Shown: positions 1-64,000 of the stretch, one piece after another | Layout of the letters: each line of letters opens with the position of its first letter | Position numbering within the stretch: the first letter of the stretch is position 1 | NCBI GenBank assembly: GCA_902521355.1 | Contig: CABYRT010000002.1 | Coordinates: 1 to 64,000 of the forward strand | DNA: 64,000 bases | Direction of reading: 5' to 3' | DNA from: an uncultured Pelagibacteraceae bacterium | GTDB taxonomy: Bacteria; Pseudomonadota; Alphaproteobacteria; Pelagibacterales; Pelagibacteraceae | Position numbers and translations under genes: made by a program | The notes under the pieces: generated by a model | Database searches by the model: none | Told to the model about the DNA's origin: nothing | Seen by the model: the letters and a program-made list of their open reading frames with translations, nothing else

Positions 1-2
1 CA

Positions 3-59
3 GTACTAGTCTCTTTAAAAGTTAGCCAAAGAACAATTGTTAAGGAAGAAAAAGAATAA
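3..59 (+). CDS. 3' end of a CDS truncated by the window edge, product unknown
   Basis: Frame 3 reads VLVSLKVSQRTIVKEEKE* with a TAA at 57-59, adjoining the convergent next gene. Short, so weak. Confidence 0.35.
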   Translation, partial: VLVSLKVSQRTIVKEEKE

Positions 60-662
60 TTAATAAAGATTTTGTGCTGCTACCATTGTTAACAACATTG
101 GTAATGATAAAAGAGTATTTGTTCTAGAAAACAGCATAGCAGTCTTTGCTGATTTAGCTTTAACTTCAGGTTCGCACTCAACCATACCTAAAGCTCTTTT
201 TTGATTTGGCCATATAACAAACCAAACATTAAATGCCATTATTAATCCTAACCACATTCCAATTCCTATTGCAGTATTTTTTCCGCCACCTGATCCAATT
301 CCTAATGTCATTGCTTGATGAACATACCCATTAAAATATGCCAATAATAATCCTGATATGATTGTAAATAATGCCGCCCATCTAAACCAAAATAATGCTG
401 CAGGGGCTATAACTTTTCCAATTGCTGGTTTTTGTTCGTCTGGAATTTTAGCCATGTTAGGAATTTGAACAAAATTGAAATACCACAGTAAGCCAATCCA
501 CATAATACTTACAGTTACATGTACGTATCTTAATAACCAGCTCCAAAATAAAACATCAAAATCAAATCCACCATTACCTATGTAAAGACCAATGAATAGT
601 AATATTGCAATAGCCAATGATAAATGTATAGTTTTTGATAATGATTGTAATATCGAAGTCAT
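60..662 (-). CDS. Multi-pass membrane protein, urate hydroxylase PuuD-like N-terminal domain family
   Basis: 200-aa ORF with several TM segments and the motif WSWLLRYVHVTVSIMWIGLLWYFNFVQ. Confidence 0.6.
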   Translation of the reverse strand: MTSILQSLSKTIHLSLAIAILLFIGLYIGNGGFDFDVLFWSWLLRYVHVTVSIMWIGLLWYFNFVQIPNMAKIPDEQKPAIGKVIAPAALFWFRWAALFTIISGLLLAYFNGYVHQAMTLGIGSGGGKNTAIGIGMWLGLIMAFNVWFVIWPNQKRALGMVECEPEVKAKSAKTAMLFSRTNTLLSLPMLLTMVAAQNLY

Positions 663-697
663 CTATAAAATGATTTTATATTATTTTTCTATAAAGA

Positions 698-3574
698 TTA
701 AGCAGTTTTTTTAAATTTCGTATCTAATAAAGGCTTTAAGAATTTACCTGTATAGCTATCTTTTACTTTAGCAACTTCCTCGGGTTTGCCTTCGGCAATA
801 ATATTACCACCTTTAACACCACCCTCGGGTCCCATATCTACAATATAATCGGCAGTTTTAATAACATCTAAATTATGCTCAATAACTACAACTGAATTAC
901 CCGTTGCAACAAATGTGTGTAAAATTTCCAGAAGTTTTTTTATGTCATGTTGATGTAATCCAGTAGTTGGTTCATCTAATATATACATTGTTCTTCCCGT
1001 AGACCTTTTTGATAATTCTTTAGCAAGCTTTATACGTTGAGCCTCTCCGCCGGATAGAGTTGTTGCTTGCTGACCAATTTTTATGTAGCCAAGACCAACT
1101 TTTTTTAACGTTAAAAGTTTAGTTTTGATGTTCGAAATATTTTCAAAATACTCACATCCTTCATCAACAGTCATATTCAAAACATCTGCAATACTCTTAT
1201 CTTTGAATTTAATCTCTAATGTTTCTCTGTTGTATCTTGTGCCTTTGCATTCATCACACGTTATATAAACATCGGGTAGAAAGTGCATTTCATAAGTAAT
1301 TACACCATCTCCTTCACACGCTTCACATCTTCCACCTTTTACATTGAAAGAAAATCTTCCAGGTTTATAACCTCTACTTTTTGCTTCAGGGAGATTGGTA
1401 AACCAGTCTCTAATAGGACCAAAAGCTCCAGTGTATGTTGCAGGATTTGATCTAGGAGTTCTGCCAATTGGAGATTGATCAATATCTATAACTTTATCAA
1501 TTAATTCTATTCCTTTAAATCCTCTAAATGGCTGAGGAATTTTTCTAGACTTATTATTATTCAAAGTAAGATTTAATGCATTGTATAAAGTTTGTAGTAT
1601 TAAAGTAGATTTACCACTTCCTGATACACCTGTAACACAAGTAAAACTACCTAAAGGTATTTTTAAATTTACGTTATTTAAATTATTTCCCGATGCACCA
1701 TTGATTTCTAAAAATCTACCATTTTTTGCAAGTCTTCTATTTTTTGGAATAGGTATGAAGCTTTTATTTGATAAATATCTTCCGGTAATACTTTTATCAT
1801 TTTTTAAAATTTGCTCATATGTACCTTCAGCAACAATTTCTCCACCTTTATTTCCTGCTTCAGGTCCTAAATCTATTATATGATCTGCATTCTCCATTGT
1901 TTCTGTATCGTGCTCAACAACAATAACAGTATTACCTAAGTCTCTTAATCTTTTTAATGCATCTATAAGCTTAACATTATCTTTTTGATGTAAACCAATT
2001 GATGGTTCATCTAAAACGTATAGAACTCCAGTTAAGCCTGATCCAATTTGTGAAGCTAGTCTTATCCTTTGTGCTTCACCACCAGATAATGTTCCAGACT
2101 CTCTAGATAAAGTTAAATAATCAAGACCAACATTTAAAAGAAAGTCTAAACGTTCATTAATTTCTTTTAATATATGTTGAGCAATTTTAATTTGTCTTTT
2201 GTCTAACTTAACTTCTAAAGATCTAAACCATTCCTTAGCATCAAAAATTGATTTTTCTGTAACTTGGCTAATATTTAATTCATTTATTTTAACACACAGA
2301 GCTTCATCTTTTAATCGATAACCATTGCATCTTTCACATTTTGTATCAGATTGATATTGAGCAATCTCTTCTCTTTTCCAATCGCTATCGGTTTCTAAAT
2401 ATCTTCTCTCTAGATTATTGACAACACCTTCAAAGGTTTTTTTATGAGAATACTTTTCATAGCCATCGTCATAAGTAAATTTTATTTCTTCATCATCAGA
2501 TCCATACAAAATTACATCTTTAATTTTTTTTGGTAGTTTTGACCATTTATCATTTAATGAAAAACCATAATGTTTAGATAAAGATGCTAATGTTTGAGCG
2601 TAATACATTGATGTAGATTTAGCCCAAGGTTCAATAGCACCGTCTGCTATAGATTTTTTTTCATTTGGTACAACTAAATTTGGATCAACATTTAATTTCA
2701 TTCCAATACCTTCGCATTCTTCACAAGCTCCATATGGACTGTTGAATGAGAAAAGTCTTGGTTCAATTTCTTCAATAGTAAAACCACTTTCAGGACAAGC
2801 AAATTTAGTAGAGAAAATTAGTTTTTCAATTTTTCTGTATTTTTTTGGAAGTGTTTCATTTTCATATTCAACAAAAAGTAATCCATTTGCTAAATTAACA
2901 GCTGTTTCAACACTTTCAGCTAATCTGTTTCCTAATGAAGAATTTATTACAATTCTATCAACTAAAATTGAAATATCATGTTTAAGTTTTTTATTTAATT
3001 CTGGAACACTTTCAATATCATATAATTGATCATCAACTTTAATTTTTCTAAACCCTCTTTTTTTGTATCCCAATATATCTTTTTTGTATTCACCCTTACG
3101 TCCTCGTACAACAGGTGCATATAAATATATCGTAGACTTTTTCGGTAATTCTTTAATCTTATCAACAATTTGACTAATAGTTTGAGAAGTAATTGGTTTG
3201 CCAGTAAATGGAGAGTAGGGAATTCCAGCTCTTGCATAAAGTACTCTCATGTAATCGTATATTTCGGTTACAGTTGCAACTGTTGATCTTGGATTTTTAG
3301 AAGTATTTTTTTGTTCTATTGAAATTGCTGGACTTAAACCTTCGATTAAATCTACATTTGGTTTTTTCATTTTGTCTAAAAACTGTCTTGCATATGCAGA
3401 TAAACTTTCAACATAACGTCTTTGACCTTCTGCATAAACAGTATCGAATGCTAATGATGATTTTCCCGATCCAGATAGACCTGTTATCACAACAAATTTG
3501 TCTTTAGGAATCTCTAGTGAAATATTCTTTAAATTGTGCTCTTTTGCGCCCTTAATAAGTATCTTTTTAAGCAT
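698..3574 (-). CDS. uvrA: Excinuclease ABC subunit A
   Basis: 958 aa; two ABC ATPase modules ([23 protein letters not shown], two LSGGEAQRI signatures) and zinc-finger CxxC motifs. Confidence 0.98.
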
Positions 3575-3619
3575 AATTTTAGTTGCTTTAGATTAATAAA
3601 ATTAATATTCAAGCCTATT

Positions 3620-3637
3620 AATGTTATAAATAACATT
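3620..3637. promoter_or_regulatory. 18-bp perfect palindrome AATGTTAT-AA-ATAACATT between divergent uvrA and ssb (candidate operator)
   Basis: Read directly: 8-bp arms with a 2-bp centre, inside the 80-bp divergent intergenic region, overlapping a TATAAA. Confidence 0.5.
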
Positions 3638-3654
3638 TCAAATATATAAATATT

Positions 3655-4101
3655 ATGGCAGGAAGCTTAAATAAAGTACTTTTAATCGGTCGATTAGGCG
3701 CAGATCCAGAAATTAAACAAATGGTTAACGGTAAAAGTGTAGCAAGATTAAGCTTAGCTACTAGTCAATCATGGAAAGATAAAAATACCGGTGAAAAAAA
3801 GGAAAAAACTGAGTGGCATAGAGTAGTTGTTTTCAATGAAGGGCTAGTAAATGTGGTTCAACAATATTTAAAAAAAGGAGCACAAGTATACGTTGAAGGA
3901 CAACTGACTACTAGAAAATGGAAAGATGAACAATCAGGTCAGGATAAATATTCTACTGAAATTTTAATTCAAGGATACAATTCATCATTAACAATGTTAG
4001 GTGGAGGAAATCAAAATTCAATTCCATCTCAAGATAACAAACAAAGTTTTGATGATAGTTCTATGGCTCAAAACGAGTTGGACGACGATATCCCTTTCTA
4101 A
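3655..4101 (+). CDS. ssb: Single-stranded DNA-binding protein
   Basis: OB-fold N-terminus [21 protein letters not shown] and acidic C-terminal tail DDDIPF. Confidence 0.98.
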
Positions 4102-4105
4102 ATAA

Positions 4106-6679
4106 ATGCAAAAAAACGAAGTAACTAAAGATTTAAATATCAAACCAATTTCAATGTATGATGAAATGAGTTCATCATATTTATCTTACGCCATGAGCGT
4201 AATAATTAGTAGGGCATTACCCGACATAAGAGACGGACTTAAACCTGTTCACAGAAGGATTTTATATGCAATGCACAAAGGTGGTTTCGATTGGACAAAA
4301 CAATTTAGAAAATCTGCAAGAATTGTTGGAGACGTAATTGGTAAATACCATCCGCATGGTGATCAAGCTGTATATGATGCTTTAGTAAGAATGGTTCAAG
4401 ATTTTTCAATGAGTGTTCCGTTAATTGATGGTCAGGGCAATTTTGGTTCAATCGATGGAGATCCACCTGCAGCAATGAGGTATACAGAAACCAAACTTGC
4501 AAAAATTTCTCAATTTTTGATTGATGATATAGAAAAAAATACCGTTTCATTTAAAAGTAATTACGATGAAACTGAGCAAGAACCCACAGTATTGCCAGCT
4601 CAATATCCTAATCTTTTGGTAAATGGAGCTGGAGGTATTGCTGTTGGTATGGCAACTAGTATACCACCACATAATCTTGGTGAAATTATTGATGGAACTT
4701 TAGCTCTTATAAAAAATAAAGATATTAAAGTTAAAGAGTTAATGAAGCATATACCTGGCCCTGATTTTCCAACAGGAGGAGTTATTATTGGTAAAGATAT
4801 TATTCGAGAAGGATACAAAACCGGCAGAGGTTCTTTTAAGATTAGGGGTGAAATAAATGTTGAAAATCTTAAAAATGGTAAAGATAGATTAGTAATTACA
4901 TCAATACCTTATCAAGTAAACAAATCTAACTTAAACGAAAAAATTGCAGAATTAGTTAGAGACAAAAAAATCGAGGGTATAAGTGACATTAGAGATGAAT
5001 CTAATAGAGAAGGAATAAGAGTTGCTATAGATTTAAGAAGAAGTGTCGAGCCAGAAACAATCAAAAGACAACTTTATAAATATACATCCATTGAAACCTC
5101 ATTTGGTTTTAATTCATTAGCAATTGTTGATAACAAACCTAAAACATGTTCATTAAAAGATTTCTTAGAGAACTTTTTAAAATTTAGAGAAGATGTAGTT
5201 ATTAAAAAAACCAAATACGATTTAAAAAAAGCTGAAGATCGTGTTCATGTTTTACTTGGTTTATCTGTTAGTGTAGAAAATATTGATAAAGTAATAAAAA
5301 TTATTAGATCTTCAAAAAATCCAGAAGAAGCAAAAAATACTCTTATAAAAACTAAATGGAAAATAACAAAATCTGCAAAATTAATTAAATTAGTTGATAG
5401 TAAAAATTATAAAGGATCATACAGCCTATCTGAAACTCAAGTCACATCAATACTAGAACTTAGATTACAAAAATTAACTGCCCTTGGAATTAATGAAATT
5501 GAAGAAGAAATAAAAAAATTATCTGAATTGATTACAAAGTATAAAAAAATAATAAATTCTAAAAGCGAACTATTAAAAGTAATAAGTAATGAGTTATCTC
5601 AAATTAAAGAGAAATTCTCATCTCCGAGAAGAACACAGATTATAGATGCTGTTTTAAACTATAATATTGAAGAAACTATTCAAAAAGAGTCTGTGATAAT
5701 TACAATTACTTTACAGGGATACATAAAAAGAGGTGCCTTAAGTAATGTTAAACAACAGAAAAGAGGTGGAAAAGGCAAAACGGGAATTAAGACAAGAGAC
5801 GAAGATTCTGTAGTACAAACATTATCAGTAAATACACATACATCTGTTCTATTTTTCTCTACTGAAGGATTGGCATACAAAGTTAAAGCTTGGAAAATTC
5901 CAGAAGGATCGGCTGCATCAAAAGGTAAGTCTTTATTTAATATTCTTCCTTTAAAAAATCATCAATCAATTAGTTCAATTATGCCATTTCCAGATAGCGA
6001 TGTTGATACAAAAGATATGCATATCATTTTTGCAACTAGTGAAGGAAAAATTAGAAAGAATAATCTTGAAGATTTTACCTCAATTAACGCTTCAGGTAAA
6101 ATTGCAATGAAGCTTGACGGTAATGATAAAATTATAGGTGTTAAAATCTGTAGAGATGATCAGGATATAATTTTAAGTACTAAATTAGGAAAATGCATAA
6201 GGTTTGAGTCTAAAAAACTTAGAGTTTTCAAAGGTAGATCATCAAAAGGCATAAGAGGTATCAATTTGGCAGAAAATGATACTATCGTATCTCTGTCTAT
6301 TATTGATCATGACACAAATAAGAAAGCAAAAACTAAAGACCAAAAATCTGAAGTTAAAGCTAAAGAAAAGTTCATCTTATCTATTACAGAAAATGGTTAT
6401 GGTAAGAGAACATCTCATTATGATTATAGAGTTACAAATAGAGGAGGAAAGGGAATTATTGGCATTGTAAATTCACAAAGAAACGGGAATGTTTCTTCAT
6501 CCTTTCCTGTTTTTGAAGGAGATCAAATATTAATTTCAACAAATAAAGGTAGAGTAATAAGAACAGCTGTTAAAGAAATAAGAATAGCTGGTCGTAATAC
6601 GCAAGGTGTTAGAATAATTAAACTGACTGGTGATGAAAAAGTAGTTTCTGCTATTAAATTAGATGATAATCTTATTTAA
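4106..6679 (+). CDS. gyrA: DNA gyrase subunit A
   Basis: [33 protein letters not shown]; catalytic AAMRYTE; C-terminal beta-pinwheel repeats with a GyrA-box-like segment KQQKRGGKG. Confidence 0.97.
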
Positions 6680-7173
6680 TGAAAAATATAGCTATCTATC
6701 CAGGAACTTTTGATCCAATTACTTTTGGCCATATAGATGTCATTAAAAAATCACTTAAGATAGTAGATAAAGTAATTGTAGGTATTTCAGATGGAAATCA
6801 GAAAAACTTCCTATTTTCATTAGATGAAAGAATAGAAATTGTTAAAAGAGCTCTTTATAAAGATCTGAAATTTAAAAAGAATAAGGTTGATGTTATAAAA
6901 TTTAATACTTTGACAACAGACCTTTGTAAAAAATATAAATCAAATATAATCTTAAGAGGCTTAAGAGCAGTTTCTGATTTTGAGTACGAATTCCAACTTG
7001 CTGGAATGAATAGAAAACTTAATAATCAGGTTGAGACAATTTTTTTAATGTCAGATGTTGAAAATCAAATAATATCATCTAGGTTTGTTAAAGAAATTGC
7101 TCAACATAATGGTGATTTGAAAAAATTTACGACCAAAAGTACAATTAAATCATTGAAAGAGGTTTATGAATAA
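6679..7173 (+). CDS. coaD: Pantetheine-phosphate adenylyltransferase
   Basis: YPGTFDPITFGHIDVI and ISSRFVKEIA motifs. Confidence 0.97.
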   Translation: MKNIAIYPGTFDPITFGHIDVIKKSLKIVDKVIVGISDGNQKNFLFSLDERIEIVKRALYKDLKFKKNKVDVIKFNTLTTDLCKKYKSNIILRGLRAVSDFEYEFQLAGMNRKLNNQVETIFLMSDVENQIISSRFVKEIAQHNGDLKKFTTKSTIKSLKEVYE

Positions 7174-7723
7174 ATTTTTAAATATTTTAATTATTTTTTT
7201 TATTTTTTTATCAACAAATTTAATAGCAAAGGAGAATATAATGATTTTAAAATTAAAAGATGGTGATGTAAAAATTGAATTGTATCCTGATGTTGCACCA
7301 AATCATGTTAAAAGAATACAAGAGTTAGCAGACTCAGGACAATATGATAATGTTGTTTTTCATAGAGTAATTGATGGGTTTATGGCACAAACAGGTGATG
7401 TAAAATTTGGAAATTCATCTTCAAAAGATTTTGATTTAAGAAGAGCGGGTATTGGTGGATCTGATTTACCAGATTTAAATCAAGAATTTAATGACCTTCC
7501 TCATGATAGAGGAACTGTTTCTATGGCAAGATCGTCAGATCCTAATAGTGCTAATAGTCAATTTTTTATATGTTTTAAACCAGCACCTTTCCTAGATAGA
7601 CAATATACTGTTTTTGGAAAAGTAATAGAAGGAATGGAATTTGTTGATATGATTACAAAAGGTGATGGCGATAACGGAGCAGTTTCAAATCCAGATAAAA
7701 TTATTAGTTTTAAATCTCAATAA
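7166..7723 (+). CDS. Peptidyl-prolyl cis-trans isomerase, cyclophilin type, with signal peptide
   Basis: VVFHRVIDGFMAQTGD, ANSQFFICFKPAPFLDRQYTVFGKV. Confidence 0.95.
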   Translation: MNKFLNILIIFFIFLSTNLIAKENIMILKLKDGDVKIELYPDVAPNHVKRIQELADSGQYDNVVFHRVIDGFMAQTGDVKFGNSSSKDFDLRRAGIGGSDLPDLNQEFNDLPHDRGTVSMARSSDPNSANSQFFICFKPAPFLDRQYTVFGKVIEGMEFVDMITKGDGDNGAVSNPDKIISFKSQ

Positions 7724-7734
7724 TTAAATAATGA

Positions 7735-8847
7735 ATGTCATTAAAAGATTTCAATTTTAATGTTCATAATACTCAAAATTATGCAAGAGTAGGAGTTATA
7801 GAGACCCATAGAGGCAATATAAACACTCCTGCATTTATGCCAGTTGGTACTCAAGCAACTGTTAAAGGTGTTTTTTTAGAAGATATAAAAAAAACAGGTA
7901 GTGAGATAATTTTATCAAATACATATCATTTAATGATAAGGCCTGGTGTTGAAAGAATTGAAAGTGTTGGAGGACTTCATGAATTCATGAATTGTGATTT
8001 ACCAATTTTAACGGACTCAGGTGGTTTTCAAGTTATGTCTCTGTCAAAATTAAATAAAATCGATAGAGACAAAGGTGCAATTTTTCAATCACATATAGAT
8101 GGTAAAACTTTTATTTTAAGCCCTGAAGAAAGCATAAGAATTCAAAAAGGTTTGAACTCAGACATAGTAATGGTTATGGATGAATGCCCTAAAAATACTA
8201 AAGATTATGATAAAATTAAAAAATCAATGGAATTATCATCAGAGTGGGCAAAAAGATCAAAAGATGCATTTGGAATAAATGACCACAAAGGTTTATTTGG
8301 AATTGTACAAGGTGGATTATTTAATGATCTAAGAATCAAATCTTTAAACAATCTTATCGATATTGGATTTAATGGATATGCTCTAGGAGGGTTGGCAGTA
8401 GGGGAAACACAAGATGAAATGTTTTATGTTCTTGATGGAATAAAAGATCATATGCCTAAAGAAAAACCAAGATATTTAATGGGTGTTGGTACTCCATCTG
8501 ATATACTCGGTGCAGTTAAGAGAGGTGTTGATATGTTTGACTGTGTAATGCCAACGAGATCTGGGAGAACTGGTTTGGCTTTTACATGGGAAGGACAAAT
8601 TCAAATTAGAAACTCAAAATATAAAAATGATAATACTCCACTGGACAGAAGTGTCACAAAGTTCAATTTAAATAAATATTCTAAGAATTATTTAAATCAT
8701 TTATTTAATACCAACGAAATGTTGGCCTCAATGATTCTGACCCTTAATAACATCAACTTTTATCAAGATTTAATGAGAAACATCAGAGACAATATAAAAC
8801 ATGGTACTTTTGATGAATTTCACGATAAGTACATCAATAAATTGTAA
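7735..8847 (+). CDS. tgt: tRNA-guanine transglycosylase
   Basis: LTDSGGFQVMSL, GGLAVGE, VMPTRSGRTG. Confidence 0.97.
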   Translation: MSLKDFNFNVHNTQNYARVGVIETHRGNINTPAFMPVGTQATVKGVFLEDIKKTGSEIILSNTYHLMIRPGVERIESVGGLHEFMNCDLPILTDSGGFQVMSLSKLNKIDRDKGAIFQSHIDGKTFILSPEESIRIQKGLNSDIVMVMDECPKNTKDYDKIKKSMELSSEWAKRSKDAFGINDHKGLFGIVQGGLFNDLRIKSLNNLIDIGFNGYALGGLAVGETQDEMFYVLDGIKDHMPKEKPRYLMGVGTPSDILGAVKRGVDMFDCVMPTRSGRTGLAFTWEGQIQIRNSKYKNDNTPLDRSVTKFNLNKYSKNYLNHLFNTNEMLASMILTLNNINFYQDLMRNIRDNIKHGTFDEFHDKYINKL

Positions 8848-8897
8848 ATTTTTAACATTGATTAATAAAAAAAAATCAATATAAAAACGCTTCTTGG

Positions 8898-8973
<76 letters not shown>

Positions 8974-8974
8974 C

Positions 8975-9796
8975 TTAAGCAATAGGCGGATATTTAATAA
9001 TAATTTCATTTATCCAATTTGTAATATTATTAATTCTATTTGTTGAAGATGGGTGTGTTGACATAAATTCTGGTGGTTCTTTCCCTTTTTTAGCTTCTTT
9101 CATTCTTTCCCAAACTTTGATTGTTTCCCTAATGTCATAACCAGATAATGATGCAAATATCAAACCAAGATAATCAGCTTCACTCTCTTGCTTTCTATTG
9201 AAGGGATTCATAATTCCTATTTGTGATAATAAACCGACAGCATTCATCCCTGTGGTTCTATTTATCTGAGATACTTTACCTTTAGTGGCTATATCTAAAA
9301 TTGCTGTACCAGTATTTAACAAAACACCTCTACTTGCTCTTTCTACTGAATGTTTTGCAACAGCATGCGCAATTTCATGACCCATTACAGCTGCCAATCC
9401 ATCTTCATTTTTGGTTATATCTAATAGACCTGTATAAACAGCTATTTTACCTCCAGGCATACACCAAGCATTTTTAACTTTTTTTTTATCAATAAGTATA
9501 TATTCCCAATCAAAATTTATAGTTGGGTCAGGTATATTATTGCGGTCAAAGTATTCTGATATTGAATATTCAATTTTGGATCCAATTTCTTTTATTTGAT
9601 TTAATGTTTTGGTATCATCACTTAAAGTTTCTTTCTCTTTTACCTTTTCATATAATTGAGCAGCTTTCGCATTGAGGTTAGATTCGGGAATTAATTTTAG
9701 TTGTTTTCGATCTGTTATTGGTGCACTACCACATGCAGATAGGCCAAAAGATAAGCAACTACAACCAAATAAATGTATGAAATTTCTTCTATTCAC
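8975..9796 (-). CDS. M48-family zinc metallopeptidase (lipoprotein-like, YggG/LoiP-type)
   Basis: VMGHEIAHAVAKHS (HExxH), downstream ESEADYLG, N-terminal lipobox-like FGLSACGS. Confidence 0.92.
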   Translation of the reverse strand: MNRRNFIHLFGCSCLSFGLSACGSAPITDRKQLKLIPESNLNAKAAQLYEKVKEKETLSDDTKTLNQIKEIGSKIEYSISEYFDRNNIPDPTINFDWEYILIDKKKVKNAWCMPGGKIAVYTGLLDITKNEDGLAAVMGHEIAHAVAKHSVERASRGVLLNTGTAILDIATKGKVSQINRTTGMNAVGLLSQIGIMNPFNRKQESEADYLGLIFASLSGYDIRETIKVWERMKEAKKGKEPPEFMSTHPSSTNRINNITNWINEIIIKYPPIA

Positions 9797-9838
9797 TTTT
9801 TTTACTTAATATATTACACCTTTTTTATAATAATTTAT

Positions 9839-9916
9839 ATGATACTTAATAACAAAATCTTAATAGTACTATTTGTACTGGCAGTCGTATTCGTTTTATA
9901 TGCAAGTTACAGTTAA
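9839..9916 (+). CDS. Candidate 25-aa single-TM micro-ORF
   Basis: MILNNKILIVLFVLAVVFVLYASYS*, in an otherwise empty spacer 3 bp upstream of the DUF502 gene; below the ORF-track cutoff. Confidence 0.4.
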   Translation: MILNNKILIVLFVLAVVFVLYASYS

Positions 9917-9919
9917 TTT

Positions 9920-10543
9920 ATGGCAAAATTAAAGAGAAGAGGCATTTCAATCCTTGGAAGACTTAGAAACTATTTTATAGCAGGAATAGTTGTTCTTGTT
10001 CCAATTGGTATCACATTATATTTAACTAGATTTTTTATATCTATATCGTCAAAATTAATACCAAACGAATTAAATCCAAATAGTTACTTGCCTTTTGCAA
10101 TACCAGGTTTGGAAATATTATTAGCTATAATTTTTATTACAATAATTGGAAGTTTATCTCTTTCATTTATTGGAAAAAAAATACTTAAAATATTTAATGA
10201 TATATTAAAAAGAATACCAATTCTTAGAACAATTTATTCAGCAATTGGCCAAATGACTGAAACATTAGCACCAAAAAAAGGGTCAAAGAAAAGTGTAGTC
10301 TTAGTTGAGTATCCGAGAAAAGGTAGTTGGGCAGTAGGGTTTGCGACCAGAGAAAATGATGGTGAAATATCAAAAAAAACAAATACTAATCTTATTAATG
10401 TATTTGTTCCAACAACACCAAATCCTACAAGTGGATTTTTATTAATGTTTCCCAAAGATGAAGTTATTTATTTAGATATGACTTTTGAAGAAGCTTCTAA
10501 ATTTATTGTTTCAGCCGGTACTTCAGATCCAAAAAAAATTTAA
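9920..10543 (+). CDS. DUF502 family membrane protein
   Basis: LRNYFIAGIVVLVPIGITLYLTRF, PILRTIYSAIGQMTETL, NPTSGFLLMFPKDEV. Confidence 0.9.
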   Translation: MAKLKRRGISILGRLRNYFIAGIVVLVPIGITLYLTRFFISISSKLIPNELNPNSYLPFAIPGLEILLAIIFITIIGSLSLSFIGKKILKIFNDILKRIPILRTIYSAIGQMTETLAPKKGSKKSVVLVEYPRKGSWAVGFATRENDGEISKKTNTNLINVFVPTTPNPTSGFLLMFPKDEVIYLDMTFEEASKFIVSAGTSDPKKI

Positions 10544-12579
10544 GAAATTTCGTTAATTATTGAGGCTCGATCGTATAATTTTAATAATTTATTATATTTT
10601 CTGAAATTATCACCTTTCATCTCTAATTTTTTTACTTCTGCCTCAGCAAGTAAGAATAAATCTTCATTTAATATGGGATCAGCTAATCTAAAATTTTTAA
10701 TTCCACTTTGCTTAAATCCTAACAAATCCCCATATCCACGTAATTTCATATCTTCCTCAGAAATTACAAAACCGTCATCTGAACTTTTTAGAATGTTAAT
10801 TCTTTTTTTTGCATTTTCACTTAGTGAGGATTTAAACATCAATATACAGTAAGATTGTTTGCTACCACGTCCGACACGTCCTCGTAACTGATGTAATTGG
10901 GATAAACCATACTTATCAGCATTTTCAATAACAATTACGTTAGCATTAGGAAAATCAATTCCAACCTCAATAACAGTGGTTGAAACCAATATATCCAATT
11001 TTCTATCTAAGAAATTATTTAAAATTTTGTTCCTTTCATCCTTATCAAGTGAACCATGAATTAATCCAATTCTATTCTTAAAATATTTTTCTAAATAATT
11101 AAATTTATTTACAACAGATTGTTGTTCAACTTTTTTCGACTCTTCTATCAAAGGACAAACCCAGAAAATTTGATTTTTATTAGAAATTTCTTTTTTAACA
11201 AATCTAATTATTTCAGAAATTTTATCTTCTAACTTACTGTAAGTGACTATTTTTTTTCTATTTTTTGGTTTTTCTTTAATTAAAGTTAAATCCATATCAC
11301 CATAAACTGTCATCATCATTGTTCTTGGTATTGGAGTTGCAGACATGACTAGAACATCGCAGTTATTTCCACCTTTTTCTGATAACTCTTTACGCTGACG
11401 AACACCAAACTTATGTTGCTCATCAATAATTATTAAACCCAGTTTATTATATTCAACTTTTTTTTGGAATAACGCATGTGTTCCTATCAGAAAGTCTATT
11501 TTACCAAGTTTAAGATTTTCTAAAATTTTCTTTCTATCAGCATATTTTGACTTACCTGTTAACATTTCAATTTTTACATTTTTGGGTAGATATTTTTTAG
11601 CAAAAGAAAAATGTTGCTTAGCTAGAATTTCAGTAGGCACCATAAAGCTAGTTTGATATCCAGCATTTATACAATTTACTGCCGCTATCATTGATACAAT
11701 TGTTTTACCAGATCCAACATCTCCTTGTAAAAGTCTAAACATTCTACTTTTTGATTTAAGATCTTCGTTTATAATTTTTATTGCCGCTTCTTGATCATTT
11801 GTTAATTTAAAATTTAAATCTTGTATCAATTTTTCCTTACAATCTTTAAAAATTTTTTGTGATTTCTTTATTTTTTTTATTTTAGTTCTTATTTTTGAGG
11901 ATAATAAAAAATGAGCAAACAATTCGTCAAAAACTAACCTTTTATAATACTTAGATTTTAAAATTTCTTTAGTATCAAGACTATGAATCTTTAGGATTGC
12001 ATCTTTCCACTTAATATTATTAAATTTTTTTATTATATCATCATTTAGCCATTCATCTAAATCTGGTAATTCCTTTAAAACTTCATTAATTATATTATTG
12101 TATTTGTTGATCGTAAGACCATCTGTAAGACTATATTTATTTTGAGTCTCTATGATATTTTCATTACTTTCTTTAACCTGTGTCGGATTAGTGATTTGAT
12201 ATTTATTTCTAAAAAAATTAATTTTTCCACTTATTATTATTTCAGTATTTAATGGTAAGATTTTTTTTATATATCCTTCATATGAATTAAAAAAAACGCA
12301 ATCTATTTTTATATCTTTACTTTGACACACAACTCTATTGGGCAATCTTCTTATTCTAGGAAAATTATATTTTAGGGGTGTTAATTTAATTGTTTGTAAC
12401 TTACCTATTTGTATATCACTAACATTTGTTACTTTTGAATTTTCAATTTTACTTGTTGGCAAATGCCACAATAAATCAAAAATTGTATTTATATTTTTTC
12501 TTTTAAATAATTGGCTTGTTTTTTTCCCTATACCTTTAATATTCTGAATATTTGACAATAAATATTCGTGATCATTCAT
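10540..12579 (-). CDS. recG: ATP-dependent DNA helicase RecG
   Basis: RLLQGDVGSGKTIVS, IIDEQHKFGVRQR, VMSATPIPRTM, QLRGRVGRG. Confidence 0.97.
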   Translation of the reverse strand: MNDHEYLLSNIQNIKGIGKKTSQLFKRKNINTIFDLLWHLPTSKIENSKVTNVSDIQIGKLQTIKLTPLKYNFPRIRRLPNRVVCQSKDIKIDCVFFNSYEGYIKKILPLNTEIIISGKINFFRNKYQITNPTQVKESNENIIETQNKYSLTDGLTINKYNNIINEVLKELPDLDEWLNDDIIKKFNNIKWKDAILKIHSLDTKEILKSKYYKRLVFDELFAHFLLSSKIRTKIKKIKKSQKIFKDCKEKLIQDLNFKLTNDQEAAIKIINEDLKSKSRMFRLLQGDVGSGKTIVSMIAAVNCINAGYQTSFMVPTEILAKQHFSFAKKYLPKNVKIEMLTGKSKYADRKKILENLKLGKIDFLIGTHALFQKKVEYNKLGLIIIDEQHKFGVRQRKELSEKGGNNCDVLVMSATPIPRTMMMTVYGDMDLTLIKEKPKNRKKIVTYSKLEDKISEIIRFVKKEISNKNQIFWVCPLIEESKKVEQQSVVNKFNYLEKYFKNRIGLIHGSLDKDERNKILNNFLDRKLDILVSTTVIEVGIDFPNANVIVIENADKYGLSQLHQLRGRVGRGSKQSYCILMFKSSLSENAKKRINILKSSDDGFVISEEDMKLRGYGDLLGFKQSGIKNFRLADPILNEDLFLLAEAEVKKLEMKGDNFRKYNKLLKLYDRASIINEIS

Positions 12580-12605
12580 GATTTATATATATAAAGATTT
12601 AATTA

Positions 12606-12866
12606 ATGGATTCAAATAAACAAAATTTAATTAATAAAATTTTATACAGAGCTCAATATCGTGGAACTAAAGAAATGGATATCTTTGTTTCTAAATTTGT
12701 TAATTCAATTATTGACAATCTCGATCATAAAGAATTAGCTTCTTTAGATAAATTAATTAATTTTGATGACGAAACTTTAGTCAACTTAAGTTTAGGTAAA
12801 AATTCAAAAGATTTTGAAGATAAAATCATCTTAGAAAAACTTATAGAATTTAAAAATAAATATTAG
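12606..12866 (+). CDS. sdhE: Succinate dehydrogenase assembly factor SdhE/SDH5 family
   Basis: RAQYRGTKEMDIFVSKFV, typical RGxxE motif, 86 aa. Confidence 0.88.
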   Translation: MDSNKQNLINKILYRAQYRGTKEMDIFVSKFVNSIIDNLDHKELASLDKLINFDDETLVNLSLGKNSKDFEDKIILEKLIEFKNKY

Positions 12867-12956
12867 TGGCGGAGAGACTGGGATTCGAACCCAGGAAAGA
12901 GTTGCCCCTTTGCCGGTTTTCAAGACCGGTGCTTTCAACCGCTCAGCCATCTCTCC
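12867..12956 (-). tRNA. tRNA-Ser (anticodon TGA)
   Basis: Reverse complement GGAGAGATGGCTGAGCGGTTGAAAGCACCGGTCTTGAAAACCGG...TGGGTTCGAATCCCAGTCTCTCCGCCA; long variable arm; CCA encoded. Confidence 0.95.
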
Positions 12957-13004
12957 TAATTTGTAATAATTAAAATTCTATATTTCATAAACAAAATAGT
13001 TTAA

Positions 13005-13901
13005 TTGATCAATATAATGTTAAGCAAAAATCAATTTAATAAAGGTATAATTTTAACAGCATTTGGTTCTTTCTGGTGGGGTTTTATTGGAGTTATATAT
13101 TTTAAATATATTGCTTTTGCTGGCCACATTGAAGTTGTCCTACATCGAAGCGCATGGACAACTGTTATGCTAATTTTAACAACAATCATTTTATCAAAGT
13201 GGAAAAAATTTAGCACAGTTTTTAAAGATAAAAAAAAAATTATGATGCTGTTTTTATCTGGATTATTAATTTTTACGAATTGGGCTGTTTGGATTTATGC
13301 AATAGGGAATGATCAAGTCATAGATGCTAGTTTTGGATATTTTATAATGCCTATAATAAGTGTTTTTTTAGGTTATTTTTTTTTAAAAGAGGAATTAAGT
13401 TTCAAAACTAAAATTTCACTTTTAATCGTAACTATATCGATTTTGTATTTAGTAATATCTAGTTTCCAATCAATACCATGGGTTGGATTAATAGTAGCTT
13501 TAAGTTGGAGTTTTTATAATTTAGTAAGAAAAAAAATTGATGTAGACACAGATATTGGTTTATTAGTTGAAAGTTTATTTATTTTTCCAGCGGTAATATT
13601 TGCATTTTATTTAATTGTACAAAATGATTTAAATGATTTTGACATATCGAATGTCAAATTAATGTTAATATTCATGCTGGCAGGTCCTATGACCGTGATT
13701 CCTTTATATTTATATGTTAGGGGTGTTGAATTATGTGGTTTAGGTCCAACAGGTATGGTTTTTTATATAACTCCAACTTTGCAATTCTTGTTGGGTTATT
13801 TCTTATATAATGAGGAATTAGATATACATAAATTAATCAGCTTTATTTTGATATGGATTGCTGTATCGATATACCTAAAAGATTTGTATGAAAAAAATTA
13901 A
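13005..13901 (+). CDS. rarD: EamA-family permease, RarD-type
   Basis: FWWGFIGVIYFKYI, repeated EamA halves, FYITPTLQFLLGYFLYNE. Start may be the ATG at 13017. Confidence 0.85.
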   Translation: MINIMLSKNQFNKGIILTAFGSFWWGFIGVIYFKYIAFAGHIEVVLHRSAWTTVMLILTTIILSKWKKFSTVFKDKKKIMMLFLSGLLIFTNWAVWIYAIGNDQVIDASFGYFIMPIISVFLGYFFLKEELSFKTKISLLIVTISILYLVISSFQSIPWVGLIVALSWSFYNLVRKKIDVDTDIGLLVESLFIFPAVIFAFYLIVQNDLNDFDISNVKLMLIFMLAGPMTVIPLYLYVRGVELCGLGPTGMVFYITPTLQFLLGYFLYNEELDIHKLISFILIWIAVSIYLKDLYEKN

Positions 13902-14883
13902 ATTATTTATCATATCAATATTAATTATATTAAATTCTTCAACTCTAATCGCTGATGATTTTAACAATTGGAAAATAAAATTTAAAAAAAGGGCAATTAA
14001 CGAAGGTATTAGCAAATCAACAGTTAATAATTTAATAGATAACTCCAAGTTCTTACCCGATGTAATAAAATATGACAGATACCAACCTGAATTCTATGAA
14101 GACACAAAGACATATATTTCAAAAAGAACCTCTTCAAAAAAAGTAAAACTAGGAAAAATTATATTAAATAAAGAAAACAATATTATTAATAAAGTATCTT
14201 CTGAATACAAAGTAGATAAAAATTTGTTATTAGCACTTATGGGTATTGAAACTAATTTTGGAAACTATTTAGGTAAAATGGATATTGTTTCTTCACTTGC
14301 AACATTAAGCTACGATCAAAGAAGAAGTGAATTTTTTACTAAAGAATTAATAACCCTTTTAAAATTAGTAGACGCAAAAATTATAGATCCGAACACATTA
14401 TTTGGATCTTGGGCAGGAGCATTTGGAAATTTTCAATTTATGCCATCCACAATAAAAAATCATGCCATTGACTATAATAAAGATGGATCAATTGATCTTA
14501 AAAATATTGAAGATTCTTTTGCATCTGCAGCTAACTATTTAAGTAATCTTGGATGGAATGATAATACTCCGTGTTTTTATAGAATTAATTTAAATGAAAA
14601 TATTCCAGATAAATATTTAAATACATCAGCAAAAAAAATTAAAAATGAGAGAAAAGTAAAATATTTAAAAAATTATATTAAAAATTCATCATTTTTGGAT
14701 AAATATAACAATTTAACAGCTGCAATAGTGACACCAGATGCTGAAATAGTTGAAAATGCAAATAAACTTAAACCAGCATATATTATTTTTAATAATTATA
14801 AGCTAATCTTAAAGTGGAATAGATCATTAAGATTTAGTTTAGCGGTATGCACATTAAAAAATAGTTTTGAAAATGAAACTTAA
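13888..14883 (+). CDS. mltB: Lytic murein transglycosylase (MltB family)
   Basis: LMGIETNFGNYLG, GSWAGAFGNFQFMPSTI, signal peptide. Confidence 0.92.
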   Translation: MKKIKLFIISILIILNSSTLIADDFNNWKIKFKKRAINEGISKSTVNNLIDNSKFLPDVIKYDRYQPEFYEDTKTYISKRTSSKKVKLGKIILNKENNIINKVSSEYKVDKNLLLALMGIETNFGNYLGKMDIVSSLATLSYDQRRSEFFTKELITLLKLVDAKIIDPNTLFGSWAGAFGNFQFMPSTIKNHAIDYNKDGSIDLKNIEDSFASAANYLSNLGWNDNTPCFYRINLNENIPDKYLNTSAKKIKNERKVKYLKNYIKNSSFLDKYNNLTAAIVTPDAEIVENANKLKPAYIIFNNYKLILKWNRSLRFSLAVCTLKNSFENET

Positions 14884-15625
14884 GATACTAATTTTTTTAG
14901 CAATAATTTTAACATCATGCGAAACCACTAATAAAAAAGTAATTACCAATAAAGATTTCAAAAATTATTCAAATGATGGTTTCGCTCTCATATTTAATAA
15001 TGATATTTTTAAAAAACGAATAGTTTCAAAAAAAATTGATCAAAGATCATTAATTATTTTCAACAATAAACTTAAAAAAGATACAGATATAAAAATAACA
15101 AATTTATTAAATGAAAAGTATTTGATTGCGAAAGTAGGAAACAATTCAAAATATCCAATATTTTATAATTCGGTTATTTCTGAGAGAATAGCTACTGAAC
15201 TTGATATAGACCCTGATCAGCCTTATGTGCGTGTAGAAACAATAAATTCTAATAATACTTTTGTTGCAAATAAAGCAAAAACATTTGATGAGGAAAAAAA
15301 AGTAGCTAATAAAGCTCCAGTAGACAGTATATCAATTCAAAATATATCCCTTGAAAAAGGTAATAATACAATAGTTAAAAAAACAAAAAATACAAAATTT
15401 GAATTTATAATTAAATTTGCTGATTTATTTTTTGAAGAATCTGCTATTACATTGAAAAAAAGACTTGAAGATGAATACAATTTAAAAGACATAAATATTA
15501 AAAAAATGTCTAAAAATTTATATAGGGTTTATAAAGGTCCTTTTTATAATTTAGGATCAATTAAAAATGTATATAATGAGATATCTGATATAAATTTTGA
15601 GAATATTGAATTAATAAAATTATGA
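14867..15625 (+). CDS. Lipoprotein with C-terminal SPOR-like domain, RlpA-like
   Basis: Lipobox IILTSCET; RlpA-like VGNNSKYPIFYNSVISERIATELDID; C-terminal SPOR-like repeat. Confidence 0.75.
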   Translation: MKMKLKILIFLAIILTSCETTNKKVITNKDFKNYSNDGFALIFNNDIFKKRIVSKKIDQRSLIIFNNKLKKDTDIKITNLLNEKYLIAKVGNNSKYPIFYNSVISERIATELDIDPDQPYVRVETINSNNTFVANKAKTFDEEKKVANKAPVDSISIQNISLEKGNNTIVKKTKNTKFEFIIKFADLFFEESAITLKKRLEDEYNLKDINIKKMSKNLYRVYKGPFYNLGSIKNVYNEISDINFENIELIKL

Positions 15626-16776
15626 AAATAAAATCACTATTAAGTTTTGTCCTATCTTTTTTAATTTTTACTAATATTTCTCATGCAAAATTTAACATAA
15701 ATGCACGAACTGCAATTTTACAAGACTATTTGTCTGGTGAAATTTTATATGAAAAAAATCCTGATGAGCAAATATTTCCTGCATCTATGACAAAAATAAT
15801 GACTTCAATCGTTGCTTTTGATTTATTGAAAAGTGGTGAAATCACTTTAGATGAAAAATTTATTGTTTCTGAAAATGCCTGGAGATTATCCTCATCTGGT
15901 TATTCATCAATGTTTATAATGGTTGGAGATGAAGTTTCGGTAGAAGATTTATTATTAGGTATAATTGTTGCTTCGGGTAATGATGCCTGTGTAGCTTTGG
16001 CTGAAGGTATTGCAGGATCTGAGGATGAGTTTGCTTTACTAATGACTGAGAAAGCTCAAGAAATTGGTATGGAAAATACTAATTTTTCAAATTCTTCAGG
16101 GATTAATGATGACAATAATTATTCAACCGTTCGAGATATTTTAATTATGTCTAATTATTTAATCAAAGAACATCCTAAATATTATGAGTATTTTAAAATT
16201 AAAGAATTTACTTGGAGTAGGACAGGAGGGGATCCCATTAAACAAGGAAATAGAAATCCATTATTGTATAAAAATATGGGTGTAGATGGAATTAAAACTG
16301 GCTACCTTGGTTCTGAGAAATATTCATTAGCGTCATCTATATTAAGAAAAGAAAGAAGATTAATAGCTGTTGCAAGTGGTTTTGAAACAAAAAATTCTAG
16401 ATCAAAGCAATCACAAAAATTGTTAACATGGGGAATTACAAATTTTGATACAATAAAAATAAGTAATGATAACGAATATCTTTATGAACTAGATGTTTGG
16501 CAGGGAAATAAGAAAAAAGTAAAAGTCAATACAAAAGAAATAATTTATAAAACCATTCCAAAAGCTAAAAAAAAATACATGAAAGTGAAGATTGTTTATG
16601 ATGGTCCTATACAAGCACCTATAAAAAAAGGAGAAAAATTAGCAGAAATAAAAGTACTATATAAAGATGAAGTTATGTCTATTCATGACTTATTTTCTAC
16701 AGAAAATATCAAACAACAAAATGCAATATCAAGGTTGATAACTTCTATCAATTTTTTGATATGGGGTGATGTCTAA
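15622..16776 (+). CDS. Serine-type D-Ala-D-Ala carboxypeptidase (PBP5/6 family)
   Basis: FPASMTKIMTS (SxxK), ASGNDACVAL (SGN), DGIKTGYLG (KTG). Confidence 0.95.
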   Translation: MKIKSLLSFVLSFLIFTNISHAKFNINARTAILQDYLSGEILYEKNPDEQIFPASMTKIMTSIVAFDLLKSGEITLDEKFIVSENAWRLSSSGYSSMFIMVGDEVSVEDLLLGIIVASGNDACVALAEGIAGSEDEFALLMTEKAQEIGMENTNFSNSSGINDDNNYSTVRDILIMSNYLIKEHPKYYEYFKIKEFTWSRTGGDPIKQGNRNPLLYKNMGVDGIKTGYLGSEKYSLASSILRKERRLIAVASGFETKNSRSKQSQKLLTWGITNFDTIKISNDNEYLYELDVWQGNKKKVKVNTKEIIYKTIPKAKKKYMKVKIVYDGPIQAPIKKGEKLAEIKVLYKDEVMSIHDLFSTENIKQQNAISRLITSINFLIWGDV

Positions 16777-17383
16777 GTATCCAATTATTATATTTGAAGG
16801 CATTGAGGCCTCAGGAAAAACTACAAATTTTAAAATTGCTGCAAATTATTTAAAAAAGCGAAGAAAAAGTTTTATAAAATTAAGAGAACCTGGTGGATCA
16901 TTATTTTCAGAAAAAATAAGAAAGTTGATTTTAAATAAGAAACTAAATTTAAATAATAAAACCGATCTATTACTATTCTATGCTGGTAGATCAGAAAATT
17001 TTGAGAAAATTATTAAAAAAAATTATAAAAAAAAAATAATACTAATTGATCGTTTTACAGATTCTACTATTGCATATCAACATTATGGCATGAAAATTGA
17101 TTTAAAAGTCATCAAAATGCTGAACAAGTTTATAATTGGTAATTTTAATCCTGATATAGTTTTTTTAAGTACTGTAAATTCAAAAAATTTACAACAAAGG
17201 CTTAGAAATAGATCTAACCTAAATAGATATGATAAATTTAAACTTAAATTTTATAACAAGGTTCAGAACGGGTATGAAAAAATATCAAAAAATAAGAGCA
17301 AATATATTAAAATTAATTCAAACACTAATACAATTAACGAAGTAAAAAAAATCATAATAAATAAACTTGAGAAAATAATATAA
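16766..17383 (+). CDS. tmk: Thymidylate kinase
   Basis: FEGIEASGKTTN P-loop, LREPGGSLFSEKIR, LIDRFTDSTIAYQ. Confidence 0.95.
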   Translation: MMSKYPIIIFEGIEASGKTTNFKIAANYLKKRRKSFIKLREPGGSLFSEKIRKLILNKKLNLNNKTDLLLFYAGRSENFEKIIKKNYKKKIILIDRFTDSTIAYQHYGMKIDLKVIKMLNKFIIGNFNPDIVFLSTVNSKNLQQRLRNRSNLNRYDKFKLKFYNKVQNGYEKISKNKSKYIKINSNTNTINEVKKIIINKLEKII

Positions 17384-18253
17384 ATGTCTGAACAAAAATT
17401 AATTGAACATGAAAAATATTTAGAAAAATTTGTAACGCTTTACGAAAACAATAAACTTCCAAATAAAATTTTATTATCAGGTAAAAAAGGTATTGGAAAA
17501 TCGTTGCTTGCTGAAAAATTTTTATATAAAATTTTTAATTCTAATAACGATAATGAACTAATAAAAAATAAATCCCATCCCAATGTTTTAAATATAAAAA
17601 AAAATAATGATAAAAAAAATATAGAGATTGATCAAATTAGAGAAATCATAAAGTTTACAAATCAATCCTCCTTTAATAATAAATCAAGATTTATAATCCT
17701 CGACGATGTTGAATTTTTAAATATTAATTCATCAAATGCTTTATTAAAAAATTTAGAAGAGCCAAATGAAAATGTTTTTTTTATTTTAATTTTTAATTCA
17801 GAGAAGTTTTTAATAGATACTATAAAATCCCGATGTATAGAATTTAAATTAAGTTTATCAAATGAAAATGCTAGATTAATTGTCAATAATTACTTTAATG
17901 AAAATATTTATGACCAAATAAATTCAAATTTGATAAATTATTACTCAACACCTTTTTTTTTAATATCCTTAATAAACTATATGAATGAATTTGAATTATC
18001 AGTATCTGAAACCACAATTGATGATTTATTAGTTAATTTAATTAATAATAAGCACTATATTAAACAAGAGTTTATAAGAGATAATTTAAATATGATTATT
18101 GAATTATTTTTTTATAAACATATAAACACAACAAAAAAATTGTCATATAAAGTTAAAGAATATTATTATTCAAAATTTTCTAATGTAAAAAAATTTAATC
18201 TTGATTATGAAACTTTTTTTTTAGAATTTAAGGATAAATTATTAAGTGAATAA
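17384..18253 (+). CDS. holB: DNA polymerase III delta' subunit-like clamp-loader ATPase
   Basis: LSGKKGIGKSLLAEKF, FIILDDVEFLNINSSNALLKNLEEP, IKSRC. Confidence 0.9.
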   Translation: MSEQKLIEHEKYLEKFVTLYENNKLPNKILLSGKKGIGKSLLAEKFLYKIFNSNNDNELIKNKSHPNVLNIKKNNDKKNIEIDQIREIIKFTNQSSFNNKSRFIILDDVEFLNINSSNALLKNLEEPNENVFFILIFNSEKFLIDTIKSRCIEFKLSLSNENARLIVNNYFNENIYDQINSNLINYYSTPFFLISLINYMNEFELSVSETTIDDLLVNLINNKHYIKQEFIRDNLNMIIELFFYKHINTTKKLSYKVKEYYYSKFSNVKKFNLDYETFFLEFKDKLLSE

Positions 18254-19772
18254 AAATTATTATATAACAACACCAATTTACTACCCTTCTGCCAAACCTC
18301 ATATGGGACATGCATATTCAAGTATAATTGCTGATTTTTTTGCACGTTTCAAAAAAATTGATGGTTTTAATGTTTATTTTTTAACAGGCACAGATGAGCA
18401 TGGTTTAAAAATACAAAGATCTGCTGAAAAGTTAAATAAGGATCCAAAATCTTTTTGTGATGAAATAAGTAAAACATTTGAGGATTTAACTAAAACATTA
18501 AACTTATCTAATACAGATTTTATTAGAACTACAGAAGATAGACATAAAGTATCTGTACAAAATTTATGGAATATACTTGAAAAAAATAAGCAAATTTTTT
18601 TGTCTAAATATTCTGGTTGGTATTCTGTATCAGATGAGGCTTTTTATAATGAAGATGAGGTTGAAGAAAAAGATGGTTTAAAAGTTGCTAAATCATCTGG
18701 TTCAGCAGTTGAGTGGGTTGAAGAAGAATCTTTTTTTTTTAAACTTTCAGAATGGGAAAAACCGTTATTAGAATTTTATGAAAAAAATAAAAATTTTATT
18801 TTACCTGAAAGTAGAAGAAATGAGGTAATCAGTTTTGTCAAAAGTGGCTTAAAAGACTTATCTGTCAGCAGAAAGACTTTTTCTTGGGGTGTAAAAGTGC
18901 CAAGTGATGAAAATCATGTTGTTTATGTTTGGTTAGATGCGTTAACAAATTACTTAAGTTCTTTAAAATATCCTGATGAAAATAATGAATTATATAAAAA
19001 TTTTTGGCCGGCAGATTTACATATTATTGGTAAAGATATATTAAGATTTCATGCTATTTATTGGCCTGCATTTTTGTTAGCTGCAAAAATAGAGCCTCCC
19101 AAAAGGGTTTATGGACATGGATGGATCCTTTCTGGTGATGAAAAAATGTCCAAATCAAAAGGAAATATTTTAGATCCATTAGAAATAATAAATACTTATG
19201 GTCTGGATCCATTAAGATATTATTTACTTAAAGAAGTTTCTTTTGGTAATGATGGTAATATTTCAGAGGAAAAATTAGAAAATTGTATTAATAGTGATTT
19301 AGCTAATAATTTTGGAAATCTCTGTCAAAGAGTACTTTCTTTTGCTGAAAAAAATTGTTCATCTTTAATACCTGATCACAAATATAATGATGAAGATTTA
19401 GAAATTTTAAAACCATTAAATAATCTAGATAAAATAAGATTATTTATAGATAATCAAGATATAAACCAATATATGAGTTTTATTGTTGATAGATTGTTTG
19501 CAGCAAATAAGTATTTTAATGATCAGGAACCTTGGAAGAAGAAAGATAATAGATTAAGATTAAATACGATTGTTTATACGGCATTAGAATTAATCAGAAA
19601 AATTACTATTTTGCTTTATCCAGTAATGCCAGAAACATCAGTAAAAGTTCTTAATATTTTTAATGAAACAGAAAATTCTATTGATTTTACATCAATTAAT
19701 AATAATGAAATTTTAAAAAAAGATTTAAAAATAAATAAATTAGATATTTTGTTTAAAAAAATTGAAAAATGA
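18246..19772 (+). CDS. metG: Methionyl-tRNA synthetase
   Basis: TTPIYYPSAKPHMGHAYS (HIGH-like), EKMSKSKGNI (KMSKS). Annotated start is TTG/GTG-type. Confidence 0.97.
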   Translation: MNKNYYITTPIYYPSAKPHMGHAYSSIIADFFARFKKIDGFNVYFLTGTDEHGLKIQRSAEKLNKDPKSFCDEISKTFEDLTKTLNLSNTDFIRTTEDRHKVSVQNLWNILEKNKQIFLSKYSGWYSVSDEAFYNEDEVEEKDGLKVAKSSGSAVEWVEEESFFFKLSEWEKPLLEFYEKNKNFILPESRRNEVISFVKSGLKDLSVSRKTFSWGVKVPSDENHVVYVWLDALTNYLSSLKYPDENNELYKNFWPADLHIIGKDILRFHAIYWPAFLLAAKIEPPKRVYGHGWILSGDEKMSKSKGNILDPLEIINTYGLDPLRYYLLKEVSFGNDGNISEEKLENCINSDLANNFGNLCQRVLSFAEKNCSSLIPDHKYNDEDLEILKPLNNLDKIRLFIDNQDINQYMSFIVDRLFAANKYFNDQEPWKKKDNRLRLNTIVYTALELIRKITILLYPVMPETSVKVLNIFNETENSIDFTSINNNEILKKDLKINKLDILFKKIEK

Positions 19773-20530
19773 TAGACTCACATTGTCATCTTGATCACGA
19801 ACCTCTTTATTCAAATATTAGTGATGTTATTAAACGTTCTAAGGAAAATGGATTAAAGAAAATTTTAACTATTTCAACAAATTCAAAAAGTTTTGAAAAT
19901 ATTAAAAAGATTATAAATCTTGATGAAATAATTTATGGAAGTGTCGGAATACATCCTCATGAGTCCAGTAGTGATAATATGGAAAAAAATTTCATTGTTG
20001 AAAATGCTAATAAATTTAAAAAAATAATTGGTGTAGGAGAGACAGGATTAGATTTCTATTATGAAAATAGTCATAAAGATGATCAAATTAAAAGCTTTGA
20101 GACACACATAGAAGCCTCTATTGAACTTAAATATCCTTTGATAGTTCATTCTAGAAGTGCTGAAAGAGAAACATTTGAAATTTTAAATAGATATAAAAAT
20201 AGGGATATTAAAATACTTATGCACTGTTTTACAGGTTCAAAAGAGTTTGCTAAAAAAATGATGACATTAAATGCGTATTTTTCTGCTAGTGGAATAATAA
20301 CTTTTAAAAAGAGTAATGATCTTCAAGAAACATTTAAAATGATTGAAAATGATAAAATTTTAATTGAAACAGATAGTCCTTTTTTAGCACCTATACCAAT
20401 GAGAGGTAAAAAAAACGAACCTTCTTTTATTAAATATACATTGAAAAAACTTTCAGAATTAAAATCAAAAACCTTTGATGAATTAGAAACTATTACAAAC
20501 AATAATTTTGAAAGATTATTTTTTCAGTAA
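19769..20530 (+). CDS. tatD: TatD-family metal-dependent hydrolase/DNase
   Basis: MIDSHCHLDHE, VGETGLDFYYE, LIVHSRSAERET, LIETDSPFLAP. Confidence 0.95.
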   Translation: MIDSHCHLDHEPLYSNISDVIKRSKENGLKKILTISTNSKSFENIKKIINLDEIIYGSVGIHPHESSSDNMEKNFIVENANKFKKIIGVGETGLDFYYENSHKDDQIKSFETHIEASIELKYPLIVHSRSAERETFEILNRYKNRDIKILMHCFTGSKEFAKKMMTLNAYFSASGIITFKKSNDLQETFKMIENDKILIETDSPFLAPIPMRGKKNEPSFIKYTLKKLSELKSKTFDELETITNNNFERLFFQ

Positions 20531-21306
20531 TGAGTATTAAATTTATTATATTGGGTTGTGGAAGTTCTATGGGTGTACCAAGACCTGATGGATTTTTTGG
20601 AAATTGCGATCCAAAAAATAAAAAAAATTATAGAACAAGATGTTCGGCGCTTATTAAAACTTTTGATGAAAACATTTTAATTGACACATCTCCTGACTTA
20701 AGACAACAGTTATTACGTCATAAAATTAAAAAAATTGATAAAGTATATTATTCACATATGCATGCAGACCAAACTCATGGTATCAATGATTTAAGATCCT
20801 TTTTTATTAATAGTAGAAAACAAGTAAACGTTTACGCTGATAATGAAACATCCAAATATTTGAAACAAAGTTTTTCATACTGTTTTAAAAGTTTTTCAAG
20901 AGAGTATCCAGCCACCTTAAAATTAAATAAATTAAAAAATAATTCATTTATTAAACATAAAAATAAAAATGTAAGATTTAAATCGATTATTGTTAAACAT
21001 GGATCAGTTAAATCTAATTGTTTTATAATTGATAAAAAACTTGCATATATTACTGATGTAAGTGAAATATACAAAAAAGATTATTCTTATTTTAAAAATT
21101 TAAAGTACTTAATAATTGATTGTCTGTGGTACAATTTTCATCCATCACACTTTAATTTGGAAAAATCTTTATCATTTATTAAAAAATTTAAACCAAAAAA
21201 AGCTATACTTTCAAATTTGTCACCAGTATTAGATTATAATCAGTTAAAGAGAGTTATACCCAAAAATGTTATACCGGCACATGATGGTTTAACAATAGAA
21301 TTATAG
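20530..21306 (+). CDS. MBL-fold hydrolase (PhnP-like)
   Basis: LGCGSSMGVPRPDG, DTSPDLRQQLL, SHMHADQTHGINDL. Confidence 0.88.
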   Translation: MSIKFIILGCGSSMGVPRPDGFFGNCDPKNKKNYRTRCSALIKTFDENILIDTSPDLRQQLLRHKIKKIDKVYYSHMHADQTHGINDLRSFFINSRKQVNVYADNETSKYLKQSFSYCFKSFSREYPATLKLNKLKNNSFIKHKNKNVRFKSIIVKHGSVKSNCFIIDKKLAYITDVSEIYKKDYSYFKNLKYLIIDCLWYNFHPSHFNLEKSLSFIKKFKPKKAILSNLSPVLDYNQLKRVIPKNVIPAHDGLTIEL

Positions 21307-21846
21307 TATTTCTTCAATTTTATTTATAATTTTATTTGATGTAGCTTTAGTAAAAGAAGCATATGTTTCTTCTACATTTCCCTGTTTATTGATTAATATT
21401 TTATGAAAATTCCACTTAGGAATTGCAGATTTCCCAAAATTTTTTTCTGCCCACTTAAAAATCTCATGAGCATCGCTACCTTTTACCTCTGTAATAGTTG
21501 TTAATGGAAAATTTATGTTAAAATTTACTTCACAAAATTCTTTTACCTCACTATTGGTTTTTTTTTCTTGATTGAAAGTGTCTGAGGGCACTCCAAGAAC
21601 AATAAGACCCTTAGATTTGTATTTATCCCATAAATCTTGAAGATCTTCGTATTGTTTTGTGAAACCACAATAGCTGGCAGTATTTACTATAAGTATAACT
21701 TTATCTCTATATTCTTTTAATTTAATGATTTCTCCATTAATGCTTTCAATTTTTAGATCATAAAAACTTTTCTGGTTATTTGTCGTTGCCGAACTTTTAA
21801 AAAATAACATAATTATAGTAATACTTATTATTATTAATCTTTTCAT
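21301..21846 (-). CDS. Glutathione peroxidase family protein, exported
   Basis: VILIVNTASYCGFTKQYEDLQ, WNFHKILINKQG. Confidence 0.93.
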   Translation of the reverse strand: MKRLIIISITIIMLFFKSSATTNNQKSFYDLKIESINGEIIKLKEYRDKVILIVNTASYCGFTKQYEDLQDLWDKYKSKGLIVLGVPSDTFNQEKKTNSEVKEFCEVNFNINFPLTTITEVKGSDAHEIFKWAEKNFGKSAIPKWNFHKILINKQGNVEETYASFTKATSNKIINKIEEIL

Positions 21847-21853
21847 AAACTGA

Positions 21854-23026
21854 TTACTTATTTGGTGTAAGTAGTATTAAGAAGTACCCAAATAAAGTGG
21901 ATAATAATGACCCAGTTAAAACTCCAATTTTAACCCCATCCATATATTGTATATTTTCAACGAATGCCAAATTTCCAACAAATAAGCTCATTGTAAACCC
22001 AATACCCGTTAAAACACCAACGCCATAAAAATTAAACCAGTTAGAATTATTAGGCATCTGGGCTATTTTCATTTTTATTGAAACATAAGAAAATACAAAC
22101 ACTCCTAATTGTTTACCAACAAATAATCCTAATAAAATTCCTAATGGGACTTTATCGAGTAAAGATGCAAAAGATAAACCTTCTAATGAAACACCAGCAT
22201 TTGCAAAAGCAAATAATGGCATAATACCAAATGCAACATAAGGACTAATTGCATGTTCAATTTTTATTAAAAGTGAAAAGTCTTTATCTTTTTTTCTATG
22301 AGGTATAGTCATTGCTAGCAATACACCAGCAATTGTTGCATGAATTCCAGAATTATGAGTAAAGTCCCAAAGAAATATTCCAACAATTAAATAAGGTAAA
22401 AATTTCTTTATATTGAATTTATTTATTACCAGAAGAACAATAAAGGCTAAAAGCATTAAGCTTAAGTATTTTATACTAAGGTCTCCCGAATAGAATAATG
22501 CAATAATTACTATAGCTCCTAGGTCATCTATAATTGCTAAAGCAGTTAAAAAAACTTTTAAAGATAATGGAACTCTTTTCCCTAATAATGAAAGTACACC
22601 TAAAGAAAATGCAATGTCAGTTGCAGAAGGGATGGCCCAACCATTCATTGTTTCATTATCTCCAAAATTAACAAAAATATAAAATAATGCAGGCACTAAC
22701 ATTCCTCCAACAGCAGCAATAATTGGAAGAAGGGCTTGCTTTATATTTGAAAGTTCACCCTGTAAGAATTCTCTTTTAATTTCTAATGTTACAAAGAAAA
22801 AAAATATTGCCATTAAAGCATCATTTATCCAATGTAAAACTGATAATTTTAATCCAAAATTATTTATTCCTAAAAATAAATATTTATTCAATGTAGAAAA
22901 ATATAATTCAGATAAATTAGAATTACTTACAATCAAAGCTATTATGGCTGCAAAAAGTAAAACGAGTCCACTAGCAGCTTCTAATTTGAAAAACCATCTG
23001 AATGGTTTTGTAATTATCTGAATCAT
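21854..23026 (-). CDS. nhaA: Na+/H+ antiporter NhaA
   Basis: TDIAFSLGVLSLLG, LTALAIIDDLGAIVIIALFYS, GIHATIAGVLLAM. Confidence 0.97.
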   Translation of the reverse strand: MIQIITKPFRWFFKLEAASGLVLLFAAIIALIVSNSNLSELYFSTLNKYLFLGINNFGLKLSVLHWINDALMAIFFFFVTLEIKREFLQGELSNIKQALLPIIAAVGGMLVPALFYIFVNFGDNETMNGWAIPSATDIAFSLGVLSLLGKRVPLSLKVFLTALAIIDDLGAIVIIALFYSGDLSIKYLSLMLLAFIVLLVINKFNIKKFLPYLIVGIFLWDFTHNSGIHATIAGVLLAMTIPHRKKDKDFSLLIKIEHAISPYVAFGIMPLFAFANAGVSLEGLSFASLLDKVPLGILLGLFVGKQLGVFVFSYVSIKMKIAQMPNNSNWFNFYGVGVLTGIGFTMSLFVGNLAFVENIQYMDGVKIGVLTGSLLSTLFGYFLILLTPNK

Positions 23027-23028
23027 TT

Positions 23029-23529
23029 TTACCTGACTAAATCTTTAATAAATAATTTCAAGTCATTTATTACTTGATACAAACTATCTGACATCTGAAC
23101 TATGCCAGGAAATATAACTGATATTTGATTTTTAAATGTATCTATAAGCAAAATAAAGGCAATAATTGATATAATTATTAGAAATATTTTTTTAATAATA
23201 TTGTTTTCTATTGAAACAGAACTTTTATCAATAGACACTAATTCTTTTGATGTACTCTCTTTTGTTGAAGATTTTTTTGATATTTTTTTTCTTATTTTTT
23301 TTGATTCTTTTATGGGTACATCAACTGGTTCTATATTGATTTCTGATTTATTTTCTTCAATTTCATTTAATTTTATAGATTCAGTTTCTAATTTTAAATT
23401 TTCTTCCTTTTTATAAAACCATGTATGATCGCAATTGCCGCACTTTAAAAGCCTGCCTTCATTTGGAATTAATTTTTCATCAATATTAAACTTCTTAGAA
23501 CAAGCTGGACATTCAATGATCATAGACAC
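23029..23529 (-). CDS. MJ0042-type zinc-ribbon protein with one TM segment
   Basis: MIIECPACSKKFNIDEKLIPNEGRLLKCGNCDHTWFY. Confidence 0.85.
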   Translation of the reverse strand: MSMIIECPACSKKFNIDEKLIPNEGRLLKCGNCDHTWFYKKEENLKLETESIKLNEIEENKSEINIEPVDVPIKESKKIRKKISKKSSTKESTSKELVSIDKSSVSIENNIIKKIFLIIISIIAFILLIDTFKNQISVIFPGIVQMSDSLYQVINDLKLFIKDLVR

Positions 23530-23618
23530 TTTTATATAGCAAATTTTATAAAATTTCCTTTTAAATAGTGATTAATATACTTTGAAATTTTTTTTATCTA
23601 CTGTATTAGTACTGCATT

Positions 23619-23695
23619 CGGGGTGTAGCGCAGCCTGGTAGCGCACTTGGTTTGGGACCAAGGGGCCGTAGGTTCAAATCCTACCACCCCGACCA
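23619..23695 (+). tRNA. tRNA-Pro (anticodon TGG)
   Basis: CGGGGTG/CACCCCG acceptor, CTTGG-TTTGGGA-CCAAG anticodon arm, GTAGG-TTCAAAT-CCTAC T-arm, encoded CCA. Confidence 0.96.
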
Positions 23696-23697
23696 TT
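23672..23697 (+). repeat. attL-like direct repeat GTTCAAATCCTACCACCCCGACCATT within tRNA-Pro
   Basis: Exact 26-bp identity with 25437-25462. Confidence 0.9.
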
Positions 23698-23763
23698 AAA
23701 ACTCAATTATATCAATATTTATTTCATCATAAATCGAAACTAGAGGATTAATCAGAGGATTAA

Positions 23764-25173
23764 TTATTGTGTTATTAATTTTGTTTGTTCAATAATAAAT
23801 TTTGATTTCTTAGATAATTTGTTTAATTCTTTTTCAATTTCTTTTTTTAGTTTATTAATTTCAACTTTCTTAATACCTTTTTTATACAAAAGAACTATTA
23901 ATACTATACCAACCAAAAAACCAATTAGTTTACTTATACTGTCGATATCGAAAAAACCTATCGCAAATTTTATTAGTATAGTTAATCCCGCAGATTTTGC
24001 GGCACCCGTAATTATAGATTTTCTTTGTTCTTCATCTTTAAAATCATTTTTTATGACTGAGATAATTAAAGTTATAGCTAATACTATAAGTGCAAGTGGA
24101 TTACCAAAAGATCCTGTTACAGATAAAAAACCGTATACACTTCCCAATTTTTCCTTATTTTTTCTTGTTGATGGAAATAAATAGTAGGCAACAATAAAAC
24201 ATACATTTAAAACTTCCTGAAAATTGTATGTTAAAAAATCATATAAATCATTTTTATCAACACCCAGAGGTTTTAAAAAAGAATGAAAATTATCAAAGGT
24301 TTCTTTTTTAACACTAATTATAGGTAAACCCATAGTGGTTTGAACATCTTTAGCAAATTCATTTACAAATGCTATAAATTCAGCGACATTACTATCATTT
24401 GGTAGTGTATCTTTTACTTTTTGAGCCATTTCATGCAGTGTGTGAGACTCATCATGAAGCCTATGGTAGGGACCACCCATACCTGATTTGTCTAAATTAT
24501 AATTTTTATCAACATTAAATTTATAAATATTATCAGTGTCAGCAAAAATGTCTTTCGTAAGATTGTCAATTTCCCTTGAAAGATTGTCTGAAGATAAAAC
24601 ACCTGAATATAGTGCAGTAAATTTTTCAAAGATTTTATTATATTCTAGATTTCCTGAGTAATAATCTTTTTTAAATTTTGATGCTCTTGTTACATTACTA
24701 TGAAATGAAACTCGTAAATGAGCTTTAATGTGTTTCCTGATTTCTTCATCAGAATTTTCTCTAGATAAAACCAAATCAATATCTTTCGATTGAGTATATT
24801 CAATCCAAAATGCAGATAAATGCTCAATATCTAATTTATCAAGATATTCTTTTTCAATTTGATCAAATAATTTGTAAGCATTTTCATAAATATATTTTCT
24901 AAGATTTTCAATAAGTTCTTTTTGATTTGTTTGATATGGTAAGTTTAAAGCAAATGCTAGTGCCTTCAATTCTCTATCTGACAAAGTATCATTTAGATAT
25001 CTATCGGGTTTAAAAACATATAAACAAATCTTATAATTAATATTTCTTCTGTATTTAGATCTAGGTGGGTTTTTTCCAGTTACTTTATTATAACCAATCC
25101 TAATCCAATGTAATAAGTTCAGAGATGAAAATATTTCATCAAGTAATTTTTTATATTTAAGATCTTTATTCAT
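23764..25173 (-). CDS. Mini-island cargo: membrane protein of unknown function with N-terminal SAP-like helical segment and HRLxDExHTL motif
   Basis: ORF 23764-25242. The ATG at 25173 (MNKDLKYKKLLDEIFS) is the more likely start. Segments: LSDRELKALAFALNLPYQTNQKELIENLRKYI; GPYHRLHDESHTLHEMAQKVKDTLPNDS; two to three C-terminal hydrophobic helices. Confidence 0.75.
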   Translation of the reverse strand: MNKDLKYKKLLDEIFSSLNLLHWIRIGYNKVTGKNPPRSKYRRNINYKICLYVFKPDRYLNDTLSDRELKALAFALNLPYQTNQKELIENLRKYIYENAYKLFDQIEKEYLDKLDIEHLSAFWIEYTQSKDIDLVLSRENSDEEIRKHIKAHLRVSFHSNVTRASKFKKDYYSGNLEYNKIFEKFTALYSGVLSSDNLSREIDNLTKDIFADTDNIYKFNVDKNYNLDKSGMGGPYHRLHDESHTLHEMAQKVKDTLPNDSNVAEFIAFVNEFAKDVQTTMGLPIISVKKETFDNFHSFLKPLGVDKNDLYDFLTYNFQEVLNVCFIVAYYLFPSTRKNKEKLGSVYGFLSVTGSFGNPLALIVLAITLIISVIKNDFKDEEQRKSIITGAAKSAGLTILIKFAIGFFDIDSISKLIGFLVGIVLIVLLYKKGIKKVEINKLKKEIEKELNKLSKKSKFIIEQTKLITQ

Positions 25174-25232
25174 TGATTCAAATAAAAAGCTGCAATTAAA
25201 GCAACTAATTCTAAAGCAATTAATATCTCCAT
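25170..25232 (-). CDS. Candidate 20-aa hydrophobic micro-ORF coupled by ATGA to the cargo gene
   Basis: MEILIALELVALIAAFYLNQ*; its TGA overlaps the ATG at 25173. Confidence 0.45.
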   Translation of the reverse strand: MEILIALELVALIAAFYLNQ

Positions 25233-25436
25233 AAACTAACATAGCTTATAGAGCGGCAGGTTTCTATACTGCCACCCCGTGGTATTTAAGAGGATTTTGA
25301 GAGGATTTTAGATTAGCCAACCGCAACACTCTCAGTAAAATCAATGATGATTTATATGGATATTTGTCAATTTTTCTAATTCAATTAATAAAAGAATTAG
25401 TATAAACACTTATCAAATTGGAGTTTTAGGTGACAA

Positions 25437-25462
25437 GTTCAAATCCTACCACCCCGACCATT
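25437..25462 (+). repeat. attR-like direct repeat GTTCAAATCCTACCACCCCGACCATT
   Basis: Exact 26-bp copy of the tRNA-Pro 3' end; no other tRNA sequence attached. Confidence 0.9.
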
Positions 25463-25464
25463 TT

Positions 25465-25746
25465 ATGAAAAAAGCTAAAATTTATAAACCATCAAAAACT
25501 GCCATGCAGTCAGGATTAAAGAAATTTGATAAATGGATTATAGAATACATTACTGATGACCCTGGCACAAATCCTTTGATGGGGTGGGAGAGTTCTACGG
25601 ATACCTATGGTGAATTAAAATTAGAATTTTCCACAAAAGAATTGGCAATTGAATATGCAAAAAAAAATAATATTGATTTTGAATTAATAGAACCAAATAA
25701 AAGAAAAATTACTTTAAAATCTTACGCTGATAATTTTACAAAATAA
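25465..25746 (+). CDS. NDUFS4-like ETC complex I accessory subunit family
   Basis: AKIYKPSKTAMQSG...PLMGWESSTDT...LEFSTKELAIEYAKKNNIDF...KSYADNF. Confidence 0.92.
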   Translation: MKKAKIYKPSKTAMQSGLKKFDKWIIEYITDDPGTNPLMGWESSTDTYGELKLEFSTKELAIEYAKKNNIDFELIEPNKRKITLKSYADNFTK

Positions 25747-26744
25747 TGTTTAAATTTTTTACAGAAAGAAGATGGTACGGATGGAGTATATTTGGATCAA
25801 TCTTCATATTAGTTTCAACCTGGTATCAAGTACAATTAGATGTGAAAATTAATGAATGGTTTGGTGAATTTTACGATACTCTTCAAAAAGCTTTGACAGA
25901 ACCTGGCTCTGTAACTGAAACCGAATTTATTGGATATTTATTTACATTTGCAAAGGTTGCAGGTCTTTGGATTATAATTGCGATTATAACAGGATTTTTT
26001 GTATCTCATTGGGTATTTAGGTGGAGAACTTCAATGGCTGAATATTATCATTCACAGTGGTTAAAAGCACGATTAACTGAAGGTGCGTCACAGAGAGTTC
26101 AAGAAGACACATTAAAATTTGCAAGAATAATGGAAGGTCTTGGTGTAGGACTTTTAGATAGCATAATGACTTTAGTTGCATTCTTACCAATATTATGGGG
26201 TTTATCTAAACAAGTCGATGTACTTCCATGGATTGGAGAAGTTGATCACGCTTTAGTTTGGGTTGCAATAATATCTGCACTTGGTGGAACAATTTTGTTA
26301 GCAGCAGTAGGTATTAAATTACCTGGTATTGAATATGATATCCAAAAAGAAGAAGCTGGGTATAGAAAAGAATTAGTTCATGGAGAAGATGATCCGATTA
26401 GAGCAGCTCCACCAACAATTGGCCAATTATACGATAGGGTAAGAGGGATTCATTATAAATCTTATTTTCATTATTTATATTTTAATGCTGTTAAATGGAG
26501 TTATTTTCAAGGAATGGTTATAGTTCCCTATTTAGCTTTAGCACCAACTATTGTATCGGGAGCAATTACGTTAGGTTTTGTTCAACAAATTACTAGAGCT
26601 TTTGGAAGAGTAGAAAATTCACTACAATATTTAGTAAGAAGTTGGTCTACAATAGTTGAATTGATTTCAGTTTGGAAAAGATTAAGTGAATTTGAAGCTA
26701 GATTGAATTATAATTCAGAAGAATCCACTGTTGAAAATATTTAA
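25746..26744 (+). CDS. SbmA/BacA-like peptide transporter
   Basis: WYQVQLDVKINEWFGEFYDTLQKAL, FRWRTSMAEYYHSQW, QGASQRVQEDTLKFAR-type motif; no nucleotide-binding domain seen. Confidence 0.9.
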   Translation: MFKFFTERRWYGWSIFGSIFILVSTWYQVQLDVKINEWFGEFYDTLQKALTEPGSVTETEFIGYLFTFAKVAGLWIIIAIITGFFVSHWVFRWRTSMAEYYHSQWLKARLTEGASQRVQEDTLKFARIMEGLGVGLLDSIMTLVAFLPILWGLSKQVDVLPWIGEVDHALVWVAIISALGGTILLAAVGIKLPGIEYDIQKEEAGYRKELVHGEDDPIRAAPPTIGQLYDRVRGIHYKSYFHYLYFNAVKWSYFQGMVIVPYLALAPTIVSGAITLGFVQQITRAFGRVENSLQYLVRSWSTIVELISVWKRLSEFEARLNYNSEESTVENI

Positions 26745-27688
26745 TGTCTTTAAATAAAGATCTGATTAATAAACTTGTAAAGGTCACTTCTAGGGCTGCA
26801 ATTAATTGTTATCAATTTCTTGGCAAAGGAGATAAAAAAGCTGCAGATAAAGCTGCAACAGACTCAATGAGAAATGATTTAAATAATCTAGAAATTAACG
26901 GAGAAGTAGTGATAGGCGAGGGTGAACTTGATGATGCTCCTATGTTATATATAGGAGAAAAACTTGGAAAGGGGAATGGTCCAAATCTAGATATAGCCGT
27001 TGATCCTCTTGAGGGAACAAATTTTGCAGCAAAAAATATTCCAGGAGCTATATCGGTATTAGCAATTTCAGAAAAAGGGAATTTATTTAACGCTCCAGAA
27101 ACCTATATGAATAAAATTGCAGTAGGTAAAGATGTTCCATTTGATGCTACAGATTTGGATTATCCTCTTAAAAAAAATATTTTAAATATAGCAGAAGCTA
27201 AAAATAAAAAAATTAATGAACTTACAGTATGTATTCTCGATAGACCAAGACACAAAGAGATTATTGAAGAGTTAAAATTATTAAAAGTAAATCTCAAATT
27301 AATTTCAGATGGTGATATTTGTGGCGCTCTCTTAGTTACTGATAATAAGCATAATGTAGACTTGTTTTTAGGCATTGGTGGAGGTCCTGAGGGTGTTATT
27401 TCAGCTACTGCATTGGACGCATATGGATGTAAATTTCAGGGAAGATTTATATTTGCTAATGATCAAGATAGATACAGAGCTAAAAAAATGGGAATAGTAG
27501 ACCTTAATAAAAAATATGAATTAGATGAAATTGTAAAAGGAGATAGCATTTTTTGTGCGACTGGTATTACCGATACAGAAATTGTTACAGCAATAAAAAA
27601 AGAAAATAGAAAATTTATTACAGAAACTCTTGTCACACACAAAAAAACATCAATAGAAATTGTAAAAAGTGAGGAACCTATAACTTGA
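26744..27688 (+). CDS. glpX: Class II fructose-1,6-bisphosphatase
   Basis: GEGELDDAPMLYIGE, DPLEGTNFAAKN, GGGPEGVISATAL. Confidence 0.96.
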   Translation: MSLNKDLINKLVKVTSRAAINCYQFLGKGDKKAADKAATDSMRNDLNNLEINGEVVIGEGELDDAPMLYIGEKLGKGNGPNLDIAVDPLEGTNFAAKNIPGAISVLAISEKGNLFNAPETYMNKIAVGKDVPFDATDLDYPLKKNILNIAEAKNKKINELTVCILDRPRHKEIIEELKLLKVNLKLISDGDICGALLVTDNKHNVDLFLGIGGGPEGVISATALDAYGCKFQGRFIFANDQDRYRAKKMGIVDLNKKYELDEIVKGDSIFCATGITDTEIVTAIKKENRKFITETLVTHKKTSIEIVKSEEPIT

Positions 27689-27723
27689 TTATTTTTAATA
27701 ATTGCACTAGAAACTCCATCTCT

Positions 27724-27798
27724 GGTCCCTTCGTCTATCGGTTAGGACACATGGTTTTCATCCATGAAAGAGGGGTTCGATTCCCCTAGGGACCGCCA
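27724..27798 (+). tRNA. tRNA-Glu (anticodon TTC)
   Basis: GGTCCCT/AGGGACC acceptor, CATGG-TTTTCAT-CCATG anticodon arm, GGGGTTCGATTCCCC T-arm, encoded CCA. Confidence 0.96.
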
Positions 27799-27800
27799 AA

Positions 27801-28055
27801 ATGAAATTTTATGTATACCTTTTAATAACAAATATAAAAAAAAAAAAGATTACTTATGTTGGCTATACAAATAATTTAAATAAAAGACTGTTATCCCATA
27901 ATAAATCAAAAGGTGCAAAATTTACTAGAGGAAAACAATGGAAGATGATTTACTCTAAAGCATATGATTCAAAAATTGAGGCTATGAGAGAAGAACATAA
28001 ACTCAAAAAAAATTATTTATTAAGAAAAAAAATTAAAGAGGGTTATAAAATTTGA
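27801..28055 (+). CDS. GIY-YIG domain nuclease family protein
   Basis: FYVYLLITN...TYVGYTNNLNKRLLSHNKSKGAKFTRG...KIEAMREEHKLKK. Confidence 0.92.
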   Translation: MKFYVYLLITNIKKKKITYVGYTNNLNKRLLSHNKSKGAKFTRGKQWKMIYSKAYDSKIEAMREEHKLKKNYLLRKKIKEGYKI

Positions 28056-30169
28056 AAATATCTATACTTTTACCTTTTAAAGAAAATTTTTCACCTGAAT
28101 ACCCTGGTGCTGTTTCTCTTTTCATAAACGATATATTGAAAGTAAGCAAGTTTAAGAAAAATACAATAGTTTATGGAAGTACAAATTTTAAAAAAATTTT
28201 TGATCATAAATATTGCAATTTAAAAGTTGGAAAATATATATTTAAAAGTCAAAATAGAAAATATGTAGAGGAGTTTATAAAAAAAGAAATCGAAGTAAAT
28301 TCTGATATTATAGAAATCCATAACAGACCTATCTATATTAAATACTTGGAATATGCTTTAACAAATAAAAATTACGTTCTATATTTTCATAACGATCCAC
28401 TTGAAATGAATGGATCAAAATTGGTTGAAGAAAGAGTTGAATTAATAAGAAAAGTAAAAAAAATTATTTTTAATAGCAATTGGTCAAAAAAAAGATTTAT
28501 AAATGGTATAGATAAATTTTATCAAAATTCAAAAAAATTAATAGTTATTAACCAATCTGCAAGTAAAAAAAAAGTTAACTTAAAAAAAAAAAGTAAATTG
28601 ATATCATTTGTAGGAAAATTAAATAAAGCAAAAGGTTATGATATTTTTGGAAATGTTATAATAAAAATTTTAAACAAGTATCCAAATTGGAAATCGAATG
28701 TTTATGGTGATGAACCAAGAGAGAAACTTTTCTTTAAACATAGAAATCTAAATATAAAAGGGTTTAAAGAACATGATCAAGTTTTAAAAAATTTTGAGAG
28801 ATCTAGTATTACAGTAGCATGTTCTAGATGGGAGGAGCCATTTGGCAGAACTAGTCTTGAAGCATCTAGTAGAGGGTGTGCTGTGATAATAAGTAATAGA
28901 GGTGGCTTGCCTGAAACTGTAACTAATGCTGTCATTTTAAAAAAGCTTAATCAACAATCGTTATTTAATGAAATTGATAAATTAATTTCAAATAAATCAT
29001 ACAGATTAAGTTTGCAAAAAAATTCTTTAAAAAATTTCTATTTAACACATGAATTTGTGACTAAAAAAATAGATGAATATAGGAGTGAAATTATAAACAA
29101 AAAAAAAAAAATAAAAATTTCAAATAAAAGTAAAATTAAAATATTACATATTACAAACTTTAATGAAAGACACAATGGACGTCTTTTTTACAATACAGGA
29201 AGAAGAATTAATAATGGTTTTGTAAGACTTAAACATAGTGTTTTAACTTTGAGTGATAGAGATATTGTAAGTTATTATAGATCAGTAAGAGATCTTGATG
29301 GATCCAAAACTCTTAATAAAAAACTTTTAGAAGTAATTTCTAATTATTTGCCTGATTTAATAGTTTTGGGCCATGCAGATTTGATCAAAAAAGATACTCT
29401 GAAAATTATTAAAAAAAACTATCCAGATATTAAAATTGCACAATGGTTTTTAGATAGAATGGATGGTGAATGGAAAAATAATAAAAAAAGATTTTTAGAT
29501 AAAATAGATTTTATGGATTGTAGTTTTTGTACAACATCGCCAGATATTCTTAATTTCCCAAAAAGAAATAAGGTCTTTTATATTCCTAACCCATCAGATG
29601 AATCTTTCGAAAATTTAAATATATATAAAAAAAAAAAACTAAGAAATGACGTATTCTTCGCTATGTCTCATGGAGTGCATAGAGGAATATTAAAAAAGGG
29701 TAAATTTGATAAACGAGAAAAATTTATTGATAAGTTGATTAAATTAATACCTGATATCAAGTTTGATTTATATGGACTAAAAAATATACAACCAATTTGG
29801 GCAGAAAATTATAAAAATGCAATATCAAATTCAAAAATGGGAATTAATTTAAGCCAAGGAAAATCAACAAAATATTATTCAAGTGATAGAATTACACAAT
29901 TAGTTGGCAATGGTTTGCTTACATTTATAGATAAAAAAACTCAGTTGAATAAATTTTTTAAAAATAACGAAATTATATTCTATGAATCAATTAGAGATCT
30001 ATCAAAAAAAATACTAAAATATGCATATAATGATAAGCTTAGAATTAGAATAGCCAGAAATGGGCAAAAAAAATATTTAAGATATTTTAACTCTTTATTG
30101 GTAGCAGAATTTATAATTAACAAAACTTTTAACTTAAAATCAAAAAAATTTATTTGGGATAAAAAATAA
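28052..30169 (+). CDS. Bifunctional-looking glycosyltransferase: GT4-like N-terminal half and CgeB-like C-terminal half
   Basis: FVGKLNKAKGYDIF, CSRWEEPFGRTSLEASSRGCAVIISNRGGLPE; second half KIKILHITNFNERHNGRLFYNTGRRINNGF...SSDRITQLVGNGLLTFID. TTG start. Confidence 0.82.
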   Translation: MKISILLPFKENFSPEYPGAVSLFINDILKVSKFKKNTIVYGSTNFKKIFDHKYCNLKVGKYIFKSQNRKYVEEFIKKEIEVNSDIIEIHNRPIYIKYLEYALTNKNYVLYFHNDPLEMNGSKLVEERVELIRKVKKIIFNSNWSKKRFINGIDKFYQNSKKLIVINQSASKKKVNLKKKSKLISFVGKLNKAKGYDIFGNVIIKILNKYPNWKSNVYGDEPREKLFFKHRNLNIKGFKEHDQVLKNFERSSITVACSRWEEPFGRTSLEASSRGCAVIISNRGGLPETVTNAVILKKLNQQSLFNEIDKLISNKSYRLSLQKNSLKNFYLTHEFVTKKIDEYRSEIINKKKKIKISNKSKIKILHITNFNERHNGRLFYNTGRRINNGFVRLKHSVLTLSDRDIVSYYRSVRDLDGSKTLNKKLLEVISNYLPDLIVLGHADLIKKDTLKIIKKNYPDIKIAQWFLDRMDGEWKNNKKRFLDKIDFMDCSFCTTSPDILNFPKRNKVFYIPNPSDESFENLNIYKKKKLRNDVFFAMSHGVHRGILKKGKFDKREKFIDKLIKLIPDIKFDLYGLKNIQPIWAENYKNAISNSKMGINLSQGKSTKYYSSDRITQLVGNGLLTFIDKKTQLNKFFKNNEIIFYESIRDLSKKILKYAYNDKLRIRIARNGQKKYLRYFNSLLVAEFIINKTFNLKSKKFIWDKK

Positions 30170-31006
30170 ATGTTTTCAATTATTATTCCAACATATAATA
30201 ATTTAAATTATCTTAAAATTTGCTGTAATAGTTTAAAAAAAAATTCAGAGTTTAAAAATGAATTAATATTACACATTAATGATGGAAGCGATGGATCATT
30301 AAAATATGCTAAATCAAATAATATTAAATTTACTTTTTCAAAAAATAATATTGGATTATGTAGTTCTGTAAATTTAGCTGCTAAAAAATCAACAACAAAT
30401 TTTATTCTTTATGCACATGATGATATGTATTTTTGTCCTGAGTGGGATAAAATTCTCAAAGAAAATTTAGATAAACTAAATACAAAATTATTTTATTTAT
30501 CTGCAAGTATGATTGAACAAAATGGTGGTCATATAAAATATGATTGTGGGTCCGATTATAATAATTTTGATGAAAAAAAACTACTAGAGAATTTTAAAAA
30601 TTTTAAAAGTAGGGATTTTCAAGGTTCTCACTGGGCACCTCATTTAATTCATAAAGAAATATGGGAAAAAATTGGTGGATTTAGTGAAGAATTTAATCCC
30701 GGTGTAGGATCTGACCCTGACTTAAATATGAAATTATGGATTGAAGGTGTTAGAATTTTTAAAGGGATATCAAAATTTAGAGTATATCACTTTGGATCTG
30801 TCTCTTTAAGAAAAAAATCTCATTTAAAAAAAAACAAAGGTTCTAAAACTTTCTTAAAAAAATGGGGTATCACAACATCTTTTTTTAAAAAATATTATTT
30901 AAGATCTGATTCTGAATATTTTGGCCCTCTTGATGAACCAAAAAAAAATGTTAATTTTTATTTTTCTTTGTTGGGGTGTAAATTAAAATATTTTTTTACA
31001 AATTAA
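30170..31006 (+). CDS. Family 2 glycosyltransferase
   Basis: FSIIIPTYNNLNYLKICCNSL, LHINDGSDGS, LYAHDDMYFCPEW. Confidence 0.9.
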   Translation: MFSIIIPTYNNLNYLKICCNSLKKNSEFKNELILHINDGSDGSLKYAKSNNIKFTFSKNNIGLCSSVNLAAKKSTTNFILYAHDDMYFCPEWDKILKENLDKLNTKLFYLSASMIEQNGGHIKYDCGSDYNNFDEKKLLENFKNFKSRDFQGSHWAPHLIHKEIWEKIGGFSEEFNPGVGSDPDLNMKLWIEGVRIFKGISKFRVYHFGSVSLRKKSHLKKNKGSKTFLKKWGITTSFFKKYYLRSDSEYFGPLDEPKKNVNFYFSLLGCKLKYFFTN

Positions 31007-31949
31007 TTTTATTTAATGCATTATTTTTAAATATATTTGCCTCTCTAATATATCTTCTAACCATTTGTGTTGATTTATGACCTGTCATGGCCATTATGCT
31101 CCGTTCATTAGCGCCCGATTCTGCAGCAACTGTGGCAAAACCTGATCTTAAACTGTGACCAGCAAAATTTTTATTTTCGATTCCTGCTAAATTTAAATAT
31201 TTTTTCATCAATAAAACTACTGATTGGTCACTTAATCTTTTATCTGTTAATGATAAACCTTTTGAAAATCTTCTAAAAATAGGTCCAGACTTAATTTTAG
31301 AAATTTCTAACCATTTTTTTAGATTTGTAACAGGACAGTAAATTTGATTATCAAAGTAGGGTAGTCCTTTAATCATTCCTTCTCCGAATTGGTCAGTTTT
31401 TGATCTTTTAATATTGATTTTTAGACCCTCAGGAACAAATTCTAAATCCTCATGATCAATTGAAATGAGCTCAGTTCTTCTAAAGCCCCCTCCAAAGCCA
31501 ATTAAGATTATTGATTTATCTCTTAGTTTTTTAATTTCCTTATATTTTTGATCATTTATTACATTAATAATTGATTTTAAATGATTGATTAGTATAGGTT
31601 TTTTACCTTTCTGAATGCTTCCTTTGACCCTTCTTATTCCCATTAAATTTTCAACGATGATTGGATGTTTTGTGTCTAGATAATGCCCTTTAAGCCTATG
31701 AACCATGCTTATTGATACTAATCTTCGTCTTAAAGTGCTTATTTTTGAGTTTTTAGAGAGATGGGTTAGGTATATGGAAACTATTTTTGGTTCTGTTGGT
31801 AAAGAATTTAATCCATGCTTTGAGCAAAAAGTTCCAAAGTCTTTAAAGTCAGATTTATAAGCTCTTAAAGTATTGTTTGCCTTTGAGCTTTTGAGGTTAT
31901 TCAAAGTTGCTTCATGAAGCGATTTTAGGTCTGTTGTCAGTTCATTCAT
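30996..31949 (-). CDS. Tyrosine recombinase/integrase
   Basis: Catalytic residues visible: GGGFRRTELISI (R), KTD (K), HSLRSGFATVAAESG (HxxR), GHKS (H), RRYIREA (Y). Confidence 0.95.
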   Translation of the reverse strand: MNELTTDLKSLHEATLNNLKSSKANNTLRAYKSDFKDFGTFCSKHGLNSLPTEPKIVSIYLTHLSKNSKISTLRRRLVSISMVHRLKGHYLDTKHPIIVENLMGIRRVKGSIQKGKKPILINHLKSIINVINDQKYKEIKKLRDKSIILIGFGGGFRRTELISIDHEDLEFVPEGLKINIKRSKTDQFGEGMIKGLPYFDNQIYCPVTNLKKWLEISKIKSGPIFRRFSKGLSLTDKRLSDQSVVLLMKKYLNLAGIENKNFAGHSLRSGFATVAAESGANERSIMAMTGHKSTQMVRRYIREANIFKNNALNKINL

Positions 31950-31952
31950 ATA

Positions 31953-31987
31953 ATTACTATTGATAACAATTAATTATCATTAGTAAT
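31953..31987. repeat. 35-bp imperfect inverted repeat at the integrase 5' end (att/dif-like site or operator)
   Basis: ATTACTATTGATAA-CAATTAA-TTATCATTAGTAAT; 13 of 14 arm positions complementary. Confidence 0.6.
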
Positions 31988-32032
31988 ATATTAAGTGATT
32001 TTAAATGTCAAATAAAATAAAACAAATAATTA

Positions 32033-32212
32033 ATGACTTTAGATGGAGAAATTCCTACAAGCTATTTTTTAATAATATCTATAGGTTTAACTATACTGAG
32101 TTATTTGGTTTACAAGAAAAATGGGAAATCTTTAGAAGTGTATTTCTTATCTGTTTTGACAATAATTTTCTATTTATCCTATTTTATTCTAATATTTGTT
32201 GGACCTAGATAG
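32033..32212 (+). CDS. Small 59-aa two-TM protein (alternative frame to ORF 32005-32208)
   Basis: MTLDGEIPTSYFLIISIGLTILSYLVYKKNGKSLEVYFLSVLTIIFYLSYFILIFVGPR*; two hydrophobic segments with a basic loop. Confidence 0.55.
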   Translation: MTLDGEIPTSYFLIISIGLTILSYLVYKKNGKSLEVYFLSVLTIIFYLSYFILIFVGPR

Positions 32213-32249
32213 TTTATTAACGCTATTCACAGCTGTTAAAAACCCATAA

Positions 32250-32279
32250 TTATCAACTATAAAGTGATACTAATATAAT
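32250..32279 (+). promoter_or_regulatory. Candidate sigma70-type promoter for the structured RNA (TTATCA - 18 bp - TATAAT)
   Basis: Perfect -10 TATAAT at 32274-32279; -35-like TTATCA at 32250-32255. Confidence 0.45.
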
Positions 32280-32285
32280 TTGCAC

Positions 32286-32492
32286 TGTGATAATCTCTTA
32301 AATGAATTAAGAGGCAACTCTTAACTGACCATCTGGGGAAAAATCGAGAGATTCAAGCCCAGAGGGCAGAAAACCACGCAGAGTAGCGCTAAAATTGCGG
32401 GGTGGAAGGCATGGCGGTAGCGCATACAACGACGTGCCAAAAAACTACTGATCTTTGTACCTGAAAAGGTGCAGAGATACAGAGTTTTTTTT
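32286..32492 (+). ncRNA. Structured non-coding RNA candidate, class not recognised (5' end approximate)
   Basis: Locally GC-rich against an AT-rich background; consecutive hairpins with GNRA loops GCAA (32314-32317), GAGA (32346-32349) and GAAA (32463-32466); ends in an intrinsic terminator. Confidence 0.75.
32448..32492 (+). terminator. Rho-independent terminator of the ncRNA
   Basis: CTG-ATCTTTGTACCT GAAA AGGTGCAGAGAT-a-CAG (15 pairs including 2 G-U, 1-nt bulge), then AG and T8. Confidence 0.88.
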
Positions 32493-32498
32493 CTTTAT

Positions 32499-32774
32499 AT
32501 GATCCTTAAAGGCACAAAATTTCAAATTAAAGTCTGGAAATACTTAAAGACTATTAAAAAAGGTAGTGTTTTAACATATTCTGACGTCGCAAAGGGTATT
32601 AAAAAGCCTGGAGCCATTAGAGCTGTAGCTAATGCTATTGGAAAAAACCCATATGCTCCCAAAATACCTTGCCATAGAGTAATCAGGTCTGATGGATCTC
32701 TTGGAGGATATTCAGGCAAAGGTGGTATAAAAACTAAGAAAAAACTGCTCAAATCTGAAGGAATTTTGCTCTAA
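32499..32774 (+). CDS. ogt: Methylated-DNA-[protein]-cysteine S-methyltransferase (short, C-terminal domain only)
   Basis: GTKFQIKVWKYLKTIKKGSVLTYSDVA, VANAIGKNPYAPKIPCHRVIRSDGSLGGYSG. The track's GTG start at 32469 lies inside the terminator. Confidence 0.9.
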   Translation: MILKGTKFQIKVWKYLKTIKKGSVLTYSDVAKGIKKPGAIRAVANAIGKNPYAPKIPCHRVIRSDGSLGGYSGKGGIKTKKKLLKSEGILL

Positions 32775-33304
32775 AAGCCAGCAATACCAACGTTTTTTTT
32801 AAATTTTAAAACATTTAGTAATACAATTTTAAATTCCCCTATTGGTTGCAGCTTATAAATTGAAATCTCTAAATTAGCCCTATATTTGGGGCATTAAATG
32901 CTATATTCATAAATTGCATTACTTAGGTAATTATTAAGAAAAATATATTTTTTTTGTATATTTATATGAATTAATATTAAGAAATTTTCATATTAAATTA
33001 AAAATAAGTTTTATTATCAAAAGTACTATTTTAAAATTGCATGAAAATTGTTGATTTTATTGAATTATTGTACCCTATCTCATAGTCCAATTTTATCGTC
33101 TATTTTTTTTAATTCAAATAACTGCGTATTATTGATTATTTTTAATTTACAGCTTTTATTTAATTGAAAATTTTATAATTTTACTGCATTTTTTTTTATT
33201 TTATATAAATTTAATTTTTGTTTAAATATTTAATAAAATATAACAAATACAATAGTTTACAGATATTAATTAAAGTATTATATGAATATATAGTACATAT
33301 ATAT

Positions 33305-34153
33305 TTACTTATATTTAAGATAATATTCCCTTTTAAAAACATATAATCCTGAAGAAACGATTGTGAAAAGTCCAATAAAAGTATATTTATCAGGAAAATC
33401 CGAAAACACATAATATCCTAAAATAAGGTTAGTAATTATCTCGAAATAACCAAATGGTGCTAATTTTGAAGCATCAGCGTAACGAAGAGATAAAATGATT
33501 AATATATGGCCTAAACAGGCAAATATACCCATCAGAGCCATCCAAGACCATTGAATTGGAGTAGGATTAATCCAAACAATAGGAACAAAAAAAGATGCGA
33601 TAACAGCCCCTACTACGCCCGTAATCAGCAATGTGAGTAAAGGACTATCTGTTGAATGCAATTTTCGAGTTATTATAAGATAAAAGCCGTAAAAACAGCC
33701 AGTTCCAACAGCTGCTAAACTAGCAAGATTAATCTCTATAATTCCAGGTCTTATAACAACTAAAATACCAAAAAAACCGACTAATACAGCAGTCCACCGT
33801 CTATATCCGACTTTTTCGTTAAGTAAAAATGGAGAAAGAGCAGTTGTGACTAATGGAGCAACGAACGCCAATGTTAATGCTTTTGCCATTGAGATTATAG
33901 AAATGGAGTAAAAAAAACATATATTTGCAAAAAATAAAGACAAACCTCTAATTATTTGTAGTTTGATATTTTGAGAAAACTTCAATTGCTCCCTATAAAA
34001 TAAAAACATAAAAAAAACTGTGAATACAACTGTAAAAAAATATCTAGCCCACGTTATTTGAAAAAAAGATAAATCCGAAGATAAGTATTTAGCTATGGCA
34101 TCCATAAAGGGCAAAACCATCCATGCGGATAAATTTAAAAATATTGCTTTCAT
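33305..34153 (-). CDS. EamA/DMT-family transporter
   Basis: Ten-TM EamA duplication, LTLAFVAPLVTTALSPFLLNEKVGYRRW. Confidence 0.9.
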   Translation of the reverse strand: MKAIFLNLSAWMVLPFMDAIAKYLSSDLSFFQITWARYFFTVVFTVFFMFLFYREQLKFSQNIKLQIIRGLSLFFANICFFYSISIISMAKALTLAFVAPLVTTALSPFLLNEKVGYRRWTAVLVGFFGILVVIRPGIIEINLASLAAVGTGCFYGFYLIITRKLHSTDSPLLTLLITGVVGAVIASFFVPIVWINPTPIQWSWMALMGIFACLGHILIILSLRYADASKLAPFGYFEIITNLILGYYVFSDFPDKYTFIGLFTIVSSGLYVFKREYYLKYK

Positions 34154-35053
34154 TTAAGCAAAATATTTAAGAGCAATAAATACTGTTATTGGCACTGTAA
34201 CCAATGACATTAAAGTAGAAACAACAATTGTGCTGGAAATATTATCTACATTTTTTTTTGGTGAATACATTGAAGCAACCAAATAACATAATATCGCACT
34301 AGGCATAGAGGATTGAATTAGTAAAACTCCAGCTGCAAAACCAGATAAATTAAAAAATTTTATAATAAAAAAACCTACAATAGGACCCAGGATTACCCTG
34401 CCAATTGATGTTATAATTGAGTCTCTCAAAGAAAATACTTTCATTTGAGTTAATGCAATACCTAAAGACATTAAAATCATTACAATCATTGCATAAGATA
34501 AAAGCATTGTTGTATTAATAACAAAAACTGGCATTTCCTTGCCGTAGTATAAAAAGATAACGGTCAAAATAATTGTATAGAAGGAAGGACTTTTTGCGAT
34601 TATTGAAAAATCAAATTTTCGCTTTGCAAGAAATATATTAGCAGTAAAATGTAAGAGTATTACCAAAGATGATATAGCTGCAGCTACACCCATTCCCAAT
34701 TTACCGTACGCAAAAAGACAGATTGGTATACCCATATTACCAGTATTAGGTAAAAAAAAAGTAGGTAATTCTCTAATATAATCTTTTTTCATAAGAATTA
34801 AAAAAACAAGACCAATTAAAGCAAATGATGAGAGTAATATTAATGCGTAAATAAAATATTCTACAAATATATCAAAAGTAACACCTGTAGATGTAAGAGA
34901 GAAAATTACTAAAGCTGGAGTTCCAAAATTTCCAGCATAAGATGTTATAAACGAAGTATCGAAATTTGGATTTTTTTTCCCTAATAAAAAACCAATTCCA
35001 ACAATAAAAAATACAGGGAATAGAACTTCAAAGAGCTTTAAATAAAGTTCCAT
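34154..35053 (-). CDS. AEC (auxin efflux carrier) family transporter
   Basis: VLFPVFFIVGIGFLLGK, LPNTGNMGIPICLFAYG, LIQSSMPSAILCYLVASMY. Confidence 0.9.
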   Translation of the reverse strand: MELYLKLFEVLFPVFFIVGIGFLLGKKNPNFDTSFITSYAGNFGTPALVIFSLTSTGVTFDIFVEYFIYALILLSSFALIGLVFLILMKKDYIRELPTFFLPNTGNMGIPICLFAYGKLGMGVAAAISSLVILLHFTANIFLAKRKFDFSIIAKSPSFYTIILTVIFLYYGKEMPVFVINTTMLLSYAMIVMILMSLGIALTQMKVFSLRDSIITSIGRVILGPIVGFFIIKFFNLSGFAAGVLLIQSSMPSAILCYLVASMYSPKKNVDNISSTIVVSTLMSLVTVPITVFIALKYFA

Positions 35054-36351
35054 TAAAAAAGTCTTAATAATACAGGGTTTTTAATAATATTTAAATTTGA
35101 TTTAAAAGATTTAATACATTTCTGATAATCCTTTTCCAAAGATTTGTGAGTTATAATCACAATAGAAGCAGTTTTATTTTTATTATTTGGTATTTGTATT
35201 AATCTTTGAACGGATATTTTGTGTTTAGCAAATTTTTTTGTGATTTCAGATAGAACACCCGGTTTATCTTTAACTTCAAGCCTTATATATAAAGCATTTG
35301 AATAATTATCAGTATTATATATTGAAGGAGATTTTCTTTTATTATCAGAAATCCCAAAAGGGTATTTGATATTTCCACGTAAAATTGACAAAAGATCAGA
35401 CATTAAAGCAGATGATGTCGGACCGGGCCCTGCACCTTCTCCTTGTAAAACACTCTCCCCTACTGGATTACCTTCAATTATAACAGCATTCATTACACCA
35501 TTAACATTTGCGATGTAAGTATTTTTTTTAATTAAACACGGATGAACTCTTTCAAATAATTTATTATTAACAATTTCTGTTATTCCCAATAATTTAATTT
35601 TATAATTTAATTGATTTGAAATTTCTAAATCCTTGTATTCTATATTTTCAATACCCTCCATTAAACATTTTGAATTTGATACTTTATTATTAAATGCTAA
35701 AGCAGATAGAATTTTAACTTTAGCTAAAGCATCGTAACCATTTAAATCTAATTTTGGATTGCCTGGTTCAGCATAACCTAATAGTTGAGCTTTTTTTAAT
35801 ACAGTTGAAAAGCCAGACTTTGTTTCTTCCATTTCAGATAATATATAATTACAAGTGCCATTTAATATTCCATACACTTTACTTATTTTATTAGTTGCTA
35901 GTCCTTCTTTAATAGTTCTTAATACAGGGATTCCACCTCCTACTGACGCTTCAAATTCTAAATTAACTTTATTTTTTTCAGCAAGTTTAGAAAGGTTATT
36001 ACCGTGTTTAGAAATTAATGCTTTATTAGGAGTTACAACATGAATTTTATTCTTAAGTGCAAATTCTACAATTTTTTTAGATACACCATCAGATTGACCA
36101 ATGGCTTCAATTAAAATATCAATTTTATTATTTTTAAAAATTTTAAAGGGATCTTTATAAAATATTTTCTTATTAATTCTAAATTTTCTTTTTTTGTTAA
36201 TATTTTTAGCTGAAATTGCAGAAACAGAGATAATTTTTCCAGTTTTTTTTAGAATATCTTTTTTTTTCGTATTTAATTCATTATAGAGATAATTACCAAT
36301 CTGCCCCAATCCAACAATTGCTATATTAAGCTTTTTAGTCATATCAATCAT
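35053..36351 (-). CDS. hom: Homoserine dehydrogenase
   Basis: NIAIVGLGQIGNYLY, FEASVGGGIPVLRTIKEGLATNKI, GILNGTCNYILSEM, C-terminal ACT domain. Confidence 0.96.
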   Translation of the reverse strand: MIDMTKKLNIAIVGLGQIGNYLYNELNTKKKDILKKTGKIISVSAISAKNINKKRKFRINKKIFYKDPFKIFKNNKIDILIEAIGQSDGVSKKIVEFALKNKIHVVTPNKALISKHGNNLSKLAEKNKVNLEFEASVGGGIPVLRTIKEGLATNKISKVYGILNGTCNYILSEMEETKSGFSTVLKKAQLLGYAEPGNPKLDLNGYDALAKVKILSALAFNNKVSNSKCLMEGIENIEYKDLEISNQLNYKIKLLGITEIVNNKLFERVHPCLIKKNTYIANVNGVMNAVIIEGNPVGESVLQGEGAGPGPTSSALMSDLLSILRGNIKYPFGISDNKRKSPSIYNTDNYSNALYIRLEVKDKPGVLSEITKKFAKHKISVQRLIQIPNNKNKTASIVIITHKSLEKDYQKCIKSFKSNLNIIKNPVLLRLF

Positions 36352-36550
36352 CTAAACTTGGAAAGCTACTATTTTTTCCATAATTAATAATTTTATTTTT
36401 AAAATCATCAAAAGAAATATTTTTATCAATATCTAAATTTGGTTTTTCAACCATATCATCATTTTTTTTCTTTAAAAAAGAACCAAAGTTTTGGTTAGAA
36501 CAATTATTTATAAATAAAAAAATTAATAAAATTATCAGTATTCTCATCAA
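36344..36550 (-). CDS. Small putative lipoprotein
   Basis: MMRILIILLIFLFINNCSNQN lipobox-like; 68 aa. Confidence 0.6.
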   Translation of the reverse strand: MMRILIILLIFLFINNCSNQNFGSFLKKKNDDMVEKPNLDIDKNISFDDFKNKIINYGKNSSFPSLDD

Positions 36551-37569
36551 TTTAATCCTTCGTCAGACTTATATCCAAATAAAATGTTCATATTTTGAAC
36601 AGCCTGTCCACTACCACCCTTAATCAAATTATCTATTGCTGACAATATAATAATTTTATTCTTATATTTACTCTCACACACGGAAATATAACAGTTATTT
36701 GTGTTTATTACTTCATTAGTTCCTAAAAAAGTATTTGGTTTCAAAATTTTAATGAATTTATGATTTTTGTAATATTTTTTTAAAAAAGAATAAATTTTTT
36801 TAAGAGAATCATTTCTTTTTAGATCTAAATACATAGTAGTTAATATTCCTCTAAACATTGGTGAAAGATGAGGTGTAAATTGAAATTTTACCTTTTTGCC
36901 AGTTTTTATTTTTAGTTCCTGATCAATTTCTGAATTGTGTCTATGAAACGCTAAACCATAAGCACTCAATGTCTCATTTAAAAATTTGTTGTTATATTTT
37001 TTATGAATATTTCTGCCTGCACCTGAATAACCAGATTTAGAGTCAATTATGATATTGTTTGATTTAACAATATTTTTATTAATTAACGGTACTAGGGGTA
37101 ACAAAATTGATGTTGGATAACAGCCTGGACAAGAAATTATTTTATATTTCTTAATACTTTTATTATTTAACTCAGGTAAAGAATAAATACTTTTTTTTAT
37201 TAATTTAGGAGCATTGTGTTTGATTTTATACCATTTGAGGTAATCACTAGATGATTTAAGTCTAAAATCTGCTGCTAAATCAATTAAAATATTTTTATTA
37301 TTTAAATTTTTTGAAATTTTTTGAGCCTCTCCATTGGGTAATGCAGTAAATACAACATCAACACTGTTTAATAACTCTTTATTAAATTTAACAATATTTG
37401 GTAGTTTATATTTATTGAAGTATTTATCATAAGAACTAATTTTCTTACCTACAGAGGTATCACCGCAAAGATATTTAATTTTAACTCTTTTATGTTTGGT
37501 TAATAATTTGACCAATTGAATACCTATGTATCCAGTAGCTCCAGCAACTAATGCATTAATCATAGACAT
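36547..37569 (-). CDS. argC: N-acetyl-gamma-glutamyl-phosphate reductase
   Basis: GATGYIGIQLVKLL, SCPGCYPTSILLPL, DSKSGYSGAGR, FTPHLSPMFRGIL. Confidence 0.96.
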   Translation of the reverse strand: MSMINALVAGATGYIGIQLVKLLTKHKRVKIKYLCGDTSVGKKISSYDKYFNKYKLPNIVKFNKELLNSVDVVFTALPNGEAQKISKNLNNKNILIDLAADFRLKSSSDYLKWYKIKHNAPKLIKKSIYSLPELNNKSIKKYKIISCPGCYPTSILLPLVPLINKNIVKSNNIIIDSKSGYSGAGRNIHKKYNNKFLNETLSAYGLAFHRHNSEIDQELKIKTGKKVKFQFTPHLSPMFRGILTTMYLDLKRNDSLKKIYSFLKKYYKNHKFIKILKPNTFLGTNEVINTNNCYISVCESKYKNKIIILSAIDNLIKGGSGQAVQNMNILFGYKSDEGLN

Positions 37570-37602
37570 AATGTAATATAACAGTTGTTTAATAAAATGG
37601 TA

Positions 37603-38034
37603 TTATCTTTTAGAGAATTGATAACTTCTTCTAGCTTTTGCACGACCGGGTTTTTTTCTCTCAACTGATCTAGAATCTCTCGTGGTAAGTTTTTCTTTTC
37701 TAAGTGTTGGTTTTAGATTTTCATCAAATTGTAAAAGTGCTCTTGATATACCATGTACCAATGCTCCTGCTTGACCTGTATGTCCACCACCAACAACTTG
37801 AGATCTAACATCGTATTCTGTAGATTGATTGATAATTTCAAAAGGTCTTAGTATTTGCATTTTATGAGTAGCTCTTGTGAAATAATCATCTAAATTTTTA
37901 CCATTAACGTAAATTTTACCAGTCCCCTTTTTTAACCAAACTTTTGCAATTGAAGTCTTTCTTCTACCTGTTGCATATTTTGCATCTTTAAAATCTAATT
38001 TTAGTTTTGAAGATGTAGATTGATTTGTTTCCAT
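37603..38034 (-). CDS. rpsI: 30S ribosomal protein S9
   Basis: YATGRRKTSIAKVWLKKGTGKIYVNG, KKPGRAKARRSYQFSKR. Confidence 0.98.
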   Translation of the reverse strand: METNQSTSSKLKLDFKDAKYATGRRKTSIAKVWLKKGTGKIYVNGKNLDDYFTRATHKMQILRPFEIINQSTEYDVRSQVVGGGHTGQAGALVHGISRALLQFDENLKPTLRKEKLTTRDSRSVERKKPGRAKARRSYQFSKR

Positions 38035-38035
38035 T

Positions 38036-38494
38036 TTAATTTCTTACTATATTTTTTGAATTAAGTTTTCCGATCTCAATTACTTCAGGGTTTTGTGATG
38101 AATGAGGATGATCCGATCCTGAATAAACCTTAAGTTTAGTTAGTTGTTTTTTAGCTAAAGGACCGCCAGGTAACATTCTTTTTACTGCCATTTTTAAAAT
38201 TTCACCTGGTTTTGAAGATTGTAATATTTCAGGTGTTGTTTCTTTAATTCCGCCGGGATGACCCGTATGTCTATAATATTTTTTATTTGAAAACTTATTT
38301 CCTGTAAATTTTAATTGATCTACGTTTTTAACAACAACAAAATCTCCACTATCCATATGAGGAGTAAATGTTGCTTTATTTTTTCCTCTAAGAATTTTTG
38401 ATACAACAGTTGCTAGTCTCCCAACTACAGCTCCAGTTGCGTCAATTTCAAACCATTTACTATTAAGGTCATCTTTTTTAAGAAATTTAGTCAT
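38036..38494 (-). CDS. rplM: 50S ribosomal protein L13
   Basis: WFEIDATGAVVGRLATVVSKILRGKNK. Start refined to MTKFLKKDD at 38494 rather than 38533. Confidence 0.97.
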   Translation of the reverse strand: MTKFLKKDDLNSKWFEIDATGAVVGRLATVVSKILRGKNKATFTPHMDSGDFVVVKNVDQLKFTGNKFSNKKYYRHTGHPGGIKETTPEILQSSKPGEILKMAVKRMLPGGPLAKKQLTKLKVYSGSDHPHSSQNPEVIEIGKLNSKNIVRN

Positions 38495-38562
38495 AATTGC
38501 GGGATTAATACTTATAAATCGATATATTGTCAAACGATATACAGTTAGAACTTAAGTCATTT

Positions 38563-38649
38563 TTGATAGTTTTAACTAATAAATAGGCTATAAATAAGCG
38601 ATAATATTTGTTTATAATAAATCTTAAAAATTTAAACAGGAGCAACTAA
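38563..38649 (+). promoter_or_regulatory. metY leader: promoter-like elements and SD-sequestering complementarity (possible SAM-responsive leader)
   Basis: TTGATA 38563-38568, TATAAA 38589-38594; TTTGTTTA 38607-38614 complementary, with two G-U pairs, to TAAACAGG 38633-38640, which overlaps the SD. Confidence 0.35.
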
Positions 38650-39978
38650 ATGTCAGATAAAAAAGGAATGGATCCTAAAACATATAAATTTGATACCCTC
38701 AGTTTACACGCAGGATATCAACCTCATAAAAATGCTGGTTCGAGACAAGTACCAATATACCAAACAACTTCATATCTATTTGATGATGTAGATCACGCGG
38801 CAGCATTATTTAATTTAGAAAGGGGTGGACATATTTATAGTAGGATATCAAATCCGACAGTTGCCGTTTTAGAAGAAAGAGTTGCTTCATTAGAAGGTGG
38901 AACAGCTGCACTTGCTACATCGTCTGGTATGAGTGCAATATTTCTTGCAGTAATGACTCTTTGTGAAGCAGGAGACCATTTAGTTGTATCATCTCAGCTT
39001 TATGGAGGAACTGTAAATTTATTTAGGTTAACACTTCCAAAATTTGGAATTAAAACAACTTTTGTAAAACCAAGAGACACAGAGGGATTTAAAAAAGCAA
39101 TTCAAAAAAATACAAAAGGTATTTTTGGAGAACTTGTTGGTAATCCAGGAAATGAAATAATGAATATGCCTGAGATTGCTAAAATAGCTCACGACGCAGG
39201 TATTCCTTTAATGGTAGATGCAACTTATCAAACACCTTATTTATGTAAACCTATAGAACACGGTGCTGATATCGTAGTTCATTCACTTACTAAATGGATG
39301 GCAGGACATGGATCTTCAATGGCTGGTATAATAGTTGAAGGTGGTAAGTTTGACTGGATGCAAAATGATAAATTTCCAACAATGACACAACCATATGAAG
39401 GTTATCATGGATTATCTTTTGCTGAAGAATTTGGACCAACAGCTTTTACAATGAAAGCAAGAGCAGAAGGTATGAGAGATTTTGGTCCTTGTCTAAGCCC
39501 TCAAAATGCTTGGAATGTGTTACAAGGTATAGAGACACTTTCTGTCAGAATGAAAAAACATTGTGAGAATGCTGAAAAAATGGTCGAGTATTTATTGGGT
39601 CATGAAAGTGTTGCTTGGGTTTCACATCCAAGTGTACCAGATCATCCTGATCATGATTTAGCAAGCAAATTATTGCCCAATGGTAAAGGATCAATGATAG
39701 CATTTGGTATTAAAGGAGGAAAAGCTGCTGGTGAAGCATTTATTAATAACGTTAAACTTGCTTCTCATTTAGCAAATGTTGGTGATACACGTACATTAGT
39801 AATTCATCCAGCATCAGCTACACATTCTCAAATGGATGAAGCTACATTAAAATTTGCTGGTTTATCCCATGATATGATAAGATTATCTGTCGGTATTGAA
39901 GATATAGATGATATCAAAAATGACTTTGAAAATGGATTTAGAGCTGCTAGGAAACCTAGACTCGTATCCAATCAATGA
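38650..39978 (+). CDS. metY: O-acetylhomoserine aminocarboxypropyltransferase/sulfhydrylase
   Basis: FDTLSLHAGYQPHKNAGSRQVPIYQTTSYLF, VVHSLTKWMAGHGSSMAGIIVEGG (PLP lysine). Confidence 0.96.
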   Translation: MSDKKGMDPKTYKFDTLSLHAGYQPHKNAGSRQVPIYQTTSYLFDDVDHAAALFNLERGGHIYSRISNPTVAVLEERVASLEGGTAALATSSGMSAIFLAVMTLCEAGDHLVVSSQLYGGTVNLFRLTLPKFGIKTTFVKPRDTEGFKKAIQKNTKGIFGELVGNPGNEIMNMPEIAKIAHDAGIPLMVDATYQTPYLCKPIEHGADIVVHSLTKWMAGHGSSMAGIIVEGGKFDWMQNDKFPTMTQPYEGYHGLSFAEEFGPTAFTMKARAEGMRDFGPCLSPQNAWNVLQGIETLSVRMKKHCENAEKMVEYLLGHESVAWVSHPSVPDHPDHDLASKLLPNGKGSMIAFGIKGGKAAGEAFINNVKLASHLANVGDTRTLVIHPASATHSQMDEATLKFAGLSHDMIRLSVGIEDIDDIKNDFENGFRAARKPRLVSNQ

Positions 39979-40787
39979 AGTTTCAGGTAAATAATAACGA
40001 GGTTTATGCTTCTACGGGTGGTAGACCATTCGATAAAAATAAACCATTAATAATCTTTGTGCATGGAAGTGGACTAACTCATATGACATGGGTTTTGCAA
40101 ACAAGATATTTTGCGTTCCATGGATATAGTGTTTTAGCTTTAGATATGCCAGGTCATGGATTGTCAGGAGGAGAAAGTTTAAAATCAATTGAGGATATGG
40201 CTGATTGGGTTAGTGATGTTATTGATTCAGTAGGATACAAGGAAGCCTCTTTAGTTGGTCATTCTCAAGGTTGTTTAGTTACTGTGGAGTGTACGGCGAG
40301 AAATCCTGATAAAATAAAAACTTTAAGTTTAATGGGTGGAGCTGGTGCAATTCCGATGAATCCTGAATTATTATCTTTAGCGGAAAATAATGATCCTAAG
40401 GCCGTTGAACTAATGATGGACTGGGCACATGGGCCAGCTGGCCATTTTGGTGGTCATCCTGTGCCAGGTTTATATCATATTAATACAGGTTCAATGTTAG
40501 CTAAAACTAGAACAATAAAAAATACTCTCGGTGTAGATTTTAGAGCATGTGATAATTACAAAAATGGTTTTGAGGCTGCAAAACAAATTAAGATACCTAC
40601 CCTTTCTATACTTGCAACAGACGATAAAATGTGTCCAGTAAAAGAGGGTAAAAAACTAGCTAATTTAATTGAAGGAAGTCAAATAGATATAATAGATAAT
40701 TGCGGACACATGATGTTGTTAGAAGAAGCAGATAGAGTATTAAATGTTTTAAAAAAATTTATTACAACAAATTATCCAGCAAATTAG
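39975..40787 (+). CDS. Alpha/beta hydrolase
   Basis: IFVHGSGLTHMTW, LVGHSQGCLV (GxSxG), LDMPGHGLSGG, C-terminal NCGHMML. Confidence 0.92.
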   Translation: MKFQVNNNEVYASTGGRPFDKNKPLIIFVHGSGLTHMTWVLQTRYFAFHGYSVLALDMPGHGLSGGESLKSIEDMADWVSDVIDSVGYKEASLVGHSQGCLVTVECTARNPDKIKTLSLMGGAGAIPMNPELLSLAENNDPKAVELMMDWAHGPAGHFGGHPVPGLYHINTGSMLAKTRTIKNTLGVDFRACDNYKNGFEAAKQIKIPTLSILATDDKMCPVKEGKKLANLIEGSQIDIIDNCGHMMLLEEADRVLNVLKKFITTNYPAN

Positions 40788-40806
40788 TAATTGCAAATTT
40801 GCATTT

Positions 40807-41916
40807 ATGAAAAAAAATTTTAGATTTTTTGATAATAGACAAAAATATTTACTTTTCGTTACAACAACTAACGAAAAGAATAAAATTGCTGATGCGTTAA
40901 AACCTATTGTTCAAAAATTAAAACCAAAATTTCCAGCATTAAAAATATTTGATGCAGGTATGGGTGATGGATCATTATTGATGAGTGTAATGAGGCAATG
41001 TCATCAGAAACTGCCTCAAATCCCTTTACTAGTAAGTACAAAGGAAATAAGCATGGAAGATGTTAGATTAGGACTTGAAAAGCTTCCAGATCGATTTATC
41101 GAACATAAAAACACAGTATTTGTTATATCAAACCTAAATTATGTTGAATCCACTGCACTCAAATCAAATGACAAAAAAAAACAAAAAAAAATGAATTGGA
41201 AAATTGTTAAGTTAAAAGGTAATTCTTCACTAGATTTTTCAAATCAATTAAGAAAACTTAATCAAGAATTTTTAAGTAAAAAATGGCAAATAGAGAGAAA
41301 CCCTAAAAATGGTAATCCTACATATAAAGAACCTTCAGTTATAGTGATTTATAGAAAAGATCAGGAATTTTCATTAAAAAATGTTATTCCAAAAAAAAAT
41401 AATGGGAAAAACAGTTACGACTTAATCATTGCATCTCAACCTTATAGATCAAGAATATCTGCAGAGAAAAAAGTAAAGTATGTAATTGATCCAATGATAA
41501 AATCGTTAGATAAGAAAGGTAAATTGGTGGTAGTTCATGCATGTGGAAATGATCCAGGAAATAAAATTATTAAGAAAATCTGGCCAAAAGAAAAGCCATT
41601 TCCTTCTCTATACAATTCAATAATAAAATATATAAAAAATAATACAGACAATGAAATTTTGAAAAATTTAAAATTTAATAAAAAACAAACTATTAAATAT
41701 GTCCTGCGTGCATTACCGAATGAAATTAGCGGTGGTATTGCTACTTCATTAATATTTTCAGCATGGAATGCCGCGGTGTATGTTAACCAAATATCAGATG
41801 AGCAAATAATGAATGCAGAAAGAAAAAAATATTACCAAAAAGTTGTAAAAGATATCGTCAATAAAAATAAAGGATTATATTTTAACAATGAATTATTTGT
41901 TATTGAAAAAAAATGA
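40807..41916 (+). CDS. SAM-dependent methyltransferase-like protein
   Basis: Motif I-like IFDAGMGDGSLLMSV; YDLIIASQPYRSR; KKGKLVVVHACGNDPG. Confidence 0.6.
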   Translation: MKKNFRFFDNRQKYLLFVTTTNEKNKIADALKPIVQKLKPKFPALKIFDAGMGDGSLLMSVMRQCHQKLPQIPLLVSTKEISMEDVRLGLEKLPDRFIEHKNTVFVISNLNYVESTALKSNDKKKQKKMNWKIVKLKGNSSLDFSNQLRKLNQEFLSKKWQIERNPKNGNPTYKEPSVIVIYRKDQEFSLKNVIPKKNNGKNSYDLIIASQPYRSRISAEKKVKYVIDPMIKSLDKKGKLVVVHACGNDPGNKIIKKIWPKEKPFPSLYNSIIKYIKNNTDNEILKNLKFNKKQTIKYVLRALPNEISGGIATSLIFSAWNAAVYVNQISDEQIMNAERKKYYQKVVKDIVNKNKGLYFNNELFVIEKK

Positions 41917-42933
41917 TCAACTAAATCTATTCTTGTACAAAAAATATAATGATGATGTTATCAATAATATTGAACTAAATTGGTGCAAAGACGCTACTAA
42001 AATACTGGCACCAGACAAAACGGTAAAAATTCCCAATAAAATTTGTAATAATATAATCAAACCTAAAATAGATACAGCTTTAAATAAATAAAAAATTTTA
42101 TTCCGATAAGTTATATATGAAACCACTATGAAAATAATGAATATTAAATAAGCTAAATTTCGATGTAAATATTGAACTAGTGATGGATCACTAAAAACAG
42201 ATAATTTAAATAAATTAATATATTTATTGTCATCTGGAAAATATGAATTACCCATTAGCGGCCAAGTGTTATAAATTTTTCCTGCATCCATACCTGAAAC
42301 GAATGCACCAATAATAATTTGTAAGAAAATTAATAATAAAAAAAATTCAGGTATATAATTATTAATTTTTTTATCATTAATATTTGAATTTATTAAACTT
42401 AAATAATTCCAATAAATTAAAGATAAAATAATAAATGCAAATAAAAGGTGAACTGACAACCTAAAATGACTTACATCTATATTATTCACTAGACCACTCT
42501 GGACCATGTACCAACCTAAAAATCCCTGAAAACAAATTAAAAAAAAGATAAAATAAAAATTATAAATTTTTTTAACGCCTAATTTGATAGAAAAGAAAAT
42601 TAAAGGTATCAGAAAAGCTAAACCAATAACGCGCCCAAAAAATCTGTGTGCCCACTCCCACCAAAATATCACTTTGAATTCACTTAAAGTCATTGAATAA
42701 TTTTGAAGCTTAAATTCAGGTATTTGCTTATAAGCTTCAAAATAAGCTATCCAAGCATCATTGTTAATTGGTGGAAAAAAGCCTTTAAAAAATTCCCATT
42801 CAGTAATTGATAGACCAGAATCTGTAAGTCTTGTTAAACCTCCAACAACTATCATTGCTGAGATCAAAATAAACATAATTAGCAACCAATTAGATATGTA
42901 TATTCTGTATTTTGTATTTATTTCGGTATACAT
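41917..42933 (-). CDS. ctaA: Heme A synthase (COX15/CtaA)
   Basis: VVGGLTRLTDSGLSITEWEFFKGFFPP, EWAHRFFGRVIGL, VSHFRLSVHLLFA. Confidence 0.95.
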   Translation of the reverse strand: MYTEINTKYRIYISNWLLIMFILISAMIVVGGLTRLTDSGLSITEWEFFKGFFPPINNDAWIAYFEAYKQIPEFKLQNYSMTLSEFKVIFWWEWAHRFFGRVIGLAFLIPLIFFSIKLGVKKIYNFYFIFFLICFQGFLGWYMVQSGLVNNIDVSHFRLSVHLLFAFIILSLIYWNYLSLINSNINDKKINNYIPEFFLLLIFLQIIIGAFVSGMDAGKIYNTWPLMGNSYFPDDNKYINLFKLSVFSDPSLVQYLHRNLAYLIFIIFIVVSYITYRNKIFYLFKAVSILGLIILLQILLGIFTVLSGASILVASLHQFSSILLITSSLYFLYKNRFS

Positions 42934-42976
42934 AATTGTTTAAATATAATATTTATTTATAAATCCAATTGATCAA

Positions 42977-43267
42977 ATGTCGCCTGATAAAAGAAAAAAA
43001 TTAAACATCCTGAGAAAGAAATTAGATCTACTTGATAATAAGCTTATTAAATTGATAAAAATTAGGACTAATATAGTTAAAGAAGTTCTTAAACTTAAAA
43101 CCTACAAACATGAAATTGTTGACAAGAAAAGAATTTCTTTAATTCTTAAAAATATAAAAAAAAAATCAATTAAAAATAAAATTGACCCTAAGATAACTAA
43201 TCGAATATGGAAAAATATGATATTGTCTTATATTGATTTTGAGAGAAGAAACTTTAAAAAAAAATAA
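42977..43267 (+). CDS. Chorismate mutase-like protein (AroQ class)
   Basis: LNILRKKLDLLDNKLIKLIKIRTNIVKEVLKLK; 96 aa. Confidence 0.8.
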   Translation: MSPDKRKKLNILRKKLDLLDNKLIKLIKIRTNIVKEVLKLKTYKHEIVDKKRISLILKNIKKKSIKNKIDPKITNRIWKNMILSYIDFERRNFKKK

Positions 43268-43459
43268 TTACTTACTATGTGGTGGTAACTTCTTTTCAAC
43301 AAAAATTTCATGTTTTCTTGTTGCTGGATTGTATTTTTTTGCCTTCAATTTAACTTTTGCCTTTTCACCACCAGCAGGTTTTTTTACATAATAGAAAAAG
43401 GGGCTGTCTGGTTTAGTTTCAGGAACTAGTCTTACTTTAACATGTGTTTTTTTAGCCAT
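43268..43459 (-). CDS. rpmG: 50S ribosomal protein L33
   Basis: KVRLVPETKPDSPFFYYVKKPAGGEKAKVKLKAKKYNPATRKHEIFVEKKL. Confidence 0.93.
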   Translation of the reverse strand: MAKKTHVKVRLVPETKPDSPFFYYVKKPAGGEKAKVKLKAKKYNPATRKHEIFVEKKLPPHSK

Positions 43460-43820
43460 TGCTTTTTATACTTTTTAAAATTTTTGATATTTTACTAATT
43501 CTTGCTTCTATCAATTTTTTTTTGTTTATAGTTTTATTATATTCTACGTCAAGCTTAGAATTATTATTTTGTAAATATTTTTTTGCTCCTTTAATTGTCA
43601 TGCCTTGGTTTTTAAGAAGAAATTGAATTTTTTTTAATATTTCAATTTTATTATTGTCATAATATCTTCTATTACCAGCGAAAATGTGTGGTTTAACCTC
43701 TTTGAATTCCTTTTCCCAAAAACGAATTGTATGAGTTGATAATCTACCAGATTTAGTGTCTACTAAGTTCAAAATTTTAGCAACTTCTCCAATAGTTTTA
43801 TATAATTTATTTTTATTCAT
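43452..43820 (-). CDS. MerR-family transcriptional regulator
   Basis: KTIGEVAKILNL...TIRFWEKEFKEVKPHIFAGNRRYYDNNKIEIL. Confidence 0.93.
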   Translation of the reverse strand: MNKNKLYKTIGEVAKILNLVDTKSGRLSTHTIRFWEKEFKEVKPHIFAGNRRYYDNNKIEILKKIQFLLKNQGMTIKGAKKYLQNNNSKLDVEYNKTINKKKLIEARISKISKILKSIKSNG

Positions 43821-44109
43821 TTTTGTTTATAAAATTTTTTAATTCTTTTGATGGTTTAAACAATATCACATTACGTTCTGAGATAATTTTTTTTTCTAAT
43901 GTCTTGGGATTTCTACCAATCCTACTTTTTTTATGCCTTAAACTAAATGTTCCAAATTTTGATATTTTTACTTTTTTTTTATTTAAAATTTCATCTAAAA
44001 GTATTAGAAAAAAATCTTCTAGTAAACTTTCACAAACTTTTTTTGAAAACCCTAATTGCATATAAATTGAATTTGTTATTTCTTTTTTTGTTAAATTAAC
44101 TCTCATCAA
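43813..44109 (-). CDS. ihfA: Integration host factor alpha subunit/HU-family protein
   Basis: NLTKKEITNSIYMQLGFSKK...KVKISKFGTFSLRHKKSRIGRNPKT. Confidence 0.92.
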   Translation of the reverse strand: MMRVNLTKKEITNSIYMQLGFSKKVCESLLEDFFLILLDEILNKKKVKISKFGTFSLRHKKSRIGRNPKTLEKKIISERNVILFKPSKELKNFINKNE

Positions 44110-45110
44110 ATTATATTTTTTTTTATCTTATCAATTAAATTTCCTTTTATAATTTTTTCGCAAACTTTTAAAGAATTTGCAAAACCAATTGCATCTGTGG
44201 ATCCATGACTTTTAATTACTGGTTTGTCTAATCCAAGTAAAATTGCACCATTGTACAATCTAGGATCTAATTTCTTTTTAAATTTTTTTAAATTATTAAT
44301 GTTTAAAAATCCTGATAATTTTCCCAAAAATGAATTATTAAAAGTATTTTTTAATTCAGACGTTATAAAATTTGCTGTTCCCTCTGCAGTTTTTAAAGCT
44401 ACATTTCCAGTAAATCCATCTGTTACTATCACATTAACATCTCCATCCATTATATGATTGCCTTCTATGTATCCTTTAAATTCAAATAATGAATTTTTTT
44501 TTTCATTTAGAATTTGATAAGTATTTTTAATTACACTATTACCTTTTAATTCTTCTGATCCTATATTTAATAAAGCTACTTTTGAAATCTCATTTTCAAA
44601 TAATGATTTATGTAGTGCTGACCCCATTAAACTAAAGTCAACTAGATTTTTTTCACTACATTCAATATTTGCACCTAAATCTAAAACTATATTCATGCCA
44701 TTTCTATTTGGCCACAATGCAGACAATGCTGGTTTATCAATTTTATCTATCATTTTTAAATTTAGTTTTGCAATCACAAATAATGCACCGGTATTTCCAG
44801 CTGAGACAATTGCATCTGATTGATTATCTTTTAAACTTTGTATGGAAAGCCACATGCTAGTGTCTTTACCTTTTTTGGCTGCAGATAGAGGGCTATCGGT
44901 ATCTTCAATATAATTTTGTGTATGTATAATTTTATATAAATTTGAAGGAATTTTTGTTTTTTTTATAGTTGTTTCTATTTTATTACAGTCTCCAAAAATA
45001 TTATAAAAAATATTTTTATTTTCCTTTGAATGTATCTCAATGCCCTTTATTACTTTATTAGGTGAGTTTTCACCTCCCATTGCATCGACTGCAATATTTA
45101 TTGGGTTCAT
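44106..45110 (-). CDS. plsX: Phosphate acyltransferase PlsX
   Basis: IAVDAMGGENSPNKVIKG, VSAGNTGALF, VTDGFTGNVALKT. Confidence 0.96.
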   Translation of the reverse strand: MNPINIAVDAMGGENSPNKVIKGIEIHSKENKNIFYNIFGDCNKIETTIKKTKIPSNLYKIIHTQNYIEDTDSPLSAAKKGKDTSMWLSIQSLKDNQSDAIVSAGNTGALFVIAKLNLKMIDKIDKPALSALWPNRNGMNIVLDLGANIECSEKNLVDFSLMGSALHKSLFENEISKVALLNIGSEELKGNSVIKNTYQILNEKKNSLFEFKGYIEGNHIMDGDVNVIVTDGFTGNVALKTAEGTANFITSELKNTFNNSFLGKLSGFLNINNLKKFKKKLDPRLYNGAILLGLDKPVIKSHGSTDAIGFANSLKVCEKIIKGNLIDKIKKNII

Positions 45111-45118
45111 AAATATTT

Positions 45119-45298
45119 TTAGTCTTTAGGATCTAATACTTGTCTACCCTTGTAGAAACCAGTTTTAAGATCCATATGGTGAGATAGTCTATATTCACCA
45201 GATTTTTTATCCTCAATTATATTTTTAATATTTATTTTATTATGAGATCTACGTTTTCCAGCTCTTGATTTTGTTGTTTTTCGTTTTGGTACAGCCAT
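45119..45298 (-). CDS. rpmF: 50S ribosomal protein L32
   Basis: [59 protein letters not shown]; 59 aa, below the ORF-track cutoff. Confidence 0.95.
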
Positions 45299-45308
45299 AA
45301 AAAAATTT

Positions 45309-45773
45309 TTATTGGGTTATTATATCTTTTGAGAGATTATTGAAAGAGTTTTTTGACAAAAAATAACTATATTTATCAAAATAATCAATAAAATAATCAA
45401 TATTTACAGCATCATTTGTATAAAATTTTAATATTTGTTTTTTTTCGTGTTTATTTTTTTTTTCCCAGTTATTAATTTTATCTATTATTGAAAATAGTAA
45501 ATTAACATATTCTTTCATCTTTTTATTTATAGTAGCATCTCCATAACCAATTTCACGTACTGAAAGTTCAATTTGTCGAACAAAATAATCAAAAAATTTT
45601 TGTAAATTATCTTTACTTTCAATGGATTTGTAAGTTTTTAATAAAAAACCCATATGAAAAAAAAGAATGATCATACGTTCATAAAAAGTATTTTTTTTTT
45701 CAATGTTATATAGTTTTTTATTTCTGGTTAGTTTGATTAAATTATTGTAAATATTTAAGTATATGTCGTTCAT
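45309..45773 (-). CDS. Ubiquinol-cytochrome c chaperone family (CBP3/UQCC1-like)
   Basis: [43 protein letters not shown]. Confidence 0.85.
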
Positions 45774-46230
45774 AAAATATATTTATTTTATCTTTTTTAT
45801 TATTATAATTAACTGCTCTGGAAATAAAGTAGCAAATTATCATGGTACAAAATCATTAGAAAAAAAATTTGATCAGATTAAAGTTAATTATACCAATAAA
45901 AATGATTTATTTTCCATTTTTGGACCACCTTCAACAGTAAGTGATTTTAATAAAAATAAATGGATATATTTTGAAAGAATAAAAACAAATCAATCTCTAG
46001 TAAAATTAGGAGCACAAAAAATCAAAAAAAATAACATTCTAATTGTTGAAATAAATGAAAATGGATTACTTAAAGAGAAGAAATTGTTAGATCTTAATAA
46101 TATGAATGATATTAAATATTTAAAAAATACAACAAACAAAGAATTTACAAAATCAGATACTATGCTTTACGGTGTATTCAGCTCATTAAGAGAAAAAATT
46201 AATGCACCGTTAAGAAATAGAAAAAAATAA
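45763..46230 (+). CDS. bamE: BamE/SmpA-like outer-membrane assembly lipoprotein
   Basis: IINCSGNKV lipobox-like; FSIFGPPSTVSDFNKNKWIYFE. Confidence 0.8.
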   Translation: MSFIKYIYFIFFIIIINCSGNKVANYHGTKSLEKKFDQIKVNYTNKNDLFSIFGPPSTVSDFNKNKWIYFERIKTNQSLVKLGAQKIKKNNILIVEINENGLLKEKKLLDLNNMNDIKYLKNTTNKEFTKSDTMLYGVFSSLREKINAPLRNRKK

Positions 46231-46231
46231 T

Positions 46232-48331
46232 CTATCCAGCTATCACAGCTAATAGTAAAAGTGCTACGATATTTGTAATTTTAATCATTGGATTTACTGC
46301 TGGTCCTGCTGTATCTTTATAAGGATCACCAACGGTATCACCTGTAACGGCAGCTTTATGAGCTTCTGATCCTTTGCCTCCAAATTTACCATCTTCAATA
46401 TACTTTTTAGCGTTATCCCATGCACCACCTCCAGCTGTCATAGATACAGCTACAAACAATCCAGTAATAATAACACCCAATAACATTGCACCCACTGATG
46501 ATAATGCTGCGACTTGACCACCAATTGGTAATATAATCAAATATAAAACTATAGGAGATAAAACTGGTAGTAATGATGGTATCACCATTTCTTTAATTGC
46601 TGCTTTTGTTAATAAATCTACAAGTTTTCCATAATCTGGTTTCGCTTTTCTTTTCATAATACCAGGAATTTTTTTAAACTGTCTTCTAACTTCTATAACA
46701 ACTGCACCCCCTGCTCTACCTACAGCTTGCATTCCCATAGAACCAAAAAGGTATGGCAACATTCCTCCAATTAATAAACCAACTACAACAAAAGGATTTG
46801 ATAAATCAAAAGTAACAACAATACCCTCTAATTTTGATCCTGCTTCTTTTGAAAAGTGTTTAATATCCTCTGTGTATGCAGCAAATAAAACTAACGCACC
46901 TAATCCAGCGGATCCAATTGCATACCCCTTAGTAACAGCTTTTGTCGTATTTCCCACAGCATCTAATGCATCGGTTGTCTTTCTAACATTTTTTGGTAAG
47001 TTTGACATCTCAGCTATACCACCAGCATTATCCGTTACTGGACCATATGCATCTAAAGCAACAACCATGCCTGCAAGAGCTAGCATCGTAGTTACAGCAA
47101 TTGCTATACCAAATAAACCAGCTATTGAATTAGTTAATAGAATTCCTGCTACAATTATTATTGCAGGAATTGCTGTCGCTTCCATTGATATGGCTAAACC
47201 TTGAATTACATTAGTACCATGCCCTGTAGTTGACGACTCCGCAACACTTTTTACAGGTCTATAATCTGTACCAGTGTAATATTCAGTTATCCAAATTAAC
47301 AATCCAGTAATAATTAAGCCTATAACACCACAATAATACAAGCTCATACCATTAAAAGAAACTCCGTTTACTGAATAATTTGTATCTAATCCTATAACAT
47401 AATCTGTTATTGGGTATAGAATAATTAATGATAAAACAGCTGTAGCAACAAAACCTTTGTATAATGCATTCATTATATTTTTTGATTGTCCAAGTTTTAC
47501 AAAAAAAGTACCTACTATAGATGTTAAAATACAAGCCGCACCAATACTTAATGGGTAAACCATCATATTCAAATCTGACACAAAGAAAATTGATGAAAGA
47601 ACCATAGTTGCAACAATAGTTACAGCATATGTTTCAAATAAATCTGCTGCCATACCTGCGCAATCTCCCACATTATCACCTACATTGTCTGCAATAACAG
47701 CTGGATTTCTAGGATCATCTTCTGGAATACCTGCCTCTACCTTTCCAACTAAATCTGCACCAACATCAGCACCTTTTGTAAAAATACCACCACCTAATCT
47801 TGCAAATATAGATATTAGAGAAGCACCAAAACCAAGAGCAACTAATGCATTTACAATTTCTCTTTCGTCAACACCAGCTGACAATAATATGTAGTAATAA
47901 ACTGCAATAGCTAATAATGCTAAACCAGCAACCAACATTCCTGTGATTGCTCCAGATTTAAATGCTATCGAAAGACCTTGGGATAAACCTTTTCTTGATG
48001 CCTCAGCTGTACGTACATTCGCTTGAACAGAAACTAACATACCAACATAACCTGCTATACCAGATAATGCTGCTCCTATTAAATAACCAATTCCTACTAA
48101 TAATGAAAAAGCAAAACTAATGATAACTAAAACAACAACTCCAACAATAGCAATTGTTTTATATTGTCTGTTTAAATATGCTTTTGCTCCAATTTGAATA
48201 GCAGAAGCAATTTCTTGCATCTTTGCATTTCCTGCACTCGCATTCAAAATTGAAGATCCTGTAACAAATCCATATATAATGGATAAAATTCCAGCAAAAA
48301 TTGTGTATAGTAAGATGATATCAACAGACAT
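46232..48331 (-). CDS. hppA: Membrane-bound proton-translocating pyrophosphatase
   Basis: [68 protein letters not shown]. Confidence 0.98.
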
Positions 48332-48413
48332 ATAAATCCTTAAATAAGTGTTTTAGTTATTTTTTAAAATGCGCACATTACAAAAAAGATTATAAAAGGC
48401 AATATTTAACTTC

Positions 48414-49376
48414 TTAGAATATATGAGAATAACCCTGATATTTAAGGTATTTTATTGGAATTCTCCTATTATCTAATAAGTATTTTTTTGATTTAGTATT
48501 AATTTGCCCAATTATAGAAATTTTTTGATTCATTTTAGATGATAAAGTTTTTATGTATTTTCTCTTTGACTTAGAAGCTGTAAACAAAATTTGATAGTCA
48601 TCACCATTTAATAAATAGTCTAATTTCTTTAGTTTTTTGTTTTTAATTAATTGTTTTAAATAATTTGAAATGGGAATCCTTTCTATATCGATTAAATAAC
48701 CAAGTTTTTGTTTATTTATTAATTTATTCAGATCAATTACCAATCCATCTGAGACATCCATAGAACAGTTTGCAATTTTAAAAAGATGTAAACTAAACTT
48801 TATAGGTAGATTGGGTGAATAATATTTATCAATAAAATATTTTTTTTGATTTGGGTTTAAAATAATTTTCTTTTTTAAAGCTTTTAAACCAATGTGACTA
48901 TCACCTAAATTACCAGTTAAATAAATGTCATCTCCAATTTTTGCTTTATTTCTATAAACAATTTTATTTGAATATCCTAAAGATATAACTGTAAAACTTA
49001 GATTTTTTGAGTAAGTAGTATCACCACCAGATAATTTTATATTAAATTTACTTTGTTCATTGGATAAAGATTTGTTGATTAATGACATATTTTTTTTTGT
49101 AAAATGTTTTTTGTTACCTGAGCCAGCTAAAAAGAAATAATTTGGCTTTACCCCTTTAGCATAAATATCTGATATAGATGATCTTATTATTTTCCTTATA
49201 ACAAGATCTGGTTTATTGAAATTTAAAAAATGTATACCCTCATTATAAGTATCGACAGAAATAACTAATTTTTTATTTTTATCGAAAAAAACATCATCAT
49301 TTAAATTAAGCGAAGATGGATTATTTTTAGATAATTTTTTTAAATAACTATTTATTAAGAATTCTTCATTCATCAA
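48414..49376 (-). CDS. thiL: Thiamine-monophosphate kinase
   Basis: LNDDVFFDKNKKLVISVDTYNEGIHF, GGDTTYSKNLSFTV, SMDVSDGLVIDL. Confidence 0.93.
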   Translation of the reverse strand: MMNEEFLINSYLKKLSKNNPSSLNLNDDVFFDKNKKLVISVDTYNEGIHFLNFNKPDLVIRKIIRSSISDIYAKGVKPNYFFLAGSGNKKHFTKKNMSLINKSLSNEQSKFNIKLSGGDTTYSKNLSFTVISLGYSNKIVYRNKAKIGDDIYLTGNLGDSHIGLKALKKKIILNPNQKKYFIDKYYSPNLPIKFSLHLFKIANCSMDVSDGLVIDLNKLINKQKLGYLIDIERIPISNYLKQLIKNKKLKKLDYLLNGDDYQILFTASKSKRKYIKTLSSKMNQKISIIGQINTKSKKYLLDNRRIPIKYLKYQGYSHIF

Positions 49377-49768
49377 TTTCTTAATTTCTTTGAAATTTTA
49401 TCAAGCAATGCATTTAAGTATTTTGTTTGTGATAAATCGATAAAGAAATTAGAGGCATTAAGGTATTCTTTAATAATTATCTTTGAAGATATTTTTGGTT
49501 TATACATTAATTCAAAAATCGCACTTTTAATTATTACTTGAAAAACTTTATCTAGTTTTGATATTTTTAAATCTTCATTTAAATGATTTATAATTTCCTC
49601 ATGAATTACATCATCTCTTTCAATTGTACCGTTGACCACATCTTTTATAAATTTTTTAAAACGATGTTTTGGAAAATTTAATTCTACTTCATTGTTATAA
49701 TACTTACTGTAAAGCTTCTGTATTATAATAACTCTTGGATTATTTTTTTTACTAAAATGAAGTGGCAT
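49373..49768 (-). CDS. nusB: Transcription antitermination protein NusB
   Basis: Helical RNA-binding protein with IIIKEYLNASNFFIDLSQTKYLNALLDKI; position between ribH and thiL. Confidence 0.88.
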   Translation of the reverse strand: MPLHFSKKNNPRVIIIQKLYSKYYNNEVELNFPKHRFKKFIKDVVNGTIERDDVIHEEIINHLNEDLKISKLDKVFQVIIKSAIFELMYKPKISSKIIIKEYLNASNFFIDLSQTKYLNALLDKISKKLRN

Positions 49769-49769
49769 T

Positions 49770-50156
49770 CTATAAAGATAATATTGTTTTTACTGCGTTA
49801 GCTGCTTCTCTACCCTTTTTGCCACGTGCTATAGCTTGATTTTTATTTAAACAAGTAATTATTCCATTACCAACAGGTTTTTTTGAATCCACAGATATAT
49901 TCATAATTGCATCAGTCGTTGATTTAGATATAAAATCAAAATGAGGCGTTTGACCTTTAATTACACATCCAAGTGCAACAAAACCGTCATATTTTTTTAA
50001 ATTTTTAGATATAACTACGGGAATCTCAAATACTCCTGGAACAGAGATTACATTAATCTTTGCAAAATTCTTTAGTTCATTCTTAGCACTTTTAAGAAGA
50101 GCAGTTGAAATATCTTTGTAATAGTTTGCTTGTATAATTAATACTTTATTTTTCAT
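49770..50156 (-). CDS. ribH: 6,7-dimethyl-8-ribityllumazine synthase
   Basis: VPGVFEIPVVI, ALGCVIKGQTPHFDFI, GNGIITCLNKNQA. Confidence 0.96.
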   Translation of the reverse strand: MKNKVLIIQANYYKDISTALLKSAKNELKNFAKINVISVPGVFEIPVVISKNLKKYDGFVALGCVIKGQTPHFDFISKSTTDAIMNISVDSKKPVGNGIITCLNKNQAIARGKKGREAANAVKTILSL

Positions 50157-51256
50157 TTTATTATTTCTTGTTTAATGATCTTGATACCATAACCATCCAA
50201 CCCAACAACCTTTTTTAGAGTTCTAGTAACTAATATCATTTTCTTTATTTTTAAGGATTTAATTATTTGAGCTCCAATACCATAGCTTTTTATTAATTGA
50301 TCCTTTTCCTTAGTTTTAGATTTTTTATCTTTAAATTCTTTAAGTGTTTGAGTAACAGATTTTAAATTTGGATCTCTTATAAAAATCATAACGCAATTGC
50401 TGTATTTTTTAAAATATTTTAAAGTTTTTTCAAATGAGTTAGGGAGTTTTTGATTAATTAGATAATTTTGAACTACATTAGATGAAATTACTCTAACTCT
50501 TGGTGATTTACTTTTATTAACTTTACCCTTAACTAATGCAAAATGCTCAGAACCATCAATTGAGTTCTCAAAAACATAAATTTTAAATTTTTGATTATTT
50601 AAATTAATTGTAGATGTTTTTTTTAATTTAATAAGATTTTCTTTTCTTAGTCTGTATGAAATTAAGTCTTCAATTTTTGCAATATGAAGTTTATGTTTAC
50701 TTGCAAATTTTAATAAGTCATCGCCTTTTGCCATCGAGCCATCTTCATTCATAATCTCACATATTACAGCAGCTGGAATTTTGTTGCCAAGTCTAGCTAT
50801 GTCGACAGATGCTTCGGTGTGACCCGCTCTAACAAGAACTCCTCCTTCTCGAGAAATAATTGGAAATACGTGACCAGGAGAAACTATTTCATTTTTTAAT
50901 ACATTTTTTTTTGTAGCAACTTTTATTGTTCGTGATCGGTCTTTAGCTGAAATGCCAGTAGTTATACCCTTCTTTGCCTCTATTGAAATGGTAAAGGCTG
51001 TTTGATTTCTCGATTGATTAACAGGAGCCATAAATGTTAGCCCAAGTTTATTTGCTTGATTTTTATTTAGTGTTAAACAAATTAAACCTCTGCCGTTTTT
51101 CGCCATAAAGTTAATTTTTTTAGAATTAACATCACTGGCATTAAATACTAAATCCCCCTCATTTTCTCGATTTTCATCGTCAACAAGAATATACATCCCT
51201 CCTTTTTTTGAGATAGAAATAATCTTTTCTATTGGGCTAAATTTATTTTTTATCAT
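50153..51256 (-). CDS. ribBA: DHBP synthase/GTP cyclohydrolase II-like bifunctional protein
   Basis: MYILVDDENRENEGDLVFNASDV, RAGHTEASVDIARL; RibA-like C-terminus YGIGAQIIKSL. Confidence 0.93.
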   Translation of the reverse strand: MIKNKFSPIEKIISISKKGGMYILVDDENRENEGDLVFNASDVNSKKINFMAKNGRGLICLTLNKNQANKLGLTFMAPVNQSRNQTAFTISIEAKKGITTGISAKDRSRTIKVATKKNVLKNEIVSPGHVFPIISREGGVLVRAGHTEASVDIARLGNKIPAAVICEIMNEDGSMAKGDDLLKFASKHKLHIAKIEDLISYRLRKENLIKLKKTSTINLNNQKFKIYVFENSIDGSEHFALVKGKVNKSKSPRVRVISSNVVQNYLINQKLPNSFEKTLKYFKKYSNCVMIFIRDPNLKSVTQTLKEFKDKKSKTKEKDQLIKSYGIGAQIIKSLKIKKMILVTRTLKKVVGLDGYGIKIIKQEIIK

Positions 51257-51836
51257 TAATAAATTTTTTTACATATTTAGACAAAATATCAATTTCAATA
51301 TTCACTAAATCATTTTTTTTAATGTTTGCTAAATTTGTAAGTTTAAGTGTATGTGGAATAACCCAAATTTCAAATTTATTCTTCTTTATCTTGGCTATGG
51401 TTAAAGATACGCCATTTATCAAGATTGATGCTTTCTCAACTAAAAATTTATAAAATTTTTTATCAATACTGAATTCGTAAATTGTAGATTTATCTACATT
51501 TGTTAAATTTGTGACTTTACTTACTGTATCAACATGACCTTGACAAATATGACCTGAAATATTTTGTCCATACTTTAAAGGTAGTTCTAAATTAACATAA
51601 TCACCAACATTAGATTTCTTAAATTTTGATTTTCTAATAGTTTCATTTGATAAATAAAATTCAGATATGCCCATTTTATATGATATTAATGTTAAGCAGA
51701 CGCCGTCACAGGAAATAGATATACCTAATTGCTTATTAGTTAATTTTAATTTTGACTTGATAAAGATATTTATTCCTTTAGCTCTTTTGATAATATTTGT
51801 AATTTTACCTTTATTAAAAATTATTCCATTAAACAT
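51243..51836 (-). CDS. ribE: Riboflavin synthase alpha chain
   Basis: MFNGIIFNKGKI, SCDGVCLTLI, LPLKYGQNISGHICQGHVDTV, INGVSLTIAKI. Confidence 0.95.
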   Translation of the reverse strand: MFNGIIFNKGKITNIIKRAKGINIFIKSKLKLTNKQLGISISCDGVCLTLISYKMGISEFYLSNETIRKSKFKKSNVGDYVNLELPLKYGQNISGHICQGHVDTVSKVTNLTNVDKSTIYEFSIDKKFYKFLVEKASILINGVSLTIAKIKKNKFEIWVIPHTLKLTNLANIKKNDLVNIEIDILSKYVKKFINDKK

Positions 51837-52931
51837 TTACTGATACCTAAAAAGTTTTTCTTTATCTAAAAAAGTATTAATTTGCGATCTTTTTTTAAAT
51901 TTTTTAGATAATAAATCAATAAATGAATTCATAGCAACTGAATTTTTTAAATTAATTTTATTATCAGCTTTGAATAAATAGAAATCATTTATTAAATTAT
52001 TGTTTAAAAAAGATTTTAAAAGATTAGGACCTGACTCAACTAATAAATTTGCATAACCTAAAGAGTATATTTTTTTTAAAATTGCATTTAAATCAAAACT
52101 ATTATTTTTTTTTTCCATAAAAATAAGTTTTGCGTTTTTATTTTTAAATTTATTAATCATATTTTTATCTTTTTTATTATGAAAAATATAAGTTTTATTT
52201 GTATTTAGTTTTAGCACATTAGAATTTATTTTAGTCTTCAAATCCTTATCAATAATAAATTTTACAGGTGAAAACTTTTCTAAACCTTGAATTCTACAAT
52301 TTAAATTAGGATTGTCAGAGTTAATAGTTTTATAAGATGTTAAAATTGCTTGATTTCTATATCTTAATAAATGAGATACTTTGTGAGAATGTTCGTTCGT
52401 AATTTTTTTTTTAAATAAATAAATTCTATAGTTTTTAGAAACAGCTAATTTTCCAGTAACATAAGGAATATCATTAAATTTTGAGAATTTATAATCTTTG
52501 TAAAATTGATTTGCCTCATTTTTAATTAAACCAATTTTAGTCAAAATATTATTTTTTTTTAAAACACTTTTAGTTTTTTTTGCTGTTCGTTTATCAAAAT
52601 CTTCAATCGAATAATTAACTAATTTAATTTTTTTTTTTATAATAATGTTTGTACATGGTGGTGTTTTTCCATAATGGATACAAGGTTCTAATGTTACATA
52701 CATATTTGAATTTTTGAAATTTATTTTATTATTTTTTAATGCTACTACTTCAGCATGAGGTCTACCGTTAATATCTGTCTTTCCGTAAGAAATGATTTCA
52801 TCTTTGTGTGTTACTACACATCCAACCGATGGATTTAGTCCTGTTAGTCCTTTATTTTGATTGGCAAGTTCTAGTGCCAATCTCATGAATGCTTTATTTT
52901 TTTTTGATGTTTTATCTTTTCTTAAAGACAT
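51837..52931 (-). CDS. ribD: Bifunctional riboflavin deaminase/reductase
   Basis: [36 protein letters not shown]. Start refined to [11 protein letters not shown] at 52931 rather than 52994. Confidence 0.94.
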
Positions 52932-53370
52932 CGATTTTATCAACAAATTGAACGAAGTCTTTTTCTTCTCTAAAATTTCTATATACTGATGCAAATCTTA
53001 CATAAGCAACCGGGTCCAATTCTTTTAATCCGTCCATTACCATAGTGCCTATTGTGTTAGAAGAAATTTCACTTTGACCAAATTCTTCTAGTGATCGTGA
53101 AATTTTAGAAATAAATTTTTCTACTGTTTCAGTATCAAGAGGTCTTTTTTTTAGAGCTACATAAATGGATTTAGACAGTTTATCTCTATCAAACGGTGAT
53201 TTTCTTCCATTTTTTTTTACAATTGTTAGTTCGCGAAATTGAACTCTTTCAAATGTAGTAAATCTCTGTCCACAACTACAAAGCCTCCTTCTTCTTATAG
53301 CTGTTCCGTCTTCAGTAGGTCTAGAATCTACAACTGAAGTTTCACCTTTTTTATCACAGGGACAAATCAT
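52912..53370 (-). CDS. nrdR: Transcriptional repressor NrdR
   Basis: [41 protein letters not shown] zinc ribbon plus ATP-cone. Confidence 0.97.
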
Positions 53371-53376
53371 AATTCA

Positions 53377-54687
53377 TTATCCCAAATTTTTATAAATTGG
53401 GAAATTTGAACATAAATCAACAACTTCTTTTCTTACCTCGTCTTCTATTTTTTTATTATCGTCAGGGTTTGATGACAAACCTTTAATTACTTTAGTAATT
53501 AGTTCACCAACAATTTTAAATTCATTTAAACCAAAACCTCTAGTAGTTGCAGCCTGAGATCCTAATCTTATACCAGAAGTTACCATTGGACTTTCTGTAT
53601 CAAAAGGAATACCATTTTTATTACATGTTATATTGGCTCTTGATAAACTTTCAGCAGCAGCATTACCTTTGACACCAAAGGGTCTTAAATCTACCAACAT
53701 TAAATGAGTATCAGTACCTCCAGAATAAATCTTAAATCCATTTGTTTTTAATGTTTCTGCGAGAATTTTTGCATTAGCTAAAACATTAGATATATATTCT
53801 TTGAAAGAAGGTTCTAATGCTTCTTTAAATCCAACAGCTTTCGCTGCTATTATGTGCATCAGAGGGCCACCCTGATAACCAGGAAATACAGCTGTATTAA
53901 TTTTTTTATAAATATCTTCGTGATTTGTTAAAATAATTCCACCTCTGGCACTTCTAAAAACTTTATGAGTTGTAGATGTAACGACATGAGCATGATCAAC
54001 AGGATTTGGATAACCTTTACCAGCAACAAGACCTGAAAAGTGAGCCATATCTACCATAAAGAATGCTCCAACCTTATCAGCAATTTCTCTAAATCTTTTA
54101 AAATCAATAACCCTAGAATATGCGCTACCTCCAGCAATTATAAGTTTAGGTTTATTTTCAATTGCTAATCTTTCAACTTCATCATAGTCAATTAATTCAG
54201 AGGTTTTATCTACATCATAGCTTATTGCATTAAACCATTTGCCTGACATCGCAATTTTAAGACCATGAGTAATATGGCCACCAGAATTTAAACTCATTCC
54301 CATAAAAGTATCACCTGGCTTTAATAATGCTAAAAACACTGCTCCGTTAGCTTGCGCGCCAGAATGAGGTTGTGAATTCGCAAATTTACAATCAAAGAGT
54401 TTTTTTAATCTATCGTTAGCAAGTGACTCGGCAACATCAACATGTTCACAACCGTTATAATATCTTTTACCTGGGTAACCTTCGGCATACTTATTTGTTA
54501 GCACTGAACCTTGTGCCTCTAAAACAGCTTGTGAAACAATGTTTTCTGATGCGATTAATTCGATATGATTTTGTTGTCTGATTAATTCTTTATTTACTGC
54601 ATCAAATATTTCTGGATCAGCTTCAGACAATTTTTTTTCAAAAAAGTTTTCATATTGAGTGTTTAAATATTTTTTTTCACTAGACAT
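53377..54687 (-). CDS. glyA: Serine hydroxymethyltransferase
   Basis: [39 protein letters not shown]. Confidence 0.98.
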
Positions 54688-54695
54688 TTATTTAC

Positions 54696-55121
54696 CTATA
54701 TTTTTTTAATTCTTTTTATATGTCTACCGCCTTCAAACTCAGTTTTTAGAAAGCTCTCAACACATTTTAAGGCAACTGTTTTTTTAATAAGCCTTTCTCC
54801 TAATGTTATAACATTTGCATCATTATGCAATCGCGATAATTTGGCATTTTTTACTGAATAGCATAAAGCTGCGCGTATTCCCTTATTTTTGTTTGCAGCA
54901 ATAGACATTCCTACTCCTGAACCACAAACAAGTATTCCTACATGTTTCTTATTTTTCGCCACTTGTTTACAAAGTTTATGAGCAAAATCAGGGTAATCAA
55001 CGGACTTCTTATTTTGTTTTGGTCCCAGATCTTTTATTGGATAATTTTTATTAAAGTATTTTAAAATATTCTTTTTTAAATTAAATCCACCATGATCTGA
55101 AGCAATAAAAATTTTTTTCAA
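54696..55121 (-). CDS. rpiB: Ribose-5-phosphate isomerase B
   Basis: IASDHGGFNLK, VCGSGVGMSIAANK. Confidence 0.95.
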   Translation of the reverse strand: MKKIFIASDHGGFNLKKNILKYFNKNYPIKDLGPKQNKKSVDYPDFAHKLCKQVAKNKKHVGILVCGSGVGMSIAANKNKGIRAALCYSVKNAKLSRLHNDANVITLGERLIKKTVALKCVESFLKTEFEGGRHIKRIKKI

Positions 55122-55122
55122 T

Positions 55123-55713
55123 TTAATTAAATTTGTAATTTAAAACACAAGCAACAAGGTGAACTCTATTTTCTTCACCCCCATTAAATGCATTGTGATA
55201 TTTAGTATTATTAGTAATCCAAACAGAGCCATCTGCTGGCATATGTTTTGCAACATTATCAACGACCATTATTGCTCCGGGATTTGTGTATATAGGTATA
55301 TGAAGCCTTGGCTCAGGATCTCTATGCCAACTCAATGTTGATCTTGGCTCTTTAAGAAGAAGTCTCATCCTACCTAATTTATACTTTTTTGTTAATTGAT
55401 CATAAACTTCTTTGAAATAAGTATTTTTAAAATCGTCAACAAATTCTGTGTATTTATGTTCATCAATTTTACTTTCCCTCTGTACCTCAACACCTGTACT
55501 ATCTGGCTTAGTCCAATAAATGCCTCTTACATTATTTCCTTTAACAGAATCTGGATCACCTGGAATTTGATTTAAAGGTATGCCAGCGAAGTGAGGTATT
55601 CCAAGACTTGTATCAAAACCTTTTATTTTTAATACTTCATCGCAAGCTTGTTTTAATTTTATGATATCAAATTTTACATCTTGTTTTTGAAAATCATTGA
55701 ATAATTGTGACAT
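55123..55713 (-). CDS. Aspartyl/asparaginyl beta-hydroxylase-like 2OG-Fe(II) oxygenase
   Basis: STLSWHRDPEPRLHIPIYTNPG and KYHNAFNGGEENRVHLVACVL fit a His/His/Arg cupin pattern. Confidence 0.7.
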   Translation of the reverse strand: MSQLFNDFQKQDVKFDIIKLKQACDEVLKIKGFDTSLGIPHFAGIPLNQIPGDPDSVKGNNVRGIYWTKPDSTGVEVQRESKIDEHKYTEFVDDFKNTYFKEVYDQLTKKYKLGRMRLLLKEPRSTLSWHRDPEPRLHIPIYTNPGAIMVVDNVAKHMPADGSVWITNNTKYHNAFNGGEENRVHLVACVLNYKFN

Positions 55714-55778
55714 CGGTGCTCTACTATCTTATAGACTATTATATTAAATATTACTATTGTCGCATCATAAAAATTAAT

Positions 55779-55793
55779 TGATAATGATTATCA
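55779..55793. promoter_or_regulatory. Fur-box-like 7-1-7 palindrome TGATAATGATTATCA at the hemB start
   Basis: Exact TGATAAT-G-ATTATCA, in the divergent hemB/2OG-oxygenase region, overlapping candidate hemB start codons. Confidence 0.6.
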
Positions 55794-56770
55794 CAGGTAA
55801 CTATCCTAATTTAAGATTAAGAAGATCAAGAAAATTCAATTGGTCTAGAAGATTGGTTCAAGATAATGATCTATCTTATAATGATTTTATTTTACCTATC
55901 TTTCTTACTGAAGGTAAAGCTAAAAAGGTTCCAATTAATTCAATGCCAAATGTTTTTAGGTACTCTATTGATAAATTAAAAAGTGTAGTTGATAAAGCAC
56001 TAAAACTGGGAATACCAATGGTGGCTTTATTCCCTTATACAAATCCAAGGAAAAGAGATGAATACGGAAATGAAGCATTAAATGAAAATAATTTAGTTTG
56101 CCAAGCAATAAAATTTATCAAAAAAAATTATAAGAACGAAATTGGAATAATGTGTGATGTTGCATTAGACCCATACACATCACATGGTCATGATGGAATA
56201 ATTAGAAAAAATGAAATTTTAAATGATGAAACATTAGAAATCTTAATTAAACAATCAATATTGCAAGCAGAAATGGGTTGTGACGTGATTGCACCCTCAG
56301 ATATGATGGATGGTAGAGTTTTAAAAATTCGTAAAGCTTTAGATAAAAATAATTTTAGAGATGTTCAAATTTTATCTTATGCAGTGAAATATGCATCAAG
56401 TTTTTATGGGCCATTTAGAAATGCAGTAGGATCAAAAAATCTACTAAAGGGAGATAAAAAAACCTATCAAATGGATTTTAAAAATAATTATGAATCATTA
56501 AGGGAAGTTGCATTAGATATAAAAGAAGGTGCAGATATGATTATAGTAAAACCAGGAATGCCATATCTTGATATAATTAGAGAAGTAAAGAATAATTTTA
56601 AAATTCCAGTTATTGCATATCAAGTATCAGGGGAATATAGTCTGATACAAAATGCAATTTCAAAGAATATATTAGATAAAAAATCGATATACGAAAGCCT
56701 AGTTTCTTTTAAAAGAGCTGGGGCAAATGCAATTATAACGTATTTTGCTGATCAAATAAAACTAGATTAA
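55784..56770 (+). CDS. hemB: Delta-aminolevulinic acid dehydratase (porphobilinogen synthase)
   Basis: RLRRSRKFNWSRRLVQDNDLSYNDFILPIFL, SHGHDGIIR, APSDMMDGRV, KPGMPYLDIIRE. The track's TTG start is at 55778; ATG at 55784. Confidence 0.96.
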   Translation: MIITGNYPNLRLRRSRKFNWSRRLVQDNDLSYNDFILPIFLTEGKAKKVPINSMPNVFRYSIDKLKSVVDKALKLGIPMVALFPYTNPRKRDEYGNEALNENNLVCQAIKFIKKNYKNEIGIMCDVALDPYTSHGHDGIIRKNEILNDETLEILIKQSILQAEMGCDVIAPSDMMDGRVLKIRKALDKNNFRDVQILSYAVKYASSFYGPFRNAVGSKNLLKGDKKTYQMDFKNNYESLREVALDIKEGADMIIVKPGMPYLDIIREVKNNFKIPVIAYQVSGEYSLIQNAISKNILDKKSIYESLVSFKRAGANAIITYFADQIKLD

Positions 56771-57442
56771 TTTTAAAGAATTTTGAAAATTAAATCTTGT
56801 TTTGGGAAAATTAAGATTATTTGGTTTAACTATTGTTTTGTCTAAAAAGTCTCCTACAATTTTTAAAGCATCATAACTATCTTCAAAACTAATATCAGCT
56901 TCATCTTTATTTACTAAAAAATTTGGTATAATTTTGTCAGAATTTTTTAATTTATAATTGATTTTATTTCCTTCAGAGACTTCTTCTACATAATCATTAA
57001 AATCTATGTCATATCCAATTAATTTATAAAAGTTTAACTCCCAAATTACAAACTTTGATAACCACTCTTTATCTTTTAGTATTTCAAAATATTTATCAAT
57101 TAATAAATAAATCTCTCTATTTTTTTCGTTCTCTACTGTTAAAATTTTAATCAAATTCATCGAATAAATAATACAAAGTAGTTTTTGTTTATCTTCTAAA
57201 AAGTATGGAGTTTTAAATTCATCTATTTCAATTTTTAAAGAACCAATTTTTGTTTGCGATTTTGAATTAAAATTTATATGTAATTTATTACCTTCGAATA
57301 AATAATTTTTTATTTTTTTTGAAGTTCCACCAAAAATAATTCCTGAAATTTTTCCATGATTTTCAGTATAAAATTCAGAGATTATAGAATTTTCGTTATA
57401 TTTATTTTTTGAAAGTAAATAACCTTTGTCTTGCCAATTCAT
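56762..57442 (-). CDS. recO: DNA repair protein RecO
   Basis: MNWQDKGYLLSKNKYNENSIISEFYTENHGKISGIIFGG N-terminal OB fold. Confidence 0.88.
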   Translation of the reverse strand: MNWQDKGYLLSKNKYNENSIISEFYTENHGKISGIIFGGTSKKIKNYLFEGNKLHINFNSKSQTKIGSLKIEIDEFKTPYFLEDKQKLLCIIYSMNLIKILTVENEKNREIYLLIDKYFEILKDKEWLSKFVIWELNFYKLIGYDIDFNDYVEEVSEGNKINYKLKNSDKIIPNFLVNKDEADISFEDSYDALKIVGDFLDKTIVKPNNLNFPKTRFNFQNSLKLI

Positions 57443-58104
57443 TATATTTTAATAGTTTCTAAAAGTTTCATAGCAGCGGCTTGTTCTGCATTTTTTTTTG
57501 AACTACCATCTGCAATAACAGTTTTGCTATCCTTAATTTTTACACTGATTTTAAAATTTGGTTTATGTCTTGGCCCTGTATTAGAAATAAGTTTATATAT
57601 CGGCAAAGTTTTAAATTTCTTCAATGAGTATTCTTGTAATCTTGTTTTGGAGTCGATCACAGTAACATCTGATAAGTTTAAATAATTTTTCCAATAATTT
57701 AATATAAATTTAGAAGAAGCTTCAAAACCTTTATCTATATAAATTGCACCAATTAATGATTCGCAACAATCAGATATAATTTTTTTTTCTATATTTATTT
57801 TTTTTTTCTTTTCAGTGTTTCCGGTTAATATATAATTATCCAACTCTAGTTCCTTGCCAACTTCAAAACATTTATTTTTGTTAACTAAATTTGCGAGCTT
57901 TTTATCAATTATACCAACTTTTTCATTTGGGTATAGCTCTAGTAGTTTCTTTGATATTACAAATCCCAAAACTCTATCACCTAAAAATTCTAATTTTTCA
58001 TAATTATTTTTTGTATCGAAACTTTTGTGTGTTAAGGCTTGTGTCAATATTTGAACATCTTTGAAACTAATGCCTATTTTCTTTTGTAGTTTGTTTAACT
58101 TCAT
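57442..58104 (-). CDS. rnc: Ribonuclease III
   Basis: NYEKLEFLGDRVLGFVIS, CCESLIGAIYIDKGF, C-terminal dsRBD. Confidence 0.96.
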   Translation of the reverse strand: MKLNKLQKKIGISFKDVQILTQALTHKSFDTKNNYEKLEFLGDRVLGFVISKKLLELYPNEKVGIIDKKLANLVNKNKCFEVGKELELDNYILTGNTEKKKKINIEKKIISDCCESLIGAIYIDKGFEASSKFILNYWKNYLNLSDVTVIDSKTRLQEYSLKKFKTLPIYKLISNTGPRHKPNFKISVKIKDSKTVIADGSSKKNAEQAAAMKLLETIKI

Positions 58105-58108
58105 TTAT

Positions 58109-58837
58109 TTAAATTATTTTATTAAAAAATCTTTCAAATCGAACTATCTCACTCCATTTGAAAATGTTAAAGATGCTTCCTTTCCTTGGATTAGATGAAA
58201 AAAATAAAATTTGTGCTTTTCCAACTAAATTATTTTGATTAACATAACCAACTTCAGATAGAAATCTGCTGTCTTTAGAACAATCCCTATTGTCACCTAA
58301 GAAAAAAAAGTGATTTTCAGGAACAATGTATTTATCTGAATTAGAAAAAGTTATATCGGTTCTATATGCAGCTAAATAACTTTTTCCATTTGGAAGTTTT
58401 TCTTCAAATATATTGACATCAATTTGGGATGATCCACAATATAATTTATCATTTTTGCTTTTAATTGTTTTTAATACTTGATTAGAATTTATATATAAAT
58501 CACCATCAATAAATTGTATTGTATCACCTGGTAAACCAATCAATCTTTTAATATAATCTGTACGATTATCAGCAGGTGTTTTAAAAACTATAACATCTCC
58601 TCTTTTAGGGTTTTTATTTAATATACGTCCTTTAAAAATAGGAGGACTAAAGGGAAATGAATGTTTGCTATATCCATAAGAAAATTTAGTAACAAATAAT
58701 CTGTCACCCACAAGCAAATTAATTTCCATTGATGATGATGGTATATAAAATGGCTGTATTAATATTGATCTTATAAATACTGCAATTATTAATGCATAAA
58801 ATAATGTTTTAGTATTATCAATTATGAAATTTTTCAT
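58109..58837 (-). CDS. lepB: Signal peptidase I
   Basis: IPSSSMEINLLVGDRLFV, RGDVIVFKTP, YIKRLIGLPGD, FFLGDNRDCSKDSRF. Confidence 0.97.
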   Translation of the reverse strand: MKNFIIDNTKTLFYALIIAVFIRSILIQPFYIPSSSMEINLLVGDRLFVTKFSYGYSKHSFPFSPPIFKGRILNKNPKRGDVIVFKTPADNRTDYIKRLIGLPGDTIQFIDGDLYINSNQVLKTIKSKNDKLYCGSSQIDVNIFEEKLPNGKSYLAAYRTDITFSNSDKYIVPENHFFFLGDNRDCSKDSRFLSEVGYVNQNNLVGKAQILFFSSNPRKGSIFNIFKWSEIVRFERFFNKII

Positions 58838-59220
58838 TTTTTTTTGTTCAAAATAACAAATGCAATTGAGTGGTTTTTTTCATCTGAAAGTGAAAGATGT
58901 ATATCGTAATTCTTTAATTTAAATTTTTTTTTTAATATATCTTTTATTTTCTGTGAAATTTTAATTTTAGGTGATCCTTTCTTATTATTGTATATTTCAA
59001 TATCATTAAAATTAATATTATCTCTAAAGCCTATGCCTATTGATTTAACGAAAGCTTCTTTAGCAGCAAATCTTTTTGCGTAATAATTTGTTTTGTTTCT
59101 GTATTTTTTTGATTGGTTAATTTCATTCAATGTAAAGAGTCTTTTTTTAAAACCTTTAATTTTTAGGGATTTTTCTATTCTTTTATTATCAATAATATCA
59201 ACACCGTTACCAATTATCAT
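58834..59220 (-). CDS. acpS: Holo-[acyl-carrier-protein] synthase
   Basis: IIGNGVDIIDNKRIEKSL, RFAAKEAFVKSIG. Confidence 0.95.
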   Translation of the reverse strand: MIIGNGVDIIDNKRIEKSLKIKGFKKRLFTLNEINQSKKYRNKTNYYAKRFAAKEAFVKSIGIGFRDNINFNDIEIYNNKKGSPKIKISQKIKDILKKKFKLKNYDIHLSLSDEKNHSIAFVILNKKK

Positions 59221-59939
59221 TAGTTTAATATTTTTCTAAAATTAGTAATTACTTTTTTCATACCAAACATGATGGCCTCTCCAATTATAAAATGTCCAAT
59301 ATTAAATTCCTCTATAGATTTAATCTTTCTTAAAATTTTAGTTGATTTATAATCTAGACCATGACCTGCATGAACTTCCATTCCTAGTTTTTTTGCTAAC
59401 GTGGCACAATTTTTTATTTTTTTGAACTCGACTAAATAATTTTTGTTATTTTTAACTTTTAAAGCAAATTTTCCTGTATGAAGTTCCACACATTTAGCAT
59501 TTAATTCTTTTGATGCAAAGACATCTTCAATATTTGGATTGATGAAAAGACTTGTTCTAATTTTTTTTAAATTTAATTTACTAATTACTTTTTTAATTAT
59601 TTTTTTATTTTTTGTGATATTTAAACCTCCTTCGGTGGTTATTTCATTCCTTTTTTCAGGAACTATACAAACAAAATTAGGTTTATATTTTAATGCAATT
59701 TTAAGCATTTCATTGTTAGCAGCCATTTCTAAATTTATTGGTACTCTTTTAATTTTTGAAAATATAGCTACGTCTTCGTCTCGAATATGTCTACGATCTT
59801 CTCTTAAATGAATAGTAATAGAATTTGCACCGAAATTCATAACTTGCCTTGCATATGAAATAGGATCAGGATGTCCCTCTCCTCTGGCATTTCTTAATGT
59901 TGCAATATGGTCTACGTTAACACCTAGTCTAGATTTCAT
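59220..59939 (-). CDS. pdxJ: Pyridoxine 5'-phosphate synthase
   Basis: LGVNVDHIATLRNARGEGHPDPI, ITIHLREDRRHI, EVHAGHGLDY. Confidence 0.97.
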   Translation of the reverse strand: MKSRLGVNVDHIATLRNARGEGHPDPISYARQVMNFGANSITIHLREDRRHIRDEDVAIFSKIKRVPINLEMAANNEMLKIALKYKPNFVCIVPEKRNEITTEGGLNITKNKKIIKKVISKLNLKKIRTSLFINPNIEDVFASKELNAKCVELHTGKFALKVKNNKNYLVEFKKIKNCATLAKKLGMEVHAGHGLDYKSTKILRKIKSIEEFNIGHFIIGEAIMFGMKKVITNFRKILN

Positions 59940-60526
59940 TTTAAATATCTACTTCCAGGTTTTGTAATTGGAATTTTTTTCAACCCAATTGGTAAATCAT
60001 TTTTTTTATAAGTTGGTATTTCTAATTTAATTTGGGAAACAATATTTTTATCTTTAATTTTTAAACTTATTTTACTAGATCTATCAATCAAACACGCATA
60101 TCCAACTACTTTTGATTTAAATTTTTTTACAAGTCTAGCACATTCTAAACTTGACTTACCTGTAGTAATTACATCTTCTACAATCAAAACTTTAGAATTT
60201 TTTTTTATTGAAAAACCTCTTCTTAAAGTAAATTTACCATTTACTCTTTCACAAAAAATTGTCTCCTTGTTTAATAAATTTCCAACTATATAACCTATTA
60301 CAATCCCACCCATAGCTGGTGACAATATTATATCGATTTTTTTGAATTTTTTTTTTATTTTAGTGCTTAAGGATTTACAAAATTCTTCTGATTTTTTTGG
60401 ATAACTTAACAATTTAGCACACTGAACATACTGAGGTGAATGTAAACCTGAAGATAAAACAAAATGTCCCTCTAAAAGTGCCTTAGTTTTTTTTAAAACC
60501 GCTAAAGAATCTTTTAAAGAAAGCAT
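59936..60526 (-). CDS. pyrE: Orotate phosphoribosyltransferase
   Basis: LLEGHFVLSSGLHSPQYVQCA, VLIVEDVITTGKSSLE. Confidence 0.95.
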   Translation of the reverse strand: MLSLKDSLAVLKKTKALLEGHFVLSSGLHSPQYVQCAKLLSYPKKSEEFCKSLSTKIKKKFKKIDIILSPAMGGIVIGYIVGNLLNKETIFCERVNGKFTLRRGFSIKKNSKVLIVEDVITTGKSSLECARLVKKFKSKVVGYACLIDRSSKISLKIKDKNIVSQIKLEIPTYKKNDLPIGLKKIPITKPGSRYLK

Positions 60527-62225
60527 ATTTTTTGTTTTTATGTCTAATTATTTTGAAGTTATATTCTTTCTGTTTTAGCTCACTAATAAGTTTTGTAAAG
60601 TTTTTCAAATCTTGAATAATTAGGTTGAACCTAAAATTTATAGTTCTTTTGGTCTTTTCCACCATTTCAACACTTGAAATATTTACATTATTGGTTCCAA
60701 TCATTGTTGTAACATCACCTAATATTCCAGGTCTGTCAGGTAAAGACATCCAAAGGGTAGTGTTATATTTTTTTTCCGTAGGCTTGCTGTCCTCTTTATA
60801 TTGCCAGTATCTTCTTATAGCGGCTCTAGCTTTACCGGTTTTAGCACTTGTTATCCAATGCAAAGAAGGTGAATCTTTTTTTGATGTTAATATTTTAACT
60901 ACATCTCCATTTCGCAATATTGATTGTAGAGGACTTTCCTTTCCATTTATTTCACATCCAATTGCAGTATCACCTACTTTAGTGTGAACAGCATAAGCAA
61001 AATCAATTGGACTTGCTTCTTTGGGTAATTTTATAACTGAGCCTTTTGGAGTAAAACAAAAAACATTTTCTTGAAACATTTGCAGTTTTGTATATTCAAA
61101 ATAATGTTCAGGATTTTCATTTTTATCAATAATTTCTACTAGATCTGCTAACCAATCATATTCCTTCCAAGTTAAAGAGTTAAACTTTTCTGACGATTTA
61201 TATTTCCAATGAGAAGCTATACCTCTTTGCGCAAATTCATGCATTTGTTGTGTTCTTAGTTGTATTTCAATAGGTCTTTTATTTGGACCAATCACTGCAG
61301 TATGAAGAGATTTATAATTATTTATTTTTGGAGATGAAATGTAATCTTTAAATCTACCAGGTATGCAATTCCATTTATTATGAATTACGCCTAAGGTTTT
61401 GTAACAATTTTCAACATTATCTAAAATTATTCTAAAACCAATTATGTCTGTAATTTGCTCTAGTGAGGTTCTTTTTTTTTGTATTTTTCTCCAAATAGAA
61501 AAAGGTGTTTTTTCTCTAGAATAAATTTTAAAATCAATATTATTTTCATTTAATAGATTTTCAAATTCACTAAGAACTGAATTATAATTAATCAAATTAT
61601 TATCTTTTATTGTGTCTAATCTATCTTTGATCATTTTTCTTGCTTCAGGATTTAAAATATCGAAAGAAAGATCTTCAAGTTCATCTCTTATTCTATTCAT
61701 TCCCATTCTATCAGCTAAAGGAGCATAAATTTCCATAGTTTCTTTAGCAATTCTTTTTCTTTTTTCCTCTTTATCAATAGCCTTCAAAGTTCGCATATTA
61801 TGCAAACGATCTGCAAGTTTCACAAGAAGGACTCTAATATCTTTAGAAGTTGCCAGGATGAGTTTTCTAAAATTTTCAGCTTTTGAATTAGAAATAGCTT
61901 GGTTTTCAAAAACTGAAATTTTTGTAACTCCATCAACCAAATCAGCAACTTCTTTTCCAAATTGCTCTTCTATAGTTTTATAAGTTGCATAAGTATCTTC
62001 TATGGTATCGTGAAGTAAACCAGTTGCTATCGTTGCACTATCCAACTTAAGTTCGGTTAAAATATTTGCAACAGCAACAGGATGAATGACGTAGGGATCT
62101 CCTGATTGTCTTTTTTGATCTTTGTGAACTTTCACTGCAAAATTATATGCTTTGCTTAAAGTTTCTGGGTTAAGAAACTTATTGTATGATTTGACCTTAT
62201 TTATTAATTCGTCAGAATTTAGCAT
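60483..62225 (-). CDS. spoT: RelA/SpoT-family (p)ppGpp synthetase/hydrolase (truncated C-terminal region)
   Basis: HD: KVHKDQKRQSGDPYVIHPVAVA, GLLHDTIEDT; synthetase YKSLHTAVIGP; TGS and short ACT; 580 aa. Confidence 0.93.
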   Translation of the reverse strand: MLNSDELINKVKSYNKFLNPETLSKAYNFAVKVHKDQKRQSGDPYVIHPVAVANILTELKLDSATIATGLLHDTIEDTYATYKTIEEQFGKEVADLVDGVTKISVFENQAISNSKAENFRKLILATSKDIRVLLVKLADRLHNMRTLKAIDKEEKRKRIAKETMEIYAPLADRMGMNRIRDELEDLSFDILNPEARKMIKDRLDTIKDNNLINYNSVLSEFENLLNENNIDFKIYSREKTPFSIWRKIQKKRTSLEQITDIIGFRIILDNVENCYKTLGVIHNKWNCIPGRFKDYISSPKINNYKSLHTAVIGPNKRPIEIQLRTQQMHEFAQRGIASHWKYKSSEKFNSLTWKEYDWLADLVEIIDKNENPEHYFEYTKLQMFQENVFCFTPKGSVIKLPKEASPIDFAYAVHTKVGDTAIGCEINGKESPLQSILRNGDVVKILTSKKDSPSLHWITSAKTGKARAAIRRYWQYKEDSKPTEKKYNTTLWMSLPDRPGILGDVTTMIGTNNVNISSVEMVEKTKRTINFRFNLIIQDLKNFTKLISELKQKEYNFKIIRHKNKKYAFFKRFFSGFKKN

Positions 62226-62245
62226 TAATTTATTATATCACTTAT

Positions 62246-62773
62246 TTAGATAACTTTAATACTTCTTAAATTGTTTTTTTTTAAAGAAGATAAGAGTTTT
62301 ATTATGCTTTTTTTTAATTTTGGGTGAGACCAATTCTTACATATTTCAAACAGTGGCATAAGTACAAAGTTTCTATTATGCATTCTTGGATGTGGGATCT
62401 CTAAATTGATAAATTTTTTATTTGATTTAGTAATCTTTCCATTAAAATCTAATATATCAATATCACAATTTCTTGGATGATTTTTAGGAGCTATTTTTCT
62501 GCCTAATTTTTTTTCTATAGACTTAATTATTTTAAACAGCTCAAATTGATTTAATTTTGTTTTTATCAGTAATACAGCATTAATAAATTTTGGAAAACTA
62601 GGATCTGGCCATGACTCAGTCTCATAATAACTAGATGTTTTGATAATTTTAATATCATGAGTTTCCAATAAATATTTAGATTTTTCTAAAAAATGTATTC
62701 TATTTCCTAAATTAGAACCTATTGATAGATATACATTTTTAACTAGAGCGTCTGAAGTATCTCGCTTTTTCAC
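62246..62773 (-). CDS. folK: HPPK, 2-amino-4-hydroxy-6-hydroxymethyldihydropteridine pyrophosphokinase
   Basis: [71 protein letters not shown] at 62773 proposed as start, because ORF 62246-62833 overlaps smpB deeply. Confidence 0.9.
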
Positions 62774-63209
62774 GGTTCCAATCTTTAGTTTTTTTTGTTT
62801 GTCGCTTATCGAATTGTTTTTTGCCCTTAGCAACTGCTATTTCAACTTTAGCTTTACCTTTTTTAAAATACATTTTAGTTGGGACTAAAGTTAGACCATC
62901 CTCGTTCATTTTACCAATTAGTTTATTAATTTCCCTTTTGTTAAATAACAATTTTCTTTCTGAGTAAGGATTGTGATTTGAATAACTGGCTTGTTTATAT
63001 ATGGGGATATGTGAATTAATTAAAAAAATTTCTCCTTCTTTTTCTACTGCGTATGACTCTGCAATATTTATTTTTCCATCTCTTACAGATTTTATTTCAG
63101 AACCTTTTAATACAATTCCTGCTTCTAAGATTTCCTTAAAGAAAAAATTAAAAGATGCTTTTCGATTTATTGTAATGATCTTGATGCCAGATGTAGATTT
63201 ATTCATCAA
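62739..63209 (-). CDS. smpB: SsrA-binding protein SmpB
   Basis: [43 protein letters not shown]-terminal [16 protein letters not shown]. Confidence 0.96.
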
Positions 63210-64000
63210 TAAGTTTTGCTGCTTTTAATGCTTTCTCGACTTCCTTTTTTGTATTTTCAGTTATTTTTACCAAAGGTAATCTTACAGTATCATCGCATAG
63301 ACCAAGTAATTTAGCAGCATACTTAACTGGTGAAGGATTGCTTTCTATAAATAAATTTTTATGCAGCGGTTGCAACATATCATCAAGTTGTTGAGCTTTT
63401 TTTAAATCATCCTTATTTGAAGATTTTGATAATTTTTGAAATTCAGAACATAATTTAGGAGCTACGTTTGCCGTAACACTAATTGTTCCAACACCTCCTC
63501 GTTTATTAAATTCAAAAGCATTATCATCGTTTCCAGTAAGTTGAATGAAATCATTACCCATTTTTTCTTTTTGTTGATCAACACGATTTAGATCACCAGT
63601 TGCATCTTTAACTCCAACTATATTTTTTAGTTCATATAATTTAGCCATTGTTTCAACGCTCATATCGATTACTGAACGGCTTGGAATATTATAAATTATA
63701 ATTGGAATTCCACAGTTATCATTGATTGATTTATAATGTTGATATAATCCTTCTTGAGTAGGTTTATTATAATATGGTGTAACAACTAAAGCACCATCCG
63801 CACCAGCTTTTTCAGCGTGTTTAGTTAATGATACAGCTTCTTCTGTAGAATTCGATCCAGTGCCGGCTATTATGGGAAGTTTACCGGTAGCTTCTTTTAT
63901 ACACAATTCAATTGTTCTCTCATGTTCATCATGTGATAATGTTGGTGACTCACCTGTTGTTCCAACTGGAACTAACCCATTTGTTCCATTTTCCAGATGA
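63199..64000 (-). CDS. dapA: 4-hydroxy-tetrahydrodipicolinate synthase, truncated at the window end
   Basis: Frame continues upstream of the listed start: [63 protein letters not shown]. Confidence 0.96.

Follow-up and report, generated by a model that had tools for sequence, protein, structure and literature searches.

The tRNA-Pro locus of the window, the whole 64,000-nt stretch of DNA analyzed here from contig C2 of the Pelagibacteraceae (SAR11-type) assembly G000 (1.16 Mb, 85% complete), contains a recent, precise insertion. We classified the inserted element as a gene cassette that is bounded by tRNA repeats and new in its architecture; it resembles a non-autonomous partner of phage integration. 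Judging from its sequence and from those of related elements and phages, it probably represents a phage-type attP joined to a cargo gene, with the integrase supplied in trans by a phage.

Insertion at the tRNA-Pro gene and empty sites in relatives

The target gene, tRNA-Pro(TGG), was identified with ARAGORN and Rfam on the forward strand (23619..23695) and is intact after the insertion. An exact repeat search located its 26-bp 3′ end, the attL core (23672..23697, forward strand), and a displaced copy of the same sequence, the attR core (25437..25462, forward strand). The first chromosomal gene past the insertion is NDUFS4-like (25465..25746, forward strand; PF04800, E=3.6e-31). The 26-mer occurs exactly only at these two positions in the whole window, with a spacing of 1,765 bp, and the chance expectation of an exact 26-bp repeat was 0.00, as none of 100 window shuffles gave even one match. 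According to ARAGORN and Rfam, the distal copy is a 3′ fragment only and not a second tRNA. An earlier note on this DNA had described the tRNA-Pro end repeated 1,765 bp downstream, right before NDUFS4, and an interval with one large gene and no recombinase; the exact match and the ORF and profile searches confirmed both statements.

NDUFS4 was detected in 143 of the 201 genomes that were sampled from the genus, and the tRNA-Pro/NDUFS4 locus was compared in 29 relatives with fetched loci. The site was empty in 25 of them, with a single core copy and the tRNA-Pro 3′ end within approximately 10 bp of the NDUFS4 start codon. The nine nearest relatives, in which NDUFS4 was 96–99% identical at the amino acid level and the flanks were 90–92% identical at the nucleotide level, were all empty. 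The remaining four carried a short spacer or an unrelated gene without the distal repeat. In addition, at least five other genomes contained different cargo at this position. The empty sites and the alternative cargo, together with the attP-like ends described below, support the interpretation of the repeat as a footprint of site-specific integration at a tRNA gene, whereas an unrelated duplication of a tRNA fragment was rejected, since a complete phage-like attP arrangement accompanies the repeat. Thus, the element is almost certainly a site-specific insertion for which relatives retain the empty site.

Several loci resembling insertions were rejected as elements. In L016, L018, and similar cases (G004, G006, G065, G073, and G162), tRNA-Pro and NDUFS4 are separated by ordinary genes, and the distal repeat is absent. 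Methyltransferase- or glycosyltransferase-like genes without a distal repeat were observed at the same position in L075, L076, L077, L078, L081, and L082. Because genes lacking the distal repeat occupy this position in other relatives, the tRNA-Pro/NDUFS4 spot is variable beyond the cassettes. An apparent insertion in G007 was also discarded: the contig break there represents an overlap of one and the same sequence. The break (L079, the end of C18, and L080, the start of C33) coincides precisely with the tRNA-Pro 3′ end, and the two contigs overlap there by about 127 nt, which gives the impression that the reads contained two different continuations of the tRNA.

Searches for the core, arms, and right end revealed at least five further Pelagibacterales genomes with integrase-less elements at tRNA-Pro, which measured 1.2–2.6 kb where complete. 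The element of G015 (AG-414-L03; 1,187 bp) encodes a 297-aa unknown protein, that of G166 (SCGC AAA795-A20; 2,078 bp) a DUF2167 protein and a PrsW-type protease, and that of G343 (AG-913-L03; 2,616 bp) a 220-aa protein and a PIF1-type helicase. The element of AG-898-C07 (1,402 bp) carries an HNH nuclease with a weak SRA-like region and a 79-aa ORF, and in AG-430-D17 only the right part was available, with DUF2167/PrsW cargo as in G166. None of the six tRNA-Pro elements encodes an integrase. No phage structural or integrase gene was detected among their cargo, where the PHROG matches of the sister elements belonged to general nuclease and helicase families only, and no ICE or IME gene was recognized in these elements. 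Carriage of this element type is rare, since the right-end pattern was detected in only 4 of 399 sampled genomes of the genus.

A comparison of G166 with AG-430-D17 showed that the cargo was 96.1% identical at the nucleotide level, whereas the downstream chromosome was 67–75% identical and the P modules only 67%. This shows that the cargo moved recently and became attached to different ends.

Element ends and phages with a tRNA-Pro attP

The two ends of the window element contain paired arm sites. On the P′ side, the pair AGAGGATTAATC/AGAGGATTAATT (23742..23765, forward strand), with a 12-bp spacing, lies 46 and 58 bp from the core end. On the P side, the pair AGAGGATTTTG/AGAGGATTTTA (25289..25310, forward strand), with an 11-bp spacing, lies 148 and 137 bp upstream of the distal core. 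The latter pair opens a conserved 148-bp P module (25289..25436, forward strand), which is 70–78% identical to the modules of the five other elements and homologous to the attP of tRNA-Pro phages. A conserved dyad, CTAATTC...GAATTAG, was found in the sequence inside the module (25376..25400, forward strand); in G015, both of its arms have changed together, to CCAATTC...GAATTGG.

The same geometry was observed throughout the family. All six right ends carried tandem arms of the AGAGGAT type exactly 148 and 137 bp before the distal core, and all five complete left ends carried 12-bp-spaced arms 46 and 58 bp past the proximal core, with a third arm at 70 bp in G166. The recombination core was the tRNA 3′ end in all copies. 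Among 399 genomes of the genus, the 22-nt arm pattern was confined to the tRNA-Pro mini-elements.

A degenerate second copy of the tRNA core, 74% identical, is present beside the P arms of the window element (25253..25279, forward strand; p=0.003–0.01) and may be the scar of an earlier att site. AG-898-C07 has another such copy, immediately beyond its P arms (L118, near 4940–4965; p 0.003–0.01). It might be speculated that these copies are scars of a collapse between tandem elements.

Scanning IMG/VR for the core revealed contigs of uncultured phages. They contain only the tRNA 3′ end, as an attP, with their own integrase gene 544–769 nt away; in L275, L315, L318, L295, and L320 the site adjoins a 384-aa integrase (PF00589, 5.9e-8; PHROG integrase). 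The tRNA match and the low GC content suggest that these contigs belong to SAR11-infecting phages, probably pelagiphages. In all five tabulated contigs, the P-side arms (AGAGTGT) occupy positions 148 and 137 bp, which is the same geometry as in the elements, and the P′-side pairs are likewise 12-bp spaced, at 45/57 or 34/46 bp versus 46/58 bp in the elements. Alignments of the P modules of the elements with those of phages L275, L320, and L236 gave z values of 5–9.4, above all 300 dinucleotide shuffles. A pattern common to the P modules of elements and phages matched nine stretches in IMG/VR, eight of which were these phages. The elements therefore have a core and two groups of arm sites, the conserved positions of which agree with those in integrase-encoding phages, and their ends are very likely of the phage attP type.

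Three further contigs, L371, L372, and L374, encode a related integrase (44% identity) and use another att core, GTTCAAATCCTACGAACA, with AGAGAGT arms at 148/137 bp (in L374, the pattern matched at 148 bp only). Because phages with related integrases keep the 148/137 positions with other arms, the arm geometry appears to be conserved while the letters vary by clade. The AGAGG(A/G)T letters of the elements point to an unsampled phage clade. Neither exact-match scans covering part of IMG/VR nor the searched genomes of the genus yielded a phage or island that combines AGAGG(A/G)T arms with an integrase. The inspected matches from the exact-pattern IMG/VR scans for the element right end and arms had no att context. 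A blastn search of INPHARED with the right end and four other elements returned tRNA-like stretches only, and a tblastn search of the same database with the phage integrase gave no match.

Cargo gene and cassettes at other tRNA genes

The only real ORF between the two core copies lies on the reverse strand (23764..25242, from the ORF list). It is 492 aa long, with a probable start at 25173 (codon 24), which would give a protein of 469 aa. The protein has two hydrophobic segments close to the C-terminus and conserved residues in the pattern HRxxDxSH...QTxMGxP. Its C-terminal half is approximately 29% identical to 291- and 295-aa proteins of two other mini-elements, and it was detected in only 3 of 201 genomes. 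No family was found for it in Pfam, PADLOC, NCBIfam, PHROGs, or PDB, a tblastn search of INPHARED gave no match, and AlphaFold without homologs reached a pLDDT of 43. Our guess is a membrane-associated accessory role. The suggestion of defense cargo in the earlier note found no support for the window gene, which lacked PADLOC, Pfam, and PHROGs matches. Some sister elements carry nuclease-like cargo, and possible defense-type cargo in other elements includes the HNH protein with the weak SRA-like region and NOV_C/DUF3427, with weak PADLOC support.

Relatives of the window cargo were found in two other genomes, where they again lie in units that lack an integrase and are flanked by repeats of a tRNA 3′ end. 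In G175 (L474/L072, G175:C21), the unit of 1,909 bp is located at a tRNA-Met and has TGCGTCA arms, and two units are arranged in tandem. In G071 (L073, G071:C6), a unit of 2,127 bp with AGTGTGT arms lies between two tRNA-Thr fragments. The left border in L073 has no full tRNA-Thr. At positions 4660–4770 of the same locus, the ORF of an M23 peptidase ends inside the displaced tRNA-Thr fragment, so that its last codons derive from the tRNA anticodon arm.

The sequence following 154 tRNA genes in six genomes, chosen partly as known carriers, was surveyed over a distance of up to 6.5 kb and yielded nine repeat-bounded units of 0.58–2.6 kb, none with an integrase. They were located at tRNA-Pro (G000, G166, and G343), at one tRNA-Met (G343 and G166; two units), at tRNA-Leu (G343), at tRNA-Thr (G166), and at another tRNA-Met (the tandem pair of G175). 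All nine matches of the survey were anchored at a tRNA, and the second match in G175 covers both members of the tandem pair. The loci of the further units are L423 and L431 in G343 and L444 and L453 in G166, and most of the units outside tRNA-Pro have arm repeats of their own. The same tRNA genes were free of repeats in most of the other surveyed genomes. The tRNA-Met elements of G343 and G166 share a cargo protein (46% identity), which is encoded in opposite orientation in the two elements, and the ends of these elements differ. A paired-arm statistic differed from shuffles (p <= 0.03) in 9 of 12 elements. The test was designed after the tRNA-Pro elements had been seen; the remaining elements are partly independent tests. 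The statistic missed the visible arms of the G166 tRNA-Pro element, and no arms were scored for the G166 tRNA-Met and G343 tRNA-Leu elements.

These observations allow a tentative proposal, which we consider possible but somewhat short of probable: SAR11 may possess a general integron-like cassette system, in which elements of one to a few genes, consisting of nothing but a phage-mimicking attP and cargo, fall into classes specific for different tRNAs and different phage integrases, exchange cargo between their attP modules, and move solely by means of phage integrases during infection.

Source of the integrase and comparison with known elements

In the mechanism that we propose for the window element, a non-autonomous cassette, with one cargo gene between the P′ and P halves of a complete phage-type attP, would enter the tRNA-Pro 3′ end through site-specific recombination. 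The enzyme required for this would act in trans and would be the tyrosine integrase of a phage with the same attP architecture and arms of the AGAGG(A/G)T type. In the predicted excised circle, the element 3′ end GGTGACAAGTTCAAATCC would be joined through the core to GACCATTAAAACTC, and entry into the next cell could occur by transduction, natural uptake, or a co-infecting phage. We infer each of these parts, namely SAR11 as the phage host, the action of the enzyme in trans, the excision, and the route into the next cell. The phage integrase family was not detected in 181 searched genomes of the genus, including that of the window, and the weak matches corresponded to the core recombinase. A phage integrase acting transiently in trans is the simplest account. 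The dependence on a trans-acting integrase assumed in the earlier note is strongly favored, and the helper itself is a prediction.

We also considered that the element might be a decayed prophage, in which a tRNA-Pro phage lost everything except the two att halves and one moron gene. The attP architecture is indeed phage-like and homologous, and decay to elements with only attL and attR is known for ICEs and IMEs, which give rise to CIMEs (PMC5704250). However, at least six carriers have been found at this site, all of them small, with no recognized phage structural or integrase gene and with cargo that is nearly all different. The elements also share arm letters unseen in any phage found here, their cargo families recur at other tRNA genes with other ends, and two hosts whose flanks have diverged carry almost the same cargo, which implies recent movement as a cassette. 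This makes decay an improbable explanation.

A second candidate is the resident core tyrosine recombinase (30996–31949, 317 aa), encoded 5.5 kb away from the element. A PF00589 search of the six carriers detected one protein per genome and two in AG-898-C07, the common one being this core recombinase. It is the sole PF00589 protein found in five of the six carriers, including the assembly of the window (approximately 85% complete), G343 (96% complete), and G166 (92%), and in several carriers it lies near the tRNA-Pro locus. Given its completeness, the assembly of the window might lack an integrase gene of the genome, although the more complete G343 and G166 likewise yielded the core recombinase only. 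However, the enzyme is encoded in 149 of 201 genomes and in 26 of 29 near-complete ones, a distribution that does not follow that of the rare elements, and it was rejected as a dedicated helper because it is a core gene. Its size and an N-terminal SAM-like match are Xer-like, and SAR11 perhaps has no other Xer-type enzyme; recombination by Xer enzymes is not known to involve arm sites at a distance. In addition, BLASTP revealed no similarity between this enzyme and the integrase of the phages with which the cassette shares its attP architecture. We therefore regard integration by the core recombinase as very unlikely. An integrase from another genomic island or a plasmid is hardly credible, for although integrase-bearing tRNA islands exist in these bacteria, the second PF00589 protein of AG-898-C07 (L165) is a 451-aa integrase of a separate island whose integrase gene follows tRNA-Thr rather than tRNA-Pro and whose att flank has no AGAGG arms. 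Moreover, outside the tRNA-Pro elements the arm pattern was not found in any of the 399 genomes, while an exact match to the geometry exists in phages.

The window element is close to several known systems. Gene cassettes of small size that terminate in tRNA repeats are known, under the name of additive flexible islands, from “Ca. Actinomarinales” (PMC7771536) and “Ca. Methylopumilus” (PMC10872708). According to the sections of these reports consulted here, such cassettes of streamlined aquatic bacteria are small, are located at tRNA genes, end in a repeat of the tRNA 3′ end, and vary in content among close relatives; the window element is likewise bounded by tRNA repeats, and its site is empty or occupied by other cargo in relatives. 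The same sections describe no arm sites, phage attP architecture, missing-integrase rule, or reassortment of cargo and ends, and the cassettes of the window type differ from the islands described there in that a complete attP-like module accompanies just one or two genes. CIMEs, defined as decayed ICEs or IMEs that retain attL and attR without recombination or transfer genes and are mobilized in cis by accretion (PMC5704250), resemble the window element, which keeps attL and attR and has no recombinase or transfer gene. They differ in that no ICE or IME relic was seen in the tRNA-Pro elements, the ends of which are homologous to phage attP.

Phage satellites, among them PICMI, have genes of their own for an integrase and for excision and replication (PMC10803314). 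They share with the window element a small size, a marine origin, a probable dependence on phages, and site-specific insertion, but the window element encodes no integrase, excision, or replication protein. Tycheposons are described as elements of 4–200 kb with a tyrosine recombinase and a tRNA border (PMC10872708, after Hackl et al.). They also occur in marine streamlined hosts and carry cargo genes at a tRNA border, whereas the window element is 1.8 kb (1,765 bp) long and has no recombinase. The likeness to satellites and tycheposons raised in the earlier note is therefore only loose: the defining integrase is absent, and the size falls below the 4–200 kb of known tycheposons. A pelagiphage with a tRNA-Leu attP has been described (PMC3861242). 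Close counterparts are the phages with a tRNA-Pro attP (of the L275/L315/L320 type), which share the tRNA 3′-end attP, the 148/137 geometry, and a homologous P module but encode an integrase together with a phage genome and have AGAGTGT rather than AGAGG(A/G)T arms. In the open-licence literature, tRNA-repeat cassettes themselves have already been described, whereas the phage attP architecture and the reassortment of ends and cargo seem to be new.

SAR11 is the most abundant bacterial group in the ocean. To our knowledge, few mobile elements are known in it. A cassette with its mobility reduced to an attP would come close to the minimum for an integrative element. The repeat of a tRNA 3′ end combined with arm pairs spaced by 11 or 12 bp at both ends provides a searchable signature for such cassettes. 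If the proposed mechanism is true, phage infection would be both a threat to the cell and a route of gene delivery.

Follow-up and report, generated by a model that had tools for sequence, protein, structure and literature searches.

Results

The locus and its assignment to IMES-2

The window, by which we mean the whole 64,000-nt stretch of Pelagibacteraceae DNA analysed here, carries a short RNA gene on its forward strand, preceded by a divergent recombinase gene and a small ORF and followed by an MGMT-like gene, which is the order found in genus g1. When the full window was searched with cmscan and Rfam 15, this gene matched IMES-2 (RF02035) with 162.9 bits against a gathering cut-off of 54.7 (E = 5.8e-43), and the match covers model positions 1-141 of 141 without truncation. 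Apart from four tRNAs, no other Rfam family exceeded its threshold in the window, and the source genome (31 contigs) has a single IMES-2 copy. Sharing with the family all four hairpins, the conserved loops, the full-length match and the SAR11/marine origin, and deviating from it in nothing, the locus is a copy of an already known RNA class in a SAR11 genome. Coordinates of the individual features are collected in Table 1.

The IMES-2 motif was reportedly first described by Weinberg et al. in 2009 from marine metagenomes, and its transcript is said to be highly abundant in the sea. It is also mentioned in a remark on contamination, one passage of a squid genome paper (PMC6962438). Structured RNAs have been described in Ca. 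Pelagibacter ubique HTCC1062, the SAR11_0636 element being one example; like IMES-2 they are GC-rich and intergenic, one of them was judged likely to be an independent ncRNA, and the motifs described in the sections cited here do not include IMES-2 (PMC2704228).

The original prediction, made from the sequence before any database search, had proposed a functional structured RNA from a genome of the SAR11 type, distinct from RNase P, tmRNA, SRP RNA and 6S RNA, and in this it was right: RF02035 matches instead of these families, and the covariation described below agrees. It had left two possibilities, an undescribed class or a little-known marine one. The RF02035 match refutes the former and makes the latter correct, IMES-2 having been catalogued from ocean metagenomes; since the prediction itself had named a significant match to a known family as the result that would remove novelty, the claim of a new RNA class fails. 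What our analysis adds to the Rfam model is a kissing helix between P3 and P4, a promoter, a terminator and a pattern of loss.

Table 1. Features of the IMES-2 locus in window coordinates
Feature	Position	Strand	Basis
Upstream tandem element, degenerate in the window (TTATTAACGCTATTCACA)	32214..32231	+	alignment
GTGATA, -35-like element	32264..32269	+	80/98 distinct upstream regions, 2 after shuffling
GATAAT, -10-like element (relatives: TGNTA at about -12)	32289..32294	+	sequence conservation
IMES-2 RNA core (RF02035)	32300..32440	+	cmscan, full length
Hairpin P1, 7 bp, GNRA loop (GCAA)	32307..32324	+	Rfam consensus; 100% of cells paired, 4 pairs with both-side changes
Hairpin P2, conserved internal loop (GAAA/CAAG), capped by P2b	32325..32369	+	Rfam consensus, covariation
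Hairpin P3, 8 bp, 15-nt loop	32373..32403	+	all 8 pairs with both-side changes
Kissing helix, 5' side, GCGCUA in the P3 loop, pairs with UAGCGC	32386..32391	+	covariation, columns 93-97
Hairpin P4, 9 positions, 13-nt loop	32408..32438	+	Rfam consensus; 5 pairs with both-side changes
Kissing helix, 3' side, UAGCGC in the P4 loop	32418..32423	+	covariation, columns 129-133
Long terminator hairpin, then T run	32440..32492	+	folding; homologue conservation

Fold and covariation

On the plus strand, region 32286-32492 folds at -72.3 kcal/mol compared with a shuffled mean of -46.1 +/- 4.2 (z = -6.3; none of 200 shuffles reached this). For the minus strand z is only -4.9, which agrees with the predicted orientation, and the core 32300-32440 folded alone gives z = -4.0. 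As had been noted, the block is GC-richer than its surroundings (0.43-0.53 versus about 0.2-0.3 upstream).

The proposed covariation check bore out the helices strongly. The evaluation covered 39 pairs of the Rfam structure and five of the kissing helix described below, 44 in all, in 92 distinct homologues: 94.1% of the cells are paired and 33 of the 44 pairs show changes on both sides, a level reached by none of 500 shuffles, although the alignment was itself fitted to the tested structure and favours it somewhat. Doubly changed cells number 483 versus 122 in the shuffles, and sliding the structure by 1-3 columns makes the paired cells collapse to 34-43%. IMES-2 is a tightly folded RNA under structural selection.

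The first four hairpins of the original prediction lie where it had placed them and equal the four of the Rfam consensus. The P1 loop remains GNRA in distant genera (GCAA, GCGA, GUAA), and the P2b loop is GAGA or, in some homologues, GCAA; thus two of the three predicted GNRA tetraloops are conserved, while the third, in the terminator hairpin, is not. Both-side changes occur in 9 of the 11 pairs of P2 and in all four of P2b. Columns 124/145 in P4 form a conserved non-standard position, never a standard pair, with G.A in the window copy. The third stem, predicted in two pieces, is present but forms a single stem of 8 bp whose large loop pairs with the loop of P4.

This loop-loop contact is evident from covariation. 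In alignment A4, columns 93-97 and 129-133 are paired in 96.6% of cells and contain 18 doubly compensated cells versus 2.2 expected, with none of 500 shuffles reaching this. Slid versions are at most 64% paired. A one-step shifted register, columns 94-98 with 128-132, is paired in 98.0%, and these two overlapping registers are the best paired of all 172 helices of 5 bp that unpaired columns could form. The loop hexamers change together, giving GCGC/GCGC, GCAC/GUGC, GUAC/GUAC, GUGC/GCAC and UCGC/GCGA types. P3 and P4 would be locked by this helix of 5-6 bp. Because heterotypic variants (GCAC with GUGC) occur, a contact between P3 and P4 is favoured over like-with-like dimers; it may nevertheless join two molecules instead of forming within one. 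The RF02035 model has no P3-P4 pairing, and covariance models cannot hold pseudoknots; the kissing helix is an addition to that model.

In purine riboswitches, adjacent hairpins are likewise joined via loop-loop pairing. The likeness, in that complementary loops hold two adjacent helices together, is one of geometry only: IMES-2 differs in having neither a closing P1 helix around the pair nor an attached regulated gene.

Promoter, upstream element and terminator

Judged by the promoter and terminator signals, the IMES-2 RNA is probably about 190 nt long, starting at ~32300 and ending at ~32490-32492. By the promoter, then, its start probably lies downstream of the predicted 32286. Nor does the TATAAT at 32274, suggested as the start signal, hold up, as it is absent in close relatives; the conserved promoter consists of GTGATA and GATAAT. 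In homologues the consensus RGTGATA sits at about -36, and TG.TA is present in 89 of 98 upstream regions, mostly at -12 to -10, compared with 41 after shuffling. At the other end, a hairpin stands directly before at least five T in eight positions in 83 of 95 homologues, and most of the remainder have a hairpin and a pyrimidine-rich tail.

Further upstream, relatives share an element arranged in tandem, TTATCCCCA..ATTCACA, around positions -87 and -75; it is kept even where the upstream gene is different. Its TTATCC occurs in 66 of 98 upstream regions versus three after shuffling. Since exact matches to the full tandem motif in 14 genomes coincide with IMES-2, the element has the appearance of a regulatory site devoted largely to IMES-2. 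We also considered whether the TTATCCCCA/ATTCACA tandem might represent DnaA boxes near the origin. The g1 locus (30000-42000 in the window; about 1330000 in G015:C1) is at the cumulative GC-skew maximum, nearer the terminus, so this reading has nothing beyond resemblance in its favour. Genes point to the locus from both sides, as expected near a replication terminus.

Distribution, neighbourhood and loss

IMES-2 is present in 200 of 397 Pelagibacterales genomes and in 75 of the 151 well-completed ones, with one match per genome among those listed. Many complete genomes of the genus of HTCC1062 are without it. Copies in genera g2 and g8 are divergent, scoring 62-95 bits with the Rfam model; a new model, R2, built on 32 diverse copies, lifts them to 90-104 bits and recovers genus g2, which an earlier narrow model with strict filters (R1) had missed. 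Searching the negative genomes with the enlarged model, unfiltered at the empty site and genome-wide, disclosed no hidden divergent copy. Applied to 386 genomes sampled across the class, R2 matched only three, all of them known SAR11 carriers. A pattern built on the invariant P1 hit at least 80 named contigs among the matches listed, all labelled Pelagibacteraceae, Pelagibacterales or Pelagibacter; the same pattern gave zero matches in viral contigs, and nothing similar to IMES-2 was found among phage records. Within these samples IMES-2 is confined to SAR11 (Pelagibacterales).

The genes around IMES-2 change from genus to genus. In g5, g6 and g9 it lies downstream of mnmA, in g2 by SNase/transglycosylase and SRAP genes, and in g8 by RmuC and SelO; it is a stand-alone gene independent of its neighbours. 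The original prediction had stressed the position beside an integrase, and this adjacency is real in genus g1. It is also incidental, because the integrase-MGMT neighbourhood persists in g1 genomes lacking IMES-2 and the RNA adjoins other genes in other genera. Where it is lacking in g1, the MGMT-like gene directly follows the small ORF or another ORF. In a pair of sister genomes, 315 nt between the aligned flanks in G040, which has IMES-2, correspond to 34 nt in G003, which does not. Such empty sites are clean: promoter, RNA and terminator are missing together.

On a tree of one protein, Hom, from which we infer the losses, the presence of IMES-2 changes at least 3-4 times, and the RNA is found in both outgroups and in early g1 branches. 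IMES-2 thus looks ancestral in Pelagibacteraceae, and its distribution is best read as the outcome of several losses; a lost copy may at times have been regained. With about half of the well-completed genomes lacking the gene, IMES-2 is dispensable.

Several observations concern the surroundings. The downstream gene (32499-32774) encodes an MGMT DNA-binding domain (PF01035) that stands alone and measures 91 aa; because its PCHR cysteine motif is retained, we regard the product as a short alkyltransferase and not as a PWHR-type ATL protein. Between it and an EamA-like transporter gene lies a very AT-rich noncoding stretch of about 530 bp (32775-33305), and relatives show similar gap sizes. The rplM-metY intergenic region of the window (38400-38750) has no Rfam riboswitch match; that of HTCC1062 carries a SAM-V riboswitch according to Table 1 of PMC2704228. 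In several genera (the L053, L054 and L055 flanks and the window), IMES-2 neighbours include DNA-repair-type genes, namely MGMT, SRAP and RmuC, which is possibly a coincidence.

Discussion

We consider the best explanation to be a stand-alone IMES-2 RNA of ~190 nt, with GNRA loops on P1 and P2 and a P3-P4 kissing contact, that acts in trans bound to a protein or a complex; its probability is, in our estimate, roughly 0.55. IMES-2 would be transcribed alone, from its conserved promoter to its terminator. P1 and P2 would carry the GNRA loops and the loop-loop helix would hold P3 and P4 side by side, so that a compact folded RNA could act on a protein or large complex as a scaffold, inhibitor or decoy. 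Such fold-based, protein-bound action is preferred to antisense pairing because nearly all loops are both conserved and engaged, no free, variable seed was evident and searches of the order found no Hfq. It could just as well be a target RNA that a conserved loop binds.

Known regulators offer little guidance to the partner. Hfq (PF17209) was found in none of 24 Pelagibacterales genomes, CsrA (PF02599) in none of 20 and 6S RNA (RF00013) in none of 40, while controls, including Caulobacter for 6S RNA, were recovered; these absences are as judged by Pfam or Rfam models and could reflect divergence instead. A Hfq-dependent sRNA and a CsrA-titrating sponge are accordingly disfavoured. With CsrA and 6S RNA undetected along with Hfq, no partner can be named, and RNA polymerase or the ribosome is an open guess.

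Two of the alternatives also have IMES-2 acting in trans. If it were an antisense sRNA, the P3/P4 loops (GUAGCGC-type) or the internal loops would pair with mRNAs, the mutual complementarity of P3 and P4 keeping the loops closed until a target competes. Promoter and terminator signals of its own suit such a role, as do complementary loops, some of them self-complementary, that could open and re-pair. On the other hand, the loops co-change so as to remain complementary to each other, as expected for an internal contact, the conserved internal and GNRA loops point to a fold, and the order has no detectable Hfq; we find this account unlikely, if worth keeping in mind. Less plausible still is that IMES-2 stands in for 6S RNA as a regulator of RNA polymerase where 6S RNA is unrecognisable. 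The two are alike in being stand-alone, single-copy genes of similar size, and RF00013 is unmatched both at the locus and in the order, but successive hairpins joined by kissing loops do not make a long hairpin with a central bubble, and half of the genomes miss both RNAs. Replacement in a complementary pattern was likewise rejected: as 6S RNA is absent from every genome tested, there is no anti-correlation between the two.

The remaining alternatives tie IMES-2 to its neighbours in genus g1, and both are already contradicted. It is very improbable that the RNA is a cis-regulatory leader, an attenuator or riboswitch, of the MGMT-like gene, even though the two share a strand, the terminator ends just before the start codon at 32499 and synteny is constant within g1: the neighbours of IMES-2 differ among four neighbourhoods, and MGMT-like genes of g2 and of g1 genomes lacking IMES-2 have no such leader. 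Least probable of all is that it belongs, as attachment site or cargo, to a mobile element of the adjacent tyrosine recombinase (PF00589). The recombinase gene, 350 bp away in g1, and the patchy presence of the RNA suggest this, but the recombinase side stays next to MGMT without IMES-2, other genera carry IMES-2 without a recombinase, each listed genome has a single copy, viral contigs (by pattern search) and phage records have none, and the tree fits old presence followed by losses.

As the discovery of a new RNA class, then, the finding does not stand; the class was known, and the useful additions to it are the P3-P4 kissing contact, the layout of the promoter and the pairs of genomes marking loss. 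A far-reaching idea, which we regard as a long shot, is that an RNA-protein particle specific to SAR11 and built around IMES-2 exerts global control of transcription or translation where 6S RNA, Hfq and CsrA are not detectable, and that the repeated losses of IMES-2 mark ecological shifts within the group. IMES-2 is an orphan RNA carried by bacteria that rank with the ocean's most abundant, and its function can now be approached through transcript ends that can be mapped, a loop-loop contact that can be mutated and an upstream control element that looks largely gene-specific. Close relatives that differ in IMES-2, such as G040, a carrier, and G003, which lacks it, provide natural pairs for comparison.
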